Made by a program: the position numbers and the translations under genes
NCBI GenBank assembly: GCA_021776235.1
Contig: JAJFGG010000096.1
Location: forward strand, 1-64,000
DNA: 64,000 bases
Origin: Alphaproteobacteria bacterium
Lineage (GTDB): Bacteria; Pseudomonadota; Alphaproteobacteria; GCA-2731375
Direction: 5' to 3'
Part shown: positions 1 through 64,000 of the stretch, in pieces
Layout of the letters: the number at the start of each line of letters is the position of its first letter
Numbering within the stretch: the stretch's first letter is position 1
Notes under the pieces: generated by a model
Databases searched by the model: none
The model's input: the letters and a program-made list of their open reading frames with translations, nothing else
What the model was told of the DNA's origin: nothing

Positions 1-67
1 CCACGACATCATATGATTGGGGCGGCCGGGTGGGGGAGTGGGAGGCCCGGCAACTTCGAGGATGCAT

Positions 68-1273
68 CTACGTCCGCCCCAACAGATTATTGGCGATGAT
101 GTTGCGTTGGATCTGGTTGGTGCCTTCGACGATCTGCAGCACCTTGGCGTCGCGGAAATAGCGGTTGATGGGATAGTCGTTGGAGATGCCGGCGGCGCCG
201 AACAGCTGTACCGCGTCCGTGGCCACGGCCATGGCCGTGTCCGTGGCCTGGGCCTTGGCGATGGCCGCGGCCTGGGACAGCTCCGCCCCTTCGATGCCGC
301 CGTCCACCATGGCGGCGGCGCGATAGACCAGATTGCGTGCCGCCTCGATCTGAATGGCCATGTCGGCCAGCATCCAGCGCACGCCCTGGAAATCGATCAC
401 CGGCTGGCCAAAGGCGGCCCGCTGGCGGACGAATTCGATGGCCAGCTCCATGGCCCCCTGGGCCAGGCCGACGCCGCGGGCGCCGATGATCGGCCGGGTC
501 CGGTTGAAGGCCTCCATCACCGTCCTGAAGCCCAGGCCCTCGGCGCCCAGGCGGTTCTCATCGCTGACGAAAACATCGTCCAAAAACAGCGGGCAGGAGG
601 GCACGCCGCGCGCGCCCATCTTGTTTTCCGGCGGCCCGATGGTAAAGCCCGGGCTATCCCGATCGACGATGAACAGGTTGATGGCGCCGCGCCGGGCCGC
701 GGCCACGGCCTGGCCTTCATCGACGATCTTGGCCGCCACCAGGACGAAATCGGACTGGGCCGAATTGGTGCACCAGATCTTGGCGCCGTTCAGGCGATAG
801 CCCCCCGCAACTCTCTCGGCCCGGGTGCGGATGCCGCTGACGTCCGAGCCGCTTTGCGCCTCGGTGGTGGAAAAGGCGGCGCGTAGTTCGCCGCCGGCCA
901 GGCCGGGCAACAGGCGCGTCTTCTGGGGCCCGTCGCCGCCCGCCAGGATGGCGCTGAAAGGGGTCCATTGCACCACCAGCAGATAGGCGGTGTTGTAACA
1001 GACCCGGCACAATTCCTCGACCGCCACGCAGGCCGACAGCATGCTGCCGGAGCCGCCGTATTCACGGGGGAAGGGCAGGGTGAACAGGCCCAGGTCCCGC
1101 AACAGATCGAACATATCCTGGGGATAGGCGCCTGCTGCGTCGATGGCGGCGGCCCGGGGCGCCACCTTTTCCTCGGCCACGCGGCGGATCGCGTCTTGAA
1201 CCTCGCGCTGTTCCTCGGGCAATGCAAACAACATGGATACACCTGTCGAAGTGACACTACAGTCTTCAAGCAT
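68..1273 (-). CDS. acyl-CoA dehydrogenase
   Basis: 401 aa ORF; ACAD family motifs (AFSTTEAQSGSDVSGIRTRAE, QVVEGTNQIQRNIIANNLLGR-like C-terminus). Start may be the internal Met of MLFALPEEQREV. Confidence 0.93.
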   Translation of the reverse strand: MLEDCSVTSTGVSMLFALPEEQREVQDAIRRVAEEKVAPRAAAIDAAGAYPQDMFDLLRDLGLFTLPFPREYGGSGSMLSACVAVEELCRVCYNTAYLLVVQWTPFSAILAGGDGPQKTRLLPGLAGGELRAAFSTTEAQSGSDVSGIRTRAERVAGGYRLNGAKIWCTNSAQSDFVLVAAKIVDEGQAVAAARRGAINLFIVDRDSPGFTIGPPENKMGARGVPSCPLFLDDVFVSDENRLGAEGLGFRTVMEAFNRTRPIIGARGVGLAQGAMELAIEFVRQRAAFGQPVIDFQGVRWMLADMAIQIEAARNLVYRAAAMVDGGIEGAELSQAAAIAKAQATDTAMAVATDAVQLFGAAGISNDYPINRYFRDAKVLQIVEGTNQIQRNIIANNLLGRT

Positions 1274-1387
1274 ACGCGGTTTGGTCGATCGCGAAAATAG
1301 TCATCCAAGGCCGCGACTGCGGCCCGGCGCCCCTGCGCCGCCCTTGTGGAGCCCGTGCGCCTTCGGCGCATTGGCGTGAACGACAAG

Positions 1388-1426
1388 CCGTAGAGTTGTT
1401 TCGATAAAGTCGAAACGGCTCTACGG
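1388..1426. repeat. strong intergenic hairpin overlapping the stop codon of the carboxyltransferase gene
   Basis: CCGTAGAGttGTTTCGA-taaag-TCGAAACggCTCTACGG; 17-bp stem with two T.G wobbles. No clear T-run, so terminator function is uncertain. Confidence 0.55.
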
Positions 1427-2968
1427 TAAAAAGCCGGAGCGCAAACAGGGCTCCGGGGCCTGGGCGCGCTGGGAGAGGGCCCGTTCCAGGGCCTGGATCA
1501 GCCGGGGCCGGGTCTCCCGCGGTTCGATGATATCGTCGATCTTGACCTGCTCGGCGGCCGGGAAGGCGCCGCACAGGGCGCCCAGTTCCGCTTCCAGGCG
1601 GGCCTGTTCGGCGGCCGGGTCGTCGGCCGCCTGCAGCACCCCGCGATAGGCGGCCTGGATGCCGCTGTCCAGGGGAATGGCGTTGAAATCGGCGCTGGGC
1701 CAGGCCAGGGCCGTGGACTGCCCCGCCCCCAGCCCGCCCATGGCGGCGGCGCCATAGCCGAAGCCCTTGTGCACGGTCAGGCACAACAGGGGCACCCGGG
1801 CAAAGGCGAATGAGTGCGCGATGGCCATGCCGGCGCGCAGGGCGCCTTCCTTCTCGGACTGCGGGCCGGTCATGACGCCGGGGGTATCCATCAGAAAGAC
1901 GATAGGCAGGTGAAAGGCATTGCACAGATCCATGAAATGGCGGTGCTTGGCGCCGGCGGCCGCCGTGATGGCGCCGGCCATGACCTTGGGCTGGTTGGCG
2001 ATGACGCCGACGGCGTGGCCGTTCAGGCGGGCCAGGCCGGTGATCATCATCTTGGCGTAATCGGGCTTGATGGGGAAAAAGCTGCCCCGGTCCACGACCC
2101 GGTCGACGATCTTCATCATGTCATAGGGCCGGCGCCGGTTGGCGGGCAGGATGGCGGCCAGATCGTCGTCGCGGCGCTCCGGGCTGTCTTCGGGCGCCAT
2201 GTATGGCGGATATTGATAGGCGCTGGTGGGCATATAGGAAAGATAGCGGCGCAGCTGGGCAATGGCGTCGCGGTCGTCCGTGGCCGGGTTGTCGCCGACG
2301 CCCGAGATGCGGCAATGCAGATCGGCGCCGCCAAGTTCCTCTTTGCTGACATCCTCGCCGGTGGCGACCTTGACCAGGGGCGGCCCGCCGGCGGCCAGCA
2401 TGGCGGTGCCTTCGACCATGACGATGAATTCCATCATCGACGCCAGCAAAGAGCTGTCCCCCGCGGTGGGGCCCATGACGCCCGCCACCTGGGGCGTGAT
2501 GCCGGACAGCCGGGCCACCGCCATGAAATGGTGCATGGGCGCCAGGCCCTCGCCGATGTATTCATCGGTCCGCGCGCCGGCGCCGTCGAACAGCCAGACG
2601 ATGGGCAGCTTGTCGCGCTGGGCCAGTTCGATCATGCGGTTTTTCTTGTTGAAATTGTTGATGCCCAAAGAACCGCCCAGCACCGTGAAGTCCTCGGCGA
2701 TCACGCCTGCCGGCCGGCCCTCGATTTTGCCGAAGCCGGTGACCACGCCGTCGGCCGGGGTGTGCTTGTCCGGAATGGTGGTGACCGGGGTGTGCACATG
2801 GCTGGCCAGCTGGCCAATTTCCTCGAAGCTGTCCCCGTCGAACAGCAGATCGACCCGCTGCCGCGCCGTCAGCTTGCCCTGGTTATGCTGGCGCGCCACC
2901 CGTTCGGCGCCGCCCAGTTCCAGGCTGGCGGCCCGGCGTTGCCGCAGTTCATCGATCAGATCCTTCAT
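1421..2968 (-). CDS. acyl-CoA carboxylase carboxyltransferase subunit (propionyl-CoA carboxylase beta-like)
   Basis: 515 aa; carboxyltransferase family features (ARQRVDLLFDGDSFEE, PTAGDSSLLASMMEF, FLMDTPGVMTGPQSEKEGALRAGM, GAAAMGGLG). Confidence 0.92.
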   Translation of the reverse strand: MKDLIDELRQRRAASLELGGAERVARQHNQGKLTARQRVDLLFDGDSFEEIGQLASHVHTPVTTIPDKHTPADGVVTGFGKIEGRPAGVIAEDFTVLGGSLGINNFNKKNRMIELAQRDKLPIVWLFDGAGARTDEYIGEGLAPMHHFMAVARLSGITPQVAGVMGPTAGDSSLLASMMEFIVMVEGTAMLAAGGPPLVKVATGEDVSKEELGGADLHCRISGVGDNPATDDRDAIAQLRRYLSYMPTSAYQYPPYMAPEDSPERRDDDLAAILPANRRRPYDMMKIVDRVVDRGSFFPIKPDYAKMMITGLARLNGHAVGVIANQPKVMAGAITAAAGAKHRHFMDLCNAFHLPIVFLMDTPGVMTGPQSEKEGALRAGMAIAHSFAFARVPLLCLTVHKGFGYGAAAMGGLGAGQSTALAWPSADFNAIPLDSGIQAAYRGVLQAADDPAAEQARLEAELGALCGAFPAAEQVKIDDIIEPRETRPRLIQALERALSQRAQAPEPCLRSGFLP

Positions 2969-3076
2969 ACGCTCCCACCCACGCTTACTTTTTATGCCTT
3001 CCGCCCATGGTGCCCGCCCGACCGGCCGGAGGCAAGGCTAACGAAAGGATGCCGTCCGGGGGCGCCCTGGGGTACC

Positions 3077-4711
3077 ATGCGTTGCGATACGGCGGAGCGT
3101 ACAGCGGTGGCGACGATGCAGCAGGATTTACCGGAACGGGTCGGCGTGGCCATTGTGGGGGCCGGGCCGGTGGGGCTCATGGCGGCCAATCTGCTGGGCA
3201 CCTATGGCGTCCGCTGCCTGCTCATCGAGCGCAACGGCGCCACCATGGACATCCCCAGGGCCATCGCCCTGGATGACGAGGGTGCGCGCACCCTGCAGGC
3301 GGCCGGTCTGGACCGGGACTTCATGGCGGGAACGGTGCCGGCGGGCGGAGCGCGGTACTACGACCACCAGGGCCGGGCCTTTGCCGAAGTGGGCGCGCCG
3401 GCGCCGGAATTCGGCTTCCCCAGGCGCAATTATTTCTTTCAGCCGGAGCTGGAGCGGGCCCTGGCCCAGGGCCTGCAGCGGTTCGATCATGTCAAACTGG
3501 CGTTCGGCACAGAGCTGGCGGATTTCAGCGCCGACGATGACGGCGTGAGCCTGAACCTGGCGGGCGGCGGCCGGGTCCGGGCTGACTACCTGCTGGCCGC
3601 CGACGGCGCCCGCAGCGCCATCCGCCAGGCCCTGGGGATCGAAATGCAGGGCGATACCTATCCCCAGGACTGGCTGATCGTCGATACCGAGAACGACCCG
3701 GATCAAGAGCCCGTGTCGAAGTTCCATTGCCGCAGCGACCGGCCCTTTGTCTCGATCCCCGCGCCCCGGGGCGGGCGGCGCTATGAATTCCAGCTGCAGC
3801 CGGGGGAACTGCCCGCCGATATGGTGGCGCCGGACCGGGTGCGGGCCTTTCTGGCGCCCTGGCGCAGCCTGGGGGACAGGGACCTGACCCGGATCGCCGT
3901 CTATACCTTCGAGGCGCGGATCGCGGCGCGGTTCTCCGACGGCCGGGTCTTCCTGGCCGGCGACGCGGCCCACCTGACGCCGCCCTTCGCCGGCCAGGGG
4001 ATGAATTCCGGCCTGCGCGATGCCCATAACCTGGCCTGGAAACTGGCCGCGGTGCTGGGCGGCCAGGCCGGCCCGGCCTTGCTGGACAGCTATGACCGGG
4101 AGCGCCGGGGCCCGGCCTGGGCCATGGTGCAGCTGGCCGTCGCCATGGGCGAAATCATCATGCCTCAGGCCCGGGAGGATATTGCCTTCCGCCAGGGCAT
4201 CCTGCGCCAGTTCGAACGCTTTCCCCAGGCCCGGGATTTCATCGTCAACATGAAGTTCAAGCCGCGCCCGCGCTATGAGGTGGGCGCCTTCGTGGATCTG
4301 CACGGGCAAAGCTTTGCCGGCTCCCTGGTCGGCGCCATGTTGCCCCAGGTGGAGCTGGAGCCGGACAACAGCGATCATCCGCGTCTGGATGACGCCCTGG
4401 GTTGCGGTTTTGCCCTGCTGGCCCAGGCGCCGGATACGGCCGAATTCCTGGCCCGGGAAGGCGGGAGCCTGTGGCCTGAATTGACGCCGGCAAAGGTTTT
4501 CTTGAGCAAATGGGCCGGCGCCGTGCCGGACGGTGTTACACGGCTGACGCCCAGGCCGGGCCCGGCCCTGGTGGCGACCCGGGCGCATCGGGACCAGATC
4601 CTGCTGCTGCGGCCCGACCGCTATGTGGCGGCGGCGTTCTGGCCCGGGGACGCCTCGGCCGCCGTGGCCGCCTTCCGGGCTGAGCTTTCGGCCTGCCATG
4701 GCGCCGCATGA
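3077..4711 (+). CDS. FAD-dependent aromatic monooxygenase (MhpA/PheA-TfdB-like)
   Basis: GxGxxG FAD motif VAIVGAGPVGLMAANLLGTYGV and second FAD motif GRVFLAGDAAHLTPPFAGQGMNSGLRDAHNLAWKL. The ORF is open from 1814 but the domain starts at ~3077/3116; the upstream part is antisense to the carboxyltransferase gene. Confidence 0.9.
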   Translation: MRCDTAERTAVATMQQDLPERVGVAIVGAGPVGLMAANLLGTYGVRCLLIERNGATMDIPRAIALDDEGARTLQAAGLDRDFMAGTVPAGGARYYDHQGRAFAEVGAPAPEFGFPRRNYFFQPELERALAQGLQRFDHVKLAFGTELADFSADDDGVSLNLAGGGRVRADYLLAADGARSAIRQALGIEMQGDTYPQDWLIVDTENDPDQEPVSKFHCRSDRPFVSIPAPRGGRRYEFQLQPGELPADMVAPDRVRAFLAPWRSLGDRDLTRIAVYTFEARIAARFSDGRVFLAGDAAHLTPPFAGQGMNSGLRDAHNLAWKLAAVLGGQAGPALLDSYDRERRGPAWAMVQLAVAMGEIIMPQAREDIAFRQGILRQFERFPQARDFIVNMKFKPRPRYEVGAFVDLHGQSFAGSLVGAMLPQVELEPDNSDHPRLDDALGCGFALLAQAPDTAEFLAREGGSLWPELTPAKVFLSKWAGAVPDGVTRLTPRPGPALVATRAHRDQILLLRPDRYVAAAFWPGDASAAVAAFRAELSACHGAA

Positions 4712-4772
4712 GAACCGGCTTCAGTCACTATCCTGTGAATACGGCCGCACAGCCCGCAACCTTGCGCCATAG

Positions 4773-4786
4773 GTAATCCGGATTAC
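4773..4786. promoter_or_regulatory. 14-bp perfect palindrome GTAATCCGGATTAC upstream of the small secreted protein gene
   Basis: Read directly; ~70 bp upstream of the 4856 ATG. Function unknown. Confidence 0.3.
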
Positions 4787-4855
4787 ATTAGTCCCATAGA
4801 CTGGGGCTCACCCGGCGAATGTCGGTTAAACAAGCGAATACCGGGAGGGATCTCC

Positions 4856-5170
4856 ATGCGCTATTTGATATGTATCGCCCTGGCACTATTGGGCTTCAGC
4901 GGCCTTGCCATGGCCAGGCCGCACAGTTGTGACAAGCAAGTGATGGCGAAGCTCACGCAGTTGGGGGTTGCGGCGTCACAGATCAAGACAAAATCCTTTA
5001 TTGAGGTCAGGGATGGCAGCATCGGCGCTCGCTTGATCGGTTATGAAGCCTGGATCGAGCTTGACCACTGCCGAGGCAACGTGGTGCTGAATATGAGCCC
5101 GGAATGTTCGATCCAGCAGGCCTATACCAAGGGCACCTGCAAAATCGAGGGCCTAAAAAGCTACCGCTGA
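4856..5170 (+). CDS. small secreted cysteine-containing protein, tandem paralogue 1
   Basis: 104 aa with signal peptide MRYLICIALALLGFSGLAMA; RBS GGGAGGGATC; paralogous to 5350..5664. Confidence 0.75.
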   Translation: MRYLICIALALLGFSGLAMARPHSCDKQVMAKLTQLGVAASQIKTKSFIEVRDGSIGARLIGYEAWIELDHCRGNVVLNMSPECSIQQAYTKGTCKIEGLKSYR

Positions 5171-5349
5171 AACGCCGCTCCCGCTCCCGTTCCCGTCCGC
5201 GTTCGATCGCAACGGGTCTTGACGCGAACTGGCACAGAGCCTCTCTGTTGCCCCAGCCTTGCCTTGCGGAAGATTCGAACTATGTAGAGCCGTTACAGGC
5301 TATTCTGGGGACTATCGGTTAATCAGGCGAATGCCAGGAGGGATCACGA

Positions 5350-5664
5350 ATGCGGTTGTTGCTACTTATCGCCCTCGCACTATTGGGCTTCGGCGGCCCC
5401 GCCCTGGCCGCGCCGCACCGTTGCGACGAGCAGGCGAAAGCGAAGATCGCGCAATTGGGTGTGGCAGTCTCGCAAATCAGGAAACTTTCCTTTGTCGATG
5501 TCAGAGGGGATGACCGTGCCAGACGATTGCAGGGTTATGAAGCCTGGGTCGGTCTGGAACAGTGCCAGGGCAGCGTGGTGATAAATATGTCCCTGCAATG
5601 TGATGTCCGAGATGCCTATACCCGGGGCGCCTGCAAATTTGAGGGCCTGAAAAGCTACCGCTGA
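5350..5664 (+). CDS. small secreted cysteine-containing protein, tandem paralogue 2
   Basis: 104 aa; conserved Cys positions and shared C-terminus EGLKSYR with 4856..5170; upstream leader also similar (TCGGTTAAnCAnGCGAATnCCnGGAGGGATC). Confidence 0.75.
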   Translation: MRLLLLIALALLGFGGPALAAPHRCDEQAKAKIAQLGVAVSQIRKLSFVDVRGDDRARRLQGYEAWVGLEQCQGSVVINMSLQCDVRDAYTRGACKFEGLKSYR

Positions 5665-5720
5665 AACGCCAGGCCCTTCTGCGTCCGACTTTGCATGGCC
5701 CCTTGCCATGCTCTCAAATG

Positions 5721-6003
5721 GGAACTAATACCACATTGCGCTGATAGGGACCCATATAGATCGTCTCCGCGCGCCCTCGGGTAGGAGAGAAGGGGCAGGC
5801 GATGTGGGACATCGTCAAGCCTTCTCGACACCATCCGAGGGCGCGCGGAGGCGACCAAATAGGCGCATTTCGGAAGCTTTCGGATGGCGTCGCGCACGCC
5901 TGACGATGCCCCGCATCGCTGCGGCGCACGCTCCTACCCGAAAGCTCCCGAAATGCGTCTCTATGGGTTCCTATCAGCGCAATGTGGTATAATTCTTAGT
6001 TCC
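5721..6003. repeat. compound inverted-repeat element of two structured units in opposite orientation (MITE-like or structured RNA/DNA element)
   Basis: Ends GGAACTAA(n)TACCACATTGCGCTGATAGGGACCCATA and its inverted copy TATGGGTTCCTATCAGCGCAATGTGGTATAATTCTTAGTTCC. Internal hairpins: 5762-5780/5835-5853 (19 bp) and 5861-5883/5938-5960 (23 bp), each enclosing a 54-nt loop with a 6-bp inner hairpin (5800-5814; 5904-5918). Confidence 0.85.
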
Positions 6004-6040
6004 TATGGGATCACCCAGGACACCAGGGGATGGCACGGCG

Positions 6041-6433
6041 ATGTATACGGCAACGACGCGGGATATTACGGTGCGGGTGCAGCCGCAATTCCTGGCCGAA
6101 CAGTCGGACCCGGCGACGGACCAGTATTTCTGGCTGTATTCCATCACCATCGAAAACGGCGGCGACGAGACGGTGCAGTTGTTGAACCGGCATTGGATCA
6201 TCACCAATGCCCTGGGTCATGTAGAGGAAGTGCAGGGCCCCGGCGTGGTTGGCGAACAGCCCATACTGGCGCCCGGCGAAAGCTTTGAATACACCTCCGG
6301 CTGTCCCCTGAAGACCCCGTCGGGCATCATGGCCGGCACTTACGAAATGGCCGCCGGCGACGGCCCCCTGTTCGACATCGAGATCCCGGCCTTTTCCCTG
6401 GACAGTCCCTATCAGCCGCGGCAGATGAATTAG
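6041..6433 (+). CDS. apaG: ApaG-family protein
   Basis: MYTATTRDITVRVQPQFLAEQSDP...YSITIENGGDETVQLLNRHWIITNALG...GVVGEQPILAPGESFEYTSGCPLKTPSGIMAGTYEM, recognisable ApaG. The in-frame upstream ATG at 6005 lies at the element boundary. Confidence 0.93.
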   Translation: MYTATTRDITVRVQPQFLAEQSDPATDQYFWLYSITIENGGDETVQLLNRHWIITNALGHVEEVQGPGVVGEQPILAPGESFEYTSGCPLKTPSGIMAGTYEMAAGDGPLFDIEIPAFSLDSPYQPRQMN

Positions 6434-6482
6434 CTTTTTTCGCTCACGCTGGTGCGCGAAGCGCCGGGCCGTGGCCGCCGCC

Positions 6483-6586
6483 AATAAAGGGACACCCATT
6501 AAAGGGACACAATACTTATCTCGGCGTCATCGTAGTACGAATTCGCCAAAACGTTATGTGAGATAAGTATAGTGTCCCTTTAATGG
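6483..6586. repeat. palindromic element with 27-nt inverted arms (REP/RAYT-type-like hairpin)
   Basis: CCATTAAAGGGACACAATACTTATCTC (6496-6522) versus GAGATAAGTATAGTGTCCCTTTAATGG (6560-6586), 26/27 complementary, 37-nt spacer. An extra direct copy AATAAAGGGACAC precedes it at 6483. Confidence 0.75.
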
Positions 6587-6617
6587 CGGCAACGCCCGTG
6601 TGGTTTTCAGCAAACCG

Positions 6618-6947
6618 TTAATCCGGCTTGACCGTCTGGATGGCTTCGAAGCCTTCGAACTTGGGCGGGCCCAGATACAGGCTTTGCCGCGCCCCGCCGT
6701 CCCGGGCGGCATTGGCGTGGGCCTGGCGGAAGGCGTCCGATTTGGTCCAGGCCTCGAAATCGCCATGGCTTTGCCAACAGGTGTGCGAGGCATAGAGGGT
6801 GTGGTCCTCGGCCTCCGGGCCCCGCAAAAGATGGAATTCCATGAAGCCGGGGACCTTTCCCAGGTGGGTTTCCCGCTCGGCCCAGAGGCGTTCGAAATCC
6901 CCTTCGGCGCCTTTGGCCACGCGAAACCGGTTCATGGCGATATACAT
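6618..6947 (-). CDS. antibiotic biosynthesis monooxygenase (ABM) / heme-degrading monooxygenase-like protein
   Basis: 109 aa; MYIAMNRFRVAKGAEGDFERLWAERETHLGKVPGFMEFHLLRGP...HTCWQSHGDFEAWTKSDAFRQAH, typical of ABM/HmoA-like proteins. Confidence 0.8.
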   Translation of the reverse strand: MYIAMNRFRVAKGAEGDFERLWAERETHLGKVPGFMEFHLLRGPEAEDHTLYASHTCWQSHGDFEAWTKSDAFRQAHANAARDGGARQSLYLGPPKFEGFEAIQTVKPD

Positions 6948-6957
6948 GGCGGGCGCG

Positions 6958-8196
6958 TTACCAGGCGACGGGCAGGGTGGCCAGGCCGCGCAGGGTAAAG
7001 GTCAGGCGCCAGTCCGGGTCGTCCGAGTTGGCCAGGCGCAGGTTCGGCAGGCGCTGGATCAGGGTGGTAAAGGCGATCTCGGCCTCGATCCGGGCCAGGG
7101 GCGCACCGATGCAATGGTGGATGCCGCCGCCGAACGAGGTCGGGCGCACGTCCTCCCGGTCGATCTTGAAGGTCTCCGGATCCTCATAGCGTTCGGGATC
7201 CCGGTTGGCGGCGCCCAGCAGGTTCAATATGGGCTCGCCGGCCGGCACGGTGACGCCGCCTATCTCCACGTCCTCCATGGCCACCCGGCCGGTCATCTGG
7301 ACCGAGCTGTCAAAACGCAGCATCTCTTCCACCGCGCCGCTGACCAGGGAGGGGTCGGCCTTCAGCTTTTCCCACTCTTCGGGATAGGTCAGCAGGGCCA
7401 GCAGGCCATTGCCCAACAGGTTCACCGTGGTTTCGTGCCCGGCTCCGAACAGCAGCATGATGTTGGCGGTCAGTTCCTCATCGCTCAACTTGTCGCCGCT
7501 CTCCGCCGCCTGCAGCAGCTCGGTGGTGATGTCGTCGCCGGGTTCCCGGCGCCGGCGTTCGAACAGGCTCCTGAAATAGGCCGCCTGTTCCAGATGGCCC
7601 TTGGTGATCTCCGCCAGTTCATCCGGGGTCATGGGCGTGGGATCGATCAGCCGGCCGGCCGTTCGCGAGCCCTCGAAGAACTGTTGCCGTTCGTCCAGGG
7701 GAATCCCCAGCATGTCGCAGATGACGTGCACGGGCAGGGGATGGGCGAAATCGGGGATGAAATCCATCTCGCCATGCGCCTGGCCATCCGCCTGGATCTT
7801 GTCCAGGCTGTCATCGACCAGTTGCTGAATACGGGGCCGCAGGGCCTTCAGATGCCGGGGCGTGAAGGCACGCGCCACCAGGCCGCGCAGGCGGCCGTGA
7901 TCGGGCGGATCCATGACCAGCATCCAGTGCCGCATGGCGGCATAGACCGGCTCTTTCCAGATGTCCGGGCCATGCACTTTCTCGGTGCGGGCAACGTAGC
8001 CTTTGCCAAAGCGCTTGTCGCGCAGGATCTCGGTCACGTCTTCGTAGCGCGAGGCCACCCAGAAACCCATATCGGTCCGGTGAATGGGGGCCGTTGCCCG
8101 CAGCTGACGGAAGGCGGGATAGGGATTGCGCAGAAAATCCGGTGAAAAGGGATTGAATATTGGCGCCTCGGGGGCGTCGGCTGGTTGTTCACTCAT
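6958..8196 (-). CDS. cytochrome P450
   Basis: 412 aa; I-helix LLFGAGHETTVNL, ExxR region and haem-binding loop TSFGGGIHHCIGAPLARIEAEI. Confidence 0.95.
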   Translation of the reverse strand: MSEQPADAPEAPIFNPFSPDFLRNPYPAFRQLRATAPIHRTDMGFWVASRYEDVTEILRDKRFGKGYVARTEKVHGPDIWKEPVYAAMRHWMLVMDPPDHGRLRGLVARAFTPRHLKALRPRIQQLVDDSLDKIQADGQAHGEMDFIPDFAHPLPVHVICDMLGIPLDERQQFFEGSRTAGRLIDPTPMTPDELAEITKGHLEQAAYFRSLFERRRREPGDDITTELLQAAESGDKLSDEELTANIMLLFGAGHETTVNLLGNGLLALLTYPEEWEKLKADPSLVSGAVEEMLRFDSSVQMTGRVAMEDVEIGGVTVPAGEPILNLLGAANRDPERYEDPETFKIDREDVRPTSFGGGIHHCIGAPLARIEAEIAFTTLIQRLPNLRLANSDDPDWRLTFTLRGLATLPVAW

Positions 8197-8234
8197 GCTA
8201 TCTCTACCTGGCTTCAGTCCAATTCATTGATCTT

Positions 8235-8456
8235 CTAGCCGTCCATGACGGCAACGTCCTGTCCTTCGCTCACGGCATCGCCTTCCTGGACCAGAATTTC
8301 TTTCAGGGTGCCGCCCGAGGGGGCCACCACGGGAATTTCCATCTTCATGGATTCCAATACGATAATTGTGTCTTCTTCCTCCAGGGCATCGCCAATACTG
8401 GCTGTGATGGCCCAAACCTTGCCGGTGATCTCTGACTGAACGCGAATATCCGCCAC
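8235..8456 (-). CDS. stand-alone biotinyl/lipoyl-attachment domain protein
   Basis: 73 aa; biotinylation motif VLESMKMEIPVVAPSGGTL and hammerhead fold pattern. Confidence 0.92.
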   Translation of the reverse strand: MADIRVQSEITGKVWAITASIGDALEEEDTIIVLESMKMEIPVVAPSGGTLKEILVQEGDAVSEGQDVAVMDG

Positions 8457-8546
8457 AAAATGTCTCCCTTGAATGTGCGGGCCGATCCTAACCGCAGCGG
8501 TGAAAAAGGCAATGCGCCTTGGGGTTTTTTCGAGGCGGCGGGCCGC

Positions 8547-9557
8547 CTAAAGATTTTCGCCCAAATAGGGCAGGCAGCCGCTGTCCGCCAGCCCTGTGTC
8601 TACCGCCTGGCGGTCATCCGCACCCAGGTCCTGGTAACGTTGACGCAGCACCTGCAGGGAGCGGGCGTGATATTTCACCGTGCCTTGGGAAAATGCCTGG
8701 CCGTCCAGGTCGGCCGTGAAGCTCTCATCGCCCGCCATTAGGGCCCTGGCGTTGGCCACGCTCCAGGGCAGGAACAGGGCCGCCACCTGTTGCTTCAGGA
8801 TTGGCATCAGGGTGGCCTGCAGCCCGGCCCAGGCCTCGAACGGGCCATCATTGGCTGGCGCCAGCATGCGTTCGCACCAGGCCAGGGTGCGCGGCGCCCG
8901 CCCGCGCATGATCGCTCCCACCGTCGGGTCGGTGGACATCTCATAAAGCTGGGCGGAAAGGCCGAAATCGGCAAAGGCCGGACGGCCGCCGAACAAGTAG
9001 CTGCGGCCGTCGAGATGGCGTTCCAGCAGGCTCAGCAGGCCATCCAGCGAGGCTTCGATAATCGGCCTGGTCGCCTCGGACGAACCCACCACATGCAGGC
9101 GGTTGACCATACGCTCGCGGACCTGGGCAGAGGCCTTGACCAGGGCCTCGCCGGTGGCGCCAAAGGCGGTCGCGGCGATCCGTTCCGCCGTCGAGATCTG
9201 GTCCGGCTCGTAATACCAGCGGTAATGGAACATGGGCTTGTTGACCCATTCGTCACCATATTCCTCCAACAGGGCCGAGGCGAAGGCGGCGGCGGGTTCC
9301 ATCGGGTGGATCGGCGGCTGCGGGTGCAGCAACTCCATGGCCTCAATGATCGGTGTCGAATCCTGAATGCCCTGGCCGTCGGGGGTGATCACCAGGGGGA
9401 CCAGGGGCAGTTTGGCGTATTTCTGGAACTCTTCCATGTTCGAGGGATTGCGCAGAATCCATTCGTGGGGAATGTTCTTGTAGCGGAAATAGGACCGCAC
9501 CTTGACGGAATAGGGGGAAAGTTCGGAGCCGAAAATCCGGTAGGGTTCAGACATCAT
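8547..9557 (-). CDS. long glutathione S-transferase family protein
   Basis: 336 aa; N-terminal thioredoxin-like GST domain (YRIFGSELSPYSVKVRSYFRYKNIPHEW...PLVPLVITPDGQGIQDSTPIIEAME). Confidence 0.8.
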   Translation of the reverse strand: MMSEPYRIFGSELSPYSVKVRSYFRYKNIPHEWILRNPSNMEEFQKYAKLPLVPLVITPDGQGIQDSTPIIEAMELLHPQPPIHPMEPAAAFASALLEEYGDEWVNKPMFHYRWYYEPDQISTAERIAATAFGATGEALVKASAQVRERMVNRLHVVGSSEATRPIIEASLDGLLSLLERHLDGRSYLFGGRPAFADFGLSAQLYEMSTDPTVGAIMRGRAPRTLAWCERMLAPANDGPFEAWAGLQATLMPILKQQVAALFLPWSVANARALMAGDESFTADLDGQAFSQGTVKYHARSLQVLRQRYQDLGADDRQAVDTGLADSGCLPYLGENL

Positions 9558-9591
9558 GCTTCTCCGTATAATGGCAGGCCTGGATTAAATC

Positions 9592-10620
9592 CTAATGCGC
9601 CAGGGCCTCCAGGCAACCGGTCTGTTGCAGAATAGCCTGGGTCCGGGCCGCCGCCTCGCCGCTTAATTCGGCAAAACGCCGGCGCAGATCGATCAGGCAT
9701 TTGACCTGATAACCGAAGGTACCCTGGCTGTACGGCCCGGCGGCATAGGTAAGCGAGAGCGTCTTTTCGCCCCGTTCCATAGCCGCGGCGTTGGCCAGCA
9801 GGAAGGGCAGATAATATTCCCCGGCCAGGGCCAGCAGGCCAAGGGTGGCCGGGGGCAGATCCTCGCCCGGCGCCAGCCATGCCCCTTCGATACCCGAGGC
9901 GTCATCCAACTGGCGCACCCAGCTTTCCGTCTTCATGGCCTCGGCCCGCATGATCGCCATGGGGGTGGGATCCGTCGACAACGGCTTCAACTGGCCAAAG
10001 ATACCGAAATCCCCCAGGCTGGGCCGGCTGCCAAACAGGAAATCATAGGCGCTGACCCGGCTTTCCAGAAGCGCCAGAATACGGTGGAAGCTGTCCTCGA
10101 TCACCGGCGCGTTTTCCGGTGTGCAGCCGACGATGGGCATGCGGCCGATCTGCCGGTCGGCGAATTGTTTCGCCACGGCGTCCCGATCCGCGCCCCGGCA
10201 ATGGGGAAAACCGTCGTCGGCGATCCAGTGCGAGGCATAGTCAATATCGGCGCCATAGAACCAGCGGTAATGGAACATCGACTTGGTCAGCCATTCGTCG
10301 GCCATGTCCTCCAACAGGTGGCTGAGGAAGGCCAGGCCCGGATCGTCCGGAATGATCGAGCGCTGGCCGGGATGGCGGGCTTCCAGATCATAGGCCAGAG
10401 GCGTCGAGTCGACCCGGTAACGATCCTCACCCGGATAGCGCAGCATGGGCACTAGATTGGGCCGTACATCCTCGGTCTCGGCCCGGTTGTCGGTGGTGCG
10501 TAATACCCAGTCATGGGGCAGCCGCCGGTAGCGCATGATCGCCCGCAATTTCATGGAATAGGGCGAACCCAGCGAGCCCAGCAGGCGGTAACGGCCATCG
10601 TTGGCGGTGGCATCGGACAT
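9592..10620 (-). CDS. long glutathione S-transferase family protein (paralogue of 8547..9557)
   Basis: 342 aa; YRLLGSLGSPYSMKLRAIMRYRRLPHDWVLRT...VDSTPLAYDLEARHP; co-linear with the neighbouring paralogue. Confidence 0.8.
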   Translation of the reverse strand: MSDATANDGRYRLLGSLGSPYSMKLRAIMRYRRLPHDWVLRTTDNRAETEDVRPNLVPMLRYPGEDRYRVDSTPLAYDLEARHPGQRSIIPDDPGLAFLSHLLEDMADEWLTKSMFHYRWFYGADIDYASHWIADDGFPHCRGADRDAVAKQFADRQIGRMPIVGCTPENAPVIEDSFHRILALLESRVSAYDFLFGSRPSLGDFGIFGQLKPLSTDPTPMAIMRAEAMKTESWVRQLDDASGIEGAWLAPGEDLPPATLGLLALAGEYYLPFLLANAAAMERGEKTLSLTYAAGPYSQGTFGYQVKCLIDLRRRFAELSGEAAARTQAILQQTGCLEALAH

Positions 10621-10734
10621 GGTCGAAATCCTTACAACGGAGGGGCAGCGGTGATGATTTGATTCAGGTCAAGATGCCGCAATTTCAACCGACATACAAT
10701 CACGCTCGGGCGCGAGGGTCTCTATTCTTGCCCT

Positions 10735-11967
10735 GTGCTCAGTTCGAGAATGCGTTGGGAGGCGGCGATGATCGACTTCGCGTTACCGGTGGAACTGGAC
10801 GAGACCGAACTTGCGGTGCAGGAAACCGCGCGCCGCTTTGCCGGCGATGTCCTGCGGCCCACGGGGGCGGCCCTGGACAAGCTGCCGGCCGAGGAAATGA
10901 TCAACGGGCAATCGCCGCTTTTTGACGTGCACAGGCAATACCGCGATCTGGGCTTTGCCGGCATGCGCTTTGCCGGCGACCTGACGTCCAGGCAAAAGGC
11001 CCGTCTGGTCTGTCTGATCGGTTACGAATTGGGCCGGGGCGATGTCGGTCTTGCCCTCAGCCTCGGCGCCTCGAATTTTCCGGCGATGGTCGCGGCCAAC
11101 AGCGGCAGCCGGGAACTGATGGAACAGTTCACCCCGGATCAGATCGGTTGTTGGGCCATCACCGAGCCGGACCATGGCAGCGATGAACTGGATGTACGGG
11201 CCACCGCCTCCCATACGGGACAGGATCGCGGCCGCGCCAACTGCATCGCCCGCCCGGACGGCAATTCCATCGTCATCAATGGGCAAAAATCATCCTGGGT
11301 CTCGAACGGCAGCATCGCCGAGACCGCCGCCCTGTTCTGCACCTATGATGACGGCGGCGAAGAGGCCGCCCATGGGGTTTTTCTGGTCAACCTCAAGGAA
11401 AAGGGCGTCAGCCGAGGCAAACCAACCGACAAGATCGGCCAGCGCGCCCTGAACCAGGGGGAAATATTCTTTGACGATGTGCGCATTCCGGCCGGCAACA
11501 TGGCGGTGCCGCCGGAACGCTACGCCGCCTTCGCCAATATGATCCTGGTGCGGGCCAATTCCTCCATGGGCATCACCTTCTCGGGCCTGGCCCAGGCCGC
11601 CTTCGATGAAGCCCTGGCCTACGCTAAGGAGCGCAAGCAGGGCGGCGTGCCGATTATTCAGCACCAGAATGTCAAAAGCCGGCTGTTCGAGATGTTCCGC
11701 AAGGTCATGGCGGCGCGGGCGCTGAACTGGCAGGCCTGCATGCAGAATTTCACCTCCGCCGATCCGCGTTTGGAATATGCCATCGCCACCAAGGTGACCT
11801 CGACCCAAACCGCCTTTGAGGTGGCCAGCGACGCTATGACCATCTTCGGCGGCGCCGGCATAATTCGCGATCACCCTATAGAACAAATGCTGCGCGATGC
11901 CCGTATCTCGATGATCGAGGATGGCTGCAACGACCTGCTGGGCCTGATGGCGGCGGAACGGTTTTGA
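10735..11967 (+). CDS. acyl-CoA dehydrogenase
   Basis: 410 aa (probable start MIDFALPVELDE at 10768); ACAD motifs WAITEPDHGSDELDV and FGGAGIIRDHPIEQMLRDARISMIEDGCNDLL. Confidence 0.92.
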   Translation: MLSSRMRWEAAMIDFALPVELDETELAVQETARRFAGDVLRPTGAALDKLPAEEMINGQSPLFDVHRQYRDLGFAGMRFAGDLTSRQKARLVCLIGYELGRGDVGLALSLGASNFPAMVAANSGSRELMEQFTPDQIGCWAITEPDHGSDELDVRATASHTGQDRGRANCIARPDGNSIVINGQKSSWVSNGSIAETAALFCTYDDGGEEAAHGVFLVNLKEKGVSRGKPTDKIGQRALNQGEIFFDDVRIPAGNMAVPPERYAAFANMILVRANSSMGITFSGLAQAAFDEALAYAKERKQGGVPIIQHQNVKSRLFEMFRKVMAARALNWQACMQNFTSADPRLEYAIATKVTSTQTAFEVASDAMTIFGGAGIIRDHPIEQMLRDARISMIEDGCNDLLGLMAAERF

Positions 11968-12054
11968 CCATCGCTGTCATGGGCTCCCGGCGTCTCAGGA
12001 TCCCGTAGCCAATAACCATTGCCCAATTGCCCCACTGGCCAGAAGGAAGAGAAC

Positions 12055-12849
12055 ATGGAATTACGCGAAGCGATTGGCCGGCGGCGATCGGTCCGGTTTC
12101 TGAAGCCCTATAAGCCGGTCGAACCGGAGAAGATCCAGCGTATGCTGGAGGCGGCCCGCATTGCCTCCCATTGGGGTAATGTGCAAAGTCTGCGCGCGGT
12201 CGCGATCTTTCGCGAAAGCGCGCCGCAAGCGGTCCTGGACAGCCTGTTCGCCGCCGTGGTCGGTTGGCAGCTTAAGATCGCGCCGGTCATCATCGCCTGG
12301 TACCTGGAACCCGGCGCGGTCGATGGGCAATCGGATCGACTGCGGGATCTGGTCGAGGCCGGCGCCCTGGGTTTCGGCGGCAAGGAAAAGCGCCGCGATG
12401 CCCTGGAGAACAAGCTGATACCGTTTTTTGACAAGTTCAAGGAGGCTCTCAAACAGCCCGGCATCAGCGAAATCGACTGCGGTCAGGGCATCGCCCAGGC
12501 CACCCTGATGGCCTTCGAACAAGGCCTGGGCACCTGCTGCCTGGGCAGCCCCAAGGGCCGGGAAATTCTCGATGCCTGCAACGTGCCGGCCTCGGCCCGC
12601 TTCCTTCTGTTGCAGACGGTCGGCTATCCCCTGGAACATTGGGAGGCCGGCGGCCAACGTCCGCGCCAGCCGTTCGAGGATCTGTTTCATATGAACAGCT
12701 ACCAGACCCCGTTCCAGCGCGACGAAAAGGTTGTGGACGAGTTGACCGCGGCGGGTATGTTTACCCGGCCGGCCCCCTTGCCTGAACGCGAGGCGGAGCT
12801 CGAGTTTTTGAAAGAGGCCCTGGGTCTGGAAGGCGCGGGGCTGCTCTGA
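12055..12849 (+). CDS. nitroreductase family protein
   Basis: Starts MELREAIGRRRSVRFLKPYKPVEPEKIQRMLEAARIASHWGNVQSLR, typical nitroreductase N-terminus; GQGIAQATLMAFEQGLGTCCLGS core motif. Confidence 0.88.
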   Translation: MELREAIGRRRSVRFLKPYKPVEPEKIQRMLEAARIASHWGNVQSLRAVAIFRESAPQAVLDSLFAAVVGWQLKIAPVIIAWYLEPGAVDGQSDRLRDLVEAGALGFGGKEKRRDALENKLIPFFDKFKEALKQPGISEIDCGQGIAQATLMAFEQGLGTCCLGSPKGREILDACNVPASARFLLLQTVGYPLEHWEAGGQRPRQPFEDLFHMNSYQTPFQRDEKVVDELTAAGMFTRPAPLPEREAELEFLKEALGLEGAGLL

Positions 12850-12892
12850 ATATCCGCCTGGGGGCGATATTTGCCAAGAAAAGGATCTCAAC

Positions 12893-14125
12893 ATGCGCAT
12901 GAACGCCATCGTTGCCGGCGTCGGCATGACCAAGTTCGGCAAACATATGGACCGGGGCATGAAATCCATCGGTGCCGAGGCGGTGACCGCCGCCCTGCAA
13001 GACGCGGGCCTGGATAAATCCGATCTCGAAGCGGCCTACGTGGGTAACGCGGCAGCCGGTCTGGTCACCGGCCAGGAATGCATTCGCGGCCAGGTGGTGC
13101 TGCGGGACGCCGGCATTGGCCGCATCCCCGTGATCAACGTGGAAAATGCCTGCGCCAGTGCCTCGACTGCTTTCAACCAGGCCAGCGCCATGGTCTCGTC
13201 AGGTTGTTATGACGTGGTCCTGGCCCTGGGTGTGGAAAAGCTTTACCACGAAGACAAACGTAAAAGCTTCGCGGCCTTCTCCGGCGCCGTCGATGTGGAA
13301 GCCTTGGTGGAAATCAAGGCCCGGCTGGCGCAACAGGCCGCCGCCACTGGGGCCACCAAGGCCGCCTCGGGCGCCGGCGAGAAGCGCTCCATGTTCATGG
13401 ATTTCTATGCCGCCTCGGCCCGCGCCTATATGGAAAAATACGGCGCCACGGCGGAAGATCTGGCCGGCGTTTCGGCCAAGAATTCCTTTCATGGCAGCCT
13501 TAATCCCCGGGCCCAGTTTCGCGAAGTCTTGACAGTGGAGGAGGTTCTGGCGGCGCCGATGATCGCCGAGCCGTTGACCCGGCCCATGTGCTCGCCGATC
13601 GGTGACGGCGCGGCGGCGGTGATCATGATCAGCCAACGCAAGGCCCGCGAACTGGGCCTCAGTAATCCCGTGCGGGTCGCAGCCAGCGTGTTGCGCTCGG
13701 GCTGGGACCGGGCCAAGGGCGAGGAAACCGTGGCCGAGGTTTGCGCCCGTGAAGCCTATGAAGAGGCCGGCGTGGGAGCGCAGGACCTAAGCGTCGTTGA
13801 ACTGCACGACGCCTCCGCCCCGGCGGAGATCACCACCTATGAAAAGATCGGTCTTTGCGGCGACGGTGAAGGCGCCGGGCTGATCCGCGACGGCGCGACG
13901 AAACTGGGCGGGCGGCTGCCCGTCAACACCTCCGGTGGATTATTGCGCAAGGGTCATCCGGTCGGTGCCACGGGCATCGCGCAGATCGTGGAACTGACCG
14001 AGCAACTGCAGGGCCGTTCCGGCGATCGTCAGGTCGAAGGCGCCACCTTGGCGTTGGCCCATAATGGCGGTGGCAGCATCGGCAGCGACGCGGCCGCCAT
14101 GTGCGTCACGATCTTGAGCCGCTAG
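12893..14125 (+). CDS. thiolase family protein (SCP-x-like acetyl-CoA acetyltransferase)
   Basis: 410 aa; VENACASASTAFNQASAMVSSGCYDVVLALGVEK, NTSGGLLRKGHPVGATGIAQIVELTEQL, LAHNGGGSIG. Confidence 0.93.
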   Translation: MRMNAIVAGVGMTKFGKHMDRGMKSIGAEAVTAALQDAGLDKSDLEAAYVGNAAAGLVTGQECIRGQVVLRDAGIGRIPVINVENACASASTAFNQASAMVSSGCYDVVLALGVEKLYHEDKRKSFAAFSGAVDVEALVEIKARLAQQAAATGATKAASGAGEKRSMFMDFYAASARAYMEKYGATAEDLAGVSAKNSFHGSLNPRAQFREVLTVEEVLAAPMIAEPLTRPMCSPIGDGAAAVIMISQRKARELGLSNPVRVAASVLRSGWDRAKGEETVAEVCAREAYEEAGVGAQDLSVVELHDASAPAEITTYEKIGLCGDGEGAGLIRDGATKLGGRLPVNTSGGLLRKGHPVGATGIAQIVELTEQLQGRSGDRQVEGATLALAHNGGGSIGSDAAAMCVTILSR

Positions 14126-14138
14126 GAGACCAGCATCG

Positions 14139-15752
14139 GTGGAACGGGACCTGCGAATTCTGGCCGACATGATCGCCGAGAAGGCCGAGGCCCAGCCGGA
14201 TCTGGACGTGGTGACCTTCGAAGGCGGCGGCCGTTTCCAGGATGAAATCCGTACCTACGGCGCGTTATGGGATAACGGCAACCGGGTGGCCGCCGAATTG
14301 ATCGCCCGCGGCATGGAACCCGGCGACCGCTTCGCGCTGCTGATGCGCAATCACCCGGAATTCATCGACGTAATGGTCGGCGCCTCCATTTCCGCCTGTG
14401 TTTTCGTGCCCATAGACCCGCGCAGCCGGGGCCGCAAGCTGGCGTACACTCTGACCAACTCCGACTGCCGAGGTGTCATCTGTGCCGACTATTGCCTTGA
14501 TCAGGTGGTGGAGGTCCGGGCGCAACTGCCCGGTCTGGAATGGATCCTGGTTCTGGCCAGCGAAGACGGCGCCGGCCAGCACCAGATGGCGCAGGTTACC
14601 GGCGCCGAGGACATGGCATGTATCTATGACCGCCCGGCGCTGGCCATGGACAGCCGGCTGAAAAGCCCGTTGGACCCGCTGGAGATCGTTTAGACCTCGG
14701 GCACCACCGGTGATCCCAAAGGCGTGGTTTTTCAGAATGCCCGATACGGCAGCCCGGTGTTGCGCGCGATCATGCCGCTGGAAGCCGGCGACCGGCCCTA
14801 TACGGGCCTCTCGCTGACCCATGGCAACGCCCAGATGATTACCCTCGCAACCTCGTTGAGCATGGGCCTGCGTTGCGTCATCAGCCGCCGCTTCACCAAG
14901 TCCCGGCTGTGGGATATCACCCGGCAATACGGCAATACGGTGTTCAATCTGCTGGGCGGCATGACGGCCGCGATCTATGCCGAACCGGAACGGGACAACG
15001 ATGGCGATAATCCGGTGCGCTTCGTCATGAGCGCCGGCATGCCGGCGACGATCTGGGAGAAATTCGAGCGCCGGTTCAATCTTGACGTTTTTGAATTCTA
15101 TGGCGCGGTCGAGGGCGGCCTGGCCTACAAGCCCATCGGCGTTGGCCCCGTGGGCAGCTTTGGCAAGGCGCCCAAGGGCCTGGATTTGAAAGTGGTCGAT
15201 GAAGACGGCAAGGAATGCCCGCCGGGCGTTCTGGGTGAGTTGATATCACGGCCCGTCAAGGGACCGGCGCCGGAAGTGGAGTATTTCAAGAACGCCGACG
15301 CCTCGGAGAAAAAGACCGAGGGCGGCTGGCTGCGTAGCGGCGATATCGGCCATGCCGATGCGGATGGCTGGCTGTTTTTCGACTACCGCAAGGGCGGCGG
15401 TATCCGCCACAATGGCGACTTCGTAAATCCAGGCTTTGTCGAGCAGGCCATCGCCGAGCACCCGGCCGTCGGCGACGTCTTCGTTTATGGCATTCCGGCG
15501 GCCTCGGGCGCGCCGGGCGAAAAGGATATCGTCGCGGCCGTCGTCGCAGCCACGATGGCGGCGGAATTTGACGCGCCGTCGGTGTTTGCGGCCTGCCGCC
15601 GCGAGTTGGAAGCCAATTTCGTGCCAGGCTATCTGCAACTGGTCGCAGAAATTCCCAAGACCGCGTCGGAAAAGCCGCAGGAGAGGTTTCTGCTGGAAAG
15701 CTTCGCCGTGGATGCCGCGAATGTATATCGCGAGGAGCGCGGCCGGTCGTAG
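14139..15752 (+). pseudogene. AMP-dependent acyl-CoA synthetase/ligase (ANL superfamily) interrupted by one in-frame TAG at 14691-14693
   Basis: ORFs 14139..14693 and 14724..15752 are in the same frame; the junction reads ...PLDPLEIV*TSGTTGDPKGVVFQNARYG, with TAG exactly where the Tyr of the YTSGTTGxPKG motif is expected. Confidence 0.88.
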
Positions 15753-15875
15753 ACTCCAGCATCCGGTCATGGGCGACGCAAGCACCGCCTACTGTGTTAC
15801 CGTACATCGGCCGGAGCCATTGGGGCTGACTGGTTTGGTTGATAGACGGATTAATGCCATCTTGAGCATGTTGCG

Positions 15876-17120
15876 ATGATCAGGCCTGAGAAACGCCAGG
15901 CGCTGCAAATCTATCTCGTGCTATGCGGCGCCTATGTGGCCAGCCAGTTCTACCGGGTGGCCAACGCCGCCATCGCCCCCGAACTGATGGCCGAACTGGC
16001 GCTTTCCGCCGAGGCGATGGGCGGCATTACCGGGCTGTTCTTTCTCGCCTTCGCGGCGGCGCAAATTCCGACCGGCGTCCTGCTGGACCGCTACGGCGCC
16101 AGACGGACCATGACCGGGCTGTTCATGATTGCGGTCCTGGGCGCCCTTGTTTTCGCGGCCGCGAACGGCGGCGCGGTGCTGGCAATTGGGCGAATTCTGC
16201 TTGGCCTCGGCTGCGCCGCCGGCCTGATGGGCGCCATGGTGGTGATCGCGCGCTGGTACCCCGAAGAGCGCTTTGCCGGCCTTTCCGCCATGCTGTTCGT
16301 GGTTGGCGGCGGCGGTACGCTGCTGGCGACGACACCGCTTGCCTGGGCGGTGGAGATCGTAGGTTGGCGCGGCGCGTTTCTGGCCATGGCCGGGTTGACT
16401 GGCGCCTTTGCCCTGATGCTGTTCCTCGTTGTCCGTGACGCACCGCCGGGTCAGGCGGCGGCCGGCAACCCGGCGGAGACATGGGGCGAGGTTTTCGGCG
16501 GCTTGCGCGCTGTTGTGGCCAACCGTCAGCTTTGGCTGGTGTCGGCCATCCAATTTGTCGGCTACGCAACGGTGTTGACCGTGGTCGGTCTTTGGGGCGG
16601 GCCCTATCTGGCCGATGTGCATGGTCTGGATGGGGTGGCGCGGGGCAATGTCCTGCTGGCACTGAATGTCGCGGTGCTGTTGGGCGTTTTGCTTTACGGC
16701 CGGCTTGACCGCCATGTTGCCAGCCGTAAGTGGCTGATTGTTGCGGGTGCCCTGGCCACGGCGGCCATTCTGGCATTGCTGGGGCTGCTCGAACAGCCCG
16801 GTTTCTGGACGGCGACAATATTATTGCTGCTGTTCGCCGCGGTGGGCAGCTATGTCATGTTGAACCACGCCTTTGCCCGGGCCGTTCTGCCGGATCATCT
16901 GATCGGCCGCGGCTTGACCTTCCAGAACCTTGCGGTATTTCTGGGCGTGGCCGTCATTCAATCGGTCTCAGGGTTGATCGTTGGCGGGTTCGATAGCGGC
17001 GGCGGCCATAGTCCCGAAGTCGCCTATCGCTGGATTTTTGGCTTCCTGGCGGTCTTGCTGGTCGCGGCGGCGGCAATATTCGCCAACGCCGACGAGACCG
17101 CCAAGGCCGGCGATACCTGA
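15876..17120 (+). CDS. MFS transporter
   Basis: 414 aa, multi-TM; MFS motif GVLLDRYGARRTM. Confidence 0.88.
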   Translation: MIRPEKRQALQIYLVLCGAYVASQFYRVANAAIAPELMAELALSAEAMGGITGLFFLAFAAAQIPTGVLLDRYGARRTMTGLFMIAVLGALVFAAANGGAVLAIGRILLGLGCAAGLMGAMVVIARWYPEERFAGLSAMLFVVGGGGTLLATTPLAWAVEIVGWRGAFLAMAGLTGAFALMLFLVVRDAPPGQAAAGNPAETWGEVFGGLRAVVANRQLWLVSAIQFVGYATVLTVVGLWGGPYLADVHGLDGVARGNVLLALNVAVLLGVLLYGRLDRHVASRKWLIVAGALATAAILALLGLLEQPGFWTATILLLLFAAVGSYVMLNHAFARAVLPDHLIGRGLTFQNLAVFLGVAVIQSVSGLIVGGFDSGGGHSPEVAYRWIFGFLAVLLVAAAAIFANADETAKAGDT

Positions 17121-17127
17121 CCCGGTA

Positions 17128-18297
17128 TTATCCCGCCAGGCCGAGGCGGTTGGCGATGTTGTTTTTCTGCATGTTGGACGAGCCGCCGACGATGGGCATG
17201 CCGATCAGGTCGGTGACCGTCTGCATCATGTCGAATTCCTCGGACAGGCCATAGGCACCCAGAATACGCTGGCAGGCGAGGCCGATCTCGACGCCTGTAT
17301 CGCCGATGAACAGCTTTGCCATGCTGCTTTCGACCGAAGCCGGGCGGCCTTGATCGACCAGCCAGGCGGCATGGTAGAGCATGTGCCGGCAGGCCTCCAA
17401 CCGGGTCCGCGCCTGCACCAGTTCGTGGCGCACCGCCTGGTGGCCGCTGATCGGCTTGCCGAACTGCTGGCGTTGTTGGGCGTAGTCCCAGGCTTCCTCC
17501 ACCGCGGCCTGGGCCAGGCCGAAGGTCATGGCCGCGACTTCGACTTTTTCTACATCCAGCGAACGCCCGGCCAGATCCCGCCAGCCCCGGTTCCAGGCGT
17601 CGGGGCCGCCGAGGATATTTTCCACCGGCAGGCGCACGTCATCGAAATCGACATCGAAGCTGTGAGTGTAGATCAGATTCCGATGGGTCAGTTGCCGGCG
17701 CGTAATGCCGGGCGCATCGGTGGGCACCAGCAGCATGGAAAGGTTGCGGTATTTCTCGCCTTCAGGATCGGAATTGACAAGACAGAAAATGTAATCGGCC
17801 CAATCCGCTCCGGTGCACCAGCGTTTGGTGCCGTTGAGCACCACCGTGGCGCCACCGTCTTCCAGATGGGCGCGGGTCTTGACGCTGGCCAGATCGCCCC
17901 CCGTATCCGGTTCCGACAGGCCGTAGGCGAATTGCAGCTCTCCGGCGGCGATCTTGGGCAGCAAATCCGCCTTCTGTTTGGCCGAGCCGCTCTCGGAAAT
18001 ATTGCCGCCGCCGTAGAAGGCGCATTGGATATAGGGTCCGGCCAGGAACATGCCGGCCCGGCTCAACTCCTCGATCACGGCGGTGGCGGCGTACCAGTCC
18101 TGGCCCGCGCCGCCGAATTCCTCGGCCACGGTCAGACCGCAGACGCCCATTGCCGCCAGTTTGGCGAAGATATCGCGCGGCCAGGTTTGCGCCGCCTGCC
18201 ACTCGCGGCGTTTCTTGCGCGGTGTTTCCTGTTGATTGAAGCGGCGCAGAGCATCGCGCAGCATGGTGATGTGTTCCGGTTCGTCGGCGAAGTACAT
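17128..18297 (-). CDS. acyl-CoA dehydrogenase
   Basis: 389 aa; YGLSEPDTGGDLASVKTRA; SGHQAVRHELVQARTRLEACRHMLYHAAWL; AKLFIGDTGVEIGLACQRILGAYG. Confidence 0.92.
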   Translation of the reverse strand: MYFADEPEHITMLRDALRRFNQQETPRKKRREWQAAQTWPRDIFAKLAAMGVCGLTVAEEFGGAGQDWYAATAVIEELSRAGMFLAGPYIQCAFYGGGNISESGSAKQKADLLPKIAAGELQFAYGLSEPDTGGDLASVKTRAHLEDGGATVVLNGTKRWCTGADWADYIFCLVNSDPEGEKYRNLSMLLVPTDAPGITRRQLTHRNLIYTHSFDVDFDDVRLPVENILGGPDAWNRGWRDLAGRSLDVEKVEVAAMTFGLAQAAVEEAWDYAQQRQQFGKPISGHQAVRHELVQARTRLEACRHMLYHAAWLVDQGRPASVESSMAKLFIGDTGVEIGLACQRILGAYGLSEEFDMMQTVTDLIGMPIVGGSSNMQKNNIANRLGLAG

Positions 18298-18309
18298 GGC
18301 CCGAATATC

Positions 18310-19101
18310 CTATTCACCGGTGTAGTTCGGAGCCCGCTTTTCAACAAAGGCGCTGACCGCTTCCTGGCGGTCCCGCGTGGAATTGGAGCTGATTTCGTAG
18401 GCGATTGCAGCATCCATCACCTTGTTGGCGATATCGCGTAGTACCAGATTGACCGCCGTTTTGGTCCAGCGCACGGCCCACCGCGGATTGGCGGTGATTT
18501 TGCCGACCATTTCATCAACCTTGGCATCCAGTTCATCCGCCGGTACGGCATAGTTGATCAGCCCCATGGCGGCGGCCTCTGAGGCGCGTAACATGTCGCC
18601 GGTCAACAGCATCTCCTTGGCCCGGGCAAAGCCGATCAGTTGCGGCCAGATGACCGCACCGCCATCGCCCGCGACCAGGCCGACCTTGACGTGCGGATCG
18701 CCGATCAAGGCCCTTTCATCGGCGATGATGACATCGCACAGCAGGGCGATGGAGGCGCCAAGACCCGCGGCGGCGCCGTTCAGGCGGCAAATGATGGGTT
18801 TCTCCAATTCCAGCAGGCCGTTGACGATGCGTTTGGCATCGGTGGTTATGCCGCGGAATTTGGCCGGATCGTCGATCATTTCCTGAAACCAGTCCATATC
18901 GCCGCCGGCGCAAAAGGCCCGGCCCGCGCCGGTCAGGACAATCAGGTCGCTGTCATCGTCGGACTGCACGGCGAAAAAGACCTGTGCCAGTTCCTCGTGC
19001 AATTCGAAGTCGACGGCGTTCATGGGGCCGGCGTCGATGGTGACCCACAGCACCCGGGCGCGCCGCTCAAACGTGAGGCGTTGGTATCTGTCAAAATCCA
19101 T
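18310..19101 (-). CDS. enoyl-CoA hydratase/isomerase family protein
   Basis: 263 aa; LIVLTGAGRAFCAGGDMDWFQEM and KPIICRLNGAAAGLGASIALLCDVIIADERA (crotonase fold). Confidence 0.92.
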   Translation of the reverse strand: MDFDRYQRLTFERRARVLWVTIDAGPMNAVDFELHEELAQVFFAVQSDDDSDLIVLTGAGRAFCAGGDMDWFQEMIDDPAKFRGITTDAKRIVNGLLELEKPIICRLNGAAAGLGASIALLCDVIIADERALIGDPHVKVGLVAGDGGAVIWPQLIGFARAKEMLLTGDMLRASEAAAMGLINYAVPADELDAKVDEMVGKITANPRWAVRWTKTAVNLVLRDIANKVMDAAIAYEISSNSTRDRQEAVSAFVEKRAPNYTGE

Positions 19102-19214
19102 TATCTGCTCTCCTGCCGTGCGGCTTTAAACCTAGCCGCATCCCGCCATTTAGGAAACGTGACATAGTGACCCTGGCCGGCCGGAGCGTAGGGCGTTCGG
19201 ATTTGCAGGCCGGA

Positions 19215-20141
19215 CTATTTGGCAGTGGCCTTTGGCGGTGGTTTGCGCCAGGCGAGCTCTTCTGCCCGCACCCGTTCAAATTCGGCGGCAGACATCTGAG
19301 CGACATTGAAAAAATCGAGCTTCCAGTCTGGATTATCGCTCCATCGTTCTGGCAGCTGCACAGTGGTCCGCGGCCCCGGTGCGCCTTCCAGCAGGCGCAG
19401 GGCAAGTTCCAACGTGGCGGCTTGGGACGCCTGGTCGTCCGGCCGTCCCGCCGGACAGCCCAGGGGAAAATCGCAAAACAGAAAACGCGGTACGCCGCAA
19501 TACTCGACGATATCCTTGGCGCAGCCCATGACGACGGTGGCAATGCCATTTGCTTCCAGGTAGTTGGCGATCAGACTCACGGTCTGATGGCAGACGGGTC
19601 ATATGGCCGCCAGGAGCGCTATATCGGTTTGGTCCTCGCGCAGCCGGGCCAGCAGTTCCGGGGCGTCCTTCTTCATGCTCAGACGATGGCTGTAGCGGGT
19701 CGGTACGCTGTGAAAGCGCGGCGTCACCGCGCCGATCCGCCCCGCCGCCGCCGCGTCGGCCAGCGCCGCCAGCGGCATGAAGGCGCCCTGATCCGCCGCC
19801 TTGGTATGAGCGCGGTCGTAATGCAGGTGCGAAATGCCCAGTTCCGGGGGGTCGCAACTGGATGCGGAATAGATCTCGTGCAGTGCCGCCGCCGGGTTCA
19901 TCGCGGCGCCGGCGCCCTGAGCACCCTTGCCCGGCCGGATCGGTGAGGCGGTGGTGATGACCGTAAAGCTGATCTTGTCGAGCGGTTTGTCGAGCGTCGT
20001 AAACGGCACTTCGGCCAGGTGCGCCCATTCGTAAGGTTTCGGGTACCCCATCGCCAGGTAATAGTCCCGGCTTCGGTCAATATAGGGTACCGGAACGTCA
20101 TGCGCCGCCGCGAAACCCAAGCCTCTGCCCATCGCTGCCAT
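19215..20141 (-). CDS. glycine/sarcosine/betaine/proline reductase selenoprotein B (GrdB/PrdB)-like protein with putative Sec at in-frame TGA (19599-19601)
   Basis: ORFs 19599..20174 and 19215..19580 (minus) share a frame; readthrough gives ...TDIALLAAI-U-PVCHQTVSLIANYLEANGIATVVMGCAKDIVEYCGVPRFLFCDFPLGCPAGRPDD, a UxxC motif where homologues are expected to have CPVC. RBS GGAGG precedes ATG at 20141. Confidence 0.8.
19570..19601 (-). promoter_or_regulatory. putative bacterial SECIS hairpin immediately 3' of the UGA codon
   Basis: mRNA sense: UGA-CCCGUCUGCC-AUCAGAC-CGUGA-GUCUGAU; perfect 7-bp stem (19570-19576/19582-19588), 5-nt loop with G at position 2, stem starts 10 nt after UGA. Confidence 0.6.
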
Positions 20142-20236
20142 GCTGGTCTCCTCCGTGATCTTGGCGTTTTGCAAAGCCTAGCAGAATAAACCCGGCCTCG
20201 CCCGACCCCGTGCGAGCTCGCAGGGGTAATCGGAGG

Positions 20237-20626
20237 TCAGGCACCGTCCGGGGCCGGCCGTGGCCAGGCGGGGTCCTGGAAACATTGAATTTCAAGCTTG
20301 TATCCGTCCGGATCGCGCAGGAAGAAGTGATAGATGTTGAACTTCACGTTTTCACTGGGCGGCGCGTCGATCGCGGCCCCCTTGGCTTTCAGACGCCTGT
20401 ACCAGCCATCCACATCGTCACAGACCAGGGTCACGATGATGCCATCGGGCGTCGCCGAGCTTGACGGCCCGCATTCGCAGATGCCCAGGAAACCGTCCCG
20501 GCTGACCCTGAAGATTTGGCAAGCGCCCTGATCAAGTACCAGGGGCAGGCCGAGGACTTCCCGGTAGAAAGCGATGCTGCGTGCATAATTCACCGTATAG
20601 AGAAAGGTCACTTGCTGATCGAACAT
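20237..20626 (-). CDS. VOC/glyoxalase family protein
   Basis: 129 aa; QVTFLYTVNYARSIAFYREVLGLPLVLDQG...FFLRDPDGYKLEIQCFQDP. Confidence 0.88.
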   Translation of the reverse strand: MFDQQVTFLYTVNYARSIAFYREVLGLPLVLDQGACQIFRVSRDGFLGICECGPSSSATPDGIIVTLVCDDVDGWYRRLKAKGAAIDAPPSENVKFNIYHFFLRDPDGYKLEIQCFQDPAWPRPAPDGA

Positions 20627-20631
20627 GTGGT

Positions 20632-21990
20632 CTAGGATCCTTCTTGGTCAATGGTCCCCTGCAAGGCCAGTTCTTTTACGGTTTTCCCGCCCAGGGCGGC
20701 GGCGGCGGCGGTTTCATATTCCCCCAGAATGGCATCGATACCTTCAGGCGCGGCAACACCAGCGTCGGGCAAATCCTTGCCGTCGCCACCATGGCGGGTT
20801 GCGGCAATAACTTCGTCCAGGGTCACGACTTCGAACGGGCGGGCTGGCAGGTAGGTTGGCGGCAGGTCGGCAGTCGCTTTGATCAGGCCGGCGTTTTCCA
20901 GTACGTCGAGCACACCCTGTACCATGTCATTGCGAATTGTCAGGTGCCGGGACAAGGCATCGGCCGACCAGGGCAGCTGTTGGGAATAATGATGCTGAGC
21001 GATCAGAGTGGTTAGGCTCAAGGCCAGCTTTTCCCCGGCCCGGTGGCTCAATTGCTCAGGCTCCTCACCGCGCAAATAGGTGGGGTATTGCACATAGAAG
21101 CCTATGTTGGCGCCAATCAGCAGGATCAACCAGCCCACATACAGCCAGATCATGAAAAATATCGGCGTCGCGAAGGTGGAATAGATGGCGGTGTATTTCG
21201 TCGAACCAATCACGAACGAGGCGAAGCCCCAGCCAAGCACGTTCCACATCAGGCCGGCCACAAGACCTCCGGTCAGGGCGGCTTGGGGCGTTACCTTGGT
21301 GTTCGGAATGAAGGCATACATAAAGCTGAAGGCGCCAGCGATCATCAGGAATGGAATCAGCTTGCCCGCCAGCCCAATCAGGCTGGCCAAAGGTTCGATC
21401 GCCGACAGGGTGCCGACAATGGACAGGGACGCAATCGAGGCGCTGATGCCGACGGCCGCGAAGATCAAGGCCGGTCCGATCACCAGCACGGAGAGATAAT
21501 CGCGAAAGCGCTGTCCCAGGCTGCGTTCCTGACTGACGTGCCAGACGGTGTTGAAGGCCCCCTCGATCTTTTGCATCAGCGAGATCACGGTATAGAACAG
21601 CAAGGCGAACCCGACCGAGCCCAAAACGCCAACCTTGACGTTGTCGACGAACTCAATGATCCGCTCTGAAATCTCAACACCTTGCGGGCCCAACGGCTCC
21701 AGCAGACCCAGTAACATGGGTTCTATCTGATTGTGAACGCCAAAGCCTTTCAGGATGGAGAAACTGATCGCCAGCAGAGGCACGAGGCCCAGCAGAGTGG
21801 TGTAGACTAGGCTCATGGCCCAAAGTGTTAGTTGTCCTTTGGCAAGATCACGGCTGATGGCGACGGCCATGCGCAGGGCCATGACCGGCCAGGCCCGCCA
21901 GCGGGTCATGCTGGTCAAGTCCGCCTGCCAGATCAGACGATTCAGGTTGCCGCTGAAAGCCGGCCAACCCCTGCTATTTTGCTCGTTCAT
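20632..21990 (-). CDS. YihY/BrkB-family inner membrane protein
   Basis: ~450 aa; DLAKGQLTLWAMSLVYTTLLGLVPLLAISFSILKGFG and YAIYSTFATPIFFMIWLYVGWLILLIGANIGF-type features. Confidence 0.88.
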   Translation of the reverse strand: MNEQNSRGWPAFSGNLNRLIWQADLTSMTRWRAWPVMALRMAVAISRDLAKGQLTLWAMSLVYTTLLGLVPLLAISFSILKGFGVHNQIEPMLLGLLEPLGPQGVEISERIIEFVDNVKVGVLGSVGFALLFYTVISLMQKIEGAFNTVWHVSQERSLGQRFRDYLSVLVIGPALIFAAVGISASIASLSIVGTLSAIEPLASLIGLAGKLIPFLMIAGAFSFMYAFIPNTKVTPQAALTGGLVAGLMWNVLGWGFASFVIGSTKYTAIYSTFATPIFFMIWLYVGWLILLIGANIGFYVQYPTYLRGEEPEQLSHRAGEKLALSLTTLIAQHHYSQQLPWSADALSRHLTIRNDMVQGVLDVLENAGLIKATADLPPTYLPARPFEVVTLDEVIAATRHGGDGKDLPDAGVAAPEGIDAILGEYETAAAAALGGKTVKELALQGTIDQEGS

Positions 21991-22039
21991 CTCGTTATTA
22001 TAGAGCATTCGCCACAGCAGCGAATGGCGCCGCAGGGCG

Positions 22040-22459
22040 CTATTTGCTAAAGCCGATGGCTGCGCGTGTTGTGACGTTAAGACCGCTCAGGCAATCGTGA
22101 GCCGCTCCGCCCTGGGCTCTGCAGGCCGGCACGTCCCGCAGCAGGATCCGCGATATGCCGTCACAGCGTCCTGTGTTCAGTAGAAAACCTGCAATCGTGG
22201 TGCGGCCGGCGGGCAACGGCGCAAGGTCAATCAACAGCCGGTCGAACAAAACGCCGGTGCCGTCAAACAGCACCAGGTCCAGGCGAAACCGGTCCAGGGT
22301 CGGGCCCGGTTTATTGCCGATCAATATCGTTGCCAAACAACCCTGAGGGCTGTCTTCCACTTTGTTAAGTTCAAGTTCAAGACCTGCGGCAGCGGCCGGG
22401 TGCGGCGTCAGCCAAAGAAAAACGGCCAACGGGATGGCCAAACAGGTGACGGCGCGCAT
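22040..22459 (-). CDS. hypothetical exported protein
   Basis: Signal peptide MRAVTCLAIPLAVFLWLTPHPAAAAG; no family recognised. Confidence 0.6.
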   Translation of the reverse strand: MRAVTCLAIPLAVFLWLTPHPAAAAGLELELNKVEDSPQGCLATILIGNKPGPTLDRFRLDLVLFDGTGVLFDRLLIDLAPLPAGRTTIAGFLLNTGRCDGISRILLRDVPACRAQGGAAHDCLSGLNVTTRAAIGFSK

Positions 22460-22685
22460 GGTTAGGTACCTGGTTCCAAAAATGAACAACGAAACTGTGA
22501 TACCTGCCTAGCCGATTGCACTACATGCGTGCAAGGTCTGTTTTGCCCGGCCAGATCATAGGGCGAGCTACCTCGTTCAAATCGTTGCTCCAACGCGGCA
22601 CGTCGCACCGTCGTGTCAATTCGGCGATTTGTTTCTCGAACGACAACACCTTGCCCTAACACCGCGCAACGATCCGCCTGCAAAT

Positions 22686-22943
22686 CTAATCGCCGCGGCA
22701 AATTAGGAATGTCAGTTCCGGACCCTGTGCCAATTCTTGGCTGCTGACTTCCAGCAATTCATGGCCCGCCGCCTGGCAATAGGCCGGGAAGTCGGCCGCG
22801 GCCGATGGATCGGTGCAATTTACCCGCAGTAAATCACCCGGCGCCATTGCCGCCAGGACCTTGCGCGCACGCAGAACCGGCAACGGGCAGATCAAGCCCC
22901 GCACATCCAATTCGGCCACGTTGTCGCTCATGTCTCCGCTCAT
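22686..22943 (-). CDS. TusA/SirA-like sulfurtransferase family protein
   Basis: MSGDMSDNVAELDVRGLICPLPVLRARKVLAAMAPGDLLRVNCTDPSAAADF; CPLP motif and TusA fold pattern. Confidence 0.9.
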   Translation of the reverse strand: MSGDMSDNVAELDVRGLICPLPVLRARKVLAAMAPGDLLRVNCTDPSAAADFPAYCQAAGHELLEVSSQELAQGPELTFLICRGD

Positions 22944-23096
22944 GACGGCAGTGTAGCGCACTTTTGGGCTACGTAATATTAACGGCCATTGGCATAACAT
23001 CGTTGTGATCAGGCAAAATGCACGCCACCGTGTATTGGCATGGTAGCTTGCGGAAGACCATAATTGCTTCATGTTTATATTGGATAGGACGGGCCT

Positions 23097-23840
23097 ATGA
23101 ATGGCTTCGATATCAGCTATGCCGGCGCCTTGGGTGGCGGCGTATTGAGTTTCGTCTCACCCTGCGTGCTGCCGCTGGTGCCCGCCTATCTGTGTTTTTT
23201 GGGTGGCACCTCGCTGGAACAGCTTTCAGGTGAGAAGATCACGGACGCCGGCGCTGCGCGGCGGGTCATAATTTCGGCGATATTTTTTATCTTTGGGTTT
23301 TCCACTGTTTTCGTGGCTTTGGGGGCATCGGCCTCGGTCATCAGTAGCATCTTATTGCAGCATAAATTGATTCTAGGCCAGATCGCCGGCGTCGTTATCA
23401 TCATTTTCGGGCTGCATGTTGTCGGGCTGCTTCGTTTGCCGTTTCTCAATAGGGATGTGCGTCTGCATCTGGAAAACCGTCCTGCCAGCCTCGTCGGAGC
23501 CTACGTTCTGGGTCTGGCCTTCGCATTTGGCTGGACGCCTTGTATCGGCCCAATTCTGGCCACCGTCCTTTCGGTCGCCGCACGGGGAGATAGTCTCTGG
23601 TATGGCATTACCTTGCTTTCGGTATACGCCGCTGGGCTGGGAATCCCGTTTTTGCTGGCGGCTTTCCTTGCGGCTCCGTTTTTACGATGGATGCAACGAA
23701 TGCGCGGCCAAATGCGGCGTATAGAATTAGCGACCGGGGGGTTGCTGATTGTAACAGGATTGTTGTTTTTGTTTAATTCATTTGAGCTATTGGGATTCTG
23801 GTTGATAGAATTACTTCCCATTCTTGGTGAAATTGGGTGA
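23097..23840 (+). CDS. ccdA: cytochrome c biogenesis protein CcdA family
   Basis: 247 aa, 6 TM; SFVSPCVLPLVPAYLCFLGG and FGWTPCIGPILATVL redox Cys motifs. Confidence 0.92.
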   Translation: MNGFDISYAGALGGGVLSFVSPCVLPLVPAYLCFLGGTSLEQLSGEKITDAGAARRVIISAIFFIFGFSTVFVALGASASVISSILLQHKLILGQIAGVVIIIFGLHVVGLLRLPFLNRDVRLHLENRPASLVGAYVLGLAFAFGWTPCIGPILATVLSVAARGDSLWYGITLLSVYAAGLGIPFLLAAFLAAPFLRWMQRMRGQMRRIELATGGLLIVTGLLFLFNSFELLGFWLIELLPILGEIG

Positions 23841-24017
23841 TATATATTCGAAAGTTTTTATATGCTGCTTTTTTCGTTGTTTTTATTCTGCCGATGCCTT
23901 AATCCTTATCAGATAGGTAATATTAACATATGCCATTGGGTGAGGGGTGTATTATCCTATTTGGGATAGACGCAGCAGTCGCGCTTCAACAGCGCTTTGT
24001 AATCGGGGAATTCTGTC

Positions 24018-24335
24018 ATGAATATTGGTGTGATACAGGCACAAGCATCGGGCGCTAGCCGCATTCTGAAAGCCATGGCAAATGAACGTCGTTTGATGAT
24101 TCTGTGTTATCTGAATGAAGGCGAACACAGCGTTGGCGAATTGGAAAAACTGGTTGGTATCAGCCAATCTGCGTTGTCGCAGCACTTGGCGCGCCTGCGC
24201 AATGATGGTCTTGTCATGCCGCGGCGCGAGGCGCAGAATATTTATTATTCTTTGTATGGCGAAGCGGCCCGGGCGATTATTCAATCGCTACATGATCTTA
24301 TGGCCGAAGATCGAAACGAGATGCTCGCCAGTTAG
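24018..24335 (+). CDS. ArsR/SmtB-family transcriptional regulator (BigR/SqrR-like)
   Basis: 105 aa; KAMANERRLMILCYLNEGEHSVGELEKLVGISQSALSQHLARLRNDGLVMPRREAQNIYYSL. Confidence 0.9.
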   Translation: MNIGVIQAQASGASRILKAMANERRLMILCYLNEGEHSVGELEKLVGISQSALSQHLARLRNDGLVMPRREAQNIYYSLYGEAARAIIQSLHDLMAEDRNEMLAS

Positions 24336-24510
24336 GGCTTCACGGGTCAGGTTTGCCGGGACCAATATCGGCGTCTTGAAGCAAGACGGCATGGCCGCAA
24401 CATTCGTGCTCTGGCTCTAATACGCCGCCTCGGTCTTTCTTTTTCTCAGGAACGTACAGGTATTGTTTGCCATAACTGGGCAAATTGCTGTATTCACCGG
24501 CTATCTCGTT

Positions 24511-24546
24511 GGGGCCGCTTCGGGCGAAGCGGGCCCTTTTCTTTTT
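24511..24546 (+). terminator. rho-independent terminator-like hairpin
   Basis: GGGGCCGCTTCGGGCGAAGCGGGCCC followed by TTTTCTTTTT. Confidence 0.7.
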
Positions 24547-24622
24547 GGGGACAAAATATGATCGGCTAACGCCCTTCGACCCTGCCGTCTATTTTATTGC
24601 CGCAAGTAAATGTGTCTGTTGT

Positions 24623-25546
24623 ATGCAGATCTATCTTCCGATTGCTGAACTGTCCGTTAACATCTTCCTGTTTCTTGGCATGGGAGCCGGTGTTGGCTTT
24701 CTTTCGGGTCTGTTCGGGGTTGGCGGCGGATTCTTGATGACTCCATTGTTGATTTTTGCCGGTATCCCGCCAGCAGTTGCCGTGGCGACGGAAGCCAACC
24801 AGATTGTCGCCTCTTCCGTTTCCGGTGCTCTCGCACATTGGCGCCGGGGCAATGTAGATATCAAGATGGGCGTGGTTTTACTGATTGGTGGCTTTATTGG
24901 TTCAACACTCGGGGTTTGGGTATTTGGTCTGTTGCGGGGGCTGGGCCAGATTGATCTGGTAATCCGGCTGTCTTACGTGGTGTTTCTGGGCATTATCGGC
25001 GCCTTAATGCTGGTCGAAAGCCTGCGGGCGATTTCACGCCAACGCAAACCGGGCGGCAAGCGGCGTAAATTGCATCAACACAATTGGTTGCACGGTTTAC
25101 CGTTCAAGATGCGCTTTCGCCGTTCGAAACTGTACATTTCGGCCCTGTTGCCCCTGGGGATTGGCGTGGTGGTTGGCATTCTGGCGGCCATCATGGGCGT
25201 CGGTGGCGGATTCATTATGGTCCCGGCGATGATCTATCTATTGGGCATGCCGACGGCGATGGTCGTAGGCACATCGTTGTTTCAGATTATATTCGTCACC
25301 GCGAACGTCACATTCCTGCAAGCCTGGCAGAACCAGACCGTCGATATATTTCTGGCGCTTTTGCTATTGACCGGCGGCGTGATCGGGGCCCAGTTCGGCA
25401 CCCGGGCCGGCGCCAAGCTGCCGGGAGAACAACTGCGCAGTATGCTGGCGCTCATTGTCCTGGGTGTCTGCGCCAGGCTGGCCTACGAATTGCTGGCCCG
25501 GCCGGACGACACATTCTCCATTGGTACGATGTTGGGGCACGGCTGA
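24623..25546 (+). CDS. sulfite exporter TauE/SafE family protein
   Basis: MQIYLPIAELSVNIFLFLGMGAGVGFLSGLFGVGGGFLMTPLLIFAGIPPAVAVATEANQIVASS; duplicated GVGGGFxMxP motif (AIMGVGGGFIMVPAMIYLLG). The upstream part of ORF 24485.. overlaps the terminator. Confidence 0.92.
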   Translation: MQIYLPIAELSVNIFLFLGMGAGVGFLSGLFGVGGGFLMTPLLIFAGIPPAVAVATEANQIVASSVSGALAHWRRGNVDIKMGVVLLIGGFIGSTLGVWVFGLLRGLGQIDLVIRLSYVVFLGIIGALMLVESLRAISRQRKPGGKRRKLHQHNWLHGLPFKMRFRRSKLYISALLPLGIGVVVGILAAIMGVGGGFIMVPAMIYLLGMPTAMVVGTSLFQIIFVTANVTFLQAWQNQTVDIFLALLLLTGGVIGAQFGTRAGAKLPGEQLRSMLALIVLGVCARLAYELLARPDDTFSIGTMLGHG

Positions 25547-26340
25547 TGCGCCTTCGATCAATTGGAACAGTCTTGTACCCTCTCGGGCGGTTGGGGCCTC
25601 GCCTGCTGTTGGCGTTCATGCTGTTGGCGTTCATGCTGCTGGGCTTTGCCCGGCAAACCCTGGCCCAAGCGGTGGTGGCCGATCTGTCGGATCACTTGAT
25701 CGCCGTGACGACGGGCTTTGACGGCGCTGAATTATTATTGTTTGGCGCCATCGAAGGCGATGCGGCGGATGTGATTGTTGTTGTCCGCGGGCCACCGGAG
25801 GAAATCGTGGTCCGGCGTAAAGATCGCATCGGTGGCATCTGGATAAATAATCAGAAGCTGGTATTTGGCAGTGTACCGGCATTCTATCGGCTGGCCAGCA
25901 CCCAACCTCTTGAAACAATCGCGTCAGACCGCATCCTGGCCCGCCATGGCATCGGCGTCGAACACATCCGCATGATCAATCCAACGGCGGAAAATGGCGA
26001 AGTGTCGATCTTTCGCGAGGCCCTGATCCGCAACAAGGCGCGGCTTGGTCTTTATCCAACGGCGAATGAAAAGGTTACATTGCTTGGTAACCGGCTGTTT
26101 CGCAGTGATATTTTCTTCCCCTCCAACGTGCCGACGGGAACCTACGACGTAACCGTCTATCTTTTCCGCGACGGCAAGGTTATCAGTGCCCAGACCACAC
26201 CCCTGGCGGTTTCCAAGATTGGCATGGGCGCGCGGGTGTTTGCTTTTGCCCATCGCCATTCCATTCTCTATGGCATTGCTGCCATCGCGATGGCGCTATT
26301 TGCCGGCTGGTTTGCCGGTGCGGTGGCCAAACGCAGCTAA
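25546..26340 (+). CDS. TIGR02186-like transmembrane protein following TauE
   Basis: Start overlaps the tauE stop (TGATG); signal/TM N-terminus, LSDHLIAVTTGFDGAELLLFGAIEGDAADVIVVVRGPPEEIVVRRK..., C-terminal TM helix. Confidence 0.8.
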   Translation: MRLRSIGTVLYPLGRLGPRLLLAFMLLAFMLLGFARQTLAQAVVADLSDHLIAVTTGFDGAELLLFGAIEGDAADVIVVVRGPPEEIVVRRKDRIGGIWINNQKLVFGSVPAFYRLASTQPLETIASDRILARHGIGVEHIRMINPTAENGEVSIFREALIRNKARLGLYPTANEKVTLLGNRLFRSDIFFPSNVPTGTYDVTVYLFRDGKVISAQTTPLAVSKIGMGARVFAFAHRHSILYGIAAIAMALFAGWFAGAVAKRS

Positions 26341-26410
26341 GGCGTTATTGCTTTGAAGTTGTCCGGGTATCAGGTTGGCTGACCGGCTTTGCAGCGGTTT
26401 TAGGCTGTCT

Positions 26411-27325
26411 TCAAGCGGGTGTTTGGCTGGCATCGGCCACGTCTTTGCCGTCGACATTCGTGGCCGCCGCATTTGTATTCGTCGGATTGCAATTAATGCG
26501 CTCGCTTTCATCTAAAAGCTGCAAATAACTCAGGTCGCCCCGAGGGTAGTTGGACGTGGTCAATTCTACCTCTGGCGCGATGCTGCCATCATCCACCATT
26601 ACAGCTATGTTCGGTGCCTGCGCGGCAATCTTGTCAACCACGGGCCTGCATTTGTCCCAGTTCGTGCGCTGCAACATGATACAGAATGTGTCCTCGGCCA
26701 GGCGGGCGACCAGATCCGATGAGCGGGCAATATTGCGCAGCAGATTTGCCAGACCGGCCATCATTGATTCCGTCGGGTTGAAGCCATGGATCTCCAGGGT
26801 GGACGCATAATTGGTCACCCGCGCATATAACAGGGTGCCTTCTCTTTCGGCACGGATACTGTCAGCCATGACAACCCTGAAGAATTCCCGAAAGCTGGCG
26901 CCATTGACCACACCTGTGCTCAGGTCCATGCCCGCGCCCTCGCGCAACATGTCCTCCAAATTCAACAAGCGCTTGCCTGCCTTGATACGCAACTGCAATT
27001 CCGTCGTGTTGAGTGGTTTGCCGAGATAGTCATCGGCACCCGCCTCAAGGCAGGCCATGACCGCGTCTTTTTCTGTGAAATCCGCATAAAAGACGATGTA
27101 AACGTAGCGCGGCCGCGACAGTTTACGAATGCGCCGGCAGAGCTCCATACCGTCAAGGCCCGGCAGATCATAATCCAGGACCACCATGCGATACGGCTCT
27201 TTGGCTATCAGATCGAAAGCCACACCACCATCATGTGCAACCGTAACCCGATGGCCCCACTTCTCCAGCTTGGACTTCAACAGTCGTGAAAACAGTGGAT
27301 CCGGATCGACAACCAGTACTTTCAT
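26411..27325 (-). CDS. response regulator with receiver and degenerate GGDEF-like output domain (PleD-like)
   Basis: Receiver MKVLVVDPDPLFSRLLK...MVVLDYDLPGLDGMELCRRIRK...GADDYLGKPLNT; output has LVARLAEDTFCIMLQRT at the position of the ARxGGDEF signature. Confidence 0.85.
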   Translation of the reverse strand: MKVLVVDPDPLFSRLLKSKLEKWGHRVTVAHDGGVAFDLIAKEPYRMVVLDYDLPGLDGMELCRRIRKLSRPRYVYIVFYADFTEKDAVMACLEAGADDYLGKPLNTTELQLRIKAGKRLLNLEDMLREGAGMDLSTGVVNGASFREFFRVVMADSIRAEREGTLLYARVTNYASTLEIHGFNPTESMMAGLANLLRNIARSSDLVARLAEDTFCIMLQRTNWDKCRPVVDKIAAQAPNIAVMVDDGSIAPEVELTTSNYPRGDLSYLQLLDESERINCNPTNTNAAATNVDGKDVADASQTPA

Positions 27326-27365
27326 TGTTGGTTTCCCCTAACTCCAAAGACTGGCCAGTTTTGAA

Positions 27366-28007
27366 CTATTGCGATGCCGGCAGATTACCCACCAGGCCGC
27401 TTAATGCGTTGGCGATATCAGCAGCATTGGCGCCGCCGGGGCCGCCGTCAGCTCCACCGCCGGCATCCTGTGCGACCGCCTGGCCGCCTGGAGCGGCTGC
27501 GCCCGGAGCGGCGGCGGCTGTTGTCGCGCCCGTTCCTTCTGGCGTTGCCACCGGCACACAGCGCGGGTTGCAGCTCAATGTAAAGACTTCGGGCCCGCGA
27601 TCAACGGTGACCCGTCGTTCCGTTAGCGGACCAACCACCACCGGCGACGACAAGATAACTTTGCCGGCTTTGTTCAAGACCAGCAAATTCGTCTCGCCCG
27701 GTTCCTGCCCCAACAGAAACAATAGACCGTTATCCTCGACCACCACATCTGCGATGGCGGGATTGCCGACCATAACCACGTCCGGCGTAACGGACAGGCG
27801 AACCAGTTGCGCCTTACCAACTTGCAAGTCGATGGTGTCATCCGCTTTGGCCTTTTGCGTGGCGTCAGCGGCCACGGCGAGTCCGATGAGATGGGAAGGT
27901 GATGCAGCCAATAAATTGACAAAGATGAGCAAGGAAACCAGCAACAGTCCGCGACCTGATTCTTGATTACCCATCATTAGCCCTCGACATTGATCGGTTT
28001 TCAACAA
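27366..28007 (-). CDS. CpaC/RcpA N-terminal-domain-like pilus assembly protein (secretin N-domain only)
   Basis: 213 aa; signal peptide; DTIDLQVGKAQLVRLSVTPDVVMVGNPAIADVVVEDNGLLFLLGQEPGETNLLVLNKAGK matches the N-domain pattern of the secretin at 35516..36949. Confidence 0.78.
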   Translation of the reverse strand: MLKTDQCRGLMMGNQESGRGLLLVSLLIFVNLLAASPSHLIGLAVAADATQKAKADDTIDLQVGKAQLVRLSVTPDVVMVGNPAIADVVVEDNGLLFLLGQEPGETNLLVLNKAGKVILSSPVVVGPLTERRVTVDRGPEVFTLSCNPRCVPVATPEGTGATTAAAAPGAAAPGGQAVAQDAGGGADGGPGGANAADIANALSGLVGNLPASQ

Positions 28008-28293
28008 GTTGCCTGTATATTTGCCCCCAACGTCGCCAGCATCTGCCAGCCGGGCGAATCGGCATTCTATTCGATGGGAAAATTACCACATCGCGCTCCA
28101 TCAAGCATCTGTTATAAGAATTTAATACCCCTGAATTGACAATGAATCCTTAACCTTGGAGGTGACAAAGTCACTTGTTTCATTAAATTCTATAGATAAT
28201 GGTGGTATTTACTATTGTTTCCTATGTTGTCACACTCATCTGGATTAAAATAACTCGATGGTGCGCGCTGGGCATTTGCGTACTGGAAAGAAC

Positions 28294-29931
28294 ATGAAAT
28301 TGGAATTTTGCTGCCGCCTCGCCGTACTCTGGTGCGTCTGCGGTTTGTTGTTGGCCGGGTGTGAGGCGGACCCGGCTGAAAAACCTACCGATCAAGCGGG
28401 CAGACTGGACCGCAGTCTTTATCAAGCGGCTGAAAGCTTTGAAAAACGGCGCGACTACGCGACGGCGACCAGCTATTACCGTAACCTGTACCGGCGCGAT
28501 CAAACGGATGTCGGCGCCATTGTCGGCCTGTCTCGCAGTTTACGCCATCTGCGACAGGCACGCGAAGCCCAGGCCATCATTCTGCGGGCGCTGAAAGAGA
28601 CGCCAAAGGATCGTGATCTGCGGGCAGAACTGGGCAAGGTGCAGCTCGCCTTGGGTGAACCCTTGAAAGCAATTGATACTCTTTCCCGGGTAGACGCCGA
28701 AATAGAGGGCAAGCGTTGGGATATTAAGATCGCCCTGGCCATCGCCTATGACCGCGTAGGTATGTATGCTCAGGCCGAGCGGCCCTACCGCCTCGCCTTG
28801 AAGCTGTCCCCAGAAAACGCAGTCGCCATGAACAATTTTGCCCTTTCTCTGGCCCAGGCCGGCCGCTTGACGGAGGCGGTGGAGATATTAGAACGTGCGG
28901 CGTCCTTGCCAGAGGCAACCTCGCGCATGCGGCAAAATTTGGCCTTGCTCTATGCCATGCAGGGGGATCTGACCTTGGCGGAGCAATATGTCCGTCGCGA
29001 CATGCCGCCTGACATCGCGGATCAGAATATGGCTTACTACAGGCGATTGCGTGCGGACATGGCGTCCGGCGAAAAAGCGGCGCCGTTACCGGGCGGCTCG
29101 GCGACGGCACCGGCAGCAATGCGGATCCCAGGCACAACGCCACCTGCCGAGGTTGTCGCCTCGCTGTCGGTGGCGGGGGAACCCGAGGACGGCGCCCCGT
29201 ACACCGCCAGGGCGACGGTGGCCGCCGCCCCGTCGATGGCTGTCAAAGCGAAAGCGGTACAGCCGGCAACGGCTGCGCCGGCAAAGACAGCAATGGCGGT
29301 GCCAGATAAGGATCCGGTGCCGAAACCGGAACCGGAAAACGCACCAGAGCCGATGATGGAACGCGAACCAGGCGTCAACGCAGCGGGCAAGGACGAGGGG
29401 GTATCCAAAGCCGAACCGGTACCCACGCCTGCGGCGGCGAGGGAATTGGCTGCGAACGTCACGACATCTATTGAGAAACCCTATGCGAGTGAAACAGCCG
29501 AGACAGCCAAACCCGCTGATGGGGAGCCCCCCGAGGAACAGACACCAGAAACCACGGCGGAGGCTCCGGCGCTGAAATCCGCCGCGGCACGTGTTGTTGA
29601 ACCTCTGCCGTCACCCCAGGTAAAACTTCCGGACGCCGGGGCGAAGGGCTCCGAAACCACGGCTGCTTCGGTGGCAGTCGCGGGATATCGGCTGCAACTG
29701 GGCAGTTTTCGCTCCATGGACAGGGCCGAAACGTTGCGCACCCGGTTATTGAAGGAACACCGCGACCTGCTGCAAGGCGTGGAACTGGTGGTTGAGACGG
29801 TTACGGTACCGGATCGCGGCGACTTTTTCCGCGTCAACTCACGGCTAATGCCGAACCGGGAGATGGTGGACGAAACTTGTTTGCGGCTGGCCATCCGGGA
29901 TGTGCCATGCCTTTTGGTAAGTGTGCCTTAA
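28294..29931 (+). CDS. tadD: TPR lipoprotein with C-terminal SPOR domain (TadD-like)
   Basis: Lipobox LLLAGC; TPR units (YATATSYYRNLYRRDQTDVGAIVGLSRSLR...AERPYRLALKLSPENAVAMNNFALSL); Pro/Ala/Glu linker; C-terminal VAGYRLQLGSFRSMDRAETLRTRLLKEH SPOR motif. Confidence 0.82.
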   Translation: MKLEFCCRLAVLWCVCGLLLAGCEADPAEKPTDQAGRLDRSLYQAAESFEKRRDYATATSYYRNLYRRDQTDVGAIVGLSRSLRHLRQAREAQAIILRALKETPKDRDLRAELGKVQLALGEPLKAIDTLSRVDAEIEGKRWDIKIALAIAYDRVGMYAQAERPYRLALKLSPENAVAMNNFALSLAQAGRLTEAVEILERAASLPEATSRMRQNLALLYAMQGDLTLAEQYVRRDMPPDIADQNMAYYRRLRADMASGEKAAPLPGGSATAPAAMRIPGTTPPAEVVASLSVAGEPEDGAPYTARATVAAAPSMAVKAKAVQPATAAPAKTAMAVPDKDPVPKPEPENAPEPMMEREPGVNAAGKDEGVSKAEPVPTPAAARELAANVTTSIEKPYASETAETAKPADGEPPEEQTPETTAEAPALKSAAARVVEPLPSPQVKLPDAGAKGSETTAASVAVAGYRLQLGSFRSMDRAETLRTRLLKEHRDLLQGVELVVETVTVPDRGDFFRVNSRLMPNREMVDETCLRLAIRDVPCLLVSVP

Positions 29932-30018
29932 TAGCCCGGCAGTGCCCTAAGAGCACGGACCGGCGTCGAAATATTCAGAAGCACCAGGTTGCGGCCGGAG
30001 TGGTATCCGCAGCTGGAG

Positions 30019-30978
30019 TCAGATCGTGTTCATGGCCTTGATAATGGCGGGCCCGATCAGGACGACGAACAGCACGGGTAGGAAAAACACAATCATCGGT
30101 ACGGTCAGTTGGGCCGGTAAGGCGCCGGCTTTTTGTTCGGCCCGCGACATCCGCTCATCCCGTTGCTCTTGTGATAAAACACGCAGACTGACGCTGATCG
30201 GGGTGCCATATTTTTCCGCTTGCGACAGGGCGGTGACCAAGGACTTGATCGCGGGCAGGCCCGTACGCTCAGCCAAGTTGGTCAGAGCCTGACGGCGATC
30301 CGGCAAAAAGGCCAACTCAGCCGTGGTTAATCCTAGTTCTTCCGCCAATTCCGGTCCTTGTTCCTGCAACTCCGACGCGACCCGGTGAAAGGCCGCCTCC
30401 ATGGATAGGCCTGCCTCGACGCAGATCACCAGCAAATCCATCGCATCGGGGAAAATTTTCAAGATGGCTTTCTGACGGTTCTGGATCTTATTCTTCATCA
30501 AGATCTGTGGCAGAAAGAATCCGATCACGGCGGCGGCAAAAGAATAGATCAGCTTGGCCGAGGGGCCCATTTCCACCTTGGCCAAAAAAAACAGATACGT
30601 GGCCGTCAACAGGCCAAACAAAATCGGCGCCACAAATCGGAAGAAGGCATAGGTGTACAAGTGCGCTTCAGAGCGCATGCCAGCCTGGGCTAGCTTGTGC
30701 TTAATCCCGATACTATCGGCCGGATTGACCAGCTTCAGCTTTTCGACCAGAAATGTCACATACGAGCGGCTGGCCTGCTGGCGCAGAGTTGACGGCTGGC
30801 TGCTAAATTTCTGCCTTTGCGCCGCGCTCAATTCCTCGCGCCGGGCCGCCACTGTTTTCAGACGCGAGCGCAAATTGTCGTTGCCCAGCATGGGCATGCC
30901 AAAGGCGACAATGGTCAGGAAGGCGCCGATGCTGCCGAGCGCGATGATGATGTTTTCTGGGGCGAGGAGGGTATCCAT
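30019..30978 (-). CDS. tadC: Tad pilus inner membrane protein TadC (T2SS F family)
   Basis: 319 aa; FPDAMDLLVICVEAGLSMEAAFHRVASEL...LAERTGLPAIKSLVTALSQAEKYGTPISVSLRVLSQEQRDERMSRAEQKAGALPAQLTVPMIVFFLPVLFVVLIGP. Confidence 0.93.
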   Translation of the reverse strand: MDTLLAPENIIIALGSIGAFLTIVAFGMPMLGNDNLRSRLKTVAARREELSAAQRQKFSSQPSTLRQQASRSYVTFLVEKLKLVNPADSIGIKHKLAQAGMRSEAHLYTYAFFRFVAPILFGLLTATYLFFLAKVEMGPSAKLIYSFAAAVIGFFLPQILMKNKIQNRQKAILKIFPDAMDLLVICVEAGLSMEAAFHRVASELQEQGPELAEELGLTTAELAFLPDRRQALTNLAERTGLPAIKSLVTALSQAEKYGTPISVSLRVLSQEQRDERMSRAEQKAGALPAQLTVPMIVFFLPVLFVVLIGPAIIKAMNTI

Positions 30979-31970
30979 CAGACTTCAAAATTGATCATTT
31001 GTTTCATGATGAAGACGCCGATGCTCATCCAGGCCAGGCCGCCCGCGATGAGCATCAGACCCAGATCATCGGTGAACAGTGGCGTGATGTATTCCGGGCT
31101 GACCAGGTACAGCAGGGCCGTCATGAGGAAGGGCAGTGAACCGATGATGCCAGCAGAGGATTTAGCCTCGGATGACAGGGCCTTGACCTTGTCAGCCATC
31201 TTCTTGCGATCGCGCAGAATACTGGAGAGGTTCTGCAAGGTGTCGGCCAGATTGCCGCCGGTCTGTGATTGGATCGCAAGAACGATGGCGAAGAACTGCA
31301 GTTCAGCAGTCCGAATCTGTTCCTGAGCCCGATGCAATGCGGCATCCAGGGTTAGGCCCAATTTTTGTGATTCTACGATTTCCCGAAAGACGCCGCCCAC
31401 CGGATCCGGGCTTTCTGAGGCGATAATGTTCAGGCATTCACCCACCGGCAGGCCGGATTTAATGCCGCGCACAATGATATCCACCGCGTTGGCGAATTCC
31501 TTGGTGAATTTGGATACACGGCGCTTTGACAATACTGCGACGACATAGCGCGGCAAGCCAAAGCCGATCGTGATCGCAACTGGTACAATTCCGGCCATGG
31601 GATATCCCAGCAGCAGATAAAACATGACGGAAACCAGGGACAAGGCACTGCACAACAGGAAGTAACTGCGCAGTGATGTACGCAAGCCCGCCTGGCGTAG
31701 GGTTTCACGCATTTTCACGGCAAATGATTTTTTTGCCTTTGCGTCTTCCAATTCGCGCAGGCGTGTTTGAATGTTTCGCTTTCGACCATCACCGCCGCCG
31801 CGGTCGGCCCGGGCCCTGCTGCCTGCCTTGGCGTTGCCGGAAACAACGGCGATGCGATGTTTCAGATCGGTGCGGGCCTTAACCCGGGGCATCACCAGTA
31901 GGAAGGTCAAAATCATCATGGACAAAAAAATGGCAACGGCGACAATAAACACCAAGGTGCCAAGATTCAT
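30978..31970 (-). CDS. tadB: Tad pilus inner membrane protein TadB (T2SS F family)
   Basis: 330 aa; FANAVDIIVRGIKSGLPVGECLNIIASESPDPVGGVFREIVESQKLGLTLDAALHRAQEQIRTAELQFFAIVLAIQSQTGGNLADTLQNLSSILRDRKKM. Confidence 0.93.
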   Translation of the reverse strand: MNLGTLVFIVAVAIFLSMMILTFLLVMPRVKARTDLKHRIAVVSGNAKAGSRARADRGGGDGRKRNIQTRLRELEDAKAKKSFAVKMRETLRQAGLRTSLRSYFLLCSALSLVSVMFYLLLGYPMAGIVPVAITIGFGLPRYVVAVLSKRRVSKFTKEFANAVDIIVRGIKSGLPVGECLNIIASESPDPVGGVFREIVESQKLGLTLDAALHRAQEQIRTAELQFFAIVLAIQSQTGGNLADTLQNLSSILRDRKKMADKVKALSSEAKSSAGIIGSLPFLMTALLYLVSPEYITPLFTDDLGLMLIAGGLAWMSIGVFIMKQMINFEV

Positions 31971-32004
31971 ACCCGCCTCCTAAATCATGATCTGATCCAA
32001 CGGA

Positions 32005-33468
32005 CTACATGCCCAGGGCTTCGACCAGGTCCTGCTCTCGACCGAAATACTTTGCCCGGTCCCAAAATGTCGGGCGCAGGCCGGTCGGCTTATGCTCGCC
32101 GATCAATTTACCGTTCTCGTCTTCTCCCTGAATTTCATAGGTATACAGGTCTTGCAGGGTGACCACGTCGCCTTCCATGCCGACGACCTCGGTAACATGG
32201 GTAATCTTGCGGCTGCCGTCGCGCAGACGGGCCGCCTGGACAATAACATGCACTGCCGAGGAGATTTGTTCGCGGACCGTTCTGGCAGGCAGATTGAATC
32301 CACCCATAGCAATCATGTTTTCGACACGGCTGACAGCCTCGCGCGGGTTGTTGGCATGGATTGTGCCCATGGACCCGTCATGGCCCGTATTCATCGCCTG
32401 CAACAAATCGAAAGCCTCGGGACCGCGCACCTCGCCGACAATGATCCGCTCCGGCCGCATGCGCAGGCAGTTCTTGACCAGGTCGCGCATGGTTACCTCG
32501 CCGGCGCCTTCAAGGTTGGGTGGACGCGTCTCCAGGCGCACGACGTGGGGCTGTTGCAACTGCAGTTCCGCTGAATCCTCGCAGGTGATGGTCCGCTCAC
32601 CATCTTCAATAAAGGCGGTCAAGGCATTCAACAACGTGGTTTTGCCCGAACCCGTACCGCCCGAAACCAGAATATTCAGGCGGCAGGCCCCAATAACACC
32701 CAATAGCTTCGCACCCAACGGCGTGATTGAACCAAAATCGACCAGGTTCTGAATGCGCAACTTGTCCTTCTTAAACTTGCGGATCGTAAGCGTGGCGCCG
32801 TCGATGGACAACGGCGGTCCGATCACGTTGACCCGGCTGCCGTCCAACAGGCGCGCGTCGCAAATCGGACTGGCCTCGTCCACCCGCCGCCCCACGGCCG
32901 AAACAATGCGCTGGCAAATGTTCATCAATTGCGCATTGTCGCGAAACCGGATGTCGGTCAGTTCGATGCGGCCATCGACTTCGATGTATATCTTTTCCGC
33001 GCCGTTAACCATGATATCGGCGATGTCATCGCGCTCCAGCAAGGGCTCCAATGGACCCAAGCCCAAGACATCATTGCAGATATCCGTAATCAGGTTCTGC
33101 TGCTCCGCACCGGACAATACGATCGCCTTCATAGCGATAATCTCGCCGACGATATCCGTGATTTCCTCGCGGACCTGGGCCGAGTCCAGTTTCCCCAATT
33201 CGGTCAGATCAACTGCCTCGACCAGAGAGGCAAAAATGCTTTGCTTGGTTTCGTTATATTTGTCCCGCTCATCACCGAACAGGTCGCTATGGTCGGCCAC
33301 CGGCGCGGGTGTCTGCTCGGGCGCCGGTACAGGTTTGGCCGCAGCTTTCTGAACTGGCTCGGGTGCCTCGTCCAGGAGGTTTTGCGCCGCCGCTGGCACT
33401 TCACTCCCAGGAACTTGTGGTGGGGCCTTTGGTTTGACCTCTGGGCCGCCAGTCCGCTTGCCGAACAT
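32005..33468 (-). CDS. tadA: Tad/CpaF secretion ATPase
   Basis: 487 aa; NILVSGGTGSGKTTLLNALTAFI (Walker A), PERIIVGEVRGPEAFDLLQAMNTGHDGSMGTIHANNPREAVSR. Confidence 0.96.
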   Translation of the reverse strand: MFGKRTGGPEVKPKAPPQVPGSEVPAAAQNLLDEAPEPVQKAAAKPVPAPEQTPAPVADHSDLFGDERDKYNETKQSIFASLVEAVDLTELGKLDSAQVREEITDIVGEIIAMKAIVLSGAEQQNLITDICNDVLGLGPLEPLLERDDIADIMVNGAEKIYIEVDGRIELTDIRFRDNAQLMNICQRIVSAVGRRVDEASPICDARLLDGSRVNVIGPPLSIDGATLTIRKFKKDKLRIQNLVDFGSITPLGAKLLGVIGACRLNILVSGGTGSGKTTLLNALTAFIEDGERTITCEDSAELQLQQPHVVRLETRPPNLEGAGEVTMRDLVKNCLRMRPERIIVGEVRGPEAFDLLQAMNTGHDGSMGTIHANNPREAVSRVENMIAMGGFNLPARTVREQISSAVHVIVQAARLRDGSRKITHVTEVVGMEGDVVTLQDLYTYEIQGEDENGKLIGEHKPTGLRPTFWDRAKYFGREQDLVEALGM

Positions 33469-33470
33469 GT

Positions 33471-34649
33471 CTATTTTACCTTAGGTTTTGCATTTCGTTT
33501 TATGCCTAACTGATCTAACAGACCTTTCTTAACCTTTTGTTGCGGTTCGCGCCCACTGACAAGTATAGCCAATTCGCGCAGCGCCTCGACAGATTTGTGC
33601 TTGGCATTAACCTGACCAACCATCTGGCCATTGTTGGCGGCGGTGCCGAACAAGGCCGGTGCGTAGGGAATGATGACGTCGGGCTTCACCTCGGTCGCGG
33701 TTTCAAAATCCTTCGGCGAAAGTTCCGTTTTTTTGAAGGCGCCGTGGTGGTTCAAAACCATATGTACGGGCGACGTGTTACCGCGTTGCTGGCGCAGGTG
33801 GTCGACCAGATTCTTGGTGTCGCGCAGGCCGGAAAGGTTTAAGACGCCGACCAGAACAACCTCGTCCGCGTCCATCAGGATCTGTTGCACCCACGGAGCC
33901 CAGCGATGGGGAACGTCCAGCACGACGAAACTGGAGCGCCGGCGGACCAGTTCCAACAGTTGATCGAAAGAATCGGTCATCAGTCTTTCGTCAGCGTTCA
34001 GATTTGATGGCGACGCCAGCAAGCGGACGTTATCGTCATATTCTATCAGGAAGCGGTCCAGCAACTGATCATCCAGCCGATTGGTGTCGGCCAGGGCCAA
34101 TTCCAGGGTTTGTTGTGCTTCCAGGTTGAATGACAGGGCCGCGGTACCGAAGGTGATATCAAGATCAATGACCGCAACTTCCTCGCCATATTCCTGACCT
34201 AAATGCCAGGCCACGTTATGGGCGATGGAGGATGAGCCGCCGCCGCCCCGGCTGCTCATGAAGGCAACGGACCGTCCCATGGGTGGCGAATCCGGATCTT
34301 CGAATATGGCAGTCACCGCATCAAGAATTTGTTTTGGCGCGACCTGGCCCACCAGATACTCAGCGACACCGCGCCGGATCAATTCCCGGTACAGAATAAT
34401 GTCATTGGACGATCCCATAAGCAGAACATTCGTTCCGGCATCGCAGACTTCGGCCAGGCGATCTAATTCCGTCAGAACCTCCGCGCTTTCGGAATTCGTT
34501 TCCAACAGGACCAGTTGCGGCGTTGAATTATCCTGATAATGGGCAATTGCCGCTTCTATGCCTCCGATCCGCGCATCGATATTGGAACGCGACAGCTTAC
34601 GATCGCCCAGACCTTCGACCACGGCCGACCGGGATGCCTCGCTCAACAA
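33471..34649 (-). CDS. CpaE/TadZ-family pilus localisation protein
   Basis: 392 aa; receiver-like N-domain and MinD-like domain with deviant Walker A MSSRGGGGSSSIAHNVAW; EEVAVIDLDITFGTAALSFNLE. Confidence 0.9.
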   Translation of the reverse strand: MLSEASRSAVVEGLGDRKLSRSNIDARIGGIEAAIAHYQDNSTPQLVLLETNSESAEVLTELDRLAEVCDAGTNVLLMGSSNDIILYRELIRRGVAEYLVGQVAPKQILDAVTAIFEDPDSPPMGRSVAFMSSRGGGGSSSIAHNVAWHLGQEYGEEVAVIDLDITFGTAALSFNLEAQQTLELALADTNRLDDQLLDRFLIEYDDNVRLLASPSNLNADERLMTDSFDQLLELVRRRSSFVVLDVPHRWAPWVQQILMDADEVVLVGVLNLSGLRDTKNLVDHLRQQRGNTSPVHMVLNHHGAFKKTELSPKDFETATEVKPDVIIPYAPALFGTAANNGQMVGQVNAKHKSVEALRELAILVSGREPQQKVKKGLLDQLGIKRNAKPKVK

Positions 34650-34743
34650 CCAGGCATTGACGTTTATCCTAAGTATGGCGCCGCTCCCTCACATCGTTGC
34701 GCGATCCGCCGAACAAACATTGGCTTGCTGCCGGGCACGGCTA

Positions 34744-35508
34744 TCACCCACCTAACTCGCGAATGGAGTTGGACGACTCATTCTCGCCCCGGCTGGATTC
34801 TGTGGGCTGGCCCGCCCGGTAATTCTGAATAACCCGGCTGCGCCGCGCGGCGTCGCTGGGCTGCCGGTCGCGTGGCTGGTTAATGTCCGCTGGGTTGGAA
34901 ATCATGGCCGCTATTCCTGCGCGCAGGGAGCAGCCATAATCGGGATGTTGCATATTGGTCGGATTATAAGCCGTCGGAGCATTGCGCTCTGTGCACTCGA
35001 TAGGTCTTGCCGCGAAACTTTCAAAGCTCAAAATAATGGGTCCATTGTCGGATTTGGCGCCTGCAACCTTGCGCAAGCGGATTTCATAGGGCTGGGCGCC
35101 CTTGTTAAAAAGGTGCTTTCTCAGAGCCTGCAAACGTGCCTCTGCTTGCCGCTCATCGGCCGCCGCGGGCAGCCTGATTTCAAGAACACCGTCGCCGCTT
35201 TGAAGGAAATGCGTCAAAAACGTGTTGACGCGAATTTTTTCGGCTTCATCAAGGGTTGCCGTGTTGGCCTGAAAAACAACGGCCTGGGTGACCACCTTGC
35301 TATCCGTCACAAAAGGATAGCGCGTCAGCGGCGTGGACGCCGCATCTGGCGTGTTTGGCACACAGCCGCTTAGCCAACCCAGTGACAGTGCCGCGATGGC
35401 AACCTTGATGAGGCCGGGAGAAAGACGTCTTGGCGCCGATATCCGCGCAGCGTCTGCCGCAGGCTGCGGAGCGGAGAAAGCGCAAAGTGTACGAAGCATC
35501 ATCTGCAA
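34744..35508 (-). CDS. CpaD-like pilus assembly lipoprotein
   Basis: 254 aa; lipobox SLGWLSGC; C-terminal NPTNMQHPDYGCSLRAGIAAMISNPADINQPRDRQPSDAARRSRVIQNYRAGQ is typical of CpaD. Confidence 0.88.
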   Translation of the reverse strand: MQMMLRTLCAFSAPQPAADAARISAPRRLSPGLIKVAIAALSLGWLSGCVPNTPDAASTPLTRYPFVTDSKVVTQAVVFQANTATLDEAEKIRVNTFLTHFLQSGDGVLEIRLPAAADERQAEARLQALRKHLFNKGAQPYEIRLRKVAGAKSDNGPIILSFESFAARPIECTERNAPTAYNPTNMQHPDYGCSLRAGIAAMISNPADINQPRDRQPSDAARRSRVIQNYRAGQPTESSRGENESSNSIRELGG

Positions 35509-35515
35509 TCTCCCA

Positions 35516-36949
35516 TCATTCCAAAATGTACCCGATCGGCCCTTTCAATGAGGCCGTCGTCGTCTGCTCACCGCCAAGATAAACCCCTTGCAGGCGGCCA
35601 AGAAAATAAAGATCGTAGTCGCTGGGCGGGATAATGCCATCCGACGGCACAGAAAGCTGCTTCGGCTTGACCGGGCGAACCAGATAACAGGTCACCGCAA
35701 TAACCAATTCGGTTTCGGTATTATCCAGACTGTTATTGCGGAAAAACGAGCCCAGCATCGGCACATCTTTGAGGCCCGGCACGCCGCGGATACCGGCGGT
35801 CTCCTGCTCCAGCAAAAGGCCCGCGATCATCAGGCTGCCACCCGATGGCAGTTCAACCGTGGTCTCGGCGCGCCGCACGGTCAGGGCGGGGACCTGAATA
35901 TTCGCCAGAGTAATGGCGCCATCGTTCGACAAGGCGCTGACCTCGGTAAAAATCCGTAGGGAAATGCGGCCCGAGTTCAGGACCACCGGCGTAAAGCTCA
36001 GGGCCACACCAAAGGGTTCCTGGCTGATCGAAATCTGGCCGTCGGTGGAAGCTATCGGAACCGGATATTCACCGCCGGCCAGAAAGGTAGCCGGCTCACC
36101 CGATATGGTCGTCAGATTAGGTTCCGCCAGGGTCTTGATCAGGCCATTCCGCTCCAAGGCATTGATCGCGACTGTCAGGGTATCGCCCGGATTAGGACTA
36201 TAGCTCAAAACGCCATTGAGAAATGGGGTATCGATGGTCGGGCCCGCCGTGCCGAGACGGGCATTCAATTGGCCTGAAGTCAGGGTGGAGAATGCCCCGG
36301 TCAGGGCATCGAATAGATTAATGCCCAGTTCCTTCAGCACATTGCGTGAAACCTCCGCCACCCGGACCTGCAGTAACACTTGCTGATCCTCGATCACCGC
36401 CAGCATATTGATAACATTGTCATCGCCCTCGACGAAGCGTGATGCGATGACCTGGGCGTTTTGCGAAATGTCCGCCGAGCGGACGCTGCCGGTCAGGAAA
36501 AGATGGGAATTGACGGCGGTAATTTTGACGTCGGCGTTGGGCAACAGCGTTTTAAGGGTTTCTTCGGCGCCAATCACATCCAACTGCACCTGAATTTCCA
36601 GGCGCAACAATTCCTTGCCATCGGCATCCAGGAAAAAAGCGTTGGTGGCGCCTACCGCCAAGCCGACCAAATAAATCAGCCGCGGTGTTTTGACCACCAC
36701 GTTTGCCGTTGCAGGGTTAGCAACCAATACGTCGCGCACCGCCATGGGTAGGCGGATCAGGCGGGCCTTGCCCACCGGCAGGCTAATCGCCCGCGCCGGG
36801 AGGCCGTCCCGCAATTCCAATGTGCCGATCTCTATCCGCTCCCCGTCGGACGCGGGGACGGTAACCTGTTTGGTTTGGGCGATTGCCGCTGGAGCCGATC
36901 CCAGGCCGAGCAAGACCAGAAGGATAATGATCAGCGCGCGGGCGAACAT
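35516..36949 (-). CDS. Tad pilus outer membrane secretin CpaC/RcpA
   Basis: 477 aa; VLLQVRVAEVSRNVLKELGINLFDAL...LAEPNLTTISGEPATFLAGGEYPVPI...GVPGLKDVPMLGSFFRNNSLDNTETELVIAVTCYLVRP. Confidence 0.94.
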   Translation of the reverse strand: MFARALIIILLVLLGLGSAPAAIAQTKQVTVPASDGERIEIGTLELRDGLPARAISLPVGKARLIRLPMAVRDVLVANPATANVVVKTPRLIYLVGLAVGATNAFFLDADGKELLRLEIQVQLDVIGAEETLKTLLPNADVKITAVNSHLFLTGSVRSADISQNAQVIASRFVEGDDNVINMLAVIEDQQVLLQVRVAEVSRNVLKELGINLFDALTGAFSTLTSGQLNARLGTAGPTIDTPFLNGVLSYSPNPGDTLTVAINALERNGLIKTLAEPNLTTISGEPATFLAGGEYPVPIASTDGQISISQEPFGVALSFTPVVLNSGRISLRIFTEVSALSNDGAITLANIQVPALTVRRAETTVELPSGGSLMIAGLLLEQETAGIRGVPGLKDVPMLGSFFRNNSLDNTETELVIAVTCYLVRPVKPKQLSVPSDGIIPPSDYDLYFLGRLQGVYLGGEQTTTASLKGPIGYILE

Positions 36950-36953
36950 CGCG

Positions 36954-38615
36954 TTACCTTTTTACAACGACAGTAGATGGCGTCGTCGCGCGATAAACTG
37001 TAACCGAGTCGCTATCACTGCCACCACTTTGGTTGGCGGCGGGCGGCGGCGGTTTCGCTGCGGCCGTGGTTCCTGTGCCCCGCGCGGACCTGACGTGACC
37101 CAGTTGGCGCCGGCGAAGAAGCAGGTTCGGGTCGCGCCGGGTGCCTAGAATTAGATGATCCATCAGGGCCGGGCTAACGCCTATGTCCGATACAACATCC
37201 GCTGTCTCTCCATCGCCGCTGCCGGCAATGTCGGCGGCCGGCACCGAACGCAGGGAAAGAGACAATTCGCCCATGGATGCAGCCAGGGCGACAATTTCCG
37301 CCTGCCGTGGCGTAACTTCGACGGTGACTGTTTGGCCGACCTGAGGCTTCCCCGTACTGGCATCGACGATTTGTTCGATCGCGAGCAAGCGCAAATCCTT
37401 CAGAATGGTCTCGCTAAACCGCCTTGGTGTCAGGACTGGACTGTCCGAAGTATCCTCCACTTTGTGGGTCAACAGTAAATCCACCATGTCGCCGGGTGAG
37501 ATGAAGCCAGAGACACCGCTGACCTGGCTAACTGCCATGCTCACCGCGCGCATGCCCGGCGCCAAAGAGGCGACAATGAAGCCTTGCTCGCCAGGCCGGA
37601 TAATATTCTCGTGCAAGATTGGTTTGCGGCTTTCCACCTTGGATTTCAGGTAAGAGCCGCGCAAGGTTGCAGGCGAGACCGTCCCTTCGAATATATTGCC
37701 CTCGCCGCTTTCGCCGGGGCCAAGCTGTTGCCAGCTAAAATCGGTATCGCGCAACAGGGTGCCGGCCGGCAGGTTATGTCTGGCCATCAGGGTCCGGGGC
37801 GTCGACGAAGAGCGGCCGCGCAGGAAACGGCTGACTTCCTCGTCCGAAGTAAATGCTGACTTTACCTCGACTTCGGGGTTCCGGATCAGGCTACGCAGGG
37901 ATAATGATATACGTCCCATACTCTTGGCGACGGCCATACTTTCCGATTGTTTCGGCGTTAGTTCCAAAGTGATGGTCTTGCCGACCCGGGCCTGCTCCTT
38001 GATGTCGTCGAAAGACTGATCAACGGCGAGAACGCGAACATCCGCAATGACGGTTTCGCTGATAAATTTGTCGCGGCCGGTTTCATCGCCGTCGGTTTGG
38101 CGCACCTGTTGGGTCAACACCACATCGACGCGGTCCCCAGGCAGGATAAAACCGGCGGCGCCGGTTTCGGCAGTCACGTTGGTGGAAACCGCCCGCATGC
38201 CGGGCCCCAGGGCACCGGCCAGGAACCCTGCTTCACCAGGCTCCAACAAGCGCGCCTTGAGGATCGGCTCATTCGCCGCGATGCCCCGGCGCACGGCCCA
38301 ACCGGTCAATTCTGATGGCTTTACGCTCTCAGGACCACCCTCGCTGGCGGCCTTGCCCTGGACAATGAAATCAGGCGCCAAGCCGTCGTCGGGCCAGGTC
38401 TGCCAGCGAAACAGATCGGGCTTGACGATCGTTCCTGCGGGCAAATCATTGAGGGCTACGAGAACCTGCACCGAAGCTACTTTTTTAGTTTCCTGTATCT
38501 TGCTACCCTCGGCAATCTCGGCTTCTTTGCCTTGCAGATAGCCCCGGACAAGGAAGGCAGTCACGCCGGCGACCGCGAGCGCAGCAACGACTAAAAGGAT
38601 GCGGGCCAGATTCAA
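36954..38615 (-). CDS. double-length CpaB/RcpC pilus assembly protein with two SAF/RcpC modules
   Basis: 553 aa; two repeats each with DLPAGTxxxxDxF..., PILxxxxxxPGExGFxxxxLxPGMRAVSxxVxxxxGxxGFIxPGDxVDxxLT, and VGxTxTxExTPxQxExxAxAxSMGxxSLSLRS. Confidence 0.9.
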   Translation of the reverse strand: MNLARILLVVAALAVAGVTAFLVRGYLQGKEAEIAEGSKIQETKKVASVQVLVALNDLPAGTIVKPDLFRWQTWPDDGLAPDFIVQGKAASEGGPESVKPSELTGWAVRRGIAANEPILKARLLEPGEAGFLAGALGPGMRAVSTNVTAETGAAGFILPGDRVDVVLTQQVRQTDGDETGRDKFISETVIADVRVLAVDQSFDDIKEQARVGKTITLELTPKQSESMAVAKSMGRISLSLRSLIRNPEVEVKSAFTSDEEVSRFLRGRSSSTPRTLMARHNLPAGTLLRDTDFSWQQLGPGESGEGNIFEGTVSPATLRGSYLKSKVESRKPILHENIIRPGEQGFIVASLAPGMRAVSMAVSQVSGVSGFISPGDMVDLLLTHKVEDTSDSPVLTPRRFSETILKDLRLLAIEQIVDASTGKPQVGQTVTVEVTPRQAEIVALAASMGELSLSLRSVPAADIAGSGDGETADVVSDIGVSPALMDHLILGTRRDPNLLLRRRQLGHVRSARGTGTTAAAKPPPPAANQSGGSDSDSVTVYRATTPSTVVVKR

Positions 38616-38881
38616 TACATTAACCCTCTATTTCGGCTAGCGGACATGATGGCAAATACAACACTGCGACCAATGGCCACCACCGAACATGCGAATCAGA
38701 CAGCTTATGCAAAATTATGGACTTTTTTCTTTTTATCCGTCAATGAGTTCAATATGTTATAAATATTACTTAAAGAAATTATTTAAAAAAATCAGGATCT
38801 GCAATCAGCATCATCAATGCCGATTGATGAAATTGTAAAGTTTGTTGGCCATATTCAGGCGGCAATGAACCTTCATCTTCG

Positions 38882-39376
38882 CTAGCGGTTCAAAATTGGC
38901 AGGTGCGGGAAGATAATCAGGCCGCCCGCACCGATCGCAATTGCGTATGGAATATCCTTTTTCTTTGCATGCAGTTGCCGCAAAGCAGCTATTCCGGTGA
39001 AATGAGACGCCAAAGGCAGTCGGCGGTACAGCAATAATGCCATTGTCAGAATGCCACCGGCCAAGGTGGTAATTAACAGGAACTCGAAAATTTGCTCCTG
39101 GCCGGTCCACAATGACGCCGCAGCCAGCAGTTTTCCGTCGCCGCCGCCCATGACACGCATCGCGAACATTAACATCGCTACCAAGAGCATCAGGCCGCCG
39201 AGCGCACAGGCCCAGAGGATCTGCTGCCAGGAGAAACCAGCGCTGACGGCGGCCAATGGATATACCAGCATCAACGCCAGGGGCAGGCCGTTGGGAATTT
39301 CGAAAGTGCGGAAGTCGGCGACCATAGCCAGCACCATGATCACTGGGAAAATCAACGATAGCAATGCTAGTAGCAT
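38882..39376 (-). CDS. prepilin peptidase CpaA/TadV
   Basis: 164 aa, multi-TM; MVADFRTFEIPNGLPLALMLVYPL and MRVMGGGDGKLLAAASLW (two conserved Asp regions of A24 peptidases). Confidence 0.9.
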   Translation of the reverse strand: MLLALLSLIFPVIMVLAMVADFRTFEIPNGLPLALMLVYPLAAVSAGFSWQQILWACALGGLMLLVAMLMFAMRVMGGGDGKLLAAASLWTGQEQIFEFLLITTLAGGILTMALLLYRRLPLASHFTGIAALRQLHAKKKDIPYAIAIGAGGLIIFPHLPILNR

Positions 39377-39453
39377 GACGTGACATCCACATCAGCTGCT
39401 CCCGCCGCAATATTCCACCTTACACTAAAATCGGGTGTTGGAGAAACATGCCA

Positions 39454-39503
39454 GCCTAAAAATAGGCAAAGCCGGGGCACTGCGCAGGCAGTCGCCCCGG
39501 CTT
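39454..39503 (-). terminator. strong hairpin(s) downstream of the Flp pilin gene (terminator/attenuator)
   Basis: AAGCCGGGGCac...gtCGCCCCGGCTT stem, adjacent small GCCTA-aaaa-TAGGC hairpin; lies between flp and the prepilin peptidase gene. Confidence 0.65.
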
Positions 39504-39531
39504 GTCTCGCACAAATCCAAATGACGCAGGC

Positions 39532-39732
39532 TTACTTGGCGCCCAACTGGGTCTGGATATCCGTGAAGAAGCTCTTCACCTCATCGCCCAGAGCAAACAC
39601 GGCCGCGATAATGGCGACAGCGATGCCGGCGGCGATCAGGCCATATTCAATGGCAGTGGCACCAGCATTGTCCTGACTGAAATTTTTCAGGTCGGTGACA
39701 CGCGTTTGTAATCTAGTCATGAGACCCAACAT
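39532..39732 (-). CDS. Flp-family type IVb pilin
   Basis: MLGLMTRLQTRVTDLKNFSQDNAGATAIEYGLIAAGIAVAIIAAVFALGDEVKSFFTDIQTQLGAK; Flp motif G-ATAIEYGLIAAGIAVAI. The longer 125-aa ORF is unlikely to be the real start. Confidence 0.93.
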   Translation of the reverse strand: MLGLMTRLQTRVTDLKNFSQDNAGATAIEYGLIAAGIAVAIIAAVFALGDEVKSFFTDIQTQLGAK

Positions 39733-40258
39733 AGTGAGGTCCTCCTCTTCAAATTTGGTTCGCAGCGGTGGCGAGCTGCGGTCGCGGCGTGGCGCCCTGG
39801 CACTTGGCCATGGCATCGTCTCCACCATCTGGGAAAGCTCGACGCCGGTTAGGGCAATTCCCACGTGGTGGCGTAACAGACATATACGAATGGCTTCCAT
39901 AGTTCGCAAGTGATCGTTGTCACAACAAGCATTGATGAATTACATCATGCCGAATCACTCATTATTATGCGATCTTTCCTAGCAAGATCAAAATGAAAAC
40001 GATGGAATTTCGTAGTTCGTCTTTGTCGGGACCAAAGATCCCCGTCCCTGGTTTATATTTTCTTAACGCGGGATTATTATTTCGCCACTGAAATCGATTC
40101 TGTATTTGGCTGGCCGCCGGAAATCCGTCTGCTCCCCAGGGCAACACGGCAAAACCTCCGTTTGCTTTCGGTTGGTGCTCGAAAATTTTGCTGCTGTCCC
40201 ACATCGCCGGTGCCGCCACGCCTGTTCGATGGCAGGTGCAGCTACCCACAAGGTGGTG

Positions 40259-41242
40259 TTAACCCCAAAGTGCCGGCGTTGGACGCGCCACATAGCTGCC
40301 GCGATAGACCAGCGCCGCGGGGCGGTCCTTCGCCAGTAACAGAGGACCATCCAGATCTACATAGTCCGCCATACTGGCCAACAACAGGGCAGGCGCCATG
40401 GCCAACGACGTGCCCAGCATGCAACCGACCATGACACCGAAGCCGCGTTGCTTGGCTTCCCGGGTCAGGATCAGGCCTTCCGTCAGGCCGCCGCTTTTGT
40501 CCAGCTTTACATTAACCAAATCGTAGCGCCCGCCCAGGGTATCGAGATCCGCGCTGGTGTGGCAGGATTCATCGGCACATATGGGTACCGGATGCGGGCA
40601 ATCCGAAAGCATCTGATCCTCTCCACTGGGCAACGGCTGTTCGATTAATTCCACCCCCAGGCTGGCCAGGGCCGTGGAAAAGGGCACAAGCATTTCAGGT
40701 TTCCAAGCCTCGTTCGCATCCACGATCAGGCGGACGTCCGGGACTGCGCGACGTACCGCCGCAACCCGTTCCGGATCGCCGGTACCGCCGAGTTTCAATT
40801 TCAACAGGGCGTGGCCCTTGGCTTCCTGGGCGGCCACCGCCATATTTTCCGGGCTGTCCAGGCTCAAGGTGAAGGCTGTTAGGAGGTCGGGGGGCGGGGC
40901 CAGGTCCACCAATTCCCAGGCTCGCTGTCCGGTCATCTTCGCCTCCAGATCGAACAGGGCGCAATCAAGGGCGTTGCGGGCGGCGCCGGGGGCCAGCACC
41001 TGGTTCAACTCGGCCCGCGAGCCACCATCCCTGATTAGAGGCAGCAACCCTTCGATCTGCTGGCGGACGGAAACCATGCTTTCGCCATAATGGCTATAGG
41101 GGACGCATTCGCCCCGGCCCCGATTGGCGCCGTCGGCAATTTCCGCCACCAAAACCTGTATCTCGGTACGGCTGCCCCGCGAAATGGTGAAGCTGCCCGC
41201 GACCGGGAAACTTTCCTCGTAGACCCGCAATGTCCGTGTCAT
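40259..41242 (-). CDS. enolase-superfamily dipeptide epimerase / N-acyl-D-Glu racemase (DgcA-like)
   Basis: 327 aa; LKLKLGG (Lys motif), RLIVDANEAW, LIEQPLP, ICADESCHT, VNVKLDKSGGLTEG active-site ladder. Confidence 0.88.
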   Translation of the reverse strand: MTRTLRVYEESFPVAGSFTISRGSRTEIQVLVAEIADGANRGRGECVPYSHYGESMVSVRQQIEGLLPLIRDGGSRAELNQVLAPGAARNALDCALFDLEAKMTGQRAWELVDLAPPPDLLTAFTLSLDSPENMAVAAQEAKGHALLKLKLGGTGDPERVAAVRRAVPDVRLIVDANEAWKPEMLVPFSTALASLGVELIEQPLPSGEDQMLSDCPHPVPICADESCHTSADLDTLGGRYDLVNVKLDKSGGLTEGLILTREAKQRGFGVMVGCMLGTSLAMAPALLLASMADYVDLDGPLLLAKDRPAALVYRGSYVARPTPALWG

Positions 41243-41250
41243 GACGTAAC

Positions 41251-42258
41251 CTAATCCAAGTAATCGAGAAAACCGTCGGGATCGCCGCGGATTGCATCCA
41301 GGCAGGGTAACGCCAATTTTTCCGAAGTTTCCGCCAGGTAGCGTTCCGCGTCCTCTGGTGATAATGCCGATGTATTTACGGAAAGCCCCAACATCCGGCA
41401 GTCCGGGTTGGTAAGCCGTGCACCGGCGAGGTTAAGGGCAATACACTCGCCCAGGTCAGGTATGGGAGCGTGTGGCAGGCCGCGCATATGCCGGCGGGTC
41501 GGTTCGTGGCACAGCACCAGCAGATCGGGTTGCGAGCCGTGCAAGAGGCCCAGGGATACCCCGGCATACGAAGCGTGAAACAGCGAACCCTGGCCTTCGA
41601 TCAGATCCCAATGTTCGGCATCATTGTCCGGGCTGATCCATTCAGCCGCGCCGGAAATAAAATCAGCAACCACGGCGTCGATGGCGACGCCCCGTTCCGC
41701 GATCAGCACGCCGGTCTGACCGGTCGCCCGGAAATCTGCGTCCATGCCGCGGGCCCGCATGGCCCGTTCAATCGCCAGGGCGGTATATTTCTTGCCGCAT
41801 GAGCAATCTGTTCCCACGGTCAACAACCGCTTGCCTGTGCGTTTTGTGCCCTTGCCGGTGACGAATTCCTGTTCGCTTTGGCGGATATCGTGCAGAACCC
41901 GGCCATGTTTAGCCGCTGCTTCACGAATGGCCGGGAAGGAAGCTAAGCGCCCATGCAGGCCGGAGGCCAGGTCCATCCCGTGGGCTAGAGCCTGGCAAAT
42001 TGTATGGGTCCAGCTATCCGGCATGAAGCCGCCTGAATTGACCACGCCAATGACCAGGGTCTTGGCCCCCAGGCGCACAGCTTCGGCAATATCCACGTCC
42101 CGCAGCCCGGTATCGGCGCCGCAGCCGGGCAGGCGCAATTGTCCGACGCACCAGTCCGGGCGCCAGTCGGCGATGCCGGTGGCGGTCTTTGCCGCCAGTT
42201 GATCGGGCGCATCGCCAAGAAACAACAGGTAAGGTTTTTCCAGGCCCATGGTTTTCAT
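41251..42258 (-). CDS. DUF1611 family protein (DgcN-like)
   Basis: 335 aa; TGKRLLTVGTDCSCGKKYTALAIERAMRARGMDADFRATGQTGVLIAERGVAIDAVVADFISGAAEWISPDNDAEHWDLIEGQGSLFHASYAGVSLGLLHGSQPDLLVLCHEPTR; immediately upstream of the DgcA-like gene. Confidence 0.85.
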   Translation of the reverse strand: MKTMGLEKPYLLFLGDAPDQLAAKTATGIADWRPDWCVGQLRLPGCGADTGLRDVDIAEAVRLGAKTLVIGVVNSGGFMPDSWTHTICQALAHGMDLASGLHGRLASFPAIREAAAKHGRVLHDIRQSEQEFVTGKGTKRTGKRLLTVGTDCSCGKKYTALAIERAMRARGMDADFRATGQTGVLIAERGVAIDAVVADFISGAAEWISPDNDAEHWDLIEGQGSLFHASYAGVSLGLLHGSQPDLLVLCHEPTRRHMRGLPHAPIPDLGECIALNLAGARLTNPDCRMLGLSVNTSALSPEDAERYLAETSEKLALPCLDAIRGDPDGFLDYLD

Positions 42259-42265
42259 CCCGTAC

Positions 42266-42853
42266 TCAATTTTTTTCCAATGCCGCCAATTCGGTTTCCA
42301 GGCTGGCGCGTTCGGCTATCCTGGCCTGCTCGAAGGCCGGGCTATCCCAGGCCCGATGCTCGCCCCTGGCATAAGCCAGGGCGTTGTAGTGATAGATAAA
42401 GGCGTTTAGGCGATTTGCGACGAAGTTATTTCGTGTTTTTACCACCACACCGGGCACGCCGGCGACGATCGAATTGGCCGGAATTTGGCTGCCGCCGGCA
42501 ACGATGCTATGACCGGCGACAATGGTGTTGTCACCGATCACCGCGTTGTCCATGACCGTGGCATTTATGCCGATCAGGCAGTTATCACCGATTGTACAAC
42601 CGTGCACGGTGGCATGATGGGTAATGGAGCAATGGGCGCCAATAAATGTGCCCTGACAGTCACCTACGTGAACCAGGACGAAATCCTGTAGATTGGTGTA
42701 GGGGCCGATGCTGTTTTCGTACATTTCGGCCCGCATCACCACCCGGGGCCAGATGGAGACTCCTTCAGCAATGCAGGCCTTGCCATAAATTTCCGCCGTA
42801 TCATGTACAAAAGCGGGCCTGTCGAACTGGACCAATGGGCCGAACTTGCGCAA
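42266..42853 (-). CDS. gamma-carbonic anhydrase / LbH hexapeptide-repeat family protein
   Basis: 195 aa; hexapeptide repeats IGAHCSITHHATVHGCTIGDNCLIGINATVMDNAVIGDNTIVAGHSIV. Confidence 0.88.
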   Translation of the reverse strand: MRKFGPLVQFDRPAFVHDTAEIYGKACIAEGVSIWPRVVMRAEMYENSIGPYTNLQDFVLVHVGDCQGTFIGAHCSITHHATVHGCTIGDNCLIGINATVMDNAVIGDNTIVAGHSIVAGGSQIPANSIVAGVPGVVVKTRNNFVANRLNAFIYHYNALAYARGEHRAWDSPAFEQARIAERASLETELAALEKN

Positions 42854-42911
42854 ACCGTTACTCTCCCAAATTTAGAATTCCGTGGCACCAGCCCAAAATA
42901 TCGAGCCGGCC

Positions 42912-44465
42912 CTAGTTGGCGGCGTCGAACAATTTGTCGGTGCCGCTGTTGCCCAGGCCATTCAAGACGCCCTTGTTCAACTCTACCTGCCGGGCCTGCC
43001 AGAAGGCGGCCTTCAGGCCGGTATAATAATCGACTGAGTTTTCGCGCAATTCATCCAGCGGATCCAGCAATTCCTCACGCCTGATCACAGCGCGTGTCCC
43101 GGCGACTGCCAAATTCTCCCCGGTACTCAACATATAGGTCAAGGGCTGGAAGAAGATGTCCACCAACTTGCCGACACCGCCACGGGTGCTGGCCGGGCCC
43201 AATAGGGGGAGGACCAGATAGGGGCCAGCACCTACATCATAGCTGTGCAGGGTCTGGCCAAAGTCCGCGTGATGGCGTTCCAGGCCAAAGTCCGCCGCCG
43301 GGTCAAGCAGGCCTAAGAATCCGATGGTGCTGTTGAGGACAAAGCGGCCCACGGTTACACCGGCATCCGACAACTCCCCCTGCAACAGATCGTTGGCCGC
43401 GATGACCGGGCTATCCAGGTTCAACATCGCCCGCCGCACCGCCTGCGCGAGCAGGTCCGGCATGATCCAATTGTAACCTTTGGCGATGGGTCGCAGCAGG
43501 ATCAAATCGAGCGTGTCATTGAACGCGAAAATGATACGGTTCATGGGTTCCAGCGGATCCTCGATCTCGGCGGACTCCTGGTCAGAACTGGCTAGTTCGG
43601 TTGTCTCGGTTGCGGGTGCAGGCGCTTGGCGCATAACCAGTGCCGGTGCGACGGGTTGAGTTTTTAAGGGAGGCGGAGCGGTCCGGGTCTGCGCTACGCG
43701 AGGCGGCGCAGCCGAAGTCCGCGCTGCAGGCGGCGGCGTTTGTTTCCTCATGACAGGGGCTGGCGCCGCAGCTTGATACTTTACGGGCGGTCGCGCCAGG
43801 GGGACCGGCGCTTTGGGTGCGGGGGTCGTGGGCCGGCGGGATACGGTGCGGGGCGCCGCGGCGGCGGCGGAGATTTGCGCCGCAAAGCCTGGATACGCCG
43901 CTTGCACCGCTGCAACCACGGCAACTTCACCGCCAGGAGCGGCGGCGACGGCACGTGCGACAACATCATCCAACGCGCCCGGGTTGTCGGCAATGGCGGA
44001 GATTGCCCAGGCAGCAACGCGGGCCGCATGTCCGTTGGCACGATGGGCGCCGGAATTGCCGTGCGGGGCTGGACTTGTCACCGGCGGCATATACCTTGGC
44101 AATTCGGTGGTTTGAGGTTCCTGCAGGCCAGTGGCATGGGCTATTTCTCCGGCGTAGCCGGGGAAGTCCGACATGGCCTGTTCGGCGACTGCCGGGGCAA
44201 CACCGGGTGCGGCGGCCATAAGACCACGCATGATGGCGTCGACTTGTCCTGGTTGCTGCACAATGGCCTGGGTAACCAGCGGCGACAGCGCCGCGGTGAC
44301 CCGGCGCCGCCTTATTTCAGGGGTTCGGGCACCGTCGCCGGCGGTACGAACCGCCGCACCAAAATAATCACCGAAGGTTGCCCCGGAACTGGCGGCGGCG
44401 GCGGAACCACAACTCAATAAACCAGCAACCAGCATGGCCGCCGCGACCAAGCCGCGTTTTGTCAT
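42912..44465 (-). CDS. MlaA (VacJ) family protein with long N-terminal extension
   Basis: 517 aa; C-terminal MlaA domain (DPLEPMNRIIFAFNDTLDLILLRPIAKGYNWI...NSTIGFLGLLDPAADFGLERHHADFGQTLHSYDVGAGPYLVLPLLGPASTRGGVGKLVDIFFQP). N-terminal ~260 aa has two homologous alpha-helical repeats and a Pro/Ala linker. Confidence 0.9.
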   Translation of the reverse strand: MTKRGLVAAAMLVAGLLSCGSAAAASSGATFGDYFGAAVRTAGDGARTPEIRRRRVTAALSPLVTQAIVQQPGQVDAIMRGLMAAAPGVAPAVAEQAMSDFPGYAGEIAHATGLQEPQTTELPRYMPPVTSPAPHGNSGAHRANGHAARVAAWAISAIADNPGALDDVVARAVAAAPGGEVAVVAAVQAAYPGFAAQISAAAAAPRTVSRRPTTPAPKAPVPLARPPVKYQAAAPAPVMRKQTPPPAARTSAAPPRVAQTRTAPPPLKTQPVAPALVMRQAPAPATETTELASSDQESAEIEDPLEPMNRIIFAFNDTLDLILLRPIAKGYNWIMPDLLAQAVRRAMLNLDSPVIAANDLLQGELSDAGVTVGRFVLNSTIGFLGLLDPAADFGLERHHADFGQTLHSYDVGAGPYLVLPLLGPASTRGGVGKLVDIFFQPLTYMLSTGENLAVAGTRAVIRREELLDPLDELRENSVDYYTGLKAAFWQARQVELNKGVLNGLGNSGTDKLFDAAN

Positions 44466-44570
44466 ATTCCCCGCCCCTCCAAGCCGAAGCTAGAATAGTG
44501 CGGAAATCGCCCATGAGCCAATAGCAAAGCCGAAACCGGAATTCGGGCCCATCCGATTATTGCCGGCGCG

Positions 44571-45440
44571 TTAACGATCTTCCCGGACCGGCGCAAAGTT
44601 CGCAGCGCGCCGCTTGCCTTCCTTCCGTTGCTCCGGCGTCATTCGTGCTTTCAATACACGCAAATTCTCCCGTGCCTGCAGATGTTCCTGATCGGCCGCC
44701 AAACTCATCCATTTGAAGGCTTCGACAAGGTCTGCGTCGACCCCCTGACCCCTGGCATAACGGGTCGCCAGATGGCTTTGCGCCTTGACGTAGCCCTGTT
44801 CGGCGGCGCGGCGGAACCATTTCACCGAAAGGGCAGGATCCTGATTTACACCGTCGCCGTCACGGTAGGCTTTGGCCAAATTGTACTGCGCCTTTTCCAG
44901 ACCGGCATTCGCTGCGGCTGCAAACAGAGCCACGGCCCGTTTCACATCGATCGCCACACCCAAACCGTAAAAGTACATTTTGCCAAGGGTATAACTCGAG
45001 CGGTTCGAGCCGCTTTCCGACGCGCGTTGCAACCAATGCGCCGCATCCTTGTAACTTTGCTCTACACCGTCGCCGGAAATATAAGCATTGCCGAGATTAT
45101 GCTGGGCCTGGCGAAAGCCGCCCTCGGCCGATGCCCGCCACCAGCGTACCGCCTCGGTACGGTTCTGGGGCACACCCTTGCCCTGATCGAACAGGATTCC
45201 CAGGTTGTATTGCGCCTTGGGGTCTCCAGCCTCGGCGAGGCTTCGCCATACCTTGGCGGCAACGGTAAAATCGCCTCGCTGATAGGCCGCATAACCGGCT
45301 TTGAAGTCCGTTGCGTTGGCGGTTGCCGCGGATCCGGCCAGGACGAATGCCGCCAGCAGGCAAGCCCGGATCATATTCATCGGCCACTGGGTAAACCAGG
45401 TCAGTGTGGCGCGACTATGAAAGGTCGTATTATTTCTCAT
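44571..45440 (-). CDS. Sel1-repeat protein
   Basis: Repeats A-x(n)-G-x-x-x-A-Q-x-N-L-G (DPKAQYNLGILFDQGKGVPQNRTEAVRWWRASAEGGFRQAQHNLGNAYISGDGVEQS...). Upstream start overlaps the MlaC-like gene, so a shorter start is preferred. Confidence 0.88.
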   Translation of the reverse strand: MRNNTTFHSRATLTWFTQWPMNMIRACLLAAFVLAGSAATANATDFKAGYAAYQRGDFTVAAKVWRSLAEAGDPKAQYNLGILFDQGKGVPQNRTEAVRWWRASAEGGFRQAQHNLGNAYISGDGVEQSYKDAAHWLQRASESGSNRSSYTLGKMYFYGLGVAIDVKRAVALFAAAANAGLEKAQYNLAKAYRDGDGVNQDPALSVKWFRRAAEQGYVKAQSHLATRYARGQGVDADLVEAFKWMSLAADQEHLQARENLRVLKARMTPEQRKEGKRRAANFAPVREDR

Positions 45441-45462
45441 TTCAATTCCTCCCACGGTGCCG

Positions 45463-46113
45463 CTATGAAGCCACGCCGAATTTTTCGGTACGTGCGCGCA
45501 ATGCCTGCAACAGACCTTGAATGCCACGTTGCCGTACTACGGCGTTGAATTCAGAACGTTGGGTCACCGCCATCGAGACTCCTTCGACCATGATATCTAT
45601 GATCTTGTATTGGCCGTTTTGCGGACGAACGCGCCAGTCGGCGTTGATCGGCGGCCCATTCGGCTGCACGATCCGGGTCTTTACCATGACGTCTTTTTTC
45701 CCGGCGGGTCTGGCGTCGGCCACAGCGAAGGTTTGGCCGGCATAACCGCCCATGCGGCGGCTGTAGGTTTTCAAGATAAATTCCGTAAACAGGGCCTGAT
45801 AGTCTGCCCGCTCCTGCGGCGTTGCCTTACGCCAATGTTTGCCCAACACGAAACGCCCGATGAAGGGCATGTCAAAGCCGGCAGACAACAGGACGCGAAA
45901 TTGCGCCTCCCTGTTCTCCAAATTGTCGCCGTTGGATTGCAGAATAACAATGGCCCGGTCCGCCAAATCGGTAATGAAGGCCGACGCGCCCTTGACCATC
46001 TGGGCCGAGACGTCCGCCAACAACGAACCTGGCACAAACATCGCGGCGCCAATCGCCGTACAACCCATAATAAACGACCGACGGGTTTGCAAATTCTTTC
46101 TCCTCGTGCTCAT
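45463..46113 (-). CDS. MlaC/Ttg2D-family ABC transporter auxiliary protein
   Basis: 216 aa; Tat-like signal RRSFIMGCTAIGAAMFVPG; FIGRFVLGKHWRKATPQERADYQALFTEFILKTYSRRMGGYAGQTFAV...VKTRIVQPNGPPINADWRVRPQNGQYKIIDIMVEGVSMAVTQRSEFNAVV. Confidence 0.9.
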   Translation of the reverse strand: MSTRRKNLQTRRSFIMGCTAIGAAMFVPGSLLADVSAQMVKGASAFITDLADRAIVILQSNGDNLENREAQFRVLLSAGFDMPFIGRFVLGKHWRKATPQERADYQALFTEFILKTYSRRMGGYAGQTFAVADARPAGKKDVMVKTRIVQPNGPPINADWRVRPQNGQYKIIDIMVEGVSMAVTQRSEFNAVVRQRGIQGLLQALRARTEKFGVAS

Positions 46114-46119
46114 GGCTAT

Positions 46120-47157
46120 CTAGTAACTGTGTTGAAATTTTAAACGCGCATATCGGTCTTCGGATTTCAAGGATAATTCGAAGGCGTAGGTATCGCGCAG
46201 GACGGTCATATGTATATTAACGCCGGCAGGGCCGGTGGACCATGCCTTTCGGTACAGATCGGCCATCGTGGCGACGGGCTCGCCATTTACCTTGACGATA
46301 ATATCGCCCGCCTGCAGTCCGGATCTCTCTGCCGGGCCATCCTGGGCCAGACCGATAACCGCGACCTGGCTCTCGACCTCCGCCGTGAACATGCCCATCC
46401 AGGGTCGGTGCGATGCCGCGGTGCGGCCCTGGCTCAACATTTCCTCGAAGATGGGCGTCAACAAATCGATAGGGACGAACATGTTGCCACTGTGAGGGTC
46501 CGGGCTGGTGGTGGCATCCTCGACATATAGCGATCCTATCCCCATCAATTTTCCGTCCGAACCAATCAAGGCGGTCCCGCCCCAGTTCGGATGGGCGGGC
46601 GAGGTGAAGATGGCTTCGTCCAGCATATATTCCCAATAGCCGGCGAATTGGCGTTTACTGACGATCCGGGCGCCGATGGCGCCTTCACTGCCGCCATGGC
46701 CGGCAACCAGAACTCCATTGCCTACCTTCAAGTCGGCCGAGCGGCCCATGGCAAGAGCGGGCCGGCCCAGAGGTTCCAGCGCGCGCACCAGGCCAAAGCC
46801 GCTGTCATAATCATATGCGACCACTTCAGCCGCGATCATGCGCCCATCAAGCGCTTCGACGGCGATCGCCATGGCTTCGACGATCAAATAGCCGATGGTC
46901 AGGATCAAGCCACTGTCATCGATGATCACACCATTTCCGTCACGCTCGGTGCCAAGGAACGGCGCGGTATAGCCGTCGGCAGGAATTTCCGCATGCAATT
47001 GCACCACGGCCGAAAGGGCGGCACCCACATCAAAGGGCAGCTTTGCCGCTTCCGCCGGCGATGACAGCGCTGCCGCGAACGCCATGGGCAGCAGACCCTT
47101 GGGCTGATGTCCGTTAACCTTTTCCAAGTCGCTCATGTAGCATCCGCCATTCGCCAC
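46120..47157 (-). CDS. S1C/HtrA-like protein with PDZ domain; catalytic triad appears degenerate
   Basis: GNGVIIDDSGLILTIGYLIVEA (HV expected), SPAHPNWGGTALIGSDG (GNSGG expected); PDZ region VIGLAQDGPAERSGLQAGDIIVKVNGEPVATMADLYRKAW. Confidence 0.85.
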   Translation of the reverse strand: MANGGCYMSDLEKVNGHQPKGLLPMAFAAALSSPAEAAKLPFDVGAALSAVVQLHAEIPADGYTAPFLGTERDGNGVIIDDSGLILTIGYLIVEAMAIAVEALDGRMIAAEVVAYDYDSGFGLVRALEPLGRPALAMGRSADLKVGNGVLVAGHGGSEGAIGARIVSKRQFAGYWEYMLDEAIFTSPAHPNWGGTALIGSDGKLMGIGSLYVEDATTSPDPHSGNMFVPIDLLTPIFEEMLSQGRTAASHRPWMGMFTAEVESQVAVIGLAQDGPAERSGLQAGDIIVKVNGEPVATMADLYRKAWSTGPAGVNIHMTVLRDTYAFELSLKSEDRYARLKFQHSY

Positions 47158-47243
47158 CCACTATTGGGCATATTAGCCGAACCGCTAGGTTAGAGCAGTG
47201 GCGGCGCAGGTCCAATGACGAAAACGATCGAAGCTCACAATAT

Positions 47244-49532
47244 CTACTTGGTGGTGGCGACAAAGACACCGTCCCACTCGGTGTCAGGCGGATTCTCCGC
47301 ATAAAATTCGATGCGTTCATCATACATGTCATACAATTCGCCAAAGCTGCCATCGGCGGACCGGCATTCTTTGAGCAATTCGCGGGCCTTGGTCCAGTCC
47401 TGTTGCCGGTAGGCGCCCAGCATGGCGTCGTGTTGCGCTTTCAAGGCCAGAAAATCCTGCTGCTGCAACATATCCTTGCGGCCCAGAATTGTATGAATAC
47501 GCACCGCCTCGGCTTTGCCCTTCACGGCGATCAGGTCCAGTTCAAGGGTTGCGAAATCGTCGCTGACCGCTGCTTCGGTATCCTCGCCAATGACGATGCC
47601 GACACCGTAATTCTTGGATTGCCCCTCCAGGCGGGCGGCCAGGTTTACTGCATCGCCCAGAACGGAATAGTCGAAGCGTTGTTCCGACCCCATATTACCG
47701 ACCACGCAATCGCCGGTGTTGATCCCGACGCCGACATTCAAGGGTTTATGCTCTTCGCCTTTTTCCTGAGCCTCGGCCGCCAGATCCTGGTTCAATTGTT
47801 CCAATTCCTCGAACATCACCAGGGCCGATTCACAGGCATGCTGGGGATGTTCCAGATCTTCCATGGGGGCGTTCCAAAAGGCCATGATGCAATCGCCCAT
47901 GTACTTATCAATTGTCCCCCGACGCGCCAGAATAGCGTCGGTTAGAGGGGTGAGGAATCGGTTGATCAAGCGGGTCAATCCCTGTGGATTGCTCTTGAAT
48001 GATTCAGAGATGGAGGTAAAGCCGCGTACATCGCAGAACAAGAAACTCATGGTGCGGCTTTCACCGCCCAGGCGCAGTCGATCCGGTTCCTGGGCCAGTT
48101 GTTCAACCAGCGCCGGCGAAAGATATTGACTGAAGGCGCCGCGCACACGCTCGCGCTCCGCTTCGGTCTGCAGATACAAGATGGCTGAACTGGACAAATA
48201 GATCGCCACAACGGCAATACCCGGATAGATCGGATCCACCAAAAGCAGTTTGTCGGTATACAGATACCAACTCATGGCCGCGGCTCCGACAGCCGTGCCC
48301 AGAGAGATGGAAGCGCCGGGCATGGCGCCAAAGCGTGGTGTCAGCAAGATCAGGACCAGGCCGATGACCAGGATAAAAAGTTTTTCCATACCGTCGGCCC
48401 AATCAGGGCGTTCCATGAAATGTCCGGACATGATTTGTTCGGTCGTCTGGACATGCACGTCAACCCCTGCGGCGGCCGGATCCAGGGGATGCGTGCGCAA
48501 ATCTTTCAGGCCTGCGGCAGAGGTGCCGAAAAACAGGATCTTACCCGCGACCAGCGCCGGATCGAAGTCGTCCTCGAATACTTTCCACAGCGGGATTACC
48601 CGGTCTGGATTTGATTTGCCAAAATGCACCCAAAAACGTCCGTGGCCATCGACCGGTATCTCCAACCGGCCCACCTTGACATGGTTCAAGCCCGTATTTT
48701 CGCCGAAACTCTCCTCTAGATTCGCGCCCGAGGATTTCAGAATATAGGTAGAGGCGCCTTGATAGACCCGCAGGGCCTCCAACGACAGGCTCGGGTAGAG
48801 TTGCTTGCCCACGCGCAGAAATGTAGGCACCCGGCGGATTATGCCGTCACTTTCCGGAGCCAGATTGAAACTGCCAATCCCGGAGGCGGCGGCTTCGATG
48901 GCGGGCAGATTGACAACGGCACCGCCAAAATTGTTCAGAAACGGCAGTGGATTGTCGCCGTTGATGGCGTAGCCCGCTTTGACCGCCGGCAGGTTTTTGC
49001 TGAGTTCGTTGGTCAATACAACACCGGCAATCACGCCATGGTCCTTTGCCGCATCTCGGATCTGGCCAATGATATTGGCGAATGCGTCATCGTGGTCGGG
49101 AATGGAATCGATGATCGGTTTGGAAAATGCCCTGGCAGCCGGCGACAGTTTGTCCATGTCCAGGGCTGGCTGGTTCAGCCAAATTGACAGGGCTTGCCTC
49201 GGTGATGTGCGATCCGGTTCGGCGAACACCACGTCAAAAGCCACGACCTTGGCGCCGGCGTTGAACAACCGGGCCAACATATCGGCGAGTTTGCTGCGCG
49301 GCCAGGGCCATTGCAAGCCGCTACGCGACAATGTTTCATCGTCCAGATCCAGGGTCGCAACGGGTACGGGCTGATACTCGCGAGGATGCAGTTGATTGTA
49401 CAGATCGAACAGCTTCAGTTGGAATACCTGTAGAAACTGCGGATTTTCCAATCGCAGGCCAAGGGACGCCATCAGCATCAAAGCTGGTATGATGTACACC
49501 AATTGACGTTTTAATAAGCGAATGGAACGCAT
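47244..49532 (-). CDS. CHASE2 domain adenylate/guanylate cyclase
   Basis: 762 aa; periplasmic CHASE2 (KVVAFDVVFAEPDRTSP...), TM helices, class III cyclase domain (MSFLFCDVRGFTSISESF...RRGTIDKYMGDCIMAFWNAPMED...NVGVGINTGDCVVGNMGSEQRFDYSVLGDAVNLAARLEG). Confidence 0.94.
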   Translation of the reverse strand: MRSIRLLKRQLVYIIPALMLMASLGLRLENPQFLQVFQLKLFDLYNQLHPREYQPVPVATLDLDDETLSRSGLQWPWPRSKLADMLARLFNAGAKVVAFDVVFAEPDRTSPRQALSIWLNQPALDMDKLSPAARAFSKPIIDSIPDHDDAFANIIGQIRDAAKDHGVIAGVVLTNELSKNLPAVKAGYAINGDNPLPFLNNFGGAVVNLPAIEAAASGIGSFNLAPESDGIIRRVPTFLRVGKQLYPSLSLEALRVYQGASTYILKSSGANLEESFGENTGLNHVKVGRLEIPVDGHGRFWVHFGKSNPDRVIPLWKVFEDDFDPALVAGKILFFGTSAAGLKDLRTHPLDPAAAGVDVHVQTTEQIMSGHFMERPDWADGMEKLFILVIGLVLILLTPRFGAMPGASISLGTAVGAAAMSWYLYTDKLLLVDPIYPGIAVVAIYLSSSAILYLQTEAERERVRGAFSQYLSPALVEQLAQEPDRLRLGGESRTMSFLFCDVRGFTSISESFKSNPQGLTRLINRFLTPLTDAILARRGTIDKYMGDCIMAFWNAPMEDLEHPQHACESALVMFEELEQLNQDLAAEAQEKGEEHKPLNVGVGINTGDCVVGNMGSEQRFDYSVLGDAVNLAARLEGQSKNYGVGIVIGEDTEAAVSDDFATLELDLIAVKGKAEAVRIHTILGRKDMLQQQDFLALKAQHDAMLGAYRQQDWTKARELLKECRSADGSFGELYDMYDERIEFYAENPPDTEWDGVFVATTK

Positions 49533-49566
49533 GGCCTGGGCAGAACCTTCTTTAGGATAATTTAGG

Positions 49567-50925
49567 CTAATCTTTCAAACGGCGATAGATCTCGTTCATG
49601 CCCCGGTGTTGCTTTTGCAACAGGGCCATCAGTTTTGGATCGAAATGACTGGCAGGATCGAGCCGGTCATCCCCCTTCAACATGATATCGATGGTCTTTT
49701 TATGATTGAACGCCGGCTTGTAGGGACGCTCGGAACGCAGTGCGTCGTATATGTCCGCCACCGCCACTATGCGCGCGGATAGTGGGATATCGTCTCCCGC
49801 CGTGCCCAGGGGATAGCCGCCGCCGGCCCATTTTTCGTGATGATACAGGGCAATTTCCGCCGCCATGCCGAGGCGTGGCGCGGCATCCAAGATTTGATGG
49901 CCATAAAGGGGATGCTTGTCCATTTCGGCCCGCTCGTCGTCGTCGAGGCCGCCCTTTTTCTTCAAAACCGCGACATCGACGCTCATCTTGCCGACGTCAT
50001 GTAGCTGGGCGGAATAGCGGATTTCATCGCAAAAAGCCTTCGGCATGCCAAATTCCCTGGCCAGAAAATAGCTGTACTCGTTAACCCGGACGATGTGGTT
50101 GCCGGTGCCTTCATCGTGAATTTCCGAGGCCCGCGCCAGCAACTGGATAGACAACAAAAAGGCTTCCTCGGTCTCTGCCTGCAGGGCGATGACTTGTGCC
50201 CGTTGATCGCTAAGTTCGCGATTGCGTTGGCGCAGGCGGATATTTTTTTGCCGGATACTTTCCAGCATGTCCGCCCGTTCGATGTGCGTGGCAAGGACAT
50301 AGGCTATAGGCGTGATCAACTGGACCTGTTGCTCTTCAAAGCGCATGGGCCGATCTTCGCCGGGAACGCGGCGATTAATCAGTTGCACCACGCCAATTAC
50401 CTGTTCCTGGTAATTTTTCAGCGGGAAGCAAAGAACCGACATTGTGTGATAACTGGCGAGTTCGTTATCCGGGTTGAAGCTATAGGATTTGCCCGATGGA
50501 ATATCGTAGACGTCATCAATACGCACCACCTCGCCGGACGCCGCGACAAAGCCGGATATACTTTTAACTGTAATCGGTACGATGAAATCATTGCTGCCTA
50601 TTCGGACGGTATCGTTTTGCAGACTGATCGGTTCCAGCCAATGTTGCGCGCCTTTCTTTCGGACGATAAAGATTGTGCCAGCTTCTGCACCGGTCATCAG
50701 GCGACTTCTCAACAGTATCTTGTTCATCAGCTGACGCACCGATTGACGCGGTTGCCGTTCCACGAATTCAAGAAATTCGAGCGCTTGATTAGATACCGTC
50801 ATTTCTCCCACCTGAATTATTTCGAGGTCAACAGCGTCAATGACAATTGTCGCTGAAGCCAGTACGGCGGATTCTACAGCGTCATGATGTCCCGGTTCAA
50901 GCACGCGGCCAAGTGCGATCATCAC
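49567..50925 (-). CDS. GAF + HD-GYP domain phosphodiesterase-like protein
   Basis: 452 aa; GAF region; HD-GYP motifs GNHIVRVNEYSYFLA, AQLHDVGKMSV, HHEKWAGGGYPLG, VAVADIYDALRSERPYKPAF. Confidence 0.92.
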   Translation of the reverse strand: MMIALGRVLEPGHHDAVESAVLASATIVIDAVDLEIIQVGEMTVSNQALEFLEFVERQPRQSVRQLMNKILLRSRLMTGAEAGTIFIVRKKGAQHWLEPISLQNDTVRIGSNDFIVPITVKSISGFVAASGEVVRIDDVYDIPSGKSYSFNPDNELASYHTMSVLCFPLKNYQEQVIGVVQLINRRVPGEDRPMRFEEQQVQLITPIAYVLATHIERADMLESIRQKNIRLRQRNRELSDQRAQVIALQAETEEAFLLSIQLLARASEIHDEGTGNHIVRVNEYSYFLAREFGMPKAFCDEIRYSAQLHDVGKMSVDVAVLKKKGGLDDDERAEMDKHPLYGHQILDAAPRLGMAAEIALYHHEKWAGGGYPLGTAGDDIPLSARIVAVADIYDALRSERPYKPAFNHKKTIDIMLKGDDRLDPASHFDPKLMALLQKQHRGMNEIYRRLKD

Positions 50926-50972
50926 ATCGCGGCGACTATTGATTGCCTCTGCAACGAATTGGCGCCTTGCTA

Positions 50973-53900
50973 TCAGACCATGCGCCGCAGCCGTTCAATG
51001 ATAAAATTACCTTTCTCGAGGATCTCGGACGGGGAGAACCGAAGGACTTGATAGCCCCGCTCGGTCATAATTGCATCATGACTGCGTTCCGCTTCCAGTT
51101 CATGTTCGCCGCGAACGGTTTCAAGCGGCGCGGCGATTTCAATATTATATCGGCCGCCCAATGGCGACAGCAGGCGCACGGCGAGGGTCTGTCCGGCATC
51201 TACGAGATTGCATTGGAACGCATAGCCCGCGTCTTGCAGCATCTGACGCAATACCGGCCAAGGATTAAGTGGGGCGGTGGCATTCTTATCGCCAAAGGCG
51301 TTATCGAATCTGGCCTCGAATTCATCTGAAATCAATTCACCATTCTCATCCAATGCAGGGGGCGCTTCAGAAAAATTCGAAAGGGCGGCGCAGAGCCCGC
51401 CGGCTTCCATGCAGACATCCCTGTCGCCGATGATATGCAGACCCAGACGGGCCGCGCCCGCCACGTCATGATACAGATCCTCTGCCCCAGCCAAGGCTTG
51501 ATTCAGGGCCCCGGGTGCGTCCGGCGCGAGACCAGGCAACAGTACGATGAAATCCACCTGTCGGCCCAGAAATACATCCGGTGTGGCGACAGTAATTCGC
51601 TCGCGCACGTTGTCGGGAAATTTACTACGTTTCAAGATCTCGCGAATTTGTTCGGCTTGGCCGTTGATCGAGGTGGCGATGCCGACTGTACGGCGGGGCA
51701 GCCCGCGGAACACGCCGGCATCAACCCAGGAACGAATCAGTTTTTCCGTTTCCAGGATTTCTGTCTGGTTGACCGTGCCGTTGTTGACCACGGTCATGCG
51801 ACCGGCGACATGATGCCATTGCACACCCAATAAATTTATCGGCGTATCGGAGCGCAGTTTGCGGAAGTTGGTCTGTACCACCATCTTGTTGTCGTAGAAG
51901 GTCGACGAAAGATATTCGGCGATGCGCGGATGGGAACGGTAATGTTCCACCAAATGATATAGATGGCCCTGCCCGGACAACAAGGCGGCGAGGTTGCCCA
52001 GGGCGGTCAGGCTGGCGGGCGCCATCGCAATATTGGTAGCCGCCTGGGTAAAGGCATGCTTTGCCTCCCATTCAGGCCGCAGGGGGGACAGGCGCCGATC
52101 GTGACGCGCTGCACCGAAAACCGCGCCCCGCTTGCCGCGATACAAAATAGGTATGATCAGGCCAAGCTCACTTAAGTCCGCTTCATCGACGACTACCAAA
52201 TCAAAATATCCCGCTTCCAACGGCAGGACCTGTCCGGAATGTTCTAAAGTGGCGGTCCAAATGGGTAGTTGTGCCGCCAGAATTCCGACCGCCTGGGCCA
52301 GTCGTCTTGATCGATGGGCCTGGGTCTCGTTTACGTCGCCGTCGTTGCGCCGATCGCTCAGATCAAAAAATGCGGTGACTTGATTTTCCAACACCGCCGG
52401 GTCGTCTTCCAGGCGGTCGATCCAGTGGTCGCGGTAAAGTTCCCGGACGCCCGATATTTTACGGGCCGATTGGTTCAGCGCCTGCAACTCCAAGGTCTGG
52501 CAATCCTTGAAGCGGACTACACCCCGGATCGCTTCATCGCGTTCGGCAACTTTTTGCCGCCAATCAAAATAGCTGCCCAGGGCGGTCAAGGCGGCGTCAA
52601 TGCCGGCCAATTGATTTTCGCCGGCCAAAGCCTCCACCGCCTGTTCGCCAATGACGGAGGGAATTTTGCCGACCGCGATTTTGACGGCCGTCAGAAGATC
52701 TTCGCGGCCGTCGCCACGAGACAACATGCCCTTCATCATCTTGCCCAGGCCGGCGCTTTTGTCCCCCCGCATAATGGCGAACTCTTCCCGCCACTCCTGC
52801 ATGACTTGACTACTGGGGCAGGGCGTCAGACGCAGGGCGGGGGGCAACTGGCCCAGGCCCAGTTCAACCGCTTCCTGGCGGACGACCGCGTTCAATTCGT
52901 TCACCCGCCTATGGGCCGCGCGCAATGGATCAATCCCGTCCGTATCGGCCGCGGGCAAACGGTCCAATTCCTCCATATCCTTCAGAGTGGGCTTTTCTCG
53001 CTGTGGTGCCTTCTTATCTTCCTTCGGCACCGCGCCGTCTGGATCTTCGTCGTCATACTCGTCGGCTTCGGGCCGCTGAATTTGGCGCAAGGTCTCAACC
53101 AGGGCTTCGCGGCTGGCTTCATTGTCATCGCTGTCACCAACCCGCACGACGGCCGTCAATTTCCGCCCCACCCAGGCATTCAGATGCTTGGTCATGGCAT
53201 CCACCGTGTCGCGCCGCCGCGCGACGTAAAGCACACTCTGTCCATTCATCACCGCCGTAGCAATAAGGTTCACCACGGTAGCCATCTGTCCGGTTCCCGG
53301 CGGCGCGGCAACGGCAATTAGCTGATGATGCATGCCAGCCCGGACCGTTTGGTTCTGGCTATACCCAAGGCGATGCATATCGAACACCATGGGGCCGTCC
53401 AGATGCGGCTGCACCTCGTCTCCAGGCCCGTCGGGCTCATCGGATTTGCTGCCGGCATTCTGGATGCCACCCAGGGCGGTATCGGCAATGATGGACTGGA
53501 TATCGGCGCTGCCCAAATCATTCAGATTGCGCAGCAGGCTTGAAATCGAAGGCGGCATGGTGGCGGACGCCAGGACCGGCCGATTGCGCCATTGTATGCG
53601 GCCCAAGGAGCCGGTCCCCGTGAACTCGCCCAACTGGTCTGGATCGAACTTTTTCTCATCCAAATTAAGGCGTTTGGCAACCATGGCCAGCTTATCCGCG
53701 AACGGCATGGCGGGGTCGGCAAGTTGGCGGGCCAGGCCTTGAATCTGTAGCGACTCCACGCCTTGGTCACGCAACAGCGCACAATTTACTTTCAGGTAGG
53801 CTTTGGGGTCTGGACACAGATTACCGTCCTCAATCTTCACCCGCATCAGGAACAGCGGCCTGATCGCACCGTCGGCATATTGCAGGTAGGGATAACCGTA

Positions 53901-54206
53901 GCAAAGCAGTGACGCACCAAAGGTCGCTATAAACTGCTCAATACCGTCGTCCCCGTCCGGTAAGGGCGCGGCCTGATTATTGTTGGTAAAGATGCTTTCG
54001 GTGGTAACAGGCAATTCCACATAGGCGGGCACGCCGGCGGTCGCGGGTACCCGCAATTCGTGCAATTGTTCCTCTTCGATGGTCCACCGGCATGAACGCA
54101 TCAGGGCCGACAGATCCGCTGCCGGCGCGGTCTCGCTATCCGCCAAGGCAGGTTCTAATTGCCTGGCGTCAACGCTTGTTGCTGCCTGACGCTCAGGCTG
54201 TGCCAT
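50973..54206 (-). CDS. large SF1-helicase-like protein with degenerate motifs and C-terminal nuclease-like region
   Basis: 1077 aa; AAPPGTGQMATVVNLIATAVMNGQSVLYVARRRDTVDAM (Walker A without Lys), YFDLVVVDEADLSELGLIIPILYRGKRGAVFGAARHDRRLSPL, ERITVATPDVFLGRQVDFIVLLP; C-terminal HDAIMTERGYQVLRFSPSEILEKGNFIIERL. Confidence 0.8.
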   Translation of the reverse strand: MAQPERQAATSVDARQLEPALADSETAPAADLSALMRSCRWTIEEEQLHELRVPATAGVPAYVELPVTTESIFTNNNQAAPLPDGDDGIEQFIATFGASLLCYGYPYLQYADGAIRPLFLMRVKIEDGNLCPDPKAYLKVNCALLRDQGVESLQIQGLARQLADPAMPFADKLAMVAKRLNLDEKKFDPDQLGEFTGTGSLGRIQWRNRPVLASATMPPSISSLLRNLNDLGSADIQSIIADTALGGIQNAGSKSDEPDGPGDEVQPHLDGPMVFDMHRLGYSQNQTVRAGMHHQLIAVAAPPGTGQMATVVNLIATAVMNGQSVLYVARRRDTVDAMTKHLNAWVGRKLTAVVRVGDSDDNEASREALVETLRQIQRPEADEYDDEDPDGAVPKEDKKAPQREKPTLKDMEELDRLPAADTDGIDPLRAAHRRVNELNAVVRQEAVELGLGQLPPALRLTPCPSSQVMQEWREEFAIMRGDKSAGLGKMMKGMLSRGDGREDLLTAVKIAVGKIPSVIGEQAVEALAGENQLAGIDAALTALGSYFDWRQKVAERDEAIRGVVRFKDCQTLELQALNQSARKISGVRELYRDHWIDRLEDDPAVLENQVTAFFDLSDRRNDGDVNETQAHRSRRLAQAVGILAAQLPIWTATLEHSGQVLPLEAGYFDLVVVDEADLSELGLIIPILYRGKRGAVFGAARHDRRLSPLRPEWEAKHAFTQAATNIAMAPASLTALGNLAALLSGQGHLYHLVEHYRSHPRIAEYLSSTFYDNKMVVQTNFRKLRSDTPINLLGVQWHHVAGRMTVVNNGTVNQTEILETEKLIRSWVDAGVFRGLPRRTVGIATSINGQAEQIREILKRSKFPDNVRERITVATPDVFLGRQVDFIVLLPGLAPDAPGALNQALAGAEDLYHDVAGAARLGLHIIGDRDVCMEAGGLCAALSNFSEAPPALDENGELISDEFEARFDNAFGDKNATAPLNPWPVLRQMLQDAGYAFQCNLVDAGQTLAVRLLSPLGGRYNIEIAAPLETVRGEHELEAERSHDAIMTERGYQVLRFSPSEILEKGNFIIERLRRMV

Positions 54207-54311
54207 ACTGCGACCCCGGATAAGTCTTCTACCTGATGGAAGACGGTCTGGAAAAGCCCGTTCCGGGGCGAAAGTTAGATGATTTCGGATAACGTTTGGT
54301 TAACTAGAATG

Positions 54312-54343
54312 CAAAAAGGCCGGCGCCTCATGGGGCACCGGCC
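54312..54343 (-). terminator. rho-independent terminator (minus strand) after the cytochrome c gene
   Basis: Minus strand: GGCCGGTGCCccatgaGGCGCCGGCC followed by TTTTT. Confidence 0.75.
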
Positions 54344-54369
54344 AATCGCGGCGGATAAGCGCCGAAATG

Positions 54370-54756
54370 TTATTTCGTCGCTTCTTTCAGATAGGCAATC
54401 ACATTATCCCGATCGGACTTTTTCTTGAGCCCTGCAAAAGCCATTTTTGTCTTTGGTACCAATTTCTTAGGCTTGGTCAGGTAGCTGTCCAGCATATCTG
54501 CATCCCAAACGATCCCCGATGCCTTCATGGCCTTGGAAAACTTGAAGCCCGCAGCTGTTCCCGCCTTGCGGTCGATGACACCATGCAAGTTTGGCCCGAC
54601 CTTGTTCTTTCCGCCGGCTTTAAGGGTGTGGCAAGCCTTGCATTTCTTGAATACTTTTTTACCTTTTTTGACATCGGCGGCATTGGCCACATTGAAAGTC
54701 AAAGCCATGGCAATGGCGGCAATAACCACCGGCAATCGAAACTTCCGCATCTGCAT
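54370..54756 (-). CDS. class I c-type cytochrome
   Basis: 128 aa; signal peptide; [47 protein letters not shown]; distal Met region [22 protein letters not shown]. Confidence 0.95.
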
Positions 54757-54877
54757 CTCCTTACGGCGTAATGGTCAGTAAAACCTGGTGGCATCGGCCA
54801 CGCCGGCCCTTCCTAGCACAGGCATTGCAAACTTGGTAGCGGCGGATCGTCGCGCCCTGGCCGCCCTATTGTGTTGC

Positions 54878-55375
54878 CTATTCGCAGTCCTCGCAACGGC
54901 TGACGGGCAGATCGCGGCGCAGCCAGCCGATCCCGTTCGCACTACCCAGCATGCCTTCGCGGATGTCCATGACCTGGGTATAGCCCCGGTTCTGGAGCAG
55001 CCGGCTGGCATGTTTTGAGCGGACTCCGGCGGCGCAGATCAAGGCAATGGGAGTGGTTTTATCGCCGTTGGTGAGTTTGGCGACGCGCCCGAGGAATTTT
55101 ACCGCGCCGTGTATAGAGCGGATCGTCGCCCGTTCCGCCCCGCTTGGAATGCCTGTTTTTCGCCATTCATCGGGACGGCGAATATCAATGATCATGACCC
55201 GGCCGTCGCGGGCCATCTCCAGGGCCCGCGCCGGTGCAATGATCTGCTGAGCCATGGCTCCATTCAGGCCGGTTGCCAGGTAGCCAAGCGTCATCAAGAT
55301 CGCTGCGGCGGCAAATACAACGGCCAATCCCAGGGCCGGCAGCGTGCGGGAAAAATTTCGCCAAGGATCCGTCAT
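54878..55375 (-). CDS. membrane-anchored rhodanese-like domain protein
   Basis: N-terminal TM; RVMIIDIRRPDEWRKTGIPSGAERATI...TPIALICAAGVRSKHASRLLQNRGYTQVMDIREGMLGS (active-site Cys loop CAAGVRS). Confidence 0.9.
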   Translation of the reverse strand: MTDPWRNFSRTLPALGLAVVFAAAAILMTLGYLATGLNGAMAQQIIAPARALEMARDGRVMIIDIRRPDEWRKTGIPSGAERATIRSIHGAVKFLGRVAKLTNGDKTTPIALICAAGVRSKHASRLLQNRGYTQVMDIREGMLGSANGIGWLRRDLPVSRCEDCE

Positions 55376-55608
55376 CGATCTAATCCAATGTTGATGCGGC
55401 CGTACAATAGCGCCCATTCACCACTCTGGCTGTTCATAATGCTATCAATATCATGTGACCCGCAACGCGAGCCAATTTCCAAAATAGGCGCCTATTGACG
55501 CATGTCATGGTACTTGGCTAAATCGTGATCATGTTTACTGTAGTGGGGGGTGTTCAGCGGTGAAGGTCACGCCCAAATTTGGATAAGTCCAGTGGAGAGG
55601 AAAATATC

Positions 55609-56295
55609 ATGCGTGCGAAAGACATCATGACGACCGACGTCGCCACCATTGCCCCGGATATGGAAGTAGCGGAAATTGCCAAGATATTGATGGACAACAA
55701 AATTAGCGGCGTTCCAGTGGTTGATGCCAGCGGTGGAACCGTGGGCATGGTCAGCGAAGGGGATCTGTTGCAACAGGTCGGGCTGGCCGGCGAGACACGG
55801 CGGTCCTGGTGGCTGCGGCTTGTTTCGACACCGGAGCAGGAGGCCAAGGACTTTGTAAAAAGCCATGGCCGCTGCGCTGCCGATGTAATGACGACCAATG
55901 TGGTCAGTATTGGCGAAGACACCTCTACGGCCGAGATTGCCAGGCTGTTGGAAGAACGGCGGATCAAACGGGTGCCGGTTCTGCGCGACGGCGTCCTGGT
56001 CGGAATCGTTTCGCGCGGTAACTTGCTGCACGCCTTGGCCGGCCACCGTGACGACGGTCCCGCCGCGCCCAGCGCCGATGACCGTACCGTCCGCCAAGAG
56101 GTGTACAAGGCGTTGCAGGGCAAGGGTTGGACCAGCCATGGGGCCACCAATGTCATTGTCACCGATGGCGTGGTAGAGCTATGGGGGTGGGTCGAGAGCG
56201 AGATGGAGCGCAAAGCAATGCTGGTCGCAGCGCAGGAAATCTCTGGCGTGCAAAGAGTTATTGATCACCTGGGCTCGGTGCCGCCCGGCACCTGA
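55609..56295 (+). CDS. CBS-pair + BON domain protein
   Basis: MRAKDIMTTDVATIAPDMEVAEIAKILMDNKISGVPVVDASG..., second CBS (AADVMTTNVVSIGEDTSTAEIARLLEERRIKRVPVLRDG), C-terminal BON (GATNVIVTDGVVELWGWVESEMERKAMLVAAQEISGVQRVIDHL). Confidence 0.94.
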   Translation: MRAKDIMTTDVATIAPDMEVAEIAKILMDNKISGVPVVDASGGTVGMVSEGDLLQQVGLAGETRRSWWLRLVSTPEQEAKDFVKSHGRCAADVMTTNVVSIGEDTSTAEIARLLEERRIKRVPVLRDGVLVGIVSRGNLLHALAGHRDDGPAAPSADDRTVRQEVYKALQGKGWTSHGATNVIVTDGVVELWGWVESEMERKAMLVAAQEISGVQRVIDHLGSVPPGT

Positions 56296-56354
56296 GAAGT
56301 CGATATTGCCGCGGCGTTGTTGCCGCGACCTCGAAAACTGTTTATGGAGACTGA

Positions 56355-56963
56355 ATGCAGCGACAGCGCGATGACATCAAAAAGGTACCTCATAAGGGCC
56401 GAAAACGCGAACGGCGTAATTCCGAACCCATCACGGCCTATAACTCAAAGCTCAAATTGGGAATTCTGGCGACGCCCTGTCTATTGGCCGGGTTTGCCTC
56501 GGCCTATGCGGCGCTGAACGGCATTGATTTGCTGGGCGGCGGTACGGGTATCCATCTGGCAGCTGCCGCCATTGGCGGTTTGACCGCTTTCACCTTGCTG
56601 CAGATGGCTTTCGACAAATCGCCGGTCTTGATTATTGATGACGAAGGCATTCGCTGCCGCCGGCCTGATGTGGGATTGATCCCCTGGCGCGCCGTGGTGG
56701 GGCTGGGGACATCGAAGGCGACATTGCTGCGCAAGGTTTTAATGATTGCCGTGGATGACGCCGAATTGGACGAACAGGCGGCCCGCCATATGCGCCGGCG
56801 GGTGGGGATGTTCGCGGCGTTTTCACCGCAAGTGGCAAAATTTGAAGGCCAGATGACGGGCTGGCCGTCAATTCATGTGCCCATTTCCTATTTCGCCCTG
56901 TCCAGCGCGCAGTTGGAAAAACTGCTGGCAGAAAAAGTACGGTTCCACGGCAGAAAATCCTGA
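56355..56963 (+). CDS. membrane protein with PH-like domain (STM3941-like)
   Basis: 202 aa; two N-terminal TM segments then DKSPVLIIDDEGIRCRRPDVGLIPWRAVVGLGTSKATLLRKVLMIAV. Confidence 0.6.
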   Translation: MQRQRDDIKKVPHKGRKRERRNSEPITAYNSKLKLGILATPCLLAGFASAYAALNGIDLLGGGTGIHLAAAAIGGLTAFTLLQMAFDKSPVLIIDDEGIRCRRPDVGLIPWRAVVGLGTSKATLLRKVLMIAVDDAELDEQAARHMRRRVGMFAAFSPQVAKFEGQMTGWPSIHVPISYFALSSAQLEKLLAEKVRFHGRKS

Positions 56964-57122
56964 ATCGTTAGATCCGATAGGCAGCATTGCGCCCAGTTTC
57001 CGATATTGATCGGGGTTGATTTCGTCTCTTCGCCGCAGTGCGGCATGACATCGGCTGGTTTGGCCTATCACCGCACCTTGGTATAACTGTCTCAACCTTG
57101 AAAACCATCCCGATCGGCAACG

Positions 57123-57155
57123 AAAAAAACCCCCGGACACAATGCCGGGGGTTTT
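57123..57155 (-). terminator. rho-independent terminator (minus strand) downstream of the TRAP small permease gene
   Basis: AACCCCCGG-cattgtgt-CCGGGGGTT hairpin followed on the minus strand by a T-run. Confidence 0.85.
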
Positions 57156-57190
57156 GATTTATTGCTCCGCATCATTGACCGCACGGAGCG

Positions 57191-57916
57191 CTATCCTTTG
57201 CCGGCCTCGCCGATCTTTTTCATATCGGTTTCCTGCTCGTCCAGGACCATGCGCTTGTAGCCTTCGACGCCGTCGCCCATGTCTTCGGGCCACTCGAGCG
57301 TCATCAATTCGAACCGCATTTCTTTTGGCCCGAACAATACCATGATTGTCTGTAACCAAACCGCAATGCCCGAGGCCAAGGCGACAATCAGGCCAACGCC
57401 CAAAACCGTCTTGATGATCCAGCGATGGCTCATGCCCACCAGCGAGGGTGAAATCTCGTTGGTAATGAAAGAGTCATAAGTGAAGATGTAGCAGAAATAG
57501 ATCACCACGATGGTAAAGGGGATCATGAAAAACGTGGTGCCCATGAACTCGATGAATGCCTGTGCCTTGGTCTGCATGTGCATGCGCAACAGATCGACCC
57601 GGACATGGCGGTTGCGGGTAAAGCCATAGCCCAGAACCAGCGAGAACAAGGCTGTATGCACATGCCATTCCAGTTCCTGCAGCATGGTGGATTGGAACAT
57701 GGGGCTGACATTTTCCACCAGCCAAAGCTGGACATCAAACGAAGTGCCCGTCAGCTTGCGCCCGAAAACATCCATCATGGTGAATAACACCAGGGGCAGG
57801 ATGAAATAGGCGCCCCGTTGGCCGAAGAATTCCACGAAGTTCCTCAGCTTGTAGGAAAGCAGCACCAGGGGATGGGAGCTCAATTCGTGGCGAGCCAATG
57901 TCGATTCAGTCATCAC
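57191..57916 (-). CDS. TRAP transporter small permease (DctQ-like)
   Basis: 241 aa, 4 TM; FDVQLWLVENVSPMFQSTMLQELEWHVHTALFSLVLGYGFTRNRHVRVDLLR. Confidence 0.88.
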   Translation of the reverse strand: MMTESTLARHELSSHPLVLLSYKLRNFVEFFGQRGAYFILPLVLFTMMDVFGRKLTGTSFDVQLWLVENVSPMFQSTMLQELEWHVHTALFSLVLGYGFTRNRHVRVDLLRMHMQTKAQAFIEFMGTTFFMIPFTIVVIYFCYIFTYDSFITNEISPSLVGMSHRWIIKTVLGVGLIVALASGIAVWLQTIMVLFGPKEMRFELMTLEWPEDMGDGVEGYKRMVLDEQETDMKKIGEAGKG

Positions 57917-57928
57917 ATAGTCTCCAAT

Positions 57929-59296
57929 CTACGCGTAAACAATGCCTGGCAGCCACAACGCGATCTGAGGCCAAACCAGCACCAGGATCACGCCAATCAG
58001 TTGAATAAGCACGAAGGGTATGATGCCCAGATAGATATTCTTAATATCCACCTCTTTTGGCGCTATGCCTTTCATATAGAACAGCGCAAAGCCGAATGGT
58101 GGGGTTAGGAACGAAGTTTGCAGATTGATGGCCACCAAAACCGTGAACCAGTAAACCACTGCTTCGTCCGCCACATGGCCGGCAAAGTCCAATTCTGCGA
58201 CCAGAGGCGCGAACACCGGCAAGACAATCAGGGTGATCTCGACCCAATCCAGGAAGAAGCCCAGGAAGAAGACAATAGCCATGATCAGGAATAACAGGCC
58301 CCAAGAACCAAGTCCGGCTTCCAGGATCAATTCTTCAACCACGTCATCACCGCCCAAGGAGCGGAAGACGTAGGCAAAACATGTAGCGGACATGACGATG
58401 AAGAAAATCATCGCGATGGTCAGGCCCGATGATTGGCAGACGCCCTTGACCACGTCCCACTTCAAGGTGCCCTTGAAGGCGGCAATAACCATGGCGCCGA
58501 AGGCGCCCACCGCACCGGCTTCCGACGGGGTGGCCCAACCCAGTAGGATCGAACCCTTGATGAAGGCGATCAGGACCACCGGCGGGAAAAAGCCCCGTAC
58601 CAGCAATGGCCCCAATTCATTGGACGGCACATACAGCAATTCCGGCGGCAGCTTGGGCGCGATGCTGGGCTTGGCGGCGGCCCAGCTTGTCACGAAGGTC
58701 AGATACATGGCCGCCAGCACCAGGCCCGGAATAATTGCCGACATGAATAATGTACCGACCGAGATGGACAGCAGATCCGCCATGATAATCAGCATGATCG
58801 ACGGCGGAATCAAAATACCCAAGGTACCCGAAGCGGCGATTACGCCGGTCGCCAGGGTTTGATGATAGCCTTGCCGCAGCATCACCGGCAGGGCCAATGC
58901 GGTCATCATGGTAACCGAGGCGCCGATAATGCCGGTCATTGCGGCCAGAATGGTGCCCATGACGGTCACCGCCAGGGCCAGGGCGCCCGGCACCCGGCGC
59001 AGCAACACTTGGCAACAGTATAACATTTCGTTGGCGATACCGCTGCGTTCCATCATCGTGCCCATGAAAACGAATGTGGGCACCGCGACTAAAACCAGGT
59101 TCTCCGCCGCCATGCCCCAAATGCGCGGCATGAAATTGAAATACTCAATGAGTTTAAAATCTCCCACGACATGGCCAATCAGGCCAAAGCCAATGGCCAG
59201 GCCGCCCAGGATGAACGCCACCGGGTAGCCGGTGAACAACAAGCCAGCCAGGCTCAAAAACATAATAATCGGAAGATATTCAGTAAAAAATTCCAT
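57929..59296 (-). CDS. TRAP transporter large permease (DctM-like)
   Basis: 455 aa; MTGIIGASVTMMTALALPVMLRQGYHQTLATGVIAASGTLGILIPPSIMLIIMADLLSISVGTLFMSAIIPGLVLAAMYL. Confidence 0.93.
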   Translation of the reverse strand: MEFFTEYLPIIMFLSLAGLLFTGYPVAFILGGLAIGFGLIGHVVGDFKLIEYFNFMPRIWGMAAENLVLVAVPTFVFMGTMMERSGIANEMLYCCQVLLRRVPGALALAVTVMGTILAAMTGIIGASVTMMTALALPVMLRQGYHQTLATGVIAASGTLGILIPPSIMLIIMADLLSISVGTLFMSAIIPGLVLAAMYLTFVTSWAAAKPSIAPKLPPELLYVPSNELGPLLVRGFFPPVVLIAFIKGSILLGWATPSEAGAVGAFGAMVIAAFKGTLKWDVVKGVCQSSGLTIAMIFFIVMSATCFAYVFRSLGGDDVVEELILEAGLGSWGLLFLIMAIVFFLGFFLDWVEITLIVLPVFAPLVAELDFAGHVADEAVVYWFTVLVAINLQTSFLTPPFGFALFYMKGIAPKEVDIKNIYLGIIPFVLIQLIGVILVLVWPQIALWLPGIVYA

Positions 59297-59455
59297 AGGT
59301 CAGTTTCCGTTACGGCGGTTAATCAGCCGGTTACTCAGTTGCCATTAGGATTACTGCCGCTTATGACGCATGGGCCTTGTTGAGGCCGCTTTGCCGAAAC
59401 CGATGTACAAGAGCAGCATTTGCGACGCGGTTCTATTGTGCGGTGGTCAATATTA

Positions 59456-59482
59456 CTGGGCCCCAGGAATCCCGGGGCCCAG
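59456..59482. terminator. GC-rich hairpin between the TRAP binding-protein gene and the permease genes (attenuator-like)
   Basis: CTGGGCCCC-aggaatccc-GGGGCCCAG. Confidence 0.6.
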
Positions 59483-59522
59483 CTTTATTGCAGTCCTGAC
59501 CCTTTATGGTCAAGTCCGGCGA

Positions 59523-60581
59523 TCAATCGAGATAGCCGTGATCTTTCCAGATTTTATACTTGGCACGGAAGCTGGAGTAGCTTGCGTACACTTCCTTGAA
59601 CAAAGGATCTTTCGCTGATTCTTCGGCGACCACTTCGTCCCAGGCCTTCCTCAGGATGTCCAGGTCGGCGTTGGACCAGCGCACGGATTCTACGCCTTTG
59701 GCCTTCAGCTTCGCCATGGCTTCAAACTGCTTGGCTTCCGAACGGGTGTTTGACCAGGTGATGGAATCGCCACAGCCGGCTTTTATGATAGCTTGCTGCT
59801 GCTTCGACAGGCCATCCCAGCCCTTTTTGTTCATCAACAGCTCGCCGACGGACGATTGCTGATGCCAGCCGGGGAAGTAATTGAACTTGGCGATCTGATA
59901 GAAGCCCAGGTCATAGTCGATTGAAGGCATGGAGAATTCCGTCGCATCGATTACGCCGCGTTCCAGAGCCGGATAGATGTCCGCACCGGCCAGCAACTGG
60001 GTGGATATGCCAAGTTTGGACATGACCACGGCGCCCAGGCCGAAGAAGCGCATTTTCAGGCCCTTCAACTCGCCAATGGAGTTGTATTTTTTGCGGAACC
60101 AGCCCGAAGTCTCCGGGGCGATGAGGGCACAATGCAGCCCGAACACACCGTTCTCGGCATAGAGACGATTGTAAATCTCGTCGCCACCGCCGTATTCCAG
60201 CCAAGCCAGGAATTCACCGCCGCGGGGACCGAACGGCACCGCTGTGTAAAATGAAAGGGCGGGGTATTTGCCAACGTGATAACCGGCCGTGCCCCACATG
60301 GCGTCAATCGAACCAGCCTTGACAGCGTCCCAACCCTGCAGGGTCGGTACCAGCGAGCCGGGCTCGAAGAATTTAATCTTCATGGCGCCGCCTGACATGT
60401 CGCTGATGATGTCCTGATAACGCCGCGCCACTTCGCCGATAATCGACAATTTGGAGCCGAAAGCGCTTTGCATTTTCCATTTCAGTTTCTCAACCGCATT
60501 GGCGGAAGTCGAAACACCGGACACCAGTGTCAACGACACAACAGCAGCCGTAGATAGTTTAAGTAGTCCTTTGAGTCCCAC
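59523..60581 (-). CDS. TRAP transporter substrate-binding protein (DctP-like)
   Basis: ~352 aa; GTG start at 60581 preceded by GGGAGG; signal peptide; WKMQSAFGSKLSIIGEVARRYQDIISDMSGGAMKIKFFEPGSLVPTLQGWDAVKAGSIDAMWGTAGY. Confidence 0.92.
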   Translation of the reverse strand: MGLKGLLKLSTAAVVSLTLVSGVSTSANAVEKLKWKMQSAFGSKLSIIGEVARRYQDIISDMSGGAMKIKFFEPGSLVPTLQGWDAVKAGSIDAMWGTAGYHVGKYPALSFYTAVPFGPRGGEFLAWLEYGGGDEIYNRLYAENGVFGLHCALIAPETSGWFRKKYNSIGELKGLKMRFFGLGAVVMSKLGISTQLLAGADIYPALERGVIDATEFSMPSIDYDLGFYQIAKFNYFPGWHQQSSVGELLMNKKGWDGLSKQQQAIIKAGCGDSITWSNTRSEAKQFEAMAKLKAKGVESVRWSNADLDILRKAWDEVVAEESAKDPLFKEVYASYSSFRAKYKIWKDHGYLD

Positions 60582-60878
60582 GATAGCCTCCCTGAAACAT
60601 TTTCCGTAGGTTGAAGTCGGCCACAATACAATGTTGTTGGGGCCGAAACGTCAACGTCTAAATTTACGAAATCTTAACATAATGCATAATAGGCACTGGA
60701 ATCAGCCGCTTGCAGCCGGAAATTTGCAGCGTGATTTAGCCAATCTACGGGAGCGACTGGCGCAACTAGGCGATCTGGGTATTATTTCAGAGAGTTCATG
60801 CGCTGCGCGGAATGCGACGGACGGCACCGCGCCGCTTGCATCAAATCTGAATAGATCCGGAATCGAGTCGGAATTGAC

Positions 60879-61455
60879 TTAGTTTGCGCGGACAGCGTGA
60901 AAAATTAGTAGCTGCCCACTGTAATAAGCCGCCCAGGTTATTTCGCCGCTGAGAGGAAAGTCGCGCTTGAAGCGGCGAACGGCGATACAGATATCGGAAA
61001 ACATGAACAACAATGCGCCAGGTACCAGGATCAGGGCTGGATAGGCCGACAGCAGCGCCATAGCCGTCATGCCCACGATGACAAGCGTATAAGCCAGCAC
61101 CGCGGGCCGCATTGGGCCGAGATCACCATATAGCCAGACCGCCAGGGCCAGGCCTGCAATAGCGACCAGCACGGCGCCCAAAAGCCCTCCCGGCGTGGGT
61201 GCCCAGTCTAAGGCGAAAATGGCGCTCGCCGCGCAGGGCCAGGAGCCAATCCCCCACGGCGGACAGGAGCAGTGCGAGGGCCAACAGCGGTTGGGCCGGC
61301 CAAGCCAGGGCCGCCAACAAGGCACAACCCAGGGCCTTGATCACCGCGCTGCCCGGATAGGGCGCCCGATGCCGGGTCAACAAAAACAACAATGCGGCAG
61401 AGAAAGATGGCAGCAGTATCAGCACCGGACCGGACATGAAATGGGCGCGGCTCAT
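60879..61455 (-). pseudogene. YhhN/lysoplasmalogenase-family membrane protein, apparently frameshifted
   Basis: N-terminal half in 61123..61455 (MSRAHFMSGPVLILLPSFSAALLFLLTRH...LALALLLSAVGDWLLALRGER) and C-terminal half in a different frame in 60879..61325 (IFALDWAPTPGGLLGAVLVAIAGLALAVWLYGDLGPMRPAVLAYTLVIVGMTAMALLSAYPALILVPGALLFMFSDICIAVRRF). Confidence 0.72.
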
Positions 61456-61670
61456 CCACCGTTCAGAGCGGGGCTCACACGCTCGGCGAACAGGCCCACG
61501 CTGGCCTGGGTTTTATCTCGTCCCATGCAACCAAAATCCATCATCATCGCCACATGGCCGGCCACGCCGCGGTTTTCTTCAGGATAATGGTCATACCGCG
61601 AAATGATCGATTTACGCATAGGACTAAGTTCCGTTGGCTGGCATTTGGGCTGGTCTTCGTCGTTGGACCT

Positions 61671-62486
61671 TTAGCCAGCCTTTAAGCCATAATCGGCACC
61701 CCATCCCAGGCCGGCGCGGGTGCCGGCGCGAGGCATATATTCGCAACCGATCCAGCCGTCGTAGCCGGCCGCGTCAATGGCGTCGAACAAATAGGGAAAA
61801 TTGATCTCGCCTTCGTCCGGCTCCCGGCGGTCCGGTGGGTTGGCAATCTGGACATGGCCGATATCCGGCAGGCAGTCGGCGAAGCGATGGACCAAATCAC
61901 CCTCCATGATCTGCACATGGTAGACGTCGAATTGCAGTCGTATATTGGGCTTGTCCAGCTCCGCCATGATGGCGCGTGCCTGGCTGGTGGTTTGCAGGAA
62001 CATGCCGGGCACATCCCGTTTGCCGTTGATTGGTTCGATCATCAGGTTCAGACCCAAAGGCGCCAATTGGTCCGCTGCCCAGCCCAGGTTTTCGCGATAG
62101 GCATCTTCATAGGCGATGCGTTCCGTGCCCGCCGCAGGCGCTAGCCCGGCCACGGAATGGATATTCCTACAGTCCAGGGCCCGGGCATATTCGATGGCCC
62201 GGTCGATGCCGTCGCGATATTCCTGTTGGCGGTCGGGCAGGCAGGTCAGACCCCGTTCGCCCCCCGCCCAGTCACCTGCCGGCATGTTGATCAGCACCAG
62301 TTCAAGACCGGCTGCGCCCAGGCAATTGGACAATTCGTCGGTACTGCGGACATAGGGGAATAGACTCTCCACACCCTTAAATCCGGCCTCGGCGGCGGCG
62401 GCAAAGCGCGCCGGGAATTCCATCTCGGTAAATAGCATGGTCAAATTGGCGGCGAATTTGGGCATCGGGGTTCTCGGATTTAGCAA
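61671..62486 (-). CDS. hydroxypyruvate isomerase-like TIM-barrel protein
   Basis: 271 aa; PKFAANLTMLFTEMEFPARFAAAAEAGFKGVESLFPY...LMIEPINGKRDVPGMFLQTTSQARAIMAELDKPNIRLQFDVYHVQIMEGDL...HVQIANPPDRREPDEGEINFPYLFDAIDAAGYDGWIGCEY. Confidence 0.92.
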   Translation of the reverse strand: MLNPRTPMPKFAANLTMLFTEMEFPARFAAAAEAGFKGVESLFPYVRSTDELSNCLGAAGLELVLINMPAGDWAGGERGLTCLPDRQQEYRDGIDRAIEYARALDCRNIHSVAGLAPAAGTERIAYEDAYRENLGWAADQLAPLGLNLMIEPINGKRDVPGMFLQTTSQARAIMAELDKPNIRLQFDVYHVQIMEGDLVHRFADCLPDIGHVQIANPPDRREPDEGEINFPYLFDAIDAAGYDGWIGCEYMPRAGTRAGLGWGADYGLKAG

Positions 62487-62637
62487 AACTTTTTAAGCGG
62501 CGTCGATTTTCCCCAGTTTGTCATCAAGGGCGCCAGGACCACAAGCAGCCATATTGCGGCGGGCGTCTTGCCGGGCAGCCCTGCCACGTGCCACGCTGGC
62601 GCATTGCGGCTTGGAATGGCCCAATCAACTGCGGGCA

Positions 62638-63771
62638 ATGATGGTAGATGCTTGGATAAATGTGGCGACGGAGGCGGGCGGTGCGGTGCTGGTGCAGGCG
62701 GGCGGCCATTGGGATGCCCGCAATGTGACACGGCTGGATCAGCAGTTGCGCGGCCTGGCCGCCGGCACCGGTGCCGCGGTGACCCTTGATCTGGCCCAGG
62801 TGGACCGTTTGGATACTGCCGGGGCCTGGCTGTTGTACCGCACCCGCAAGGAACTCCGGGCCCATGGCGGGCGGGCCGATTATGCCGGCCTGACGCCGGC
62901 TCATGAGGCGATGCTGGAACAGGTCGCTGCAAACGACCAACCGGCCGAGATAGAGCCGCCGCGCCAACCGGCACTGCTGGCGGTGCTGGATCGGCTGGGT
63001 CGTGGCGCCGTCGACGTGGTGCTGGAAGGGCGGCAACAGATCGCCTTTCTGGGGCTGTTGTTGCTGACCTTGGCGGGTACGCTGCGCCATCCCGGCCGGC
63101 TGCGCCTGGTGCCCCTGATCTATCATATGGAGAAGGTGGGTTTTAACGCGGTGCCGATCGTTGGGCTGATCTCGTTTCTGATCGGCGTGGTGCTGGCCTA
63201 TCAGGGCGCGGTGCAATTGCAGCGCTTTGGCGCCGAGATATTCGTGGTCAATCTGATCGCCGTGTCGGTCCTGCGCGAAATCGCCATTTTGTTGACCGCG
63301 ATCGTCGTGGCGGGCCGTTCGGGCAGCGCCTTCACGGCCGAGATCGGTTCCATGGCGGTCAACGAAGAGGTGGACGCCATGCGCACACTGGGCCTCGACC
63401 CCATGGAAGTTCTGGTGCTGCCCCGGGTTCTCGCCCTGGTCATTACCCTGCCGTTGTTGGCCTTCTTCGCTGACATGATGGGCCTGTTTGGCGGCATGAT
63501 GATGTGTTGGGCCGTTTTGGATATTTCTCCGGCCCTGTTTCTGGAGCGGCTGCAGGGCGCGGTTTCGCCATGGTCGTTTTGGGTGGGCATGATAAAGGCG
63601 CCGTTTTTCGCTTTTCTGATATCCATGGTTGGTTGTCTTGAAGGGCTTCGCGTGGCCCGTAGCGCAGAAAGCGTTGGCCAGCAAACCACCCGTTCCGTGG
63701 TCACGGGAATATTTCTGGTCATCGTGGCTGATGCCTTGTTCTCGGTCTTTTTTGCCGCCGTGGGCGTATAG
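62638..63771 (+). CDS. MlaE-family ABC permease with N-terminal STAS domain
   Basis: N-terminal STAS-like (VTLDLAQVDRLDTAGAWLLYRTRKEL); MlaE core VPIVGLISFLIGVVLAYQGAVQLQRFGAEIFVVNLIAVSVLREIAILLTAIVVAGRSGSAFTAEIGSMAVNEEVDAMRTLGLDP. Confidence 0.93.
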   Translation: MMVDAWINVATEAGGAVLVQAGGHWDARNVTRLDQQLRGLAAGTGAAVTLDLAQVDRLDTAGAWLLYRTRKELRAHGGRADYAGLTPAHEAMLEQVAANDQPAEIEPPRQPALLAVLDRLGRGAVDVVLEGRQQIAFLGLLLLTLAGTLRHPGRLRLVPLIYHMEKVGFNAVPIVGLISFLIGVVLAYQGAVQLQRFGAEIFVVNLIAVSVLREIAILLTAIVVAGRSGSAFTAEIGSMAVNEEVDAMRTLGLDPMEVLVLPRVLALVITLPLLAFFADMMGLFGGMMMCWAVLDISPALFLERLQGAVSPWSFWVGMIKAPFFAFLISMVGCLEGLRVARSAESVGQQTTRSVVTGIFLVIVADALFSVFFAAVGV

Positions 63772-63774
63772 GCG

Positions 63775-64000
63775 ATGGCGGCGCAGGTGGAGCCGATCAT
63801 CCGGGTCCGGGGCCTGCGGACGCAATTCGGCGATCAGGTTGTCCACCAGGACCTGGACCTGGATGTCCGCCGGGGTGAAATTCTTGGCATCGTCGGTGGC
63901 TCCGGTACCGGCAAGTCGGTTCTGCTGCGCACGATTATTGGCCTGAACCGGCCGGCAGCTGGCCGGATTGAGGTATTTGGCCAGGATATGGCCAAAATTA
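63775..64000 (+). CDS. MlaF-like ABC transporter ATPase (truncated by window end)
   Basis: MAAQVEPIIRVRGLRTQFGDQVVHQDLDLDVRRGEILGIVGGSGTGKSVLLRTIIGLNRPAAGRIEVFGQDMAK; Walker A GGSGTGKS; open at window edge. Confidence 0.9.
   Translation, partial: MAAQVEPIIRVRGLRTQFGDQVVHQDLDLDVRRGEILGIVGGSGTGKSVLLRTIIGLNRPAAGRIEVFGQDMAKI

What the first reader, a model, noticed from the sequence alone, without database searches (positions are those of the whole stretch)
19215..20141. Likely selenoprotein: GrdB/PrdB-like protein with in-frame UGA in a U-P-V-C-H-Q redox motif
Two same-frame minus-strand ORFs are separated only by TGA at 19599-19601. Readthrough gives a continuous ~308-aa protein with I-U-PVCHQTVSLIANYLEANGIATVV. 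A Sec in a UxxC motif matches GrdB/PrdB-type selenoprotein B chemistry (established family knowledge), and the flanking protein is well conserved-looking on both sides, arguing against a pseudogene. ORF callers would split it into two genes. The setting is an aerobic-looking catabolic cluster rather than a classical clostridial grd/prd operon, so its function may be a non-Stickland thiol/selenol redox role.
Basis: partly seen in the sequence, partly recalled or inferred. Interest (0 to 1): 0.85.

Follow-up and report, generated by a model that had tools for sequence, protein, structure and literature searches.

The report
Selenocysteine PrdB-like reductase, one of nine
This gene uses a 'stop' codon to insert selenocysteine into a relative of the bacterial D-proline reductase subunit PrdB, and the same uncultured alphaproteobacterium carries nine such selenium-dependent copies, a sizeable selenium investment in what look like pathways that break down coenzyme-A-bound compounds.

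Summary
In detail: one in-frame TGA (19599-19601, minus strand) splits a 308-codon gene (19215-20141). It is a genuine selenoprotein gene. Across 117 homologues the TGA column holds only TGA (58) or Cys codons (59). A SECIS hairpin starts about 11 nt after the UGA; its 5-bp core is intact in 51/55 Sec genes and 0/54 Cys genes, and the codons for an identical peptide differ accordingly. selA, selB and a selenocysteine-containing selD are in the genome. tRNA-Sec is missing from this draft assembly but present in all ten congeneric genomes. The protein belongs to the GrdB/PrdB superfamily but is not PrdB proper (67.9 bits against a cut-off of 300). New points: the genome holds nine such paralogues, all with UGA, and sister genomes hold 6-11 each. 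In 51 of about 77 relatives a class III CoA-transferase gene follows directly on the same strand. The window copy sits with a VOC protein, enoyl-CoA hydratase and acyl-CoA dehydrogenase. No pyruvoyl subunit (PrdA/GrdE) was found, though without a positive control. I propose a selenolate reductase acting on CoA-activated substrates; that step is inferred. PrdB-like marine selenoproteins have been known since 2005, so this is a new variant of a known kind.

The parts
19215..20141 (-). Sec-containing PrdB-like protein (308 aa; UGA read as Sec at residue 181)
19599..19601 (-). in-frame UGA (Sec) codon of the U-P-V-C motif
   Evidence: column is U or C only in 117 homologues
19570..19588 (-). SECIS hairpin: AUCAGAC / CGUGA loop / GUCUGAU, 7-bp stem in this gene
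   Evidence: core 5-bp stem in 51/55 Sec genes, 0/54 Cys genes
20149..20154 (-). ribosome-binding site GGAGGA upstream of the ATG
   Evidence: sequence
20237..20626 (-). VOC/glyoxalase-family protein, gene immediately upstream; conserved next to four close orthologues (L026, L027, L127, L128)
18310..19101 (-). enoyl-CoA hydratase/isomerase, next gene downstream
   Evidence: kept in L027, L128
17128..18297 (-). acyl-CoA dehydrogenase, second gene downstream
   Evidence: kept in L027, L128

Best explanation
The gene encodes a selenoprotein of the GrdB/PrdB superfamily. UGA at 19599-19601 is decoded as selenocysteine by SelA/SelB/SelD and a tRNA-Sec, directed by a hairpin that starts about 11 nt after the UGA (shown by comparison, about 0.97). 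The protein is one of nine Sec-containing paralogues in the genome (shown). Function is inferred: the U-P-V-C centre supplies a selenolate that attacks an activated carbon alpha to a carbonyl and is released by the neighbouring Cys as a selenenylsulfide, reduced in turn by cellular thiols, as proposed for GrdB/PrdB. Unlike those enzymes, the substrate carbonyl would be activated not by a pyruvoyl partner subunit but as a CoA thioester, made by the class III CoA-transferase encoded next to most family members and passed on to acyl-CoA dehydrogenase/enoyl-CoA hydratase. The nine copies would serve different substrates. The confidence given is for the whole statement, mechanism included.
For: Sec decoding: U/C-only column; Sec-specific hairpin with compensatory changes; selA-selB pair and UGA-containing selD; tRNA-Sec in 10/10 congeners, and co-occurrence of TGA-containing family members with strong tRNA-Sec hits over 61 genomes, 14/17 vs 3/44, p = 1.7e-8. 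Superfamily: all nine paralogues hit TIGR04483 best, E 1e-18 to 1e-40, and two pass PF07355. CoA link: CoA_transf_3 gene directly downstream on the same strand in 51 of about 77 relatives, against 1 hit in the rest of the flanks, and beside three of the nine own copies; acyl-CoA dehydrogenase and enoyl-CoA hydratase next to the window copy; methylmalonyl-CoA mutase and a CoA-transferase beside an orthologue. Precedent for a change of substrate: the GrdB/GrdE-like far operon proposed to cleave C-F in fluoroacetate (PMC10838667).
Against: No biochemical evidence was found for any member of this family. The window copy itself lacks the CoA-transferase neighbour, and its ECH/ACAD neighbours are absent beside two of four close orthologues. 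One own copy has UPLD instead of UPVC, so a resolving Cys is not universal. Some copies sit with amidases, amidohydrolases or a D-threonine-aldolase-like enzyme rather than CoA genes. The tRNA-Sec gene is not in this assembly. The absence of PrdA/GrdE could not be given a positive control.
Confidence: 0.4

Rival explanations
1. Same selenoprotein, but a general thiol/disulfide or peroxide-reducing protein: the UxxC centre works like a thioredoxin-type redox couple that protects or regenerates the neighbouring CoA-pathway enzymes, without being the substrate-converting step.
For: UxxC motif; Sec/Cys interchange, which is usual for thiol oxidoreductases; the 2026 review expects redox roles for most uncharacterised UxxC families (PMC13188914).
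Against: No thioredoxin-like fold match; many strictly conserved polar residues outside the motif (H105, D109, R110, K209, D210, E213) and specific operon partners point to a substrate-specific enzyme; one paralogue lacks the second Cys.
Confidence: 0.25
2. Same selenoprotein, acting as a true D-amino-acid or amine reductase (PrdB/GrdB chemistry on C-N bonds) with an unrecognised pyruvoyl or carbonyl partner encoded elsewhere.
For: PrdB is the best family hit for all nine; the C171 copy is next to an Amidohydro_3 enzyme and an Ala_racemase_N/D-ser_dehydrat protein, the kind of genes used for D-amino acids; amidases sit beside others.
Against: No PF09338 (PrdA/GrdE) hit in this genome or in 399 phylum members, though without a positive control; scores are well below the PrdB cut-off; the conserved partner is a CoA-transferase, not an amino-acid enzyme.
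Confidence: 0.25
3. The UGA is a real stop or a sequencing error and the gene is a broken pseudogene of a Cys protein.
For: The tRNA-Sec gene is absent from this assembly, and another gene in the window does carry a nonsense codon.
Against: 58 TGA homologues, none with another non-Cys codon; SECIS conserved only in the TGA group, p = 9e-27; SelD in the same genome also has UGA.
Confidence: 0.01

Closest known systems
PrdB, Sec-containing 26-kDa subunit of D-proline reductase (TIGR04483)
   Same: Best-scoring family for all nine paralogues (68-139 bits), alignable over most of the PrdB model, UxxC centre.
   Different: Far below the equivalog cut-off of 300; no PrdA partner found; operon with CoA-transferase/CoA-thioester enzymes; 250-310 aa, or 407-416 aa with an extra C-terminal part in two copies.
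GrdB/GrdF/GrdH selenoprotein B of glycine/sarcosine/betaine reductase (PF07355, TIGR01917/01918)
   Same: C-terminal region homologous, Sec in UxxC; two paralogues pass PF07355.
   Different: The window protein lacks the third Cys of the UxxCxxC described for GrdB and the GrdB N-terminal region; no GrdE found.
Marine 'proline reductase PrdB' selenoproteins of the Sargasso Sea and GOS metagenomes (PMC1088965, PMC2398784)
   Same: Sec in UxxC, PrdB-related, abundant in seawater (42 and 235 genes); probably includes this family.
   Different: In the passages read, those reports named the gene by homology to PrdB and gave no operon, paralogue expansion or host genome for it.
FarB/FarE fluoroacetate reductase operon of Cloacibacillus (PMC10838667)
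   Same: GrdB-like Sec protein in an expanded family (eight grdB in one genome) proposed to cleave a bond other than C-N.
   Different: Anaerobic Synergistota, has a GrdE-like partner and a radical SAM enzyme; no CoA-transferase in the reported operon.

Membership tests
Bacterial selenoprotein gene | in-frame UGA aligned with Cys codons in homologues | tested here: met
   58 TGA, 59 TGC/TGT, nothing else
Bacterial selenoprotein gene | SECIS hairpin just downstream of UGA | tested here: met
   5-bp core 51/55 Sec vs 0/54 Cys; Val GTG 46/46 vs 2/15 and Ser AGT 45/46 vs 0/15 within the same QTVSL peptide
Bacterial selenoprotein gene | host has selA, selB, selD | tested here: met
   selA 583 bits, selB 414 bits joined, adjacent on C166; selD 382 bits with UGA in HGGGUGSK
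Bacterial selenoprotein gene | host has tRNA-Sec (selC) | tested here: inconclusive
   Not found in the 174-contig G000 assembly: only Ser tRNAs reach the cut-off, no tRNA-Sec from patterns. Present in all 10 same-genus genomes at 66-73 bits, anticodon UCA
D-proline reductase PrdB (TIGR04483) | score above equivalog cut-off 300 | tested here: not met
   67.9 bits; paralogues 86-139
D-proline reductase PrdB / glycine reductase protein B | pyruvoyl-forming partner PrdA/GrdE (PF09338) | tested here: inconclusive
   No hit in G000 or 399 phylum members, but no positive control rang
GRDB (PF07355) | score above Pfam gathering cut-off 22 | tested here: not met
   11.8 bits for the window protein; two paralogues pass with 38.8 and 29.6
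GrdB | UxxCxxC motif | tested here: not met
   UPVCHQT: UxxC only; motif as given in PMC13188914
GrdB/PrdB superfamily | significant homology to the family models, with a UxxC centre | tested here: met
   TIGR04483 E 8.5e-19, GrdH 1.5e-7, GrdF 9e-7

The most novel reading that the evidence does not exclude
A group of PrdB-like selenoenzymes that work without a pyruvoyl subunit and reductively cleave a bond alpha (or beta) to the carbonyl of CoA-activated substrates handed over by a dedicated class III CoA-transferase, duplicated nine-fold in marine Alphaproteobacteria for different substrates.
Probability: 0.25. Interest if true: 0.8.

Novelty: new variant of a known kind. Interest (0 to 1): 0.5.

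Why it matters
PrdB-like selenoproteins are among the most abundant selenoprotein genes in seawater, yet they are named after a clostridial D-proline reductase whose partner was not detectable here. The results give a host lineage in which this family makes up most of the Sec genes found (6-11 copies per genome; selenoprotein-rich was defined as six or more genes, and the groups named as such were Deltaproteobacteria, Clostridia and Synergistetes), a clean SECIS signature, and an operon partner that turns 'what do marine PrdB selenoproteins do?' into a testable question with cultivable Cys-form hosts such as Bradyrhizobium. It also shows that standard ORF calling would split all nine genes.

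Tried and rejected
Rfam tRNA-Sec hits in G000 looked positive at first (49.3 and 47.3 bits) but are tRNA-Ser CGA and UGA. A selC nested in or after selB, as described for other Alphaproteobacteria (PMC8124441), was not found. The DNA around a sister genome's tRNA-Sec gene matched G000 contig C68, but no tRNA-Sec lies there. Folding energy alone did not separate Sec from Cys genes (p = 0.10); the specific stem and codons did. No solved structure by sequence or by fold: the AlphaFold model is confident (pLDDT 90.5) but no PDB match had E below 0.04. The long plus-strand ORF 19167-19946 is the antisense of this gene and I do not count it as a gene.

Full report
OBSERVATION. The minus strand of 19215-20141 reads ATG ... 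TGA ... TAG with a single in-frame TGA at 19599-19601; read through, it gives 308 aa with I-U-PVCHQTVSLIANYLEANGIATVV. A GGAGGA ribosome-binding site precedes the ATG. Homology runs unbroken across the TGA: 411 relatives were confirmed, the closest 87, 86 and 76% identical over nearly the whole length.

THE TGA IS A SELENOCYSTEINE CODON. (a) In 117 homologous sites the column holds TGA (58), TGC (46) or TGT (13) and nothing else. (b) Downstream of the UGA lies a hairpin CAGAC-CGUGA-GUCUG, extended to 7 bp in this gene. The 5-bp core is complete in 51 of 55 distinct Sec genes and 0 of 54 Cys genes. Compensatory changes occur (CAAAC/GUUUG; in the diverged copies, stems of other sequence around the same CGUG loop). 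Where the peptide QTVSL is identical, Val is GTG in 46/46 Sec and 2/15 Cys genes and Ser is AGT in 45/46 and 0/15, although AGT is rare in the window's genes (6 of 97 Ser codons) (Fisher p = 1.6e-11 and 2e-13, and 9e-27 for the stem; the sequences are related, so the p values overstate independence). Random synonymous recoding with local codon use gives the 6-bp stem in 1.7% of trials. Total folding energy alone does not discriminate. (c) The genome has selA and selB side by side on contig C166 and a selD with its own UGA in HGGGUGSK, whose downstream hairpin also has a loop starting CGUG.

tRNA-Sec. Only serine tRNAs reach the Rfam cut-off in this genome, and two pattern searches gave no tRNA-Sec, so selC appears to be missing from the 174-contig assembly. 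All ten same-genus genomes have it at 66-73 bits with anticodon UCA. Across 61 genomes, TGA-containing family members and strong tRNA-Sec hits co-occur: 14 of 17 versus 3 of 44, p = 1.7e-8. I conclude there is an assembly gap; this is inference.

NINE COPIES. The genome holds nine homologues, all with one TGA; the ten sister genomes hold 6-11 matches each, essentially all with TGA (the few exceptions are fragments). They form several groups: the window type (53-87% identity to it), a 42-50% group, a 31-36% group (one member UPLD instead of UPVC), and a long group of 407-416 aa. On a quick tree all deep groups are Sec and the Cys forms lie among relatives of the window type, with 5 changes in all; long branches make the details unsure. 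With selD this makes at least ten selenoprotein genes, above the threshold of six used for 'selenoprotein-rich' (PMC5029168).

FAMILY. All nine match PrdB (TIGR04483) best but at 68-139 bits against a cut-off of 300; GrdB-type models follow. PF07355 is passed by two paralogues, not by the window protein. No solved relative was found by sequence or fold, though the model is confident. The pyruvoyl subunit family PF09338 gave no hit, without a positive control.

NEIGHBOURHOOD. In relatives a CoA-transferase family III gene (PF02515) lies 0-2 kb downstream on the same strand in 51 of about 77 loci; only one other hit occurs in all remaining flanking DNA. The sample is rich in Bradyrhizobium, but loci of Acetobacteraceae, Rhodospirillaceae, Hyphomicrobiales and the window's own genus share the arrangement. 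Three own copies have such a gene beside them. The window copy instead sits in VOC - PrdB-like - enoyl-CoA hydratase - acyl-CoA dehydrogenase, kept in L027 and L128; L026 and L127 keep VOC but lack the last two. An orthologue, L028, neighbours a CoA-transferase, a B12-binding protein and methylmalonyl-CoA mutase. Other copies sit with amidases, amidohydrolases and a D-serine-dehydratase/threonine-aldolase-like enzyme.

MECHANISM (inferred). Shown by comparison: Sec at a UxxC centre, and kinship with GrdB/PrdB, enzymes in which a selenolate is thought to attack a carbon alpha to an activated carbonyl (established family knowledge; reviewed in PMC13188914, and PMC10838667). Inferred: here activation is by a CoA thioester supplied by the partner transferase, the product feeds acyl-CoA oxidation, and the Cys three residues on resolves the selenyl intermediate. 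The fluoroacetate-reducing GrdB-like operon suggests that the superfamily can change substrate (PMC10838667). A plain redox-guard role and a D-amino-acid reductase role remain open.

NOVELTY. PrdB-type UxxC selenoproteins in seawater were reported in 2005 and 2008 (PMC1088965, PMC2398784). What I did not find in the library searched is the nine-fold expansion in an alphaproteobacterial genus, the CoA-transferase operon, or any function (only open-licence papers were searchable).

Noticed in passing
window 14139-15752 (+), TAG at 14691-14693: An AMP-binding acyl-CoA ligase gene is interrupted by TAG at the Tyr of the IVYTSGTTG motif; a relative (L027) has a Tyr codon there. A nonsense mutation or sequencing error, not a Sec site.
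   Followed up: yes
L106 (G000:C38) 7674-8426 and 2850-3713: Two of the nine Sec paralogues sit about 4 kb apart on one contig with a CoA-transferase III and an acyl-CoA dehydrogenase; the second has UPLD, with no Cys at the usual place after the Sec. Two matches on one contig at similar spacing also occur in G006, G009 and G010.
   Followed up: partly
L013 (G000:C46:22266-23192): SelD is itself a selenoprotein (HGGGUGSK); its hairpin after the UGA has a loop starting CGUG like that of the PrdB-like genes.
   Followed up: partly
G000:C25:131418-132335 (L014): A second SelD-like domain without TGA lies in a 760-codon open frame, probably a fused protein.
   Followed up: no
L107 (G000:C171) 4711-7259: A Sec paralogue is followed by an Amidohydro_3 protein and an Ala_racemase_N/D-ser_dehydrat protein, suggesting a D-amino-acid-related pathway for that copy.
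   Followed up: partly
L111 8300-9520 and L112 7633-8880: Two Sec paralogues carry a C-terminal extension of roughly 150-180 aa with no Pfam match.
   Followed up: partly
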